Shown piece after piece: positions 1-36,376 of a stretch of 36,376 nucleotides of DNA; position 1 is the first letter of the stretch, and every line of letters begins with the position of its first letter. Made by a program: the position numbers and the translations under genes. The notes beneath the pieces were generated by a model. That model saw only the letters and a list, made by a program, of their open reading frames with translations, ran no database searches and had not been told where the DNA came from. Origin of the DNA: an uncultured Opitutia bacterium (GTDB lineage: Bacteria > Verrucomicrobiota > Verrucomicrobiia > Opitutales > Opitutaceae); assembly GCA_903830425.1 (NCBI GenBank), contig CAIKTR010000238.1, positions 1 to 36,376 of the forward strand, read 5' to 3'.

Positions 1-899
1 GCCGCCAGTAGCCGTTCGCCCCACGCGATGAGCTGCGCCCGCAGCGGCTCGCCCCGCGCGGTAAAAACGCGCTGGGCCTGCTCGTATTCGGCCCGCCCGG
101 CCGGCGTCTCGATCCGGATGGGCGCGAAGCCGAGCGCCCGCAGGTCGTAGGGGCTGGCCCGCATGTCGGTTTCCCGGATGTCCCGGGCCAGCTCAAAGCA
201 GTCGGCGACCAGTTCGCTGGGGACCCAGGGGACCAGCTGGCCGGCCCACTTGTACAGGTCCATGTTCGCATGCAGGCAGCCCCGCTGCTCGTGCTGCCTC
301 CGCGTGCCGTGCTCCAGCGCCAGCTGGTTGCGCGGCCGGGCCGCCGGGGTGAAGAACCGGAAGGCGTCGAAATGCGTGCAGCACACGGACTGGGACTCCA
401 CGAACCGGGCGATCTCGTCCGGCGGGAACCGCAGCGGCCACGCGGGGTGGCGCACCTCCGCGGGGGTCAGCCGGTAAACCATCGCCCACTCATGCAGGCC
501 GAAGCAGCCGAAAAACGGCGGCCGCTCCCGCATCGTGACCAGCAGGTCGTGGCTCCCGCGCAGCCGGGCGCGGACCCCGGGGGTGGCGGCCGCCGGATCC
601 GCCCACACGCCCTGGGCCGTGGCGACATAACCGCGCCAGCGGAGGAAGTCCTGCGCCGCCTCGCCGGCGAGGGCGAACGCCGCGCCCGGGTGCCAGCGGC
701 GCAATCCGGACGGGCGGAACGCGTAGTAGTGGAAGAGGAAGTCATAGACCGGATGCCGCTCGCCGCGCGCGGCCCTGGCCTGGTGCGGCCCGAGCCAGGC
801 CTGCACGCGGGCCACCTGGGCGGCCTGGCGCGCCGTCCAGTCCGCCTCGTCCAGCCGCATGACGGCGGGGGCGTCAGGGCCGGGCGCGCCGGCGCTCAC
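1..899 (-). CDS. Conserved protein of unknown function, partial (cut by left edge)
   Basis: An uninterrupted frame reads from a GTG start at 899 off the left edge, with 299 residues visible. The GTG overlaps the kinase stop as GTGA, which implies translational coupling and supports this start; an in-frame ATG at 860 (residue 14) is the alternative. Seen: an HPVYDFLFHYYAFRP stretch (residues 49-63) followed by LRRWHPG (66-72), and later Cys/His-containing segments. This matches, from memory, a family of about 300 residues common in Actinobacteria and often labelled 3-methyladenine DNA glycosylase without clear experimental support, so I do not assign that activity. No signal peptide or membrane segment is visible. 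As the third gene after a SIS isomerase and a sugar kinase it may be co-expressed with amino-sugar metabolism. Only a few C-terminal codons are probably missing. Confidence 0.75.
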   Translation of the reverse strand, partial: MSAGAPGPDAPAVMRLDEADWTARQAAQVARVQAWLGPHQARAARGERHPVYDFLFHYYAFRPSGLRRWHPGAAFALAGEAAQDFLRWRGYVATAQGVWADPAAATPGVRARLRGSHDLLVTMRERPPFFGCFGLHEWAMVYRLTPAEVRHPAWPLRFPPDEIARFVESQSVCCTHFDAFRFFTPAARPRNQLALEHGTRRQHEQRGCLHANMDLYKWAGQLVPWVPSELVADCFELARDIRETDMRASPYDLRALGFAPIRIETPAGRAEYEQAQRVFTARGEPLRAQLIAWGERLLA

Positions 900-1825
900 G
901 GGCGGAGCAGCAGCCGGCGGACGCCCTCGATCGGGTTTTCCGCGATGGGGACGAGGGTGAACGGCGCCCGCGCGGCGAGGGCCTCATGGACGACCGGGTG
1001 GTTCAGGATGGGTCCGCTCAGGCCGGCGCTCACGGTCGGCAGGAGCGCCGCGGAGAACAGCTGGGTGGCGACGCTGGTGGCGAGGTCGAGCAGCCGGCCG
1101 GTGGAGGCGAGCACGAGCTCGCGCGCCCCCTCGTCGCCGGCGCCGGCGAGCTGGAGCACGATCGGGGCCAGGGCCGCGATGTGGCGGTTGGGCTCGGCCT
1201 GCTGATAATAATGACGCGTGACGGCGCCGGCGTCGGCGTGCTCCCCCAGCTGGCTGTGCGCGCGCACGGCGGCCCCGAGCCGGGTGGGCGGGGCCCAGCC
1301 CTGCAGTTCCAGGAGCCCGCGGGAAATGGCGCGCCAGCCGAGGTCGTAGCCGCTGCCGGGGTCGCCGAAGCGCCAGCCCAGGCCCCCGGCAAAATGGATC
1401 GCGCCGCCGGGGGCGCGGGCGGCGACGAACGATCCGGTGCCGGCGTGCAGGACCAGTCCCGGCCGGCCGGCGGTGGCGAGCTCCAGCACGGGCAGCGAGT
1501 CGTCGCTGGTGGCGACGCGGCCGAAGCCGGTGAGGCCCGCGGCCAGCTCCCGCCAGAAGTCCCGGTGGCCGGCCATGCACAGCAGGGTGCGGGTGACCAG
1601 GGTGGCGGGGTCGGCGGCGCGGCCGTGGGCCTGCGCAAAATGCGTCGCCGCCTGCGCCCGCAGGGAGTGGAGCGCGGCGGTGACAATCGAGGCGGCCGAC
1701 TCCAGCCCGACGATGCTCGGGTTGCAGCCCACGCCCACGTGGCCGGCGACCATCCGGCCGGCGGCGTCGATGAGGATGCACTCCGTCTTGGTGCCGCCGC
1801 CGTCAACGCCGATCAGGTAGCTCAT
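896..1825 (-). CDS. BadF/BadG/BcrA/BcrD-type ATPase, N-acetylglucosamine-kinase-like sugar kinase
   Basis: This 309-residue protein has the ASKHA-fold phosphate-1 motif DGGGTKT at residues 8-14, a second phosphate motif HAGTGS at 127-132, and a GDPGSGYDLGW segment near 154-164 typical of NAGK-like members of the BadF/BadG family. The family includes cytoplasmic N-acetylglucosamine kinases and CoA-reductase activases. The short length and lack of the activase Fe-S cysteines favour a sugar kinase. It starts 13 bp after the stop of a SIS-domain isomerase gene, and its own stop overlaps the GTG of the next gene, so the three form an operon. Likely role, inferred from this context: phosphorylating an amino sugar or other N-acyl hexosamine for catabolism or cell-wall recycling. 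The exact substrate cannot be read from sequence. Confidence 0.85.
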   Translation of the reverse strand: MSYLIGVDGGGTKTECILIDAAGRMVAGHVGVGCNPSIVGLESAASIVTAALHSLRAQAATHFAQAHGRAADPATLVTRTLLCMAGHRDFWRELAAGLTGFGRVATSDDSLPVLELATAGRPGLVLHAGTGSFVAARAPGGAIHFAGGLGWRFGDPGSGYDLGWRAISRGLLELQGWAPPTRLGAAVRAHSQLGEHADAGAVTRHYYQQAEPNRHIAALAPIVLQLAGAGDEGARELVLASTGRLLDLATSVATQLFSAALLPTVSAGLSGPILNHPVVHEALAARAPFTLVPIAENPIEGVRRLLLRP

Positions 1826-1838
1826 CGCGGGTCGGGGG

Positions 1839-2567
1839 TCAGCTCAGCTGCCGGCTCAGGCGGTGCTTGTACTTCTGGCCGAGGGCGCGGTTGTGCTCGA
1901 TCGTCCCGGGCAGATTCTGGCTGACGAGGACGGGCAGCGGGTGCCCGTGCGCCCGGAGCCAGTCGGTGACCTCCAGCATCAGCAGGTTCAGCAGCAGCGC
2001 GCTGACGAGGGTGGAGGTGGGGCCGGCGCGGGTGCCCGGGGCGACCTCGACGAGGGCGTCGCCCGGCACGCCGCAGTTGTCGAGGACGTAGTCGGCGACG
2101 GCGTGGAGATTCTGGCCGCCGGGATGCACGGTGGCATAGGTGCTGGACATGGCCACCGCGGTCAGGCCGACGACGTGCAGGCCCTTTTGTTTCGCGTAGA
2201 GCGCGACCTCCAGCGGCGAGCTGTTTTTGCCGGAGTTGGAAATGACGATGATGGTCTCGCCGGGCAGCAGCTGGTACTGCCGGTCGTAGCGCTCCGCGAG
2301 CGTGGTGCCGTAGCCGACGAGGTTCTCGATGAAGCCGCCGGTGGGGTCGATCAGGCCGTTGACGCAGACGAGCCCGCCGGCGCGGCCGATGATCTCGCGG
2401 GCGAGGACCTCGCTGTGGCCGCTGCCAAACAGGTGGAGCACGCCGCCCTGGGCGATGGACTGGCCGATGACGGGGGCGAGTTGCCGGAGGACGTCGGCGT
2501 TTTTGGTGCGGGCGGTGTCGAGCAGGGCGAGGACGCGGGCGTGGAACGTGTCGGCGAGGGAGCTCAT
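1839..2567 (-). CDS. SIS-domain sugar-phosphate-binding protein (UPF0309-like)
   Basis: 242 residues starting at MSSLADTF. The frame is open upstream, but that extension is a shadow of the methyltransferase gene and is not used. SIS-domain hallmarks are visible: GSGHSE at 48-53 and ISNSGKNSSP at 109-118, the Ser-rich phosphosugar-binding loop. SIS proteins isomerise, deaminate or sense phosphorylated sugars such as glucosamine-6-P or MurNAc-6-P; this one resembles the stand-alone UPF0309 type rather than GlmS or MurQ. It is the first gene of an operon with a BadF/NAGK-type kinase 13 bp downstream, which suggests the pair handles an amino sugar and its 6-phosphate. Upstream, 83 bp separate it from the methyltransferase, so its own promoter may lie there, although none was convincingly recognised. 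Cytoplasmic, no membrane segment. Confidence 0.85.
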   Translation of the reverse strand: MSSLADTFHARVLALLDTARTKNADVLRQLAPVIGQSIAQGGVLHLFGSGHSEVLAREIIGRAGGLVCVNGLIDPTGGFIENLVGYGTTLAERYDRQYQLLPGETIIVISNSGKNSSPLEVALYAKQKGLHVVGLTAVAMSSTYATVHPGGQNLHAVADYVLDNCGVPGDALVEVAPGTRAGPTSTLVSALLLNLLMLEVTDWLRAHGHPLPVLVSQNLPGTIEHNRALGQKYKHRLSRQLS

Positions 2568-2650
2568 GGCGCAGACAGGAAAGACTTCCCCCGACCGAAG
2601 TCGCGGAAAAAGTGCAGGCCGGCCCGTCCGGACCCGGCCCGCCGGCGGGG

Positions 2651-3562
2651 TTACGCCTCCCAGCGGCCGTAGATCCCGCAGGGCAGCACCTTGCCGTCGC
2701 TTTGCACCGGCAGGCCGACTTCCCCGGCGGTGATCGTGCCGCCGCGGCCGGCCAGGAGTTCGGCGAGGAGGTTGGCGACGACGGTGGGGGAGAGCCGGGC
2801 GGTGTAGGCGTTGATCAGGAAGAACAGCGGCTGCTCGGCCAGCAGCGCGCGGCACTCCGTCAGCAATTCCCAGAGATGGTCCTCGAGCCGCCACATCTCG
2901 CCGGTGCTGCCGCGCCCATAGGTCGGCGGATCCATGATGATGGCGTCGTAGCGCCGCCCGCGCTTCAGCTCCCGGCGGGCGAACTTCAGGCAGTCGTCGG
3001 TGATGTAGCGGATCGGCGCCTCGGCCAGGCCGCTGAGGCCGGCGTTTTCCCGGCACCAGCGCACCATGCCCTCGGCGGCGTCGACGTGGCAGACGCTGGC
3101 CCCCGCGGCGGCGGCGGCGACCGTGGCGGCGCCGGTGTAGCCGAAGAGATTGAGCACCGAGACTTCGCGGCCGGCGGCGCGGGCGCCCTTGATTTTGGCG
3201 CCGAGCCAGTCCCAGTTCACCGCCTGCTCCGGAAAGAGGCCGGTGTGCTTGAAGGAGGTGGGGTGGATCTTGAAGGTCAGCGCGCCGTAGCTGATTTTCC
3301 AGTGGTCGGGCAGCGCCCGGCGAAACTCCCACCGGCCGCCCCCCTGCTCGCTCCGGTGGTAAAAGCCGTCCCAGTTGTCCCAGGCGCCGGCGGGCGCCGC
3401 GCCGGCCGCCCCCTGGCGCGGCCAGATGATCTGCGGGTCGGGCCGGACCAGCGTGTAGGCCCCCCAGCGCTCCTGCTTCATCCCGTTGCCGCAGTCGAGC
3501 AGCTGGTAGTCGCGCCAGCGGTCGGCGACGAGAAGGGCGGGGCGTTGGACGGGCGCGGGCAT
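2651..3562 (-). CDS. Class I SAM-dependent methyltransferase (PF10672 / RlmI-like)
   Basis: 303 residues from the ATG at 3562. A longer in-frame start at 3838 would run into the divergent DUF481 gene and has no similarity, so it was rejected. Motif I of the Rossmann methyltransferase fold is visible as NLFGYTGAAT (about 138-147), followed by an acidic residue in the HVDAAEGMV stretch, and the catalytic-type motif DPPTYGRG lies near 209-216. This arrangement is that of the PF10672 family, which includes the 23S rRNA cytosine methyltransferases RlmI/RlmK, but the PUA domain of RlmI is absent and the protein is about 90 residues shorter. An RNA base is the probable substrate by family, but the target is unknown. 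Divergent from the DUF481 gene across 145 bp. Confidence 0.85.
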   Translation of the reverse strand: MPAPVQRPALLVADRWRDYQLLDCGNGMKQERWGAYTLVRPDPQIIWPRQGAAGAAPAGAWDNWDGFYHRSEQGGGRWEFRRALPDHWKISYGALTFKIHPTSFKHTGLFPEQAVNWDWLGAKIKGARAAGREVSVLNLFGYTGAATVAAAAAGASVCHVDAAEGMVRWCRENAGLSGLAEAPIRYITDDCLKFARRELKRGRRYDAIIMDPPTYGRGSTGEMWRLEDHLWELLTECRALLAEQPLFFLINAYTARLSPTVVANLLAELLAGRGGTITAGEVGLPVQSDGKVLPCGIYGRWEA

Positions 3563-3707
3563 GGGCGGCTGACGATGAAAACAAGGCCGCGCCGGGGGCT
3601 TGTCGAGCCGGGGGATGAAGAAAAAGGGGGGGGAATTACCACCAATCCGGCTGTTTAATTGACAATCCCGTCCGGCTGAGGACTTTTTCGGCCCCTTTTT
3701 ATCCACC

Positions 3708-4769
3708 ATGCACCTCCCGAGAATCTCCGTCGCCTTTTCCTTGATCGCGCTCGCCACCCTGGTGGCGGTGCCCGCCTCCGCCGACCTCGTCGCCACCAAG
3801 GGCGGCGCCCGGCTCGTGGGCAAGGTCACCAAGATCACCGGCGGCCTGGTCTACCTCAGCACCGATTATGCCGGTGATCTCGCCATCAAGCAGTCCGAGG
3901 TCACCGCCCTCACCACGGACGCGCCCGTGGTGGTGCGGCTGGCCGCGGGGACCACGCTGCAGGGCACCGTGGCGGCGGCGGGCGGCGGGCTCACGATCAC
4001 CGGGGCCGGCGGCCAGCAGGTCGCCCAGGTCGGCGAGGTGGCTGCCACCTGGCTGCCCGGCGGCGAGGATCCGCAGGTGGCCGCGATGAAGCAGGCCCTG
4101 GCCGCCCAGCAGCGCCACTGGGCCTACGAGGCCACGATGGATGTCACCGGCAAGCGCGGCAACACCTCGCAGCTCGGCACGGCGGCCAGTTTCCGCGCCA
4201 CGCTCAAGACCGCGCAGGACGCCCTGCAGTTCTACACCGGTTATGACCGCGAGGTCGCCGCCGGCAAAAAATCCGCCGACCAGTTCAAGGCGGGCATCGA
4301 CTACGCCAACAACTTCTCGGGCAAATACTCCTGGTATGCCCGCAACGAGGGCGGCTTTGACCGCATCAAGGACATCAATTTGTACAACACCGCGGCCGCG
4401 GGCTTGGGCTATGATTTCTTCAAGGAACCGAAGCACGTGGCCACGGGCCGCGCCGGTCTTTCGTTCCGCTACGAGGGTTACGGCAACCCCACCCAGGCCG
4501 ACCTGCAGAGCATGGGTCTGGACGTCGGCTTCAGCCACGAGTGGGAGTTGGCCACCGCCAAGCTGGTCAACCGCCTCTCCTACGTCCCCGCGTTCGAGGA
4601 TTTCGGAAACTTTCACTTCACCCATGAGACGTTCTACGAGCTCCCCCTCGCCAATCCGTCCTGGAAGCTCCGCCTCGGCGTCAACAACGACTACAACAGC
4701 AAGCCCGGCCCCGGCGTGGAGTCGCTCGACACCGGCTACTTCACCCGGCTGGTGCTGAACTGGAAGTAA
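3708..4769 (+). CDS. DUF481 family outer-membrane protein
   Basis: 353 residues with a clear signal peptide: basic start, hydrophobic core 8-22, cleavage likely after ASA at 23-25. Residues 26-125 are a soluble segment with two internally similar GxLxGxVxxxxGG-like strands. From about residue 140 the sequence alternates polar and aromatic residues (FYTGYDREV, YSWYARNEG, LGYDFF, LSFRYEGYG), as in the DUF481 beta-barrel family found in the outer membrane of Gram-negative bacteria. It ends LVLNWK, a strand lacking the usual terminal aromatic residue. Function is not established for the family; salt-stress or porin-like roles have been suggested. The gene stands alone, divergent from a methyltransferase. 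A perfect TTGACA at 3659-3664 lies 44 bp upstream, but a good -10 partner was not found. Confidence 0.85.
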   Translation: MHLPRISVAFSLIALATLVAVPASADLVATKGGARLVGKVTKITGGLVYLSTDYAGDLAIKQSEVTALTTDAPVVVRLAAGTTLQGTVAAAGGGLTITGAGGQQVAQVGEVAATWLPGGEDPQVAAMKQALAAQQRHWAYEATMDVTGKRGNTSQLGTAASFRATLKTAQDALQFYTGYDREVAAGKKSADQFKAGIDYANNFSGKYSWYARNEGGFDRIKDINLYNTAAAGLGYDFFKEPKHVATGRAGLSFRYEGYGNPTQADLQSMGLDVGFSHEWELATAKLVNRLSYVPAFEDFGNFHFTHETFYELPLANPSWKLRLGVNNDYNSKPGPGVESLDTGYFTRLVLNWK

Positions 4770-4825
4770 GCCGCCGCCCGCGCGAGGCTCGCCACCTGGG
4801 GCCGGACACGTTTGGCTGGTGCGTG

Positions 4826-7765
4826 ATGGCCGCGCCCACTCCCACCGACTTCACCCAGCTGGCCGCCACCCTCGAGGGGGACCTGCACACCCGCCACCTG
4901 CTGCGGCTCCTGTACGCCACGGATGCGTCGGAGTACCAGGAACTGCCGGCGGCCGTGGCCCTGCCGCGCAGCGCGGAGGACGTCCGGAAGCTCCTGGCCT
5001 TCGCCCGCCGGCACGGCCTCGGCATCATCCCCCGCGGGGCCGGCACCTCGCTCGCCGGCCAGGTCGTCGGGTCCGGCCTGGTGCTGGACCTCGGCCGGCA
5101 CCTGAACCGCATCGTGCGGATCGACCCGGCCGCCCGGCGCGCCTGGGTCCAGCCGGGGGTGGTGCGCAACGAGCTCAACCTGGCGCTCCAGCCGCACGGC
5201 CTGCTGTTCGGCCCCGAGACCTCCACCGCCAACCGCGCCATGCTGGGCGGCATGGTCGGCAACAACTCCTGCGGCTCCAATTCCGTGGTCTACGGCTCGA
5301 CCCGCGACCACCTGTGCTCCGCCCGTGGCTTGCTCAGCGACGGCTCCGAGGCGACCTTCGGCCCGCTCACCCGGGAGGAATTTGCCGCCAAGTGCGCCGG
5401 CCCCGACACGCTGGAGGGCCGGATTTACCGCACGGTGCGCGACCTGCTGGCTGATCCGGAGAACCGCCGGCTGATCCGGGAGCACTACCCCAAGCCGTCC
5501 GTCACGCGCCGCAACACCGGCTACGCGCTCGATCTGCTGATGGACTGCGCGGTGTTCGACCCGGGGTCGGCGCAGCCCTTCAACCTCTGCCGGCTGCTGG
5601 CGGGCTCGGAGGGCACCCTCTTCCTCGGCCTGGAATTCGAGCTGAATTGCGAGCCGCTCCCGCCGCCGGGGGCGCTGCTCTGCGCCCACTTCAACTCGGT
5701 GCAGGAATCCCTGCAGGCGACGCTCATCGCGCTGCGCCACCGGCCCAGCGCGGTGGAGCTGATCGACCGCCACATCCTGGAGTGCACCAAGCAGAACCTC
5801 GAGCAGGCGAAAAACCGCTTCTTCGTCCAGGGCGACCCGGGCGCGATCCTGGTCATCGAGCTCCGCCGGGAGCGGCGCGAGGAGCTCGCGTCCGGGCTGC
5901 AGGCGCTGGAGGCCGAGCTGCGCGCCGCCGGGCTCGGGGTGGCGTTCCCCGTGCTCTGGGGGGAGGACGGCAACCGGGTGTGGGAACTGCGCCGCGCGGG
6001 CCAGGGGCTCATGTCGAACGTGCCCGGCGACGCCAAGCCGCGCGAGGTGGTGGAGGACACAGCGGTGGCGGTCGAGGACCTGCCCGCCTACATCGGCGAG
6101 TTCGACGCCCTGATGCGGGACAAATACGGCATCAGCTGCGTCTATTATGCGCACGCCGGCTCCGGCGAGCTGCACACGCGCCCGCTCTTCAACCTCAAGA
6201 CGCCGGAGGGCCTGCGGATGTTTCGCGCCATCGCCACCGACATCGCCGCGCTGGTGAAAAAATACCGCGGCTCGCTCAGCGGGGAGCACGGCGACGGGCG
6301 GCTGCGGGGGGAGTTCATCCGCTTCATGGTGGGCGACGCCTGCTACGCGATGATGCGCCGCGTGAAGGAGACCTTTGACCCGTCCGGCCTGCTGAACCCG
6401 GGCAAGATCATCGACACGCCGCCGATGGACACGTCGCTGCGGCACGCGCCCGGCCACCCGACGCCGGACTATGCGACGATCTTCAACTTCGACGCCACCC
6501 AGGGCCTGCTGCGCGCGGCGGAGAAGTGCAACGGCTCGGGCGACTGCCGGAAGACCGAGCGGATGGGCGGCACGATGTGCCCGAGCTACATGGCCACCCG
6601 CAACGAGCGCGACTCCACCCGCGCCCGCGCCAACGTGCTGCGGCACCTGCTGACCAACCCGCGCGATGCCGCCCGGCCGTTCGACAGCGAGGAAATCGCC
6701 GAGGTGATGGAGCTCTGCCTCTCGTGCAAGGGCTGCAAGTCCGAGTGCCCGTCGAACGTGGACATCGCGCGGCTCAAGGCCGAGTGGCAGCAGCACTACC
6801 ACGACACCCACGGGGTGCCGCTGCGGTCGCGGCTGGTCGCGAACTTCTCCCGGGCGATGGCGGCGGCGGCGCTGGTCCCGCGGCTGCACAACTGGGTCGT
6901 GACCCAGCCGACGCTCTCCGGCCTGCTCAAGCGCCTGACGGGCTTTGCCCCCGGCCGCAGCCTGCCGACGCTGCCCGCCACGACGCTGCGCCGCTGGCAT
7001 GCGCGCCACGCCAACCGCGGCGGCCCGTGGAAAAACGGCCGCGTGTACCTGTTCTGCGACGAGTTCACCAATTTCCACGACACCCGCATCGGGAGCCAGG
7101 CGGTGGAGCTGCTCAACCGCCTGGGCTACGAGGTGATCATCCCGGACCACGTGGACAGCGGCCGGGCGCATTTTTCAAAGGGCCTGGTGCGGGCGGCGCA
7201 GCGGCTCGCCATCCGCAACGTCACGCTGCTGGCCCCGGTGATCACGGACGCGACGCCGCTCATCGGCATCGAGCCCTCGGCCCTCCTCGGGTTTCGCGAC
7301 GAATATCCCGACCTGATGCCGCCGGAGCTCATGGCGCCGGCCCGGCAGCTCGCGGCGCACGCCCTGCTGTTCGAGGAGTTCATCGCGCGCGAGATCGACC
7401 GCGGCCGGATCACCCGCGCGGCGTTCACGACGGCCCCGCGCCAGCTCAAGCTGCACGGCCACTGTCACCAGAAGTCGCTCTCCTCGCTCGCGCCGGCGGT
7501 CCAGGCGCTGAGCCTGCCGGCCAACTACCAGGTGCAGATCATCCCGAGCGGCTGCTGCGGGATGGCCGGCTCGTTTGGCTACGAGGCGGAACACTTCGCG
7601 CTCTCGCAGCAGATCGGCGAGCTGGTGCTGTTCCCCGCCGTGCGGGCCACGCCCGAGGACACCCTGCTGGTCGCGTCCGGCACGAGCTGCCGCCACCAAA
7701 TCAAGGATGGCACGCACCGCCGCGCCCTGCATCCCGCCGAGGTCCTCCACGCCGCGCTGCTTTAG
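4826..7765 (+). CDS. FAD-binding and (Fe-S)-binding oxidoreductase, D-lactate/2-hydroxyacid dehydrogenase type
   Basis: 979 residues from ATG 4826; a GTG one codon earlier is the alternative. It fuses the GlcD-type and GlpC/LldE-type halves. An FAD_binding_4 domain spans about 40-190 with the GIIPRGAGTSLAGQVVG loop and the NRAMLGGMVGNNSCGS stretch; FAD-oxidase C domain follows to about 540, including the SGEHGDGRLRGEF motif. Next is a ferredoxin-like segment with CNGSGDC near 568 and CLSCKGCKSECPS near 631-643, then CCG-type cysteine-rich motifs (HGHCHQK about 878, SGCCGMAGSFG about 908-918). This architecture belongs to Dld-II/YdiJ-like enzymes that oxidise D-lactate or other D-2-hydroxyacids and pass electrons to quinone or cytochrome. 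No signal or membrane segment, so a peripheral cytoplasmic-face location is likely. No lactate permease is adjacent. Substrate is inferred only from family. Confidence 0.9.
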   Translation: MAAPTPTDFTQLAATLEGDLHTRHLLRLLYATDASEYQELPAAVALPRSAEDVRKLLAFARRHGLGIIPRGAGTSLAGQVVGSGLVLDLGRHLNRIVRIDPAARRAWVQPGVVRNELNLALQPHGLLFGPETSTANRAMLGGMVGNNSCGSNSVVYGSTRDHLCSARGLLSDGSEATFGPLTREEFAAKCAGPDTLEGRIYRTVRDLLADPENRRLIREHYPKPSVTRRNTGYALDLLMDCAVFDPGSAQPFNLCRLLAGSEGTLFLGLEFELNCEPLPPPGALLCAHFNSVQESLQATLIALRHRPSAVELIDRHILECTKQNLEQAKNRFFVQGDPGAILVIELRRERREELASGLQALEAELRAAGLGVAFPVLWGEDGNRVWELRRAGQGLMSNVPGDAKPREVVEDTAVAVEDLPAYIGEFDALMRDKYGISCVYYAHAGSGELHTRPLFNLKTPEGLRMFRAIATDIAALVKKYRGSLSGEHGDGRLRGEFIRFMVGDACYAMMRRVKETFDPSGLLNPGKIIDTPPMDTSLRHAPGHPTPDYATIFNFDATQGLLRAAEKCNGSGDCRKTERMGGTMCPSYMATRNERDSTRARANVLRHLLTNPRDAARPFDSEEIAEVMELCLSCKGCKSECPSNVDIARLKAEWQQHYHDTHGVPLRSRLVANFSRAMAAAALVPRLHNWVVTQPTLSGLLKRLTGFAPGRSLPTLPATTLRRWHARHANRGGPWKNGRVYLFCDEFTNFHDTRIGSQAVELLNRLGYEVIIPDHVDSGRAHFSKGLVRAAQRLAIRNVTLLAPVITDATPLIGIEPSALLGFRDEYPDLMPPELMAPARQLAAHALLFEEFIAREIDRGRITRAAFTTAPRQLKLHGHCHQKSLSSLAPAVQALSLPANYQVQIIPSGCCGMAGSFGYEAEHFALSQQIGELVLFPAVRATPEDTLLVASGTSCRHQIKDGTHRRALHPAEVLHAALL

Positions 7766-7783
7766 CCGCGGGCGCCGGGCCGG

Positions 7784-8401
7784 TCAGGTGCCGTAGAGCC
7801 GGTCGCCAAAATCGCCGAGGCCGGGGAGGATGTATCTCTTGGCGTTCAGTTCGCGGTCCAGCGCGGCGGTGAAAACCGGCAGCCGGGGGTCGTGTCTCGC
7901 CACCTCGGCCACGCCCTCGGGCGAGCTGACAATGGTGATCAGCGTGATGTCCGTGCCGCCCTGGGCGCGCACGACCTCGATCGCCTGCACCGCGGAGCCG
8001 CCGGTCGCCAGCATCGGGTCCACCAGCAGCACCCGGCGGCCCGCGAGCGGGGGCAGCTTGCAGTAGTAACTCCGGGCGACCGCCGTGGCATGGTCCCGCT
8101 CCAGACCGATGTAGCCCACGCTCACGTCGGGAAAGAGATCCAGCAGCGGCTGCACCATGCCGAGGCCGGCGCGCAGGATGGGGACGACCACCAGCGGCTG
8201 GGCGGTCAGCACCCTCCCGGTCATCGGCTCCAGCGGGGTCTCGATGGATTTTTCCTCGGTGGGGAGGGTCCGGGTCGCCTCGATGGCGAGGAGCAGGCTG
8301 ATCTGGTAGCAGAGCGTGCGGAAGGTGGCCGGCTTGGTGGTCTTGTCGCGCAGGTGGGTGATCACGTGCGCCGCGAGCGGGTGGTCGAGGACGTGGAGCA
8401 T
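7784..8401 (-). CDS. upp: Uracil phosphoribosyltransferase
   Basis: 205 residues from ATG 8401 (MLHVLDHPL); an upstream in-frame ATG at 8437 adds 12 residues with no family similarity. It converts uracil and PRPP to UMP in pyrimidine salvage. The PRPP-binding signature is VLLVDPMLATGGSAVQAI near the middle-C-terminal part, preceded by PILRAGLGM, and the uracil-binding end ILPGLGDFGDRLYGT is intact; length matches the family (about 205-210). It is the last gene in a minus-strand run after a penicillin-acylase family gene, whose stop lies 55 bp upstream of this start, so it may be read from the same transcript or have its own promoter in that gap. Its 3' end lies 18 bp from the convergent stop of the dehydrogenase, with no obvious T-tailed terminator between them. 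Confidence 0.95.
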   Translation of the reverse strand: MLHVLDHPLAAHVITHLRDKTTKPATFRTLCYQISLLLAIEATRTLPTEEKSIETPLEPMTGRVLTAQPLVVVPILRAGLGMVQPLLDLFPDVSVGYIGLERDHATAVARSYYCKLPPLAGRRVLLVDPMLATGGSAVQAIEVVRAQGGTDITLITIVSSPEGVAEVARHDPRLPVFTAALDRELNAKRYILPGLGDFGDRLYGT

Positions 8402-8456
8402 GGCCGCAGCCTGAACCCGCCGGCCGGCGTTTGGCAAACCCGCGCCGCCCGCCGCC

Positions 8457-10874
8457 TCAGGGGATCAACTGCAGGGTGTGCTTCGCCGGCCCGGGCAACA
8501 GGGGCGTGGGCTCGCCCTGGACCCAGGCGGCATGGCCGGCCCGGTAGAAGGGCGAAAGCGGATGGCCGCTCTGGCCGCCGGACATGTGCAGCAGGCCCTC
8601 GCTCTCCCGGCCGGGTGAAACCACGAGCCGCATGCTGGCGCCAAAGGCGGGGGTCTGCACCCGGGGCATGTCCATGTCGCCCGGCAGCTGATCGGCGGGC
8701 AGGTTGAGCCAGCCGGCGATCCAGGCCGGCAGCAGGCGCCCGAAGGGATGGACGATGCGCGCCGTGTTGCGCCGGCCCCACGTCGCCTGGGCCAGCGGCA
8801 CGCCCTGCCGCTCGAAGTCCGCCACCACGGCGTCGGCGGCGGCGAGCTGCAGCGCGTCCCAGCTCGCATAGCGCGGGTCGAGCAGGTGCGGGGGCTTTTC
8901 CCGCAGGAGGGCCTGGAGCGGATCCTCATAGAGGAACCGGTGCCAGTCGAACCGGGGCAGCGCCTCGACGCAGCCGGCAAAGATGGGGTCCAGCGCGAGG
9001 GCCGCGGTGCGCAGCCGGTAGGCCTTGACCAGCCGGTAGCTCACGGAGTCGGTGCTGGCCCGGCCCTCCCAGTGCTCGACGAGGCGGCGGAGCTCGGCGC
9101 GGGCGGGTTTTTCCGCGATCGCCTCGGGGGTGAGCACGCGCAGGAGGCGCTGCTGCCAGCGGCCGAGGAACAGCGCGCGGTCATCGAGCTGGATGGCCCG
9201 CAGGTCGCGCGGGACCGCCTGCTCCAGCGCGGCGAGGTCGTCGCGAATCTGGATCGCGCGCGGGGCGGACGAATAGCCCCCGTCGCCCAGGAGCGTGAAG
9301 GCGGCGTGGCCGACGATGCGGTTGTTGGCGGTCCAGAGCCGGCCGCCGGCGGGGGCCAGGACCGTGGGCACCTCGTCCGGCGGCAGCAGGCCGGCCCAGC
9401 GGCGGTCGCCGTAGCTCCAGGTGGTGGGCAGCCGGCCGTCGAACCCGACGCGCTGGGGCAGCCGGCCAATGATCGTCCAGGCGATCTGGCCGGCCGAGTC
9501 GGCGACCACAAAATTGTGCGCGGGCATGCCCGCCCGATGGGCGACGGCGACGGCCGCGGCGACCGTGCGCGCCTCGGCCAGCTGCATGAAGGAGAGGTCG
9601 GTGGCCGCGGGATCGTGTGCGAGCCAGTGGAACGCCAGCGGCCGGGCCTCGGGGCTGGTCGCGACCACGGGCCCCCAATAGGTCCAGGGAACCTCGATCG
9701 TGACCGGGGCCCCGCCCCGCACCTGGATGGTCTCGCGGCGCCGCTCGATGCGGAGCAGCTCGTCCTGGCCGGGCCGCTTGTAGAGGGAGTGGTCGATGGC
9801 GTTGACCTCGACGGCCACGAGGTCGCTGGTGTCGGCGTAGGCGTCGGTGAGCCCCCAGGCGATGTGGCCGTTGCTGCCGATCACGACGATGGGCAGCCCC
9901 GGCAGGGTGACGCCCGTGATGCGGCACGCCGTGGGGGCGTCCCACGCCAGCGAGGCCCGGTACCAGATGTTGGGGACGGCGAGGTCGAGGTGCGGGTCGT
10001 TGGCCAGCAGGGCGGCGCCGCTGGCGGTGTGGGCGCCGGAGAGGGCGAAGCTGTTGCTGCCGGGAAAGGCCTCGGGATCGCGGGGCTCCTCGGCGGCGAA
10101 GGCGGGGGGCGGGCCGGCGGGCGGCCGGGCGGCGGTGCGGGGGTTCCGCAGGTCGAGGATCTTTTCCGACGGGAGCGGGGCGAGCGGGGCGGTGGAGCCG
10201 TCGATGGCGCCATCGTCGGGGTGCGCGACCTGGGCGAAAAACGCCACGCCGGCGACCCCGAGCTGGTCCCGCATCGTGGCCAGCGCCAGCTCGTAGGATC
10301 CGGTCGAATCCTGCAGGTCGAGGGTCATCGCATAGATGATCAGGACGCTGTCCTCCGGCCGCCAGGGCGCGGGCGCGGTGCGCAGCACGAGGTATTCAAA
10401 CGGTTGCTGGCCGAGGTCCGCGAGGCCGGCGTTGACGCCGGCGGTGTAGGCGGCGAGCAGCTCGCGCTCGGCGGGCGCGAGGCGCGCGAGCACCTGCCGC
10501 GCGAGCGGCCGGAACCCATGCACGCGGGTGCTCCGGTCCAGCGGCAGGGCCGCCGCGCCGAACAGCTCGGCGAGTTCGCCCGCCCCGCGCCGGCGCAGCA
10601 GGTCCATCTGAAAGAACCGGTCCTGGGCGTGCAGATAACCCAGGGCCCGGGCGACGTCGGCCCGCGCGGCGCCGCGGACGAGTGGCACCCCCAGGGCATC
10701 GCGGGCCACGGTGACCGGCGCCCCCAGCCCGGGCAGGGCCACGGTCCCCTCCAGCCGCGGCCGGCTGGCGCGCAGCTGCCAGTAGAACCAGCCCCCCGCG
10801 CCCGCCAGCAGCAGCAGCAGCACGCTGAGCACGCTGGCGAGGAGGCGGAACCGTTGGCCGGCGGGTGAGCTCAT
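8457..10874 (-). CDS. Penicillin acylase family protein (Ntn hydrolase)
   Basis: 805 residues. An N-terminal hydrophobic segment (about 10-32, VLSVLLLLLAGAGGWFYW) acts as a signal or membrane anchor, placing the enzyme in the periplasm. The A-chain features GVPLVRG and GYLHAQDRFFQMDLLRR follow. The predicted autocatalytic site is FPGSNSFAL, with the N-terminal nucleophile Ser273 after Gly272, then the NDPHLDLAVPNIWY segment typical of the B-chain. Penicillin acylases are processed into two chains and cleave amide bonds; many homologues act on acyl-homoserine lactones, aculeacin or other amides, so the substrate here is open. Its start overlaps the gluconokinase stop by 4 bp (ATGA), so the two are translationally coupled, an unusual pairing. 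Length fits the AHL-acylase/PvdQ-like range. Confident on family, not on substrate. Confidence 0.9.
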   Translation of the reverse strand: MSSPAGQRFRLLASVLSVLLLLLAGAGGWFYWQLRASRPRLEGTVALPGLGAPVTVARDALGVPLVRGAARADVARALGYLHAQDRFFQMDLLRRRGAGELAELFGAAALPLDRSTRVHGFRPLARQVLARLAPAERELLAAYTAGVNAGLADLGQQPFEYLVLRTAPAPWRPEDSVLIIYAMTLDLQDSTGSYELALATMRDQLGVAGVAFFAQVAHPDDGAIDGSTAPLAPLPSEKILDLRNPRTAARPPAGPPPAFAAEEPRDPEAFPGSNSFALSGAHTASGAALLANDPHLDLAVPNIWYRASLAWDAPTACRITGVTLPGLPIVVIGSNGHIAWGLTDAYADTSDLVAVEVNAIDHSLYKRPGQDELLRIERRRETIQVRGGAPVTIEVPWTYWGPVVATSPEARPLAFHWLAHDPAATDLSFMQLAEARTVAAAVAVAHRAGMPAHNFVVADSAGQIAWTIIGRLPQRVGFDGRLPTTWSYGDRRWAGLLPPDEVPTVLAPAGGRLWTANNRIVGHAAFTLLGDGGYSSAPRAIQIRDDLAALEQAVPRDLRAIQLDDRALFLGRWQQRLLRVLTPEAIAEKPARAELRRLVEHWEGRASTDSVSYRLVKAYRLRTAALALDPIFAGCVEALPRFDWHRFLYEDPLQALLREKPPHLLDPRYASWDALQLAAADAVVADFERQGVPLAQATWGRRNTARIVHPFGRLLPAWIAGWLNLPADQLPGDMDMPRVQTPAFGASMRLVVSPGRESEGLLHMSGGQSGHPLSPFYRAGHAAWVQGEPTPLLPGPAKHTLQLIP

Positions 10875-11356
10875 AGGGATAGTCCGGTGCGAATGGCCGC
10901 GAGAATCTGGCCGGGGGGCGGGGAGATGTCGATCACGAGGGCGTCCGCCGGCTCCTCCAGCGTGGCGAGCTGGCTGTCGAGCAGGGCGGGGGGCATGAAG
11001 TGGCCCTGCCGGCGGCTGAGCCGCGACTGGAGGACCTCGCGCGTGCCCTGCAGGTACACCAGCCTAACCTGGCGCCGGTCGCCGAGCAGGGTGGCGCGGT
11101 AGTGCGCCTTCAGCGCGGAGCAGGTGACGACGGCGTTCCGGTTGGCCGCCAGCTGCGCGTCGAGGTGGGCGCGGATGGCGTCGAGCCAGGGGGCGCGGTC
11201 GGCGTCATCGAGGGCCTGGCCCGCACTCATTTTGGCCACATTGGCGGGCGGATGGAACTGGTCGGCGTCCGCAAACCCCCAGCCGAGCTCGCCGGCCAGC
11301 TGCCGGCCGATGGTGGTCTTGCCGCTGCCGGTGACCCCCATGAGCAGGATGACCAT
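10871..11356 (-). CDS. gntK: Gluconokinase (GntK-type)
   Basis: 161 residues, the usual length for thermoresistant-type gluconokinase. The Walker A loop GVTGSGKTT is at residues 8-16, DADQFHPPANVAKM at about 31-44 is the gluconate-kinase signature, and CSALKAHYRATL and RQGHFMPPALLDSQLATLE are the conserved segments that follow. It phosphorylates D-gluconate to 6-phosphogluconate, feeding the Entner-Doudoroff or pentose-phosphate route in the cytoplasm. It begins 12 bp after the DUF5069 gene and overlaps the penicillin-acylase family gene by 4 bp downstream, so it is inside an operon. No gluconate permease or dehydratase is in the window. Assignment is strong from motifs and length. Confidence 0.95.
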   Translation of the reverse strand: MVILLMGVTGSGKTTIGRQLAGELGWGFADADQFHPPANVAKMSAGQALDDADRAPWLDAIRAHLDAQLAANRNAVVTCSALKAHYRATLLGDRRQVRLVYLQGTREVLQSRLSRRQGHFMPPALLDSQLATLEEPADALVIDISPPPGQILAAIRTGLSL

Positions 11357-11368
11357 GAGCCGGGGCGC

Positions 11369-11818
11369 TTAGCCGAGCCAGGATTTCGCCGCGACCGGAT
11401 CGCGGCCCTCGTCGAAGTCGAGATAGTCGAACATCGTCATGATGGGCTGGCCCTCCAGCTGGCCCTCGCGGATGCGCCGGGCGAGAATTTCCGCGCCGGC
11501 GTCGCGCCAGCCGCGTTTCATCAGGAACCCGTTCCAGACCTCGCACTCCTCGTCGCTGCGCGGGCCGCCGCGCTCCAGGGCCCAGTCCAGCAGCGCCGCC
11601 TCCGTCTGGCCCCCGGCGAGGGCCTGGGCCTTCAGGTCGGCGTAGGGCACGCGGAGAAAGTCGCAGCAGCGGAGGTCGAACCCCTGGCCGAGGTTGGCGA
11701 GGTAGTCGGCGGGCAGCGCGCCGCGGGCCTGCAGGTGGATCTTGTCGATCATCCGTCCGAAGTAGACGAGACGGCCGACCTTGGCGTAGGGGCTGCGGAG
11801 TCCGGGGACCGTGGGCAT
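11369..11818 (-). CDS. DUF5069 domain-containing protein
   Basis: 149 residues from ATG 11818 (MPTVPGLRSPYAKVGRLVYF); an in-frame upstream ATG at 11884 adds residues unlike the family. Conserved DUF5069 features are visible: GLRSPY at the N-terminus, VGRLVYFGRMIDKI, DYLANLGQGFDLRCCDFL with a CC pair, and a C-terminal FDYLDFDEGR. The family is common in Verrucomicrobiota and has no established function. Cytoplasmic, no signal or membrane segment. It is the promoter-proximal gene of a DUF5069-gluconokinase-penicillin acylase-upp run (12 bp to gntK) and is divergent from the formate dehydrogenase genes. The 184-bp divergent gap contains the nested inverted repeat described separately, which could regulate either direction. 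Confidence 0.85.
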   Translation of the reverse strand: MPTVPGLRSPYAKVGRLVYFGRMIDKIHLQARGALPADYLANLGQGFDLRCCDFLRVPYADLKAQALAGGQTEAALLDWALERGGPRSDEECEVWNGFLMKRGWRDAGAEILARRIREGQLEGQPIMTMFDYLDFDEGRDPVAAKSWLG

Positions 11819-11904
11819 GTCCGCAGGAAAGCGAAACTCCCAAGGGAGAAAACCCCAAACTGCCTCGGCCCGCCAGAAATCCACCGGAGACCGGCTAAGA
11901 TGAA

Positions 11905-11967
11905 ACCGCGGGGTGGGCGAGGTCTGTGGTTGAACTCACCCCGGCGCCCACTCACAACCTCCGCGGT
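11905..11967. promoter_or_regulatory. Nested inverted repeat in the DUF5069 / formate dehydrogenase divergent gap
   Basis: Outer arms ACCGCGG (11905-11911) and CCGCGGT (11961-11967) enclose inner arms GTGGGCG (11913-11919) and CGCCCAC (11945-11951); both pairs are perfect 7-bp complements. The right edge is 35 bp before the formate dehydrogenase ATG at 12003. As RNA it could fold into a stem with an internal bulge in the leader; as DNA it could be an operator. No T-run follows directly enough for a classical terminator. Function is inference. Confidence 0.35.
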
Positions 11968-12002
11968 GAAATTTTCCCCCAGCCCTCTGCCCCGTTGGTG
12001 AC

Positions 12003-13511
12003 ATGAGCCATTTGCCCGTCCCTTCCCGCGCCTCTGCCCCGGTGGGCGCCCATGACTTGGCGGCCGATGTGCGGTCGTTTTATCACCTCCCGGAGGGCGA
12101 GCACGCCGGCAAGGCCTGCCAGGGCACGGCCTGCTATGCCGCCCGCCACCTCAACCCGGAGCGCTGGGCCGAGGCGATGCGGCAGGACCCCCGCGTGTAT
12201 TGCCTCGGCGAGTGTCACGCCGCCCCGGCCAAGGGCCAGACCCAGCCGCGCCCGCCGGTGCGCGTGTGCTCGCGCCACGGGATCGTGCTCGGCCGGCTCG
12301 CGGCGGGCGGGGCCCGCTCGCTGGCGGACTACCAGCGGCAGGGCGGGTATGCGGCGCTGGCCCAGGCCCTGGACCATCCCCCCGAGCGGGTGCTCGCCGC
12401 GGTGGAGACCTCGGCGCTCCGCGGCCGCGGCGGCGCGGGCTTTCCGACCGGCCGCAAGTGGCGGGCGGTCGCGCAGCAGCCGGCCGGCGTGAAGTATGTC
12501 GTCGCCAATGCGGACGAGGGCGACGCCGGCGCCTACATTGACCGCTATTTGCTGGAGGATGACCCCCATCGCCTGATCGAGGGGATGATCCTCGCCGGCT
12601 ACGCCGTGGGCGCGAGCCAGGGCTACCTGTACCTGCGCATCGAATATCCGTTCGCGGCCACGGTGCTGCGCGCCGCCTTGGCCGAGGCGCGGGCCGCCGG
12701 CTGGCTGGGCCCGCAGGTTGGCGGCCGGCCGTTCGCCTTTGAACTGGAGCTGGTCATCGGCCACGGCAGCTACGTCTGCGGGGAGGAAACCGCCCTGCTC
12801 CGCTCGATCGAGGGCCGGCGCCCCGAGGTGATGGCCCGGCCGCCGTACCCGACCGAGCGCGGCCTGTTCGACCGCCCGACGCTGCTCAACAACGTCGAGA
12901 CCCTGGTCAACGTGCCGTGGATCGTGACGCATGGCGGCGAGGCCTATGCCGCGATCGGGTTCTCCAAGAGCCGCGGCACCAAGGCCCTCTCGCTCAACTC
13001 GCTCTTTGTCCGGCCCGGGCTCTACGAGGTCGAGTTTGGCGTGACCGTGCGGCACATCGTCGAGGAGCTCGGCGGCGGCCTGCGCAGCGGCGGCCAACTG
13101 AAGGGGCTGCTGATCGGCGGGCCGATCATCGGGCTGATCCCGCCGCACCTGCTCGACACCCCGCTCGGGTTCGAGGAGCTCGCCGCCATCGGCGCGGGCG
13201 TCGGCCACGGCGGCATCGTGGCGTTCGACGAGCACACCTCCATCCCCGACCTCGTGCAGCACGTGTTCTCGTTCGGCGCCTACGAGTCGTGCGGCAAGTG
13301 CACGCCGTGCCGCCGCGGGAGCGGGCGCGTCGAGGAGCTCTTCCGCCGGGCGCTGGCCGGCCAGGCCGCGCCGGCCGACCTGCAGGAATGCCGCGACCTC
13401 GTCACCGCCCTGAAGCTCACCAGCCTCTGCGGCCATGGCACCGGGCTCGCCCGCTTCGCCGAATCCATCCTGCGCTACTATCCGACGGAGATTGAGCCAT
13501 GCTTCAAATAA
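12003..13511 (+). CDS. fdsB: NAD-dependent formate dehydrogenase beta subunit (NuoF/FdsB-like with N-terminal NuoE-like 2Fe-2S module)
   Basis: 502 residues. N-terminal Cys39, Cys44, Cys67 and Cys71 form a C-x4-C and C-x3-C pair as in the thioredoxin-like [2Fe-2S] fold of NuoE, but with only 22 residues between pairs, shorter than I recall for NuoE. The NuoF body follows: GRGGAGFPTGRKW (about 141-153) for FMN/NADH binding, a GSYVCGEETAL segment, then ESCGKCTPCRRG (about 427-438) and SLCGHG (about 475-480), which supply the four cysteines of the N3-type [4Fe-4S] cluster. It passes electrons from the formate-oxidising subunit to NAD+ via FMN. The start of the alpha gene overlaps its last codons by 13 bp, so the two are coupled. 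No separate FdsG/NuoE-like gene is present, so the fused module may replace it. The start has no strong Shine-Dalgarno. Confidence 0.85.
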   Translation: MSHLPVPSRASAPVGAHDLAADVRSFYHLPEGEHAGKACQGTACYAARHLNPERWAEAMRQDPRVYCLGECHAAPAKGQTQPRPPVRVCSRHGIVLGRLAAGGARSLADYQRQGGYAALAQALDHPPERVLAAVETSALRGRGGAGFPTGRKWRAVAQQPAGVKYVVANADEGDAGAYIDRYLLEDDPHRLIEGMILAGYAVGASQGYLYLRIEYPFAATVLRAALAEARAAGWLGPQVGGRPFAFELELVIGHGSYVCGEETALLRSIEGRRPEVMARPPYPTERGLFDRPTLLNNVETLVNVPWIVTHGGEAYAAIGFSKSRGTKALSLNSLFVRPGLYEVEFGVTVRHIVEELGGGLRSGGQLKGLLIGGPIIGLIPPHLLDTPLGFEELAAIGAGVGHGGIVAFDEHTSIPDLVQHVFSFGAYESCGKCTPCRRGSGRVEELFRRALAGQAAPADLQECRDLVTALKLTSLCGHGTGLARFAESILRYYPTEIEPCFK

Positions 13512-16201
13512 CGATCAACGGCCAGTCCCACTCGTTTCCCGAGGGGCTCACCATCAACGAGGCGCTGCGTCAGCTCGGCCTCGAGGTGCCCACCCTCTGC
13601 CACGACGACCGCCTCGAGCCCTACGGTTCCTGCCGCCTCTGCACCGTCGAGGTCAAGGGCTTCAACGCGCTCGTCACCGCCTGCAACACGCCGATCCGCG
13701 AGGGCATGGAAATCCTCACGCACTCGCCCGCCGTCGAGGGCGTGCGCCGCACCCTGCTCGGGCTCCTCGCCCGGGACTACCCGGCTGAGGCCGTCGCCGA
13801 GTTTCCCCACAAGCAGTTCCACCGCTACCTCCACGAGTACGGCGTGTCGGCCGGCGGCTCGCGCACCGCGCCGCCCCCCGCCGTGCCGTTCATGCAGGAT
13901 GCCTCCCATCCCTACATCAACGTCGACATGTCGCAGTGCGTGACCTGCTACCGCTGCGTCCGCATCTGCGAGGAGGTGCAGGGCCAGTTTGTCTGGAAGG
14001 CCTGGAACCGCGGCGACGCCACCCGCATCCTGCCGGTCCGCGGCGAGACGCTGCTGGACGGCGGCTGCGTGAGCTGCGGGGCGTGCGTGGACACCTGCCC
14101 CTCCGGGGCGCTCGAGGACCTCACCGTTCTGGCCCGCGGGGTGCCGACCAAGTGGACCAAGACCATCTGCTCCTACTGCGGCACGGGCTGCGAGGTGAAC
14201 GTCGGCACGCGCGACGGCCAGATCACCACCATCCGGCCGTCGGACGGCCCGAGCAACCACGGCCACACCTGCGTCAAGGGCCGCTACGCCTTCGACTACG
14301 TCTATGCCGAGGAGCGCATCACCTCCCCGATGATCCGGCGCGATGGCGTCTGGCAGGACGTCAGCTGGGAGGAGGTCATCCGCTACCTGGCCGAGCGGCT
14401 CGCCGCCCTCGCGGCGGAGCACGGCCCGGACAGCATCGGCGTGCTCAGCTCCGCGCGCGGCACCAACGAGGAGAATTACGTCGCGCAAAAGTTCGCGCGC
14501 GTCGTCCTCGGCACGAACAACATCGATTGCTGCGCGCGGGTGTGCCACTCGCCGACCGCCGCCGCGATGAAGATGACCCTCGGCACCGGGGCCGCCACCA
14601 ACTCCCTCGACGAGATCGAGATTGCCCGCACGATCCTCGTCTGCGGCGCCAACCCGACCGAGGGCCACCCCGTGACCGGTGCGCGCATCAAGCAGGCGGC
14701 GCGCCGCGGCGCGAACCTCATCATCGTCGACCCGCGCCAGATCGAGCTCACCGAGTTCGCCACGCTGCACCTCCAGCTGCGCCCCGGCACCAATGTCGTC
14801 CTGTTCAACGCCCTCGGGGCGACGATCGTCGAGGAGGGCCTCGTCGACCTGGAGTTTCTCCGCACGCGCCTCACCGAGTTTGACGAATACTGCACCTTCA
14901 TCCGCGACTTCCTGCCGGAGAAGGTCGAGGGCATCTGCGGCGTGCCGGCGGCGAAGATCCGCCAGGCCGCGCGGCTGTACGCCACCGCCAAGCCCTCGCT
15001 CAGCGTCCACGGGCTCGGCATGACCGAGCATGTCCAGGGCACCGAGGGGATCATGGCGCTGGTCAACATCGCGCTGCTCACCGGCAACATCGGCAAGCCG
15101 GGCTCGGGCATCAACCCCCTCCGCGGCCAGAACAACGTGCAGGGCGCCCCGCACATGGGCTGCGAGCCGAAGCTCCTGGCCGGCTACGTGCCGCTCACCG
15201 AGGCGCACACGCGGTTCGAGGCGGCCTGGCACTCCTCCATTCCCACCCACCCCGGGCTCAACATGTTCGAGATGCTGGCGGCCGCCAGCACCGGCCGGTT
15301 CAAGGCCCTCTGGGCGATCGGTTACGACATCCTGATGACCAACCCCAACGCCCATGAGACCCGCCGCGCGCTGGAGCAGGTCGACTTGGTCATCGTCCAG
15401 GACCTCTTCCTCAACGCCACCGCCCGGGAGTTCGGCGACGTCTTCCTGCCCGCCGCCTCGTCCTTCGAGAAGGATGGCACGTTCATGAATGGCGAGCGCC
15501 GCGTCCAGCGCGTGCGGGGCGCCGCGCGCCCGCGCGGCCAGTCCCGGCCCGACTGGGAAATCATCTGCGACGTCGCCCGGGCCATGGGCAAGGGCGCGGC
15601 CTTCAACTATCGCACCGCGGAGCAAATCTGGGACGAGGTGCGCTCGCTGTGGCCCGAGGGCGCCGGCCTCAGCTACGCCCGGCTCGACCGCCTGGGCGGC
15701 CTGCAGTGGCCCTGCTTCGACGAAAACGACCCCGGCATGGCCATCATGCACGCGGAGCGGTTCACCCACGGCCCGACCACCGCGCTGCGCCGCATCGAAT
15801 TCCTGCCCCCGCCGGACGTGACCAGCCCGGAGTACCCCTTTGTCCTGACCACCGGCCGGAACCTCTTCCAGTACAACGCCGCCACGCAGACCGGCCGGAC
15901 GCCCAACGGCAGCATGGCGACGACGGACTTTCTCCAGCTGGCGCCGGTGGACGCCGCCCGCCTCGGGATCACCGATGGCGAGATCGTGCGGCTGGCCAGC
16001 CAGCAGGGCTCGGCCGACCTGCCGGTGCGGATCAGCGGCACGGTCAAGCCCGGGGAGGTTTACACCACCTTCCACTGCGCGCGCGTGTTCCTCAACCAGA
16101 TCACCACCTCGCAGTGCGACCGGTACACCAAGACCCCGGAATACAAGATCACGGCGGTCAGAATCGAGAAACGGGCCGCCCCGGCCGGCGCGGCTCCTTG
16201 A
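13499..16201 (+). CDS. fdsA: Formate dehydrogenase catalytic (alpha) subunit, Mo/W-bisMGD, cysteine type
   Basis: 900 residues; a GGAG 8 bp before the ATG supports this start inside the beta gene. A NuoG-like [2Fe-2S] domain carries Cys34, 45, 48 and 62. Two ferredoxin-type [4Fe-4S] motifs follow: Cys147/150/153/157 and Cys190/193/196/200. The molybdopterin oxidoreductase domain begins with the proximal cluster cysteines 224, 227, 231 and 258. The metal ligand is Cys345 in NIDCCARVCHSPT, the position occupied by selenocysteine in FdhF of E. coli, so no SECIS is needed. The NuoG-type His-Cys3 motif expected after residue 80 is absent: residues about 75-115 contain no cysteine. It oxidises formate to CO2 in the cytoplasm with electrons leaving to the NuoF-like subunit. 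The sulfurtransferase FdhD and cofactor genes are not in the window. Confidence 0.92.
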   Translation: MLQITINGQSHSFPEGLTINEALRQLGLEVPTLCHDDRLEPYGSCRLCTVEVKGFNALVTACNTPIREGMEILTHSPAVEGVRRTLLGLLARDYPAEAVAEFPHKQFHRYLHEYGVSAGGSRTAPPPAVPFMQDASHPYINVDMSQCVTCYRCVRICEEVQGQFVWKAWNRGDATRILPVRGETLLDGGCVSCGACVDTCPSGALEDLTVLARGVPTKWTKTICSYCGTGCEVNVGTRDGQITTIRPSDGPSNHGHTCVKGRYAFDYVYAEERITSPMIRRDGVWQDVSWEEVIRYLAERLAALAAEHGPDSIGVLSSARGTNEENYVAQKFARVVLGTNNIDCCARVCHSPTAAAMKMTLGTGAATNSLDEIEIARTILVCGANPTEGHPVTGARIKQAARRGANLIIVDPRQIELTEFATLHLQLRPGTNVVLFNALGATIVEEGLVDLEFLRTRLTEFDEYCTFIRDFLPEKVEGICGVPAAKIRQAARLYATAKPSLSVHGLGMTEHVQGTEGIMALVNIALLTGNIGKPGSGINPLRGQNNVQGAPHMGCEPKLLAGYVPLTEAHTRFEAAWHSSIPTHPGLNMFEMLAAASTGRFKALWAIGYDILMTNPNAHETRRALEQVDLVIVQDLFLNATAREFGDVFLPAASSFEKDGTFMNGERRVQRVRGAARPRGQSRPDWEIICDVARAMGKGAAFNYRTAEQIWDEVRSLWPEGAGLSYARLDRLGGLQWPCFDENDPGMAIMHAERFTHGPTTALRRIEFLPPPDVTSPEYPFVLTTGRNLFQYNAATQTGRTPNGSMATTDFLQLAPVDAARLGITDGEIVRLASQQGSADLPVRISGTVKPGEVYTTFHCARVFLNQITTSQCDRYTKTPEYKITAVRIEKRAAPAGAAP

Positions 16202-16268
16202 GGGGGCCCGGCCGGGAAGTTGGCTCGCGCCGGAACAATCCGGGCCCAATGTGGGTCCCACGCACACC

Positions 16269-16799
16269 ATGAAAACCAACCACCTCTGGCTCGGGATCGT
16301 CGCGGGACTGACCGCGATTGGCGCGGTGATGGCGGCCGATCCGGCCGTGAAAAGCGAGGAGCGGGTCGACGTGACCTTCGCGCATCCGGAGAAATTCTCC
16401 GATGTCCGCGATGGTTACATGGGGAGCGACCAGGGCCGCGACGGCCTGCTCGGGCAGTTGCAGGACCATATTGTACAGCGGGCCCAAAGCCGCGTGCCCG
16501 CGGGACAAAAGCTCAGCATCGTGGTGACCGATGTTGATCTGGCCGGAGACTTTGAGCCCTGGCACGGCCCGCAGATGTCCGACGTCCGCGTCGTGAAGGA
16601 CGTTTACCCGCCCAAAATCGACCTGGAGTTCAAGCTCACCGGCCCCGACGGCAAGGTGGTGAAGGAAGGGCGGCGCCAGCTCCGCGACCTCGCCTTCATG
16701 ATGAAGCTGTCGATCAACCGCGACGACAACCTGCGGTTTGAGAAGGCGCTGGTGGATGACTGGCTGCGGGACGAGCTGCCGCGGGTCCCGGCGAAGTAA
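16269..16799 (+). CDS. DUF3016 family exported protein
   Basis: 176 residues from ATG 16269. The first 22 residues are a signal peptide (MKTNHLWLGIVAGLTAIGAV, cleavage near VMA). The mature part has the DUF3016 pattern: VDVTFAHPEKFSDV, then LQDHIVQRAQSRVPAGQKLSIVVTDVDLAGDFEPW written here in two parts (LQDHIVQRAQ; VVTDVDLAGDFE), and a PKIDLEFKLTGPDGKVVKEG strand with LRDLAFM. The family is periplasmic or lipoprotein-like with unknown function. It lies 67 bp after the formate dehydrogenase operon; an 11-bp palindrome GTGGGTCCCAC at 16251-16261 sits immediately before the start and may hide the ribosome site. No functional tie to formate oxidation is evident. Confidence 0.8.
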   Translation: MKTNHLWLGIVAGLTAIGAVMAADPAVKSEERVDVTFAHPEKFSDVRDGYMGSDQGRDGLLGQLQDHIVQRAQSRVPAGQKLSIVVTDVDLAGDFEPWHGPQMSDVRVVKDVYPPKIDLEFKLTGPDGKVVKEGRRQLRDLAFMMKLSINRDDNLRFEKALVDDWLRDELPRVPAK

Positions 16800-16930
16800 C
16801 GGCTGCGTCCCTGGCGGATATTTCCGGCCGCGCGCCGGACAGCCTTGCGGTCGGCCGCCGGGCCCTAAACCATGGCGGCAGTCCGGCGCTCGGCCCAGTT
16901 ACCCTCACCCCTCCTCCGGTCTTGAATTTC

Positions 16931-17662
16931 ATGAAACTGCCCTCCTCTGCCCTCTGCCGCGGTCTGCTTGCGACCGCGTTTGCCCTGATCACCCTGAGCG
17001 CGGTTGCCGCGGCCGACTCCTTCGAGGGTCGGGTGCACATGGTCATGACCACGGGCAAGAAAAAGGAGGCGATGGCCATCGACTACGCCCTGAAGGGAGG
17101 GAAAATGCGCTACGACATGGCCGCGGACTCCGCCCGGCGGGGCGCGGGAACCGGCGGGGTGATCATCGATTTTAAGCGCCAGGAGATGATCATCCTCATG
17201 GAGGAGGACGGGCAGAAGAATTTCATGCGTCAGGCCATGGCCCCGGCGCTGGCCGAGGCGAAAAAATACAAGGAGCGCCCGGCGGCCGCGCCCGTGGCGA
17301 CCGGACGGGTCGAGCAGATCGCCGGCTACCCGGCCGCGGAGTACACGCAGGCCGGAGAGAAGGGCGAGATCACCGAGCTCTGGCTGGCGAAGGGGCTGGG
17401 CACCTTCATGTTTCCGGCGGACCAGGGCCCGATGGGCGGCCGGGGCCCGGCGGCGCCCGGTTGGGAGCAGATGGCCCGGGACGGCGGGTTCTTCCCGCTG
17501 CGGGTCGTGACGCGTGACGCCAAGGGAGCCGAGCGCTCGCGGATGGAGGTCACGAAGATCGATCGGACGCCGCTGCCGGACGCGCTTTTTTCCACCGACG
17601 GCTACGCCGAGTTCAAGATGCCCGACTTTGGCGGGGCCTTCAATCCGTTCAAGCAGCGCTGA
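16931..17662 (+). CDS. DUF4412 family exported protein
   Basis: 243 residues from ATG 16931; an in-frame TTG three codons earlier is less likely. A signal peptide spans about 1-26 (hydrophobic ATAFALITLSAVAA, then ADS). The mature protein starts FEGRVHMVMTTGKKKEAMAIDY, given here as two overlapping landmarks: FEGRVHMVM and a KGGKMRYDM strand, then IIDFKRQEMIILME. This antiparallel pattern, with a later IAGYPAAEYTQAGEKGEITELW stretch in which Tyr/Glu-rich strands measure conversion from precursor, is that of DUF4412 (LolA/VioE-like beta sheet). It probably resides in the periplasm; the function is unknown. The end has a Met-Pro-Gly-rich loop followed by SRMEVTKIDRTPLPDALF. It precedes the S4 protein gene by 9 bp. 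Confidence 0.75.
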   Translation: MKLPSSALCRGLLATAFALITLSAVAAADSFEGRVHMVMTTGKKKEAMAIDYALKGGKMRYDMAADSARRGAGTGGVIIDFKRQEMIILMEEDGQKNFMRQAMAPALAEAKKYKERPAAAPVATGRVEQIAGYPAAEYTQAGEKGEITELWLAKGLGTFMFPADQGPMGGRGPAAPGWEQMARDGGFFPLRVVTRDAKGAERSRMEVTKIDRTPLPDALFSTDGYAEFKMPDFGGAFNPFKQR

Positions 17663-17671
17663 CCGGCGACC

Positions 17672-18040
17672 GTGACCGCGCGACTCGACAAGTGGCTCTG
17701 GGCCGTGCGGTTGTTCAAGACCCGCGCCTTGGCATCCGCGGCGATCCAGGCGGGCGGGGTGGAGATCAACGCGCGGCCGGCCAAGCCGGCCCGCGAGGTG
17801 CACCCGGGCGAAACCGTGACGGTGCGCCAAGGACTCGTCCTGCGCACCCTGCGGGTTCTGGGGACGCCGCCGTCCCGCGTCGGCGCGCCGCTGGTTGCCG
17901 ACTATTGCACGGACCTCACACCCGCATCGGAGTGGGAGAAGGTGCGCGAGCAGCGGCGGCAGCAGGTGCAGGCGCGGGAGCCGGGCAGCGGCCGCCCCAC
18001 CAAGCGGGAACGGCGGGAAGTCGACCGGCTGTTCCTGTGA
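17672..18040 (+). CDS. S4-domain RNA-binding protein (Hsp15/HslR-like)
   Basis: 122 residues beginning at GTG 17672, since the S4 domain starts almost at once with RLDKWLWAVRLFKTR; no ATG fits. The S4 fold runs through residues 4-60, including AIQAGGVEINARPAKPAREV and the GETVTVRQG strand, and the tail is basic (VREQRRQQVQ and PTKRERREVDRLFL). That organisation matches Hsp15/HslR, which binds 50S subunits carrying stalled nascent chains and helps recycle them. Cytoplasmic. It follows the DUF4412 gene by 9 bp and precedes the thioesterase by 19 bp, so the three are probably co-transcribed. The ribosome-rescue role is inferred from the family only. Confidence 0.85.
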   Translation: MTARLDKWLWAVRLFKTRALASAAIQAGGVEINARPAKPAREVHPGETVTVRQGLVLRTLRVLGTPPSRVGAPLVADYCTDLTPASEWEKVREQRRQQVQAREPGSGRPTKRERREVDRLFL

Positions 18041-18059
18041 CCGGATCACCCACCAGCCG

Positions 18060-18473
18060 ATGAACGTCTTCTCCAAGTTTGAAACCGAGCTCGCCGTCCG
18101 CCCCGACGACATCGACCTCTACCAGCACGTCCACTCCACCCGGTATCTCGACTATGTGCTGGCGGCCCGGTTCGACCAGATGGACCGCTGCTACCACCTG
18201 CCCATGACGGCGTTTACGGCGATGGGGCTCGGCTGGTACATGGCCGCGGCCGCGCTCCAGTTTAAGCGCCCGCTGGGCCTGGGCGACCGGATGGTGGTGC
18301 GCACCTGGATCGAGCATTTCACCGAGACCGGCTGCCGCGTGTCGTTTGAGATCGAGAAGCTGCCGACCGGCAAGCGGGTGTGCGACGGGCACTGCGACTA
18401 CAGCCTGGTCACCCTGCAGACCGGCCGGGCGACGTGCTTGCCGGAGGAAATCCGGGCCAAGTACTCGGTCTAA
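18060..18473 (+). CDS. Acyl-CoA thioesterase, 4HBT hot-dog fold
   Basis: 137 residues from ATG 18060. The pattern VRPDDIDLYQHVHSTRYLDY (20 residues near the N-terminus) is the 4HBT active-site region, with Asp and His in the D-x-x-x-H arrangement where YbgC-like enzymes have DxxGHVNN. A central strand-rich half (LQFKRPLGLGDRMVVRTWIE, then CRVSFEIEKLPTGK) completes the single hot-dog domain. Such enzymes hydrolyse acyl-CoA or acyl-ACP thioesters; several act with lipid or phospholipid metabolism. It starts 19 bp after the S4-protein stop, and a non-coding 200-bp leader follows before the RRM gene. The His replaces the second Asn-like position of typical YbgC, so the substrate is uncertain. Confidence 0.8.
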   Translation: MNVFSKFETELAVRPDDIDLYQHVHSTRYLDYVLAARFDQMDRCYHLPMTAFTAMGLGWYMAAAALQFKRPLGLGDRMVVRTWIEHFTETGCRVSFEIEKLPTGKRVCDGHCDYSLVTLQTGRATCLPEEIRAKYSV

Positions 18474-18673
18474 CCGCCGGCCGGTCCGACCCTCCCCGCG
18501 ATTTATCTTGCCTTCGGCACCCGAATCCGTGTCTTAAAACGCTTATCGATAGAGAAAACGTTAGATGACAGCATCTGGTGAGTCGTTGGCTGAGCGTTTG
18601 GCTTAAGTGATGATTTCGAAACCCACGGTGGGAACGGAACTGGCAGCGGACGGTAGGATCTTCGAGACATCAC
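18474..18673 (+). promoter_or_regulatory. Leader of the RRM RNA-binding protein gene
   Basis: This 200-bp gap is less GC-rich than its surroundings from about 18500. A hairpin AGATG-ACAG-CATCT lies at 18563-18576 and a second, CCCA-CGG-TGGG, at 18622-18632. A weak promoter-like pair TTGCCT ... TCTTAA (18-bp spacer) occurs near 18508-18537. No good Shine-Dalgarno precedes the ATG at 18674. The long structured leader before a cold-shock-type RNA-binding protein suggests post-transcriptional control; this is inference. Confidence 0.35.
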
Positions 18674-19027
18674 ATGAGTAACTCCAAACTATACGTCGGC
18701 AATCTGTCCTTCAAGACGACCGAAGATGAACTCCGCGCTGCTTTCGGGCAGTTCGGCACCGTGACCGACCTCTACGTCGCCATGGACAAGATGACCGGCC
18801 GCCCCCGCGGTTTCGCGTTCGTCACCATGGGCACGGCTGAAGAGGCCAAGGCCGCGACGGAAAAGATGAACGGCACCGACCTCGGTGGCCGCCAGCTGAC
18901 CGTCAATGAGGCCCGTCCCAAGGAAGAGCGCCCGGGTGGCGGCTTCGGCGGCGGCGGCGGTGGCCGTGGCGGCTTCGGTGGCGGTGGCCGTGGTGGCGAC
19001 CGTGACCGTGGCGAGCGCCGCTACTAA
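18674..19027 (+). CDS. RRM-type RNA-binding protein with Gly/Arg-rich tail
   Basis: 117 residues. One RNA recognition motif fills residues 4-85: RNP2 is LYVGNL (6-11) and RNP1 is RGFAFVTM (45-52), with aromatic residues Tyr7, Phe47 and Phe49 available to stack on bases. The tail (about 88-117) is Gly-rich with RGG-like repeats and ends RGERRY, like eukaryotic-type glycine-rich RNA-binding proteins and cyanobacterial Rbp proteins. Such bacterial RRM proteins are often cold-induced and bind single-stranded RNA. It has a long structured leader and a strong intrinsic terminator directly after it, so it is mainly monocistronic. The helicase gene beyond the terminator is a plausible functional partner in RNA unwinding at low temperature, but this is inference. 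Confidence 0.92.
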
Positions 19028-19056
19028 TCGATCTGTTCTAACGAACTGATTTTCGA

Positions 19057-19096
19057 GGGACGGAGCTCCTTTGGGGCTCCGTCCCTTTTCTTTTTT
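19057..19096 (+). terminator. Intrinsic terminator after the RRM gene
   Basis: A GGGACGGAGC / GCTCCGTCCC stem (19057-19066 with 19076-19085, loop 9 nt) is followed by TTTTCTTTTTT (19086-19096), a textbook rho-independent terminator 30 bp after the RRM stop. It sits just 37 bp before the helicase ATG, so it could also act as an attenuator if leaky. Confidence 0.85.
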
Positions 19097-19109
19097 GCCG
19101 TCTTCATCC

Positions 19110-19125
19110 GCCGCCCTCGGGCGGC
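19110..19125 (+). promoter_or_regulatory. Hairpin just before the helicase start
   Basis: A 6-bp perfect stem GCCGCC / GGCGGC with a CTCG tetraloop ends 8 nt before the helicase ATG at 19134. It covers the place where a Shine-Dalgarno should be, and none is otherwise visible. It may limit translation of the helicase at low temperature or require upstream remodelling; the role is inferred. Confidence 0.4.
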
Positions 19126-19133
19126 CCCGTCCC

Positions 19134-20369
19134 ATGCCTTTTAAAGCTCTCAAACTTTCCGACAACGTGCTCCGCGGCGTCCAAGCCGCCGGGTACACCG
19201 ATCCCACCCCCATCCAGCTGCGCGCCATTCCGGCCGTGCTCACGGGCGGTGATCTCATTGCCTCCGCCCAGACCGGCACCGGCAAGACCGCCGCGTTCGC
19301 GCTGCCCGTGCTCACGCGCCTCGGCGCCCACGGCCGCACCCGCGTGCTCGTGCTCGAGCCCACCCGCGAGCTCGCCGCCCAGGTCGAGACCGCCTTCCGC
19401 GACTTCGCCCGCTTCACCGACATCCGCACCGTCGCCATCTTCGGCGGCGTGGGCTACGGCAACCAGCGCGCCGAGCTCAAGCGCGGCGTCGACATCATCG
19501 TCGCCACGCCCGGCCGCCTGATGGACTACCTCAAGGAGCGCACCATCAGCCTCCAGGACATCAACATCCTCATCCTCGACGAGGTCGACCGCATGCTCGA
19601 CATGGGCTTCCTGCCGGTGGTGAAGGACATCATCGCGCGCTGCCCGCGGGAGCGCCAGACCCTGTTCTTCTCCGCCACCGTGCCGCCCGAGATCGCCGCG
19701 GTCGCCTCCTTTGCCCTGCGCAATCCCGCCAAGATCGAGGTCGGCGTCGCCCGTTCCGTCACCACTTCGGTGAACCACGCCCTCTATCCGGTGGCGGCCG
19801 AGCAGAAGTTCGAGCTGCTCGAGGCGCTGCTCGCCAAGACCGAATTCGACAGCGTGCTGGTGTTTTCCCGCACCAAGCACGGCGCCGACAAGATCGCCCG
19901 CCGGCTCAAGGCCGCCAACCATTCGGTGGCCGTCCTCCACGCCAATCGCTCCCAGAACCAGCGCATCGAGGCGCTGGCCGGCTTCAAGTCCGGCAAGTAC
20001 GAGGTCATGGTCGCCACGGACATCGCCGCCCGGGGCATCGACGTCGCGGGGGTCTCCCACGTCATCAACTACGACGTGCCGGAGAAGCCCGAGGATTATG
20101 TGCACCGCATCGGCCGCACCGGCCGGGCGCAGGCGGTGGGCGATGCGTTCACGCTGGTCACGCCGGAGAATGCCGGCGACATCCGCGACATCCAGCGCTT
20201 CATCGGCCAGAAGATTCCCGAGCTGAAGCTCGAGGGCTTTGATTACCGGCCGTTCACGGCGCGCCCGGTCCCGGTGTCGGCCCCCGGCGGGGCCCACTCC
20301 AAGCCGAGCCGGCAGGGCGGCTGGAACCGGTTCGGCGGCGGCGGCGGCCGGCGCCGCGCCCGCTACTGA
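19134..20369 (+). CDS. rhlE: DEAD-box family ATP-dependent RNA helicase (RhlE-like)
   Basis: 411 residues from ATG 19134 (MPFKALKLSD); earlier in-frame starts lie in the terminator. Motifs in order: Q motif near GYTDPTPIQ, Walker A AQTGTGKT about 46-53, EPTRELAAQ, TPGRL, motif II as DEVD at 149-152 instead of DEAD, SAT, ARGIDV, and HRIGRTGRA. The C-terminal tail after about 395 is Gly/Arg-rich (GGGGGRRRARY). It unwinds short RNA duplexes in ribosome assembly, mRNA decay or cold adaptation. The RRM protein gene upstream and the hairpin in front of the start suggest they may be co-used in RNA remodelling. DEVD occurs in some functional helicases, so activity is likely retained. The rhlE symbol is by similarity of length and tail, not proven. 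Confidence 0.9.
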   Translation: MPFKALKLSDNVLRGVQAAGYTDPTPIQLRAIPAVLTGGDLIASAQTGTGKTAAFALPVLTRLGAHGRTRVLVLEPTRELAAQVETAFRDFARFTDIRTVAIFGGVGYGNQRAELKRGVDIIVATPGRLMDYLKERTISLQDINILILDEVDRMLDMGFLPVVKDIIARCPRERQTLFFSATVPPEIAAVASFALRNPAKIEVGVARSVTTSVNHALYPVAAEQKFELLEALLAKTEFDSVLVFSRTKHGADKIARRLKAANHSVAVLHANRSQNQRIEALAGFKSGKYEVMVATDIAARGIDVAGVSHVINYDVPEKPEDYVHRIGRTGRAQAVGDAFTLVTPENAGDIRDIQRFIGQKIPELKLEGFDYRPFTARPVPVSAPGGAHSKPSRQGGWNRFGGGGGRRRARY

Positions 20370-20420
20370 CGCGGGAGCGGGCTTGCGCGCCGGCGGGGGC
20401 GACCCCCAGCATCGGCGCGC

Positions 20421-21041
20421 ATGCCTCCCCCGCTCCGGGCCGTCACCCAACACCTCGCGGCGCTTCGCGCCTGCACGCGCTGCCCCCGGATGCATCGTCC
20501 GGTGGTCGTCGGCCGCGCCACCGCGAGCCGCGTGCTGCTGGTCGGCCAGGCCCCCGGCGACAAGGAGCCCAAGCTGGGCCGGCCGTTCGCGTGGACGGCG
20601 GGCAAGACGCTCTTCAAGTGGTTCGCCCTCGCGCCCGGCTGGACGGAGGACGAGGTGCGCGACCGGATTTATTTCGCGGCCGTCTGCCGCTGCTTTCCGG
20701 GCAAGCGCCCCGAGGGCGGCGACCGCGTGCCCGGCCCGGACGAGATTGCCCGCTGCTCGGCCTGGCTGGAGCGGGAGTTCGCCCTGCTCCAACCCCAGCT
20801 GGTGCTGCCGGTGGGCAAGCTGGCCATCTCGCAGTTCCTCGGCGAGCGCCCGCTCAGCGAGACGATCGGGCAATCCTTCCGCATCGATTACCGGGGGCAC
20901 GCGGCCGACTGCATCCCCTTGCCCCATCCCTCGGGCGCCTCGCCCTGGCACCGGATGGAGCCGGGCAAGACGCTGCTCCACCGGGCGCTGGCGCTGGCGG
21001 CCGCGCATCCGGCCATGAAAAAATCCGTGTCATTCGCCTGA
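20421..21041 (+). CDS. Uracil-DNA glycosylase superfamily protein with GQAPG motif
   Basis: 206 residues. Cys18 and Cys21 (CTRC), Cys89/91 (CRC) and Cys112 could ligate a [4Fe-4S] cluster as in family-4 and family-5 UDGs. Motif A reads VGQAPGDKEPKLGRPF, with Gln43 where family 4 uses a catalytic Glu (GEGPG-like), and motif B is HPSGAS at 169-174. The LLVGQAPGDKE, AGKTLFKWF, VCRCFPGKRP and LPHPSGAS segments recur in an uncharacterised UDG-like family I recall from Proteobacteria. If active it would excise a damaged base and start base-excision repair in the cytoplasm; the Glu-to-Gln change means a different base specificity or no glycosylase activity is possible. It follows the helicase by 51 bp. 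Confidence 0.8.
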   Translation: MPPPLRAVTQHLAALRACTRCPRMHRPVVVGRATASRVLLVGQAPGDKEPKLGRPFAWTAGKTLFKWFALAPGWTEDEVRDRIYFAAVCRCFPGKRPEGGDRVPGPDEIARCSAWLEREFALLQPQLVLPVGKLAISQFLGERPLSETIGQSFRIDYRGHAADCIPLPHPSGASPWHRMEPGKTLLHRALALAAAHPAMKKSVSFA

Positions 21042-21063
21042 TCTTTTGTAAATAAGCCCTGCC

Positions 21064-21534
21064 ATGCGTATTCCCTGCTGCCGTTCCGTCCTCTTTTTGC
21101 TCGGGTTGCTGCTGGTGCCGGCGCTGCACGCCCAGCGTGAAAAACTGCCGCCGGCCGACCTGGAGTTCGTCGAGCAGACCTGGCCCACCGCCAAGTCCAC
21201 CAACACCGGCATCCGCTACATCATTGAGCGGGCGGGGCAGGGCGCGATGCCCGTGCCCGGCGACCTGGTGTCGGTGCTGTACACCGGGCGCCTGCTCAAC
21301 GGCACGACGTTCGACAACATGTCCGACCCGACCCAGCCGTTTGTCTTCCGGGTGGGCCGGGAGCTCGTGATCCAGGGCTGGGACTACATCCTGCCGCAGA
21401 TGAAGCGCGGCGAGCGCCGCCTGATCATCGTGCCGCCCGAGCTGGCCTATGGCACGCGCGGGCAGCCGCCCCGCATCCCGCGCAACGCCACCCTGGTGTT
21501 CGTGATCGAGCTGCTCGACATCAAGCACGACTGA
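21064..21534 (+). CDS. FKBP-type peptidyl-prolyl cis-trans isomerase, exported
   Basis: 156 residues. A signal peptide covers about 1-23 (SVLFLLGLLLVPALHA) with cleavage before QREK, so it is periplasmic. The FKBP domain spans about 45-153: DLVSVLYTGRLLNGTTFDNM, then PFVFRVGRELVIQGWDYILP, MKRGERRLIIVPPELAYG, and RIPRNATLVFVIELLDI. Signature residues (Tyr in VLYTGRL, Phe-Asp in TTFDN, the GWD position, Tyr of LAYG) are conserved, so it should isomerise Xaa-Pro bonds and help fold exported proteins. It starts 22 bp after the UDG-like gene. Its stop overlaps the convergent rarD gene by 14 bp, with no spacer for a terminator. Confidence 0.92.
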   Translation: MRIPCCRSVLFLLGLLLVPALHAQREKLPPADLEFVEQTWPTAKSTNTGIRYIIERAGQGAMPVPGDLVSVLYTGRLLNGTTFDNMSDPTQPFVFRVGRELVIQGWDYILPQMKRGERRLIIVPPELAYGTRGQPPRIPRNATLVFVIELLDIKHD

Positions 21535-22414
21535 GCCGCCGCTGGGCCCAGAGGTTGTCGGCGGTGTACAGCGCCAGCCCGCACCAAATGAAGGCGAACG
21601 CCGCCGCGTGCTCGTGGGAAAAGGGCTCGTGGTACACCCAGACCCCGAGGATGAACTGCACGGTCGGGGCGAGATACTGCAGCAGGCCGAGCGTGGAGAG
21701 CCGGATGCGGCGCGCGCCGTAGGCAAACAGCAGCAGCGGGATGGCGGTGACGACGCCCGCCCCCACGAGCAGCACGTGCGGCCCCGCCCCGACGCGGCCC
21801 AGCGCCCCGGCGCCGGTGTGGTGCTGCCAAAGCAGGAAGGCGAGGGCCAGGGGGAACAGCAGCAGCGTCTCCAGCCCGAGGCCCGTCAGCGGCCCGAGGG
21901 GCGACTGCTTGCGCAGCAGGCCGTAGGCGCCGAAGGTGGCCGCCAGGGTCAGGGCGATCCAGGGAATCCGGCCCACCCCCAGCAGCAGCAGCGTCACCCC
22001 CGCCACGGCGCAGCCGATCGCCACCCACTGCACCGGCCGCAGGCGCTCGTGCAGCACGAGGCGCCCCAGCGCGACGTTGACCAGGGGCACGAGAAAATAG
22101 CCGAGGCTCGTTTCGAGGACCTGCCCGTGGTTGACCCCCCAGACGTACACCAGCCAGTTGAGGGTGAGCAGGACCCCGCTGAGCGCGTGCCAGCGGAGCG
22201 CCGGGCGCGACCGCAGCGCGGCCCCGAACTCGGTGAAGCCGGCCCCGGCCGCCATCAGGATCAGGACAAAGGCCAGCGACCAGACGTGCCGGTGCGCGAT
22301 CAGCTCCGTGGCTTCCACGTCGGCGAGCTGTTTCCAATAGAGCGGAAACAGGCCCCAGGCCAGATAGCAGCCGGCCGCGGCCAGGGCGCCGCGCCCGGCG
22401 TCACGACGGCTCAT
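21521..22414 (-). CDS. rarD: EamA-family transporter, RarD type
   Basis: 297 residues with roughly ten hydrophobic segments in the double EamA (DMT superfamily) layout. The N-terminal signature CYLAWGLFPLYWKQL and the ELIAHRHVWSL segment are characteristic of RarD, and the second half has YGARRIRLSTLGLLQYLAPTVQFILG, stated here as two landmarks (YGARRIRLST; LLQYLAPTVQF). RarD-type proteins sit in the inner membrane and are thought to export or import small molecules; first linked to chloramphenicol sensitivity by name only. Its start overlaps the stop of a small lipoprotein gene by 4 bp (ATGA), so the two are coupled. The 3' end overlaps the convergent FKBP gene by 14 bp. Confidence 0.9.
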   Translation of the reverse strand: MSRRDAGRGALAAAGCYLAWGLFPLYWKQLADVEATELIAHRHVWSLAFVLILMAAGAGFTEFGAALRSRPALRWHALSGVLLTLNWLVYVWGVNHGQVLETSLGYFLVPLVNVALGRLVLHERLRPVQWVAIGCAVAGVTLLLLGVGRIPWIALTLAATFGAYGLLRKQSPLGPLTGLGLETLLLFPLALAFLLWQHHTGAGALGRVGAGPHVLLVGAGVVTAIPLLLFAYGARRIRLSTLGLLQYLAPTVQFILGVWVYHEPFSHEHAAAFAFIWCGLALYTADNLWAQRRLSRA

Positions 22415-22659
22415 TTATCCGCCGCGCGGGTGTAGCTGTAGCGGGCGCGAAATTCATCGATGGCCTGCTGCCGCGCGATATCGATCCGCAGCCCCTGCGC
22501 CAGCAGCTCCCCGGTCCGCTTCTCCATCCAGCGCTGCTTGAAGCCCTCCTCGACGTCGGTGGCGACGGCGGTGATTTCCTTGGGCTTTTTCTTGCTGTGC
22601 CAGCAGCCGGTCGCCAGCAGTAGGGGCAGGAGGAGGCAGAAAATAAGCGGACGTTTCAT
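22411..22659 (-). CDS. Small lipoprotein
   Basis: 82 residues from ATG 22659. A lipobox LLLATGC places the modified cysteine at residue 19, after a MKRP basic start and a Leu-rich core, so it is a membrane lipoprotein (residue 20 is Trp, with no Asp retention signal, favouring the outer membrane). The remainder is polar, with KKKPKEI and a helical VEEGFKQRWMEKRTGELL, LDIARQQA-like stretch ending YSYTRAADK. I recognise no family. It overlaps the rarD start by 4 bp, so both are expressed together. A divergent gene starts 101 bp away at 22761. Small size and real signal make it a likely gene, not noise. Confidence 0.75.
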   Translation of the reverse strand: MKRPLIFCLLLPLLLATGCWHSKKKPKEITAVATDVEEGFKQRWMEKRTGELLAQGLRIDIARQQAIDEFRARYSYTRAADK

Positions 22660-22760
22660 AGGGAAGGCTGATTGCTGAGAGGTTACCATGGGGGAGTTCG
22701 ACCGCGAGGGAATCTTTTTGGTTTCGCGCCGCAGGCAAAATTCGTTTCTATCCCTGATTC

Positions 22761-23870
22761 ATGAGTGACGAGCCACCCCCCCCTTCGCTGCGCCTGAAGC
22801 CGCGCCAGCGACCCGAGGCTGAAAATGCCCCGGCCGCGCCAGTCGCGGGGGCGGCGGAGTCCGAGGCCGGAAAACTGCGGCTCAAGCCCAAGCTGGCGCC
22901 GGATCCGGCCGCCGCGGCGGCGGTTCCGGACCCGGCCCCTTTGGTCCCGCCGGCCGGCGCCGGCGAGCGGATCCGACTGAAGCCCCGGCTGAGCCAGGAA
23001 CCCGAGCCCGCCGCCGCCCCGGCTGAGCCCGGCCCGACGGGGTCCGCCCCGGCGGAACCGCCGGCCCCGGAAGAGGCCAAGATCAGGCTCAAGATCAAGA
23101 TTCCCGAGGCGCAGATCGAGGCCGCCGCCCGTGCGCCCCAACCGCCGGTCGAGGAAACGCCTCCCGCCTTGGGGGCCCCGCCGCCGTTTCCCGTGATGCG
23201 GGCGCCCGAGTCCGCCCCGGACGAGGCCCCGCCACCGGTGCTGCGCCCCATTATCCGCCCTGGCTCCCCGCGCCCGGGGCCCCCGCCCCGGAGAATTCCG
23301 CCCTCCGTGCTGGCTGCGTCCGCCCAGCGGAAGAAAGTCCTCCGGCTGGTGCTGGTCGCGCTGGTCGGCTTGCTCGTCGCCGCCGCCGTCATCCGCCTGG
23401 CCATGTTCAAGTTTAACGATCCGGCCCCGGCCAGCCGCGTGCCGCGTCCGCCGCCGGCGCAGCCCGGGCACGTGGTGCCGGTGCCGGCCCCCGAATCCGA
23501 CGCGCTCAAGGAGCCGGCGGCGGAAGAGCCGGCTGAACCCGTTCGGACGCGCCCGGCCAAGCCGCGGTCCAAGTCCGGCGTCACGGTCACCACCGCGACC
23601 ACCGACCTGGCCCCCGGCGTCACCGTGACGACCGAGTCGGTGCAGGCCGAGATCGAGGCGAGCCAAGCTTTCCGGACCTTTGTCGCCGATGCCAAGATCA
23701 GCGGGGTTTTCCAGGGCACGCCGCCCCGGGCCTTCATCAACGGCCGCCTGATCCGCGTGGGCGAGACGGTCGACCCGTCGCTGGGGATCACCTTCGAAAG
23801 CGTCGACCCGAAGGCCAAGAGCATCGTGTTCAAGGACTCGACCGGCGCGACCGTGGCTCGCCGCTACTGA
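22761..23870 (+). CDS. Single-pass membrane protein with four RLKPR-type motifs
   Basis: 369 residues. The N-terminal half is Pro/Ala/Glu-rich and probably disordered, carrying four similar short motifs: LRLKPR (10-15), LRLKPK (39-44), IRLKPR (71-76) and IRLKIK (108-113), spaced 29, 32 and 37 residues. A single transmembrane segment follows at about 193-211 (VLVALVGLLVAAAVIRLAM), so the motif-rich tail should be cytoplasmic. After a Pro-rich linker, a C-terminal domain of about 80 residues begins AEIEASQAFRTFVADAKISG and ends with FINGRLIRVGETVDPSLGIT and a final strand. The NGRLIRVGETV pattern resembles the periplasmic domain of GspB/PilP-like secretion-pilus proteins, a weak similarity only. 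No neighbouring pilus or secretion gene is present. The stop overlaps the convergent membrane-protein gene by 7 bp. Function unknown. Confidence 0.8.
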   Translation: MSDEPPPPSLRLKPRQRPEAENAPAAPVAGAAESEAGKLRLKPKLAPDPAAAAAVPDPAPLVPPAGAGERIRLKPRLSQEPEPAAAPAEPGPTGSAPAEPPAPEEAKIRLKIKIPEAQIEAAARAPQPPVEETPPALGAPPPFPVMRAPESAPDEAPPPVLRPIIRPGSPRPGPPPRRIPPSVLAASAQRKKVLRLVLVALVGLLVAAAVIRLAMFKFNDPAPASRVPRPPPAQPGHVVPVPAPESDALKEPAAEEPAEPVRTRPAKPRSKSGVTVTTATTDLAPGVTVTTESVQAEIEASQAFRTFVADAKISGVFQGTPPRAFINGRLIRVGETVDPSLGITFESVDPKAKSIVFKDSTGATVARRY

Positions 23871-25972
23871 GGCGGCGGCGCGCCTGACGACACGCGCAGC
23901 GCGCCGAAGAGCGGCCAGTCCCACCCGGTGTCGCCCCGCGGCCCGGCGTCGACCCGCAGCAGGAGCAGGCGGTTCGGACCCGGCGGCAGGGCCAGCTCGC
24001 GCGCCAGCGTCCCCCGGTCGGCGGCGCGATCGCGCGGGTTGATCAGCTCGTGCCGCAGGAGGGTCTCGCCCCCGTCCCCGCCGCGCAGGATCCAGGTCAG
24101 GCCCACGCCGTCCGAGCGGCCGGACCCGTCGTAGGAGCCCGAACGCATGCGCACCGCGAGCGCGATCCGGGTGGCCGCCGGCGGCAGGGCGAAGCACACC
24201 TCGGCCGGCGGGGTGAACTGATACATCGTGCGCCCGTCCACCGTGAACGTCTCGAGCGGCGCGAACAGCGTCCAGCGGCACGGCTGCAGTTCGAAATCGA
24301 CCAGTCCGCGCAGCTGCCGCTCGGCCAGCCGCTGAAAATCCAGCTGACGTTCCGCGTCGGCGCCCAGGCGGGTGACCAGGGAAACCTGGTCCGCGGGGAT
24401 CGCCGCGGCCGCCAGCAGGGCGCGCGCGTTGTCCGCCGTGGGATTCCAGGCGAAGCGCATGTGGGAACCGGGCAGCCCGCCGGAATAGCCGTTGACCGTC
24501 ACCCGGTGCTGCGCGAGCGCGGCGCTCCAGGCATCGAGGTGAATCCAGACGTCCGGCTGGTTGCTGTAGCCCGGCGCAAAGGCGAGGACGGGACGGTCGC
24601 CCGCCAGCTGCCACGCGGCCACCAGGGCGGCGGTGCGGGCGCGCGCCGTGGACCGCAGCGTGATGGGCTGATGGTGCCCGAGGTTCTCGAGCGCCATGAG
24701 GCCGGCCAGCCCGACGCAGCCGGCGCGGAGCAGGCGGGGCCGCGCCGCGGCGAGCCCGGGCGTGAGCAGCAGGCCGGCGGCGCCGACGAGCGCAAACTGC
24801 AGCAGGCCCGCGACGCGGCCGCCGGCGCGAAACGCCCGCAGGGGTTCCACCCGGGCGGCGAGCCACCCCCAGCCGCCGTCGCCCGCGGCGTTCCATTTGG
24901 TGAAGAACAGCGCGGTGGCGAGCGCCCCCAGGCCCAGCGCCAGGGCCCAGGCTCCCGCGGGGGTGCGGCGGCGGGACCAGCCCCTGACGAGCAACCCGGC
25001 CAGCAGCAGCCACGGCAGCGCGCCCGAGAACCACGCGTGCTCGACGAGGTTGGGGTGCCCGGCCGGCCAGCCGGCCGGATAAAACCAGCTCACGGGCGAG
25101 GGGGTGAACCACGACGCGGGCGTGGGCGCCAGATCGATGACCTCGCCCAGTCCCCGCGCATGCCCCGCGCGGAGGGCGGAAAGATACGGGCCCAGCGTGG
25201 CGGCGGCCAGCCCGGTTCCCGCCAGCAGCACGGGGATCGCGCCCCACCACGGCGCGCGGGACGAGGCGGCGGTACCGGCCGGCCGGGCTGCAGCTGGTCC
25301 CAGCGCTAGGCGGGCTAGGCCCACCCAGCCGGCGATGACCGCGGCAAAGAAGGCGGAGTACGGGCCGGCGGCGAACTGCCAGGCCCACCAGCCGAACCCC
25401 GCCGCCAGCCGCCACGGGCGGCGGTCGGCCTGCCAGCGGACGGCCTGCTCCCACGCCAGGAGCGCGGGAAAAATCGGCAGCATCTGCATGTGCGTGCCGG
25501 CGAGCCACACCATCGTGGTCGAGCCCACGGAGGCAAAGACCACGGGCCCCCGCAGCCAGTCCGCGACGCCAAGGGCGCGAAAGAGCCGGAACGCGGCGAC
25601 GGCGTTGAGCGCGGCGACGACCACGAACCAGAGCGCCCAGGCCTCCTCCCGCGAGATCGAGAGGCCGCGGAGCCCGGCATAGATCGGCAGCGTGCCGGCG
25701 TGGGTGTCGCTGTAGGCCAGCGTCCCGCGGAGGGGATAGAACTGCCCCGGCGAATCCCACGCGCTCAGGCCGCGCAGCGCCTGGTAGCCGTGCTCGAGCA
25801 GCAGCTGGTTGAACCGGCCGTCGCCCAGGTCGCCGGGGTAGGCCCGGCCGCCGCTCAGCCAGATGCCCTGCGTGACGTGCAGCACGGCGAGCACCCCCCA
25901 GGCGAGCGCCCAGGCTGGCAGCAGGCGGGTGGCCCAGGGACGGAGGCCGGAAGACGCTGCGCGCAGATGCAC
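23864..25972 (-). CDS. Polytopic membrane protein, GT-C glycosyltransferase-like, with C-terminal jelly-roll-like domain
   Basis: 702 residues. The N-terminal 450 residues contain roughly ten transmembrane segments. The first extracytoplasmic loop contains GDLGDGRFNQ and YPLRGTLAYSDTHAGTLP, with acidic residues where GT-C enzymes place metal or catalytic carboxylates. From about residue 500 the protein is soluble and beta-rich, with RMRSGSYDGSGRSDGVGL, LINPRDRAADRGTLARELAL and GDTGWDWPLFG, a pattern I recall from C-terminal sugar-binding-like domains of bacterial membrane glycosyltransferases. The function is inferred to be transfer of a sugar from a lipid carrier at the inner membrane; this is not proven. 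It is 63 bp downstream of a GH78 gene on the same strand and may share its transcript. The stop overlaps the convergent gene by 7 bp. Confidence 0.7.
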   Translation of the reverse strand: MHLRAASSGLRPWATRLLPAWALAWGVLAVLHVTQGIWLSGGRAYPGDLGDGRFNQLLLEHGYQALRGLSAWDSPGQFYPLRGTLAYSDTHAGTLPIYAGLRGLSISREEAWALWFVVVAALNAVAAFRLFRALGVADWLRGPVVFASVGSTTMVWLAGTHMQMLPIFPALLAWEQAVRWQADRRPWRLAAGFGWWAWQFAAGPYSAFFAAVIAGWVGLARLALGPAAARPAGTAASSRAPWWGAIPVLLAGTGLAAATLGPYLSALRAGHARGLGEVIDLAPTPASWFTPSPVSWFYPAGWPAGHPNLVEHAWFSGALPWLLLAGLLVRGWSRRRTPAGAWALALGLGALATALFFTKWNAAGDGGWGWLAARVEPLRAFRAGGRVAGLLQFALVGAAGLLLTPGLAAARPRLLRAGCVGLAGLMALENLGHHQPITLRSTARARTAALVAAWQLAGDRPVLAFAPGYSNQPDVWIHLDAWSAALAQHRVTVNGYSGGLPGSHMRFAWNPTADNARALLAAAAIPADQVSLVTRLGADAERQLDFQRLAERQLRGLVDFELQPCRWTLFAPLETFTVDGRTMYQFTPPAEVCFALPPAATRIALAVRMRSGSYDGSGRSDGVGLTWILRGGDGGETLLRHELINPRDRAADRGTLARELALPPGPNRLLLLRVDAGPRGDTGWDWPLFGALRVSSGAPPPQ

Positions 25973-26035
25973 CGGCGCAACGTGCCGGGGCGGCCGGACT
26001 GGTTCAACCTCGATTCGGCGCCCCCGGCGCCGGGC

Positions 26036-28399
26036 TCAGTCCGCGGCCCCGCCGGCGACGGTCCACTGGTTCCGGCCGGTGGCGCGGAACGGCGGCCGGC
26101 CCGGGAGGTGCACGGTTGCGGTGACCCCGCGCGGCAGGGTCAGGGCAACCTCGATCCGGGCCCCCGCGCGGCGCCAGGCGCTGACGATCGGCCCGTGAGG
26201 CGTGGGAATCGTGGCCCCGCCCGAGTCGCCCACAAACTCCGGGGCGAACCGGACCCGCTTCCAGGCCGGGGCGGCCTGGCGCACGCCGCCGATGATCCCC
26301 ATGAGGTGAAACAGCGGGTGGGCGGACCAGGCGTGCGAATGGCTGATGGGGAAGGCCGGGTGGTCCGCGAACAGTTCAAAGGTGGAGCCCTGCGCAATCA
26401 TGGGCTCCCAGCGGGGCCGGAGGTGCGCCACCACGGCGGCCCCGTGGCCGCGCTCGGCCAGCACCGTGTAGACGTACGTGATCCAGTAGGCGCTGGGCTT
26501 GGAGCGGTGACCCGACTCGTCCCGGAGGTAGTCGAGCAGGAACTGCTCCTGCACCCCGGCCGACTGCGGCGCCAGCCCGATCATCAGGGCGAGCGTCTGG
26601 GCGTGCGGCGACGTGCTCGCGAGCGGTCGGCCTTTCGCCGAGCGGCCGTCGCGCAGCAAGCCGCGCGGGTTGACCAGCTGGCGCAGCTTGGCGCGCAAGC
26701 GGCGGGCCCAGCGCTCGCACCGCCCGGCGGCGGCCGGATCGCGGTTGAGCCGGTGCAGCGCCGCCAGCCGTTCGAGCGCGATCAGGAGCCAGCCATTGTA
26801 GAGGCTCGAGGCGCCCGCCAGCGGCAGGTCCGTCCAGTCGAGAAACAGCCAGTAGCGGGCATCGTACTGCACGAGGCCGTCCGGACCCGTGTGCGCCGCA
26901 AAATAGTCGAGCGCGCCCTCCACCACCGCGCGCTGGTCGCGGAACGGCTGCAGGTCGCCCGTCTGCCAGTAGTAATCCCACTGGGTCACCATCCAGATGA
27001 GCGTGAAATCCGGAATGACGCAGTTGTGCGCCATCGTCGGCGCGTGCCCGTAGGTGAGGCCGTCGGCCGTGGTCTGCCCGCCGATCTGGTAAATGCCGCG
27101 GCGGAACAGCCGGGCGTCGCCGCTCAGGTGAAACGTGTTCCACGCCTGCACCCGGGCGTCGCCCCACCACTGGGCCTGCTCCCGCCAGGGCGTGTCGACG
27201 TAGGCATCCAGCATGCAGTTCTGCTGGGACCACGCGCAGGTCTCCCAGATCTGCTCGAGCACGCGGTCGGAGCTCTGGAAGGAGCCGCGGCGCGTCACCG
27301 GATAACCCGTGCGGCAGAGGCACAGGGTCAGGTCCAGCGGCCCGGCGGACTGGCGCACCACCAGCATCGCGTAGCGAAACCCGTACGGGTGGTAGAACCG
27401 GTGCTGGGTGCGGCCCGGGCGGCAGGTCAGCCGGCTGCTGAAGCACACGCTGCTGCCGTCGGGAAAGCGCAGCGCGGGCGCAAGTTTTTCCGGATCGATC
27501 ACCTCGGTGTAGACCAGGTCAAGGATCTCGCCGCCCTGCGCCCCGCCGACCTGCACCGCGAAGTTGCCGACGACCGGGCGGCCGAGGTCAAGCAGGTAGC
27601 TGCGAAACCGGGCCGGGCCGGTGGCGGGCACCGTCAGGTGCACCGCGTCCAGCGCGGCGGCCGCGTGGCCATGATCCTCCTCCTGGCGCAGGAGGTAGAG
27701 GTTGCGCGCCTGCTCCCACCCGGCGCCGCAGGCGCCCTCGCCCGTGCCGATGACGCGGCCGGGCGGGATGGCCTCCTCGAACATCGGCGGCAGGCCGCGG
27801 GGCTCCAGGCTGGCCCAGGGCAGGACGCCCGGCGCCTGGCCGCGCGGGGCGGTCCAGGCCCGGTCGTCGAAGTCGGAGTTCATCCAGTCCACCGGGCCGG
27901 GCCGGGCGTCAAAATGCTCCTGCGCGAACAGCTGCAGGCTGGCCCGGACGGCGTCGCGCCGGACGCCCGGCTGCAGCAGGCACTTCCAGTCGGCGCTGGA
28001 CGGGATCTGCCCGCGGCCCCAGCGCGCGGCGACGAGCAGGCCGGCATAACCCTGGTGGACGTACTGGAAGTTGCTGCCGCCGGGATTGTACGCCCGCACC
28101 GCGATCACGTTGCGGCCCGGCACCAGCCAGCGGGCGAGATCGATCTCGTCATACGGCCAGTGGGACTGAAATCCGCGCGCCGGGCCGCGGCCGACGAAGG
28201 CCCCGTTGACGTAGAGCTGGTAGGACTGGTCGGCCGTGATGAAGAGCGGGGCGCGCCGCGGCACGCGGTCCAGCGTGAAGGCCCGTCGGAAGAGCGCGTA
28301 GGCGTTGTGCAGGTCCCAGCGATGGTCGGTGGGCCAGATCCATTGGGCGCGGGCAAAAATCCTGTCGGCGCCGGGGTTGCCGGAAGCGGGGCGGGGCAT
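26036..28399 (-). CDS. GH78 alpha-L-rhamnosidase-like glycoside hydrolase
   Basis: 787 residues. An N-terminal beta-sandwich (about 10-140, AQWIWPTDHRWDLHNAYALF, FRRAFTLDRVP, YQLYVNGAFVGRGPARG) is followed by a jelly-roll part and the alpha/alpha-barrel typical of GH78. The catalytic-type motif is DTPWREQAQWWGD, with Glu407 in the general-acid position, then GGQTTADGLTYGHAPTMAH and a DWTDLPLAG segment. The end is a C-terminal beta-domain. Family members release terminal alpha-L-rhamnose from plant glycosides or polysaccharides. No signal peptide is visible, so it may be cytoplasmic or the export signal lies in an unrecognised start. Upstream MarC is 72 bp away, with a 16-bp palindrome at 28453-28468 between them. 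Other GH78-related specificities are possible. Confidence 0.85.
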   Translation of the reverse strand: MPRPASGNPGADRIFARAQWIWPTDHRWDLHNAYALFRRAFTLDRVPRRAPLFITADQSYQLYVNGAFVGRGPARGFQSHWPYDEIDLARWLVPGRNVIAVRAYNPGGSNFQYVHQGYAGLLVAARWGRGQIPSSADWKCLLQPGVRRDAVRASLQLFAQEHFDARPGPVDWMNSDFDDRAWTAPRGQAPGVLPWASLEPRGLPPMFEEAIPPGRVIGTGEGACGAGWEQARNLYLLRQEEDHGHAAAALDAVHLTVPATGPARFRSYLLDLGRPVVGNFAVQVGGAQGGEILDLVYTEVIDPEKLAPALRFPDGSSVCFSSRLTCRPGRTQHRFYHPYGFRYAMLVVRQSAGPLDLTLCLCRTGYPVTRRGSFQSSDRVLEQIWETCAWSQQNCMLDAYVDTPWREQAQWWGDARVQAWNTFHLSGDARLFRRGIYQIGGQTTADGLTYGHAPTMAHNCVIPDFTLIWMVTQWDYYWQTGDLQPFRDQRAVVEGALDYFAAHTGPDGLVQYDARYWLFLDWTDLPLAGASSLYNGWLLIALERLAALHRLNRDPAAAGRCERWARRLRAKLRQLVNPRGLLRDGRSAKGRPLASTSPHAQTLALMIGLAPQSAGVQEQFLLDYLRDESGHRSKPSAYWITYVYTVLAERGHGAAVVAHLRPRWEPMIAQGSTFELFADHPAFPISHSHAWSAHPLFHLMGIIGGVRQAAPAWKRVRFAPEFVGDSGGATIPTPHGPIVSAWRRAGARIEVALTLPRGVTATVHLPGRPPFRATGRNQWTVAGGAAD

Positions 28400-28452
28400 G
28401 GGCGGAGGAAACCGACTAGAGCATGCCGCCCCCGGCGGGGTCCAGTCCCGAG

Positions 28453-28468
28453 CGGGAAATTATTCCCG
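28453..28468. promoter_or_regulatory. 16-bp palindrome before the rhamnosidase gene
   Basis: CGGGAA-ATTA-TTCCCG is a perfect 6-bp inverted repeat around an AT-rich core, 54-69 bp upstream of the GH78 start and in the gap after marC. The size and position suit an operator for a sugar-responsive regulator. It has no T-run for a terminator. No regulator gene is adjacent, so the role is speculative. Confidence 0.35.
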
Positions 28469-28471
28469 GAC

Positions 28472-29149
28472 TCAACGCGCCAGCACGGCGTCGCGGATGC
28501 TGCGGATCAGCCCGGGGTCGGTGGCGATCCCGAGGATGCCGTTCACGACAAACTGGATGCCGATGCACAGGATGAGAAAGCCCATGACCTTGGTCAGGGC
28601 GTTCATGCCGTTGACGCCGATCACGCGCACAACCCGCTCGGCGAGCCGCAGGGTGACGTAGGTGATGATCGCGACGATGACGATGCCGAGGATGATGGCG
28701 ACGTAGTCGATCCACTGGGTCGCGAGGGAGGTGAAGCCGATGGTCACGGCGATGGCGCCGGGCCCGCTGAGCATGGGCATGGCGAGCGGGGAGAACGACA
28801 CGTCGCGCTTGGCCCGGGCCTCCTGCTGCGCGCGGCTGTCGGCGGCGTCGGGGGCGGGCCCCATCAGCATCGCGGACCCGATGCCGGCCACCAGCAGGCC
28901 GCCGGCGATGCGCAGGCCGGGGATGGAGAGGCCGAAGAAGCCCATGATGAAGGTCCCGCCGATGAGGAAGCTGACGAGAATGGCGACCATGTAGCAGCAC
29001 GCCATCCGCAGCTGCTGCAGGCGGCGCTCCCGGGTGTTGCCCTCGGTGATCGCGAGAAAGGTGGGCGCGGAGGCCAGCGGATTGATCAGGGGCAGCAGGG
29101 CGACGATCGTGCCGAGGATCAGTTCCCAGAAATGGCTGACATGGAGCAT
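28472..29149 (-). CDS. MarC family integral membrane protein
   Basis: 225 residues from ATG 29149 (MLHVSHFWELILG); an upstream extension on the same frame is a shadow of the dihydrouridine synthase gene. About six membrane segments are visible, with LLPLINPLASAPTFLAIT near the N-terminus, a charged RRLQQLRMACCYMVAILVSFL stretch noted here by its RRLQQLR start, LMGPAPDAADSRAQQEARAK in a cytoplasmic loop, and SPLAMPMLSGPGAIAVTIG, the most conserved MarC/UPF0056 segment. These inner-membrane proteins have no secure substrate, although one branch is called a neutral amino-acid transporter (NAAT). It lies 40 bp after the dihydrouridine synthase stop and 72 bp before the GH78 gene. It could be the last gene of a MalY-DUF1648-Dus-MarC operon. 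Confidence 0.9.
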   Translation of the reverse strand: MLHVSHFWELILGTIVALLPLINPLASAPTFLAITEGNTRERRLQQLRMACCYMVAILVSFLIGGTFIMGFFGLSIPGLRIAGGLLVAGIGSAMLMGPAPDAADSRAQQEARAKRDVSFSPLAMPMLSGPGAIAVTIGFTSLATQWIDYVAIILGIVIVAIITYVTLRLAERVVRVIGVNGMNALTKVMGFLILCIGIQFVVNGILGIATDPGLIRSIRDAVLAR

Positions 29150-29189
29150 GGCGGAAGTCTCGCGCGTCGCGGGGCCGGGGGCAAGACGA

Positions 29190-30299
29190 CTACCACCGTT
29201 CGACCGGGCCCTTGGGGACGGGGATGGCGGAGCGCTCCGCGTCGCCGTCGCCCTCCGCGCGCATGAAGGAGGCCACCAGCGGGGCCGGCTGGAACTTGGG
29301 CAGCAGCTCCCCCTGGTCGTCGCAGAAGGGGGCCCGCCACGCCAGGTACTCGGCGAGCGCCGCCTCGAAGTCGGCGCGCGAGGTGATCGTGGGGAGGCGC
29401 CGCCGGAAGCTCTTGGCCGGGCCGAAGCGCTTGGCATACCACGGGCCCACCCGGCGGAAGAGCCGGGCCCCGGTCGCCTCGCCGTAAAAGGCCAGGTACC
29501 GCTCGAAGTGGTTCCGCAGCACCCGCACCCGCTCCGTGAAGCCGGGCTCGGGGGTCAGCACCCCCGTCCGCAGGTACTGCTCGGTGCGGCGGAAAATCCA
29601 CGGATCATAAAACGCGCCGCGGCCAATGCTGACGCCGGCGCAGCCGGTCTCCGCGATCATGTGCCGCGCCGCCTCGGGCGTGGTGACGTCGCCGTTGCCG
29701 ATCACCGGGATCCGGCGGGCGGCCGCGACCACCCGGCGGATGCCGGGGAGATTGACGGTGCCGCTGAAGCCCTGCGCGCGGGTGCGGCCGTGCACGAAGA
29801 TGGCCGCCACGCCGACCTCCTCAAGCACCCGCACCAGGTCGGGGGCCGTGAGATTGTCGTCGTCCCAGCCGAGCCGCATCTTGGCGGTCACCGGGATCTT
29901 CACGGCGTCGACCATGCCCCGGACGAGGGCGGCGGTGCGGGCGAGCTCGGTCATCATGGCCGAGCCGCCGCCGATCTTGACGACCTTGCGGACGGGGCAG
30001 CCCATGTTGATGTCGACGGACTGCACGCCCAGCTCCTGGCAGAGGACGGCGGCGTCGCGCATTTCCTCCGGCACGCTGCCGAACAGCTGGATGGCGAGCG
30101 GACGGTCGACGGGCGAGGTGGCGGCGAGCTGGAGCGCGGCGGGGTGGCGTTCGAGCAGGGAGCGGGCGTTGATGAGATCGGTCGTGGCCCAGCCGAGCCC
30201 GCCCAGCTCGCGCACCGTCTCGCGCATGGGCAGGTTGGTGTACCCCGCCAGCGGCGACAGGAACAGGTTGGACGACAGCTCGAGGGGCCCGATGCGCAT
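29190..30299 (-). CDS. dusB: tRNA-dihydrouridine synthase
   Basis: 369 residues. The TIM-barrel FMN signature is complete: SPLAGYTNLPMR (15-26), the catalytic cysteine Cys101 in DINMGCPVRKV, KMRLGWDD, FVHGRTRAQGFSG, PVIGNGDVTTPEAA and VSIGRGAFYDPWIF. A C-terminal helical domain follows. It reduces specific uridines in tRNA D-loops with NADPH and FMN. Closest to the DusB-type by length and the GRGAFYDPW ending, but target site is not certain. It starts only 3 bp after the DUF1648 gene, so is translationally linked to it. Downstream is marC. FMN enzyme, cytoplasmic. Confidence 0.93.
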   Translation of the reverse strand: MRIGPLELSSNLFLSPLAGYTNLPMRETVRELGGLGWATTDLINARSLLERHPAALQLAATSPVDRPLAIQLFGSVPEEMRDAAVLCQELGVQSVDINMGCPVRKVVKIGGGSAMMTELARTAALVRGMVDAVKIPVTAKMRLGWDDDNLTAPDLVRVLEEVGVAAIFVHGRTRAQGFSGTVNLPGIRRVVAAARRIPVIGNGDVTTPEAARHMIAETGCAGVSIGRGAFYDPWIFRRTEQYLRTGVLTPEPGFTERVRVLRNHFERYLAFYGEATGARLFRRVGPWYAKRFGPAKSFRRRLPTITSRADFEAALAEYLAWRAPFCDDQGELLPKFQPAPLVASFMRAEGDGDAERSAIPVPKGPVERW

Positions 30300-30302
30300 C
30301 GC

Positions 30303-30803
30303 TCAGGCCGCCGGCTTGCGCGCAAAACGCCGGAGGGTCACGAGGATGACGGCCGCGCTGGCCAGGCCCATGAGGGCGGTCAGCGGTCCCACCCCGGTCA
30401 GCGGCTGGGGCCCGCCGGCGAGGTTCGCCCGGTAAATCTGGTGAAACAACGCCATGAAAAACGCCATCAGGAGGCAGCCGATCGTGAGCACCAGGCCGGA
30501 CACCCACGCGTCGGTGGTGGCACGGCGCTCGGGGGCGAGCCAGTAGTCGCGGTGGGGCAGATTGACCAACTCTTTGGGCAGCCGCGACTGCAGCAGGACG
30601 ATCCCCTCGAACAGGGCGGCGAGGAAGAGCAGGGTGCCGGCCTGCCAGGCGAGGAAGGCGTCGCGGGTCATCCAGCCGTTGGGCCGGCCGGCCGCGTCAA
30701 AGTGCGACATCACGCGGGCGGGCAAGCGGTCGTGCTGCCACACCCCCTGGGCGAGGGCGGCCAGCACCAAGGCGAGGAACAGCCCCTGGAGCCCGCGCTT
30801 CAT
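30303..30803 (-). CDS. DUF1648 domain membrane protein
   Basis: 166 residues with about four membrane segments (near 5-21, 50-68, 98-120 and 133-157). The first loop reads LPARVMSHFDAAGRPNGWMT at residues 27-46, the DUF1648 signature (LP..v..HFD..G.P). Such proteins are small inner-membrane proteins, some associated with SdpI immunity-like proteins in Gram-positives; here the function is unknown. It overlaps the MalY-type gene start region by 4 bp (ATGA) and its stop is 3 bp from the dihydrouridine synthase ATG, showing a tight operon. Functional link between these neighbours is not evident. Confidence 0.85.
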   Translation of the reverse strand: MKRGLQGLFLALVLAALAQGVWQHDRLPARVMSHFDAAGRPNGWMTRDAFLAWQAGTLLFLAALFEGIVLLQSRLPKELVNLPHRDYWLAPERRATTDAWVSGLVLTIGCLLMAFFMALFHQIYRANLAGGPQPLTGVGPLTALMGLASAAVILVTLRRFARKPAA

Positions 30804-31963
30804 CGGGGTCCGGCGGCCCGCACCGCCGCCTGCATCCGGCGCAGAGCCTCGACGAGGGTGGCGCGGGTGCAGCCAAAGTTGAGGCGGACGTAGTGGCCCG
30901 GGGGGGCGCCGAAGAAGGCGCCGTCGCTCAGCCCGACGCCGTGCTGCTCAAAGTGCGCGACCGGATCGGCCAGCCCGAGCGCCGCGACCCGGAGCCAGGC
31001 CAGGTAGGTCGCCTCGATCGGGGCCTCGAGGGTGACGCCGGGGAGTTCGCGGGCGACCTGCGCGGCCAGGTGGTCGCGGTTGCCGCGCAGGTAGGCGAGC
31101 AGGGCCTGGCGCCAGGGCTCGCAGTCGCGATAGGCGGCCTCGCAGGCGGTGTAGCCGAGGGTGTTGACCTCCGCGACGACCCCGGCGCTGGCGCGGGCGA
31201 ACCGCGCCCGGAGCCCGGCGTCGGGAATGACGGCGAAGGAGGTCCCGAGCCCCGGAATATTGTAGGTCTTGCTCGGCGCCATGAGCGTGACCGAGCGGCG
31301 GGCGATCTCCGGGGATATCAGCGCGATGGGCACGTGCGGCAGCGCCGGATCCAGGATCAGGTCGCAGTGGATCTCGTCGGAGCAGAGGACGAGCTGGTGC
31401 CGCAGGCAGAAGTCCGCGAGCCGGGCGAGCTCCTCCCGCCGCCAGACCCGGCCGAGGGGATTGTGCGGATTGCAGAGATAAAACAGCCGGGTGCGCGGGG
31501 TGACGGCGCGCTCCAAGGCGTCCCAGTTGATGGTCCAAGCCCCGTGCTGCAGCTCGAACGGCACCCCGGTGGAAACGCGGGCGCTGTTTTTCGGCGCGCT
31601 CATGAACGGCGGGTAGACGGGGGTGAGGGTGAGCACCTCATCGCCCGGCTCGGCGAAGGCCTGGGCGATCACGTTGAGGCCGACCACGAGGCCGGGCAGC
31701 CACACGATCCACGCGGGATCAATCGCCCAGCCGTAGCGAACCCCGAGGCCGGCGACCACGGCCTCGACCGTGGACGGGACCGGGCGGGCATAGCCGTAGA
31801 GACCGTGGGCGACGCGGTGCTGCAGGGCCGCGGTGATGGCGGGGGGCGACACGAAATCCATGTCGGCGACCCACAGCGGCAGAATGTCGCGACCGGCGTA
31901 TTTCTGCCATTTTTGCGAGTCGGTGCCGAGGCGCCCGGGCGGGTGGTCGAAGTCAAAGGTCAT
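30800..31963 (-). CDS. patB: PLP-dependent aminotransferase / C-S lyase, MalY/PatB type
   Basis: 387 residues of fold-type I. The N-terminus FDHPPGRLGTDSQKWQKY and LPLWVADMDFVSPPAI is diagnostic of MalY/PatB cystathionine beta-lyases. The PLP lysine is Lys232 in APSKTYNIPGLG, with LCNPHNPLGRVW and CSDEIHCDLIL providing cofactor contacts and an Arg near the C-terminus (YVRLNFGC) for the carboxylate. These enzymes cleave C-S bonds in cystathionine or cysteine conjugates to pyruvate, ammonia and a thiol, in methionine synthesis or thiol metabolism. It is the first gene of a likely MalY-DUF1648-Dus-MarC operon (4-bp overlap downstream). Symbol is by similarity; substrate not proven. Upstream gene ends 83 bp away on the same strand. 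Confidence 0.9.
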   Translation of the reverse strand: MTFDFDHPPGRLGTDSQKWQKYAGRDILPLWVADMDFVSPPAITAALQHRVAHGLYGYARPVPSTVEAVVAGLGVRYGWAIDPAWIVWLPGLVVGLNVIAQAFAEPGDEVLTLTPVYPPFMSAPKNSARVSTGVPFELQHGAWTINWDALERAVTPRTRLFYLCNPHNPLGRVWRREELARLADFCLRHQLVLCSDEIHCDLILDPALPHVPIALISPEIARRSVTLMAPSKTYNIPGLGTSFAVIPDAGLRARFARASAGVVAEVNTLGYTACEAAYRDCEPWRQALLAYLRGNRDHLAAQVARELPGVTLEAPIEATYLAWLRVAALGLADPVAHFEQHGVGLSDGAFFGAPPGHYVRLNFGCTRATLVEALRRMQAAVRAAGPR

Positions 31964-32046
31964 GCAGGGAGCCGCAATGAACCACGGAAGCCGGGGATCG
32001 GCACGGTTTTTTTCCGGGCCGGGGCGGCCGCGCCGCCGGGGGAAAA

Positions 32047-35000
32047 TCAGGCGCCCGGGCGCCGGTGGCGGCGCCGGCGGAAACCGGTCACGCCGAGGGT
32101 CAGGGCGGTGAAGAGGGCGCCGTAGGTCGCCGGCTCGGGCGCCGGCGTGACCTGGTGGTCAAAGCTCAGCCAGGCGGTGGAGTTGCCCGCATTGCCCGAA
32201 AAAACGATCTGGTTCTGCGGCGCGGCGCCCCGGGTGTCCGGGGTCGCGCCGCTGAAGTTCTGGGCATAGAAAAAGTCGGTGGCATCCACCCAGTTGGTCA
32301 CGGTGAGCGCGAGGCCGGGACCGCCGACCGCGAGCGAGCCGCTGTTCAGCACCGAGGCGGTGGAGGCGCCAAAATCGAGCACGGAGTTTCCCGTGAGGCT
32401 GAGGCTGCCGAAGGTCCCCTGGTTGCCGTTCAGGTTGAGCGTCCCGCCGGCCAGGACGAGGTTGATGCCGGAATTGAGGAAATTCGCCCCCAGCGTCAGC
32501 GTCGCGCCCGTCCCGAGGTACAGGGTGCCGGTGCCGCTGAACGTGCCGGCGAAGGTCGCGCTGCCCCCCGTCAGGTTGAGCGTGCCGCCCGTGCCGAAGT
32601 CCACCGTGCCGCCGCCGGCGAGCGCCCCGATCGTCTGGCTGAGCCCGTTCAGGTTGAGCGCCGCCCCGGCCGCAATCGTGAGCAGGGACGAGTTGTTGAA
32701 GACATTGCTGGCCTCGGCGAGAACGGTCCCGGCGTTGAGGAAGGAGGCGCCGCTGAAGGTGTTGGCCGAGCTGCCGAGGCGGAGGTCGCCGGTCCCGTCC
32801 TTGGTCAGGCCGCCGGTGCCGGTGATCGGGCCTGCGAGGCGGGTGGTGCCGGCCCCCCCGGCGTTCAGGGTGCTGGCGCCGAGCGCCACGGGGCCGGCGA
32901 GGGTGAGCGTGCCGGCGTTGGACTGGATGCGGCTGGCGCCGCCGAGCGCGACCGGGCCGGTCAATGTGTTGTTGCCCGCCACGTTCTCGATCGCCCCGTT
33001 GCCCGAGGTGCCGGTGCCGTTGAGCGTGATCGCGTTGGCGAGGCTGAGGCCGCCCTGCAGCTGGAGGTTGCCGGTGCCGCTGAGATTGACGCCGCCGGTG
33101 CCGAGAACGCTGTTCGAGCCGCTGGCGTTGAGGGTGCCGCTGGCGACGTTGGTCGTGCCGGCGTAGGCCGCGTTGTTGCCCGAGAGGTAGACCTTGCCGG
33201 TGCCGCCGACGTTCACGCTGCTCGCCCCGGTGCCGGTGAGGGTGCCGGCGTAGTTGGAAATGGTGTTGCTCGGCCCGTTGAGCGTCAGGCTGCCGGCGCC
33301 GAGCGCGACCACGGCGCTGCCGCTGGTGCTGGTGAGTTGGCCGAGGGTCTCGGCTTGGCCGTTGAGGTTGAGGGTGCCGGCGCCGTTGAGCGTGACCGCG
33401 GCGGTGTCCGCGATCTGCTGGGCGGCGCCCAGCTGCACGGTGCCGCCGTTGATCACGAGGGCGCCCGCGACGGCGGCGACGCCGCCGTTCTTGGCGAGGT
33501 TGAGGGTGCCGGCATTGACCGTCGTGGCGCCGGTGTAGGTGTTGGCGACCGCCCCGCCGACGTAGTTGACCGTGCCGGTGGAGTTCACCGTCACGCCGCC
33601 GGCGCCCGTCGCGATCTGGCTGAGGCCGATCGTGCCGGCCCCGGTGAGCTCAAGGTTGCGGCCCGCGCCGCCGACGCTGCCCGTCAGGTTGAGGGTGGTG
33701 CCGGTATCGGCGGCGAGGCGGGTGTCGCCCCCGAGGGTGAGGGCGCCCGAGGCGGTGTTGGTGCCGCTGACATTGTGGAGGGCGCCGGCGCCGCCGACGC
33801 CGTTGCCGGCGAGGGCCAGGGCGTTGGCCGGGCTGATCCCGCCGGACAGCTCGAGCGTGGAGCCGCTGGTGATATTGGTCGCGCCGGTGCCGAGGGCGTT
33901 GGTGTGGCCGGCCTGGACGATGCCGTTGTTGACGTAGACGCCGCCGGTCAGGGCCGAGTTGTTGCCGGTGAGGATGAGTTTGCCGGCGCCCGTGCCGTCC
34001 CGGATGAGGTTCTTGCCGGTGGCCGTGATGGCGGCGCCGATCGTCAGGTTGCCGGCGCCCGTGATGTCGGCGACGGTGTGGTTCGACAGCACGAGGGAGC
34101 TCGGGCTGAGCGTCTGGTTGCTGGCGCTCTGCTGCTGGATGTAGGGCACGGTCCCTGCCAGCGTCAGGGGGTTGGCGCCGGTGATGCTGTAGCTGACGGA
34201 GGCGCCGGTGCCGAACCGGATGCCGGCGACGGTGTTGGCGCCGTTGAGCGTGACGGCGGAGCGGCCGATGCCGAGGGCGCCGAAGACGGCGATCTGGGTG
34301 GTGCCGGGCTTGGTGTTCGCCGGCGTGCCGGTCCAGTTGTTGCCGGTGTTCCAGTTGGCGCTGCTGCTGCCGTCCCATTCGTCGGTGGACGCGATCGTGG
34401 GGGTCAGCAGGTAGCCGGAGTTGGGGCCGTAGAGGGTGGTGGAGAGCGCCGCGGCCTCGGTGGCCAGGCCAAAGCCGGAGATGTAGATGGAATTGTTGAT
34501 GTTCAGGCCGGAGCCGTTGGTCGGCTGGCTGCCGGCGGCGACGGTGGTGGCCAGGGTGTTGGCGGCGGACCAGTTGTTGACCACCAGGACGCCGCTGGTC
34601 GGCGCGACGTAGGTGCCGAAGAGGAAGGTGTTGGTGCCGCCGGCGGCGCCAAAGTCGAGGGTCGCGCCGCCGCCGACGGTCAGCGTCCCGACCTTCTCGG
34701 AAAATCCGTTGAGATTGAGGGTGCCCGAGGCGCCCAGGCTGATCCCGCTGAGGTCGGCCAGCCGGTCGCTGGCGCCCAACTGGAGGGTGCCCTCGCTGAC
34801 CGTGGTGGTGCCGGTGTAGGTGTTGCTGCCGGCCAGCACGAGCGTGCCGCCGCCGGTCTTGGTCAGGCCGCCCGCGCCGGTCCCGCCGTTGGCGATCACG
34901 CCGCTGATGGTGCTGGTGCCGTTGTCCAGCTGGGCGGTCAGGGTCTGGCCGGTGTTGCTGCTGGAAAGATTGACGGCGCCCAGCGTGGCATTGGCCAGGT

Positions 35001-36376
35001 TCAGGGTGCGGCTGCCGGTCTCGGTCAGTGCGCCCTGCAGCGTGAGGCCCTGGAGGGCCGCGTTGCCGGTCAGGCTGACGGTGTTGCCGATCGCGGCGCC
35101 GTTGGTGGAGCCCAGGGTGCCGCCGGCGAGGGTGACGTCGCCCAAACCCAGGGCGGTGCTGTGGTTGGCGTTCAGCGTGCCGCTGTTGACGGTGGTGCCG
35201 CCGGCATAGGTATTGGCGCCCGCCAGCGTGGCGGCGCCGGAGTCGTTCTTGAGCAGGGCGCCGGCCCCGGAAATTATCCCGGAAAGCACGGTGCTCGGGC
35301 CCGTGCCGTCGAGCGTGAGGGCGTTGCCGTTGGTGGCGATGTCCCCCGTGAGGCTCAGGCCGCCGGTCGAGTTGTTGCGGAGGTTGATCGCATTGGCCAG
35401 GGCGAGGCTCGAATTGATCGTGGTCGTGGCCGTGCCGTGGGTCTGGGTGACGGCGACGCCCGAGAAGCCGGAGACCCCCTGGTTGTCGAACGTGATCGTG
35501 TGGTTGTTCAGGGTGTAGCTGAACGGCGCGTCGAAGGAGAGGGAGCGGACGTTGCGGTTGGCGCCGGTGTCGATGGTCTGGGCCGAACTCACATGCGTGT
35601 TGTCGAAGAGAATGTCGGCGCCGACGGTCGGCACGACGGTGGGATCCCAGTTCGTGCCGGTCGCCCACCGGCCGTCGCTGCCGTTGCCCGACCAAAGGTT
35701 CGAGGTCAGGGTGGTGACGCTCAGGTTGCGGACATCGTGGATGTTGGTGGAACCGCCGGAGCCCGCGGCAAAGCCGAACTTGAGCGTGTCGGGCCGCAGA
35801 TAACCCGAGAGGTCCATCTGCAGCACGGTCTGGGGATTGGCGCCGCCCTGCTGCAGCGTGACGGTGAGCTGATTCGTCGCGGTCAGGAGGATTTGGACCG
35901 AATTGGTCTGGGTCGGGCGGGCCACGGAATCGATGGATTGGGGCAGGGTGCTGCTGCCACCCAGATAGGCGTAGCCGTTGAGCCCCTGGCCGGGACCGCG
36001 GACCCCGATGGAGTCGGGCACCAGCCCGGTGGTGCCGTTGTAGCCCCCGATGCGACCCTCGGAGGCCGACGAGAAGTTGCCGTATTCATCCAGCGCCACC
36101 CCCAGGTAGCCGCCGTTCATCCCGTTGATGTCCGCGCCGCCGCCCCCCGCCAGGGTCTTCTGCGCGTAGCCAATGGAGCCGCCGTACGCGCCGACGCTCA
36201 GGGGAACCGTGCCGTCGAAAAGAAAGAAGGTGATGCCATCCGCGCCGGTTCCGCCGTAGGACTCGAAGTCGAACTTGGCGTAGATGGTCGACCCGCTGGC
36301 GTTGAAGGCGGTGTTGTAATACGCGCTCGTCGCCTCATTGCCCCCGGTGTCCGTCAAGCGCAGCCATCCGCTGCCA
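32047..36376 (-). CDS. L-type-lectin, autotransporter-associated-repeat, PEP-CTERM surface protein (partial, N-terminus off right edge)
   Basis: About 1,442 residues are visible and the frame stays open to the last base; a TTG at 36357 was not taken as start because the reading continues GSGWLRLTDTGG upstream, which matches the LRLT beginning of legume/L-type lectin-like domains. That domain covers about 220 residues (DGITFFLFDG, GGYLGVALDEYGNFS). Then come beta-helical repeats of the autotransporter-associated type and two NWN-type modules (LWSGNGSDGRW near 35695 and EWDGSSSANWN near 34380). It ends with a PEP-CTERM sorting signal. It is Gly/Thr/Asn-rich, low in Cys and Lys, so an exported, surface-exposed protein that may bind sugars or form part of the exopolysaccharide is likely. 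Sorting needs an exosortase encoded elsewhere. No autotransporter barrel is present. Confidence 0.9.
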   Translation of the reverse strand, partial: GSGWLRLTDTGGNEATSAYYNTAFNASGSTIYAKFDFESYGGTGADGITFFLFDGTVPLSVGAYGGSIGYAQKTLAGGGGADINGMNGGYLGVALDEYGNFSSASEGRIGGYNGTTGLVPDSIGVRGPGQGLNGYAYLGGSSTLPQSIDSVARPTQTNSVQILLTATNQLTVTLQQGGANPQTVLQMDLSGYLRPDTLKFGFAAGSGGSTNIHDVRNLSVTTLTSNLWSGNGSDGRWATGTNWDPTVVPTVGADILFDNTHVSSAQTIDTGANRNVRSLSFDAPFSYTLNNHTITFDNQGVSGFSGVAVTQTHGTATTTINSSLALANAINLRNNSTGGLSLTGDIATNGNALTLDGTGPSTVLSGIISGAGALLKNDSGAATLAGANTYAGGTTVNSGTLNANHSTALGLGDVTLAGGTLGSTNGAAIGNTVSLTGNAALQGLTLQGALTETGSRTLNLANATLGAVNLSSSNTGQTLTAQLDNGTSTISGVIANGGTGAGGLTKTGGGTLVLAGSNTYTGTTTVSEGTLQLGASDRLADLSGISLGASGTLNLNGFSEKVGTLTVGGGATLDFGAAGGTNTFLFGTYVAPTSGVLVVNNWSAANTLATTVAAGSQPTNGSGLNINNSIYISGFGLATEAAALSTTLYGPNSGYLLTPTIASTDEWDGSSSANWNTGNNWTGTPANTKPGTTQIAVFGALGIGRSAVTLNGANTVAGIRFGTGASVSYSITGANPLTLAGTVPYIQQQSASNQTLSPSSLVLSNHTVADITGAGNLTIGAAITATGKNLIRDGTGAGKLILTGNNSALTGGVYVNNGIVQAGHTNALGTGATNITSGSTLELSGGISPANALALAGNGVGGAGALHNVSGTNTASGALTLGGDTRLAADTGTTLNLTGSVGGAGRNLELTGAGTIGLSQIATGAGGVTVNSTGTVNYVGGAVANTYTGATTVNAGTLNLAKNGGVAAVAGALVINGGTVQLGAAQQIADTAAVTLNGAGTLNLNGQAETLGQLTSTSGSAVVALGAGSLTLNGPSNTISNYAGTLTGTGASSVNVGGTGKVYLSGNNAAYAGTTNVASGTLNASGSNSVLGTGGVNLSGTGNLQLQGGLSLANAITLNGTGTSGNGAIENVAGNNTLTGPVALGGASRIQSNAGTLTLAGPVALGASTLNAGGAGTTRLAGPITGTGGLTKDGTGDLRLGSSANTFSGASFLNAGTVLAEASNVFNNSSLLTIAAGAALNLNGLSQTIGALAGGGTVDFGTGGTLNLTGGSATFAGTFSGTGTLYLGTGATLTLGANFLNSGINLVLAGGTLNLNGNQGTFGSLSLTGNSVLDFGASTASVLNSGSLAVGGPGLALTVTNWVDATDFFYAQNFSGATPDTRGAAPQNQIVFSGNAGNSTAWLSFDHQVTPAPEPATYGALFTALTLGVTGFRRRRHRRPGA
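32050..32142 (-). other. PEP-CTERM sorting signal
   Basis: The last 31 residues read Ala-Pro-Glu-Pro-Ala, then a hydrophobic stretch (LFTALTLGVTGF), then an arginine cluster RRRRHRRPGA. This is the tripartite PEP-CTERM layout recognised by exosortase in Gram-negative bacteria that make exopolysaccharide. The PEP codons are at 32131-32139. No exosortase gene is in the window. Confidence 0.9.
32700..35270 (-). repeat. Protein repeat array, autotransporter-associated beta-strand type
   Basis: At least six divergent copies of a 32-50-residue unit are visible in the translated minus strand. Each has a K-x-G-x-G-x-L-x-L-x-G-x-N-x-Y-x-G-type core followed by T-x-V-x-x-G-T-L. Clear cores are LLKNDSGAATLAGANTYAGG (about 35250), LTKTGGGTLVLAGSNTYTGT (about 34865), LIRDGTGAGKLILTGNNSAL (about 34010), AVANTYTGATTVNAGTLNL (about 33550), KVYLSGNNAAYAGTTNVASG (about 33200) and LTKDGTGDLRLGSSANTFSG (about 32815). 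Spacing varies from about 270 to 850 bp, so it is not a tandem DNA repeat of fixed length. A right-handed beta-helix is the expected fold. Confidence 0.8.

Follow-up and report, generated by a model that had tools for sequence, protein, structure and literature searches.

A single-span protein with a repeated-motif tail and a predicted HR-type C-terminal domain in an uncultured Opitutaceae bacterium

Organization of the tail/HR locus

The window analyzed here, a stretch of 36,376 nucleotides from an uncultured Opitutia bacterium (own genome, G000), contains a gene for a single-span protein with a long N-terminal tail and a predicted HR-type C-terminal domain, hereafter the tail/HR protein (Table 1). 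The locus reads DEAD helicase, UDG, FKBP, EamA transporter, small lipoprotein, tail/HR gene, rhamnosidase, MarC and Dus, a neighborhood that is largely kept across the loci compared, and neither an ATPase gene nor a gsp cluster or pil genes were found beside the tail/HR gene. The frame is free of internal stops and translates into 369 amino acids, in which the four motifs at residues 10, 39, 71 and 108, the one membrane span and the compact end described in an earlier note on this DNA are all present. The tail N-terminal to the span is Pro/Ala/Glu-rich and of low complexity, comprises 18 Glu and 4 Asp versus 26 Lys and Arg, and would be cytoplasmic and disordered. Besides the motifs, it carries a further conserved segment, whose PPFP is invariant in all 11 aligned same-genus proteins. 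The protein start displays no lipobox and the C-terminal residue is a Tyr. No Pfam family was matched at E-values up to 1 and no Pfam or NCBIfam model fits, in line with the earlier view that no named family has this layout; a search of the open-licence literature found nothing on the protein or its motif.

Frames of 1025 and 361 amino acids overlap the tail/HR gene on the minus strand. Among 11 same-genus sequences, 41–55% of agreeing residue pairs are encoded by differing codons, depending on the region (46% in the motifs). This argues that selection acts on the protein in the plus frame, and both minus-strand frames are therefore unlikely to be the gene. A separate, membrane-protein-like frame of 702 amino acids (window positions 23864–25972, minus strand) overlaps the last bases of the tail/HR gene; it has no Pfam match, and tblastn identified no copy in the relatives' loci compared.

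Table 1 Features of the tail/HR locus (positions in the window)
Feature	Positions	Strand	Basis
Small lipoprotein-like gene, divergent; 82 aa counted from likely start (longest frame starts at 22689)	22411–22659	-	Homologues, adjacency
Conserved element GAATCTTTTTGGTTTCG between lipoprotein and tail/HR genes	22710–22726	+	Homologue upstream regions
Tail/HR protein gene, 369 aa, stop included	22761–23870	+	Open frame, homologues, selection in frame
Motif 1, LRLKPR, residues 10–15	22788–22805	+	LRL(K/R)PR in 12/12 same-genus proteins
Motif 2, LRLKPK, residues 39–44	22875–22892	+	Same-genus comparison; absent from G004
Motif 3, IRLKPR, residues 71–76	22971–22988	+	Same-genus comparison; absent from G003, G004, G009
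Motif 4, IRLKIK, residues 108–113	23082–23099	+	(I/V)(R/K)LKIK in 12/12 same-genus proteins
PPFPV stretch, residues 141–145, further conserved tail segment	23181–23195	+	Same-genus alignment
Single membrane span, about residues 193–213	23337–23399	+	Kyte-Doolittle window; RKK immediately N-terminal
HR-type domain (predicted), about residues 305–369	23673–23867	+	AF2 model pLDDT; VIA matches

A 17-base element, GAATCTTTTTGGTTTCG, is located between the lipoprotein and tail/HR genes. With up to 4 mismatches, it occurs in 30 of 47 homologues at a distance of 29–35 bases upstream of the start codon, and 14 of them harbor it exactly. When 2 mismatches are allowed, the own genome contains a single site, that at the locus, and across 57 relatives this tolerance yielded 52 sites versus 18 for a reversed control pattern. 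Twelve of the 13 exact sites in these relatives lie at the tail/HR locus, the thirteenth (G048:C20:27340) belonging to another family. A function as a general promoter element was rejected on the basis of the one site in the own genome and the largely locus-bound distribution of exact sites. The bases flanking GAATCTTTTTGGTTTCG, CGCGA and TCGCG, may constitute an inverted repeat, and the element could act as a locus-specific promoter, an operator or a leader.

Distribution among relatives

Whole-protein searches detected the tail/HR protein in 24 of 57 relatives including the own genome, all of one family, with complete coverage of the genus (12/12). Two further genomes were added by a tail profile (G012 and G034) and one by inspection beside the lipoprotein gene (G026), yielding 27 of the 37 family genomes in the set of 57. 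Searched across 236 genomes of the class, an HR profile had matches in 27, of which 19 belong to the family of the tail/HR protein; five drawn genomes of this family gave no match. In two assemblies the gene appears disrupted: one TGA interrupts the frame just before the span in G001 (L007), and in G032 (L130/L025) the frame is shifted or broken, through either decay or faulty assembly. The tail module was not found on any other C-terminus, neither in 61 family genomes searched with the tail profile nor in the own genome searched with the motif pattern, and nine new tail-profile matches that were read out all end in an HR-type domain.

Repeated motifs of the tail

Within the genus, four motifs are present in nine of 12 proteins, three in two and two in G004, a count that the earlier note had proposed as a check of motif conservation. 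Motifs 1 and 4 occur in every genome of this set and motifs 2 and 3 are lost in some; in many more distant homologues, motif 4 has a counterpart reading FKLKPK or similar. For quantification, we defined a strict pattern, [ILVF][RK][LIVF][KR][PS][KR], with 300 shuffles per tail as the chance level, and applied it to 48 homologue rows; these include L123, a truncated copy of L143, and nine rows collected via a profile that included the tail. N-terminal to the span, 106 strict motifs were counted in 10,995 residues versus 0.07 expected, and C-terminal to the span none in 4,801 residues. At least one strict motif is found in 43 of the 48 rows, the five without being L065, L066, L067, L073 and L085. 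In a fairer subset, 12 new family genomes recovered by the HR profile alone, ten contain a strict motif, and LRLK near the start is retained in the remaining two. Other families of the order display a looser start, for example LKLKLS or LTLRLSK (L067, L070, L073, L085). The motif DNA pattern has five sites in the own genome, two of which lie in the tail/HR gene; the remaining three fall into frames without tail or HR layout. Pairwise residue identity among 11 same-genus sequences reaches 0.84 in the motifs, compared with 0.48 for tail positions outside the motifs and 0.68 for residues 281–369. Judged from these sequence comparisons, the motifs are selected elements, beyond chance.

The earlier note had taken the motifs to be regularly spaced, which does not hold among the homologues: individual rows contain 0 to 4 strict copies, mostly two or three, and neighboring copies lie 21 to 112 residues apart. 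The first copy, strongly kept, falls within the first 12 residues. We consider it an even bet that the motifs are protein-docking sites. They could act as short linear motifs that gather a cytoplasmic partner through the avidity of several weak sites, and the L-R-L-K alternation would fit a short strand that joins the sheet of such a partner.

The main rival for the motifs is binding to the inner leaflet, where short amphipathic Leu/Lys/Arg stretches would fasten the tail, which is Pro-rich and partly acidic, to anionic lipid. Such a role would tolerate the variable spacing and number of motifs and fits the alternation of hydrophobic and basic residues; it demands, however, less than a Pro at position 5, fixed Leu at positions 1 and 3 and a kept first copy, and the pairwise identity of the motifs lies above that of the HR region, so that we judge lipid binding unlikely. 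As clusters of basic residues in a flexible tail, the motifs might alternatively bind nucleic acid or ribosomes and keep DNA or RNA near the membrane. This we regard as highly improbable, for the tail also carries acidic residues alongside the basic ones and nucleic acid binding should have no need for fixed hydrophobic positions. Protein docking stays our preferred function of the motifs. Whatever they bind, their very good conservation makes them a ready bait for a partner.

A predicted HR-type domain at the C-terminus

An AF2 model of the C-terminal 105 residues was built on the window's sequence together with that of L001, a Verrucomicrobia relative. From its residue 41 onward, pLDDT averaged over blocks of ten residues stays above 90, and the model comprises one helix and seven strands. 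The five best VIA-align rows are all HR entries, namely GspC (3oss, Z 7.2), GspB (4wfw, Z 6.8) and three PilP structures (2y4y, Z 5.5; 2ivw, Z 5.0; 4av2, Z 5.0), each below the Z of 8 under which the tool's own notes call a match middling, and unrelated rows begin at Z 4.3. A Foldseek search of the PDB with the same model yielded no E-value under 0.001 and placed unrelated enzymes first. The HR profile searched against PDB sequences gave two weak matches of the chemotaxis/FliN type (E 0.29 and 0.35). T2SSB (PF16537), the Pfam family of GspB, found no match in G000 at E-values up to 10 and none among 26 HR sequences. In the genomes of 38 relatives, T2SSB exceeded its cut-off in two, both times in what are lipoprotein-like proteins by eye. 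At the loose E-value of 10 it also matches 10 of 14 control genomes, which renders weak T2SSB matches meaningless. We predict from the model that the C-terminal end is an HR domain of the GspB/GspC/PilP kind, an assignment founded on the agreement of five separate HR entries and on paralogues. The GspB/PilP-like end put forward in the earlier note is thus borne out at the level of a predicted structure, with modest scores.

The HR profile links the tail/HR protein to a second HR protein encoded in the own genome (G000:C45, L078:3564-4166; E 4.5e-8), which has a counterpart in the complete genome G014 (E 1.1e-11). This paralogue contains one span and a Pro/Ala-rich linker, starts with MSLINDALKKAQ and lacks repeated motifs. 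The same profile recovers proteins starting MSLIN(E/D/Q)AL(K/R)KAQ, a start that we take to resemble that of GspB. At L078:2530-4166, an AAA ATPase gene is followed by the HR paralogue and a sugar transferase gene; the ATPase matches an XrtA/PEP-CTERM ATPase model (TIGR03015-like) at E 6.1e-86 and 288 bits, below the cut-off of 324.5. The ATPase and the HR paralogue resemble a GspAB pair placed in an exopolysaccharide context. Further HR paralogues, free of motifs, are located at L046:7961-9220 and L047:9065-9985. When ten proteins around each were scanned with Pfam, both neighborhoods contained an ABC-F-type ATPase and a DUF2059 protein; TonB-dependent receptors appeared solely around L047, and no gsp or pil gene was identified around either.

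Secretins in the genome

HR proteins are periplasmic adaptors of secretins, four of which were matched in G000, none near the tail/HR gene. The first lies in the Pfam-assigned order gspD, gspE, gspF, and no GspC candidate was found among the neighboring frames that passed a length and GC3 filter; by eye, the complete genome G014 displays the same order, likewise with no GspC candidate seen alongside. By eye, the second belongs to a pilM-N-O-like operon that includes a small gene resembling PilP. The third adjoins a protein whose T2SSM_b match stays below threshold (E 0.0027). The fourth (L180, G000:C105) is positioned beside a type III secretion inner-ring-like protein, again by eye. GspD, searched with the N-terminal part of the gspDEF secretin, has matches in 52 of 57 relatives. 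It is present in ten family genomes without a detected tail/HR protein and has no match in G032, which has one; joint gain or loss of GspD and the tail/HR protein is unsupported by the presence pattern in these 57 relatives.

In published work, the HR domains of GspB and GspC bind the secretin N0 domain (PMC9239104; PMC3169554), OutB thereby holding OutD (PMC9239104) and GspC holding GspD (PMC3169554) from the inner membrane. The gspDEF secretin may serve as a first, weak candidate partner of the HR domain studied here.

The divergent lipoprotein gene

The closest neighbor of the tail/HR gene is the divergent lipoprotein gene, which has matches in 28 of 57 relatives and adjoins the tail/HR gene in 24 of the 27 genomes with a tail/HR protein. 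Adjacency was established by pattern at 20 loci and via coordinates in G015 and G025; G026 and G032 complete the set, the tail/HR frame of G032 being broken. No copy was found in G012, G030 or G034, all of which encode a tail/HR protein, and the gene has matches in four genomes without a detected one (G013, G028 and, weakly, G020 and G021). Its product is predicted to form one long helix, residues 27–81 (pTM 0.38, two sequences). A C-terminal Lys ends 20 of 26 lipoprotein homologues compared with 25 of 268 long, high-GC3 frames, a count that cannot be read as a probability since the homologues are related and not independent. Braun's lipoprotein also has a C-terminal Lys, and the gene possibly encodes an Lpp-like protein in this group. 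One YkuD-type L,D-transpeptidase match was obtained in G000.

These data bear on the main rival for the protein as a whole, a secretin-free envelope tether. Here, the HR domain would meet the adjoining lipoprotein, itself in the outer membrane and perhaps peptidoglycan-linked via its C-terminal Lys, and the tail would reach a cytoplasmic structure. The lipoprotein gene is indeed closer than any secretin, its predicted helix, frequent terminal Lys and the L,D-transpeptidase match suit such a tether, and work on Dickeya describes OutB itself as attached to peptidoglycan through the Lys at its C-terminus (PMC12274547). Against this stand the origin of the VIA-listed HR entries, which come from secretin-linked systems, the three genomes in which the lipoprotein was not found and the four in which it occurs without a detected tail/HR protein. 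The Lys count is moreover drawn from non-independent homologues, and in E. coli a terminal Lys is found in over 20% of the periplasmic proteins (PMC12274547). On balance we doubt the tether.

Discussion

We favor the reading that the tail/HR protein is an HR protein of the inner membrane and a divergent relative of GspB, GspC and PilP with a new multi-motif N-terminal side whose motifs dock a partner, and assign it a probability of roughly 0.45. Its model-based component, an HR-type scaffold, is probably correct. On this favored reading, the HR domain would, like those of GspB and GspC, bind an outer-membrane secretin at its N0 domain and so tie the pore to the inner membrane, with the motifs gathering a partner on the cytoplasmic side. 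Both candidate partners are guesses, namely the secretin GspD of the unlinked gspD-gspE-gspF set and, in the cytoplasm, the ATPase GspE. The divergent lipoprotein may add an outer-membrane or peptidoglycan anchor. Because the tail/HR protein ends in Tyr, a peptidoglycan anchor could come only in trans, and we would guess that the lipoprotein supplies it.

In a bolder version, the strand-like motif array would replace the GspA-type ATPase partner and gather, for instance, hexameric GspE at the pore, and the Lpp-like lipoprotein, encoded from a shared divergent promoter region, would give in trans the peptidoglycan anchor that OutB has in cis. As this joins two unproven parts, we hold it to be quite unlikely.

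If the favored reading is true, the repeated linear motifs would show that an HR scaffold can also organize the cytoplasm, in bacteria with little-studied secretion systems. The linked lipoprotein offers a second handle on the tail/HR protein.

Comparison with known systems

With GspB/OutB (4wfw; Z 6.8, rmsd 3.1, 63 aligned residues), the tail/HR protein shares one span, a linker and a predicted HR-type domain, and the adjoining small lipoprotein gene recalls the gspB-gspS pair of Dickeya. In published work, gspB adjoins either gspA or the pilotin gene gspS, the latter in Dickeya (PMC9239104). The lipoprotein adjoining the tail/HR gene is predicted to be one helix, and no ATPase gene lies beside the tail/HR gene. 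Unlike GspB/OutB, the tail/HR protein gives no T2SSB match and has a long, motif-bearing tail N-terminal to the span. OutB has a Lys-ended extension (PMC12274547), whereas the tail/HR protein stops with its HR domain, in Tyr.

GspC (3oss) is the best VIA row and would share the HR fold (Z 7.2, rmsd 2.2, 60 aligned residues), but the tail/HR gene lies outside a gsp cluster and its product has nothing C-terminal to the HR domain. The PilP structures (2y4y, 2ivw and 4av2; Z 5.5, 5.0 and 5.0) likewise match in predicted fold. The tail/HR protein differs from PilP in that it is not a lipoprotein, carries a long tail before the span and has no adjoining pil genes; the pilM-N-O-like operon of G000 contains its own PilP-like gene (by eye).

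A further comparison, within the genome, is with the GspB-like L078 paralogue, whose homologous C-terminal domain, one span and Pro/Ala-rich linker are shared with the tail/HR protein. It differs in that a single short start, MSLINDALKKAQ, takes the place of the repeated motifs and in that its gene lies directly 3' of an ATPase gene.
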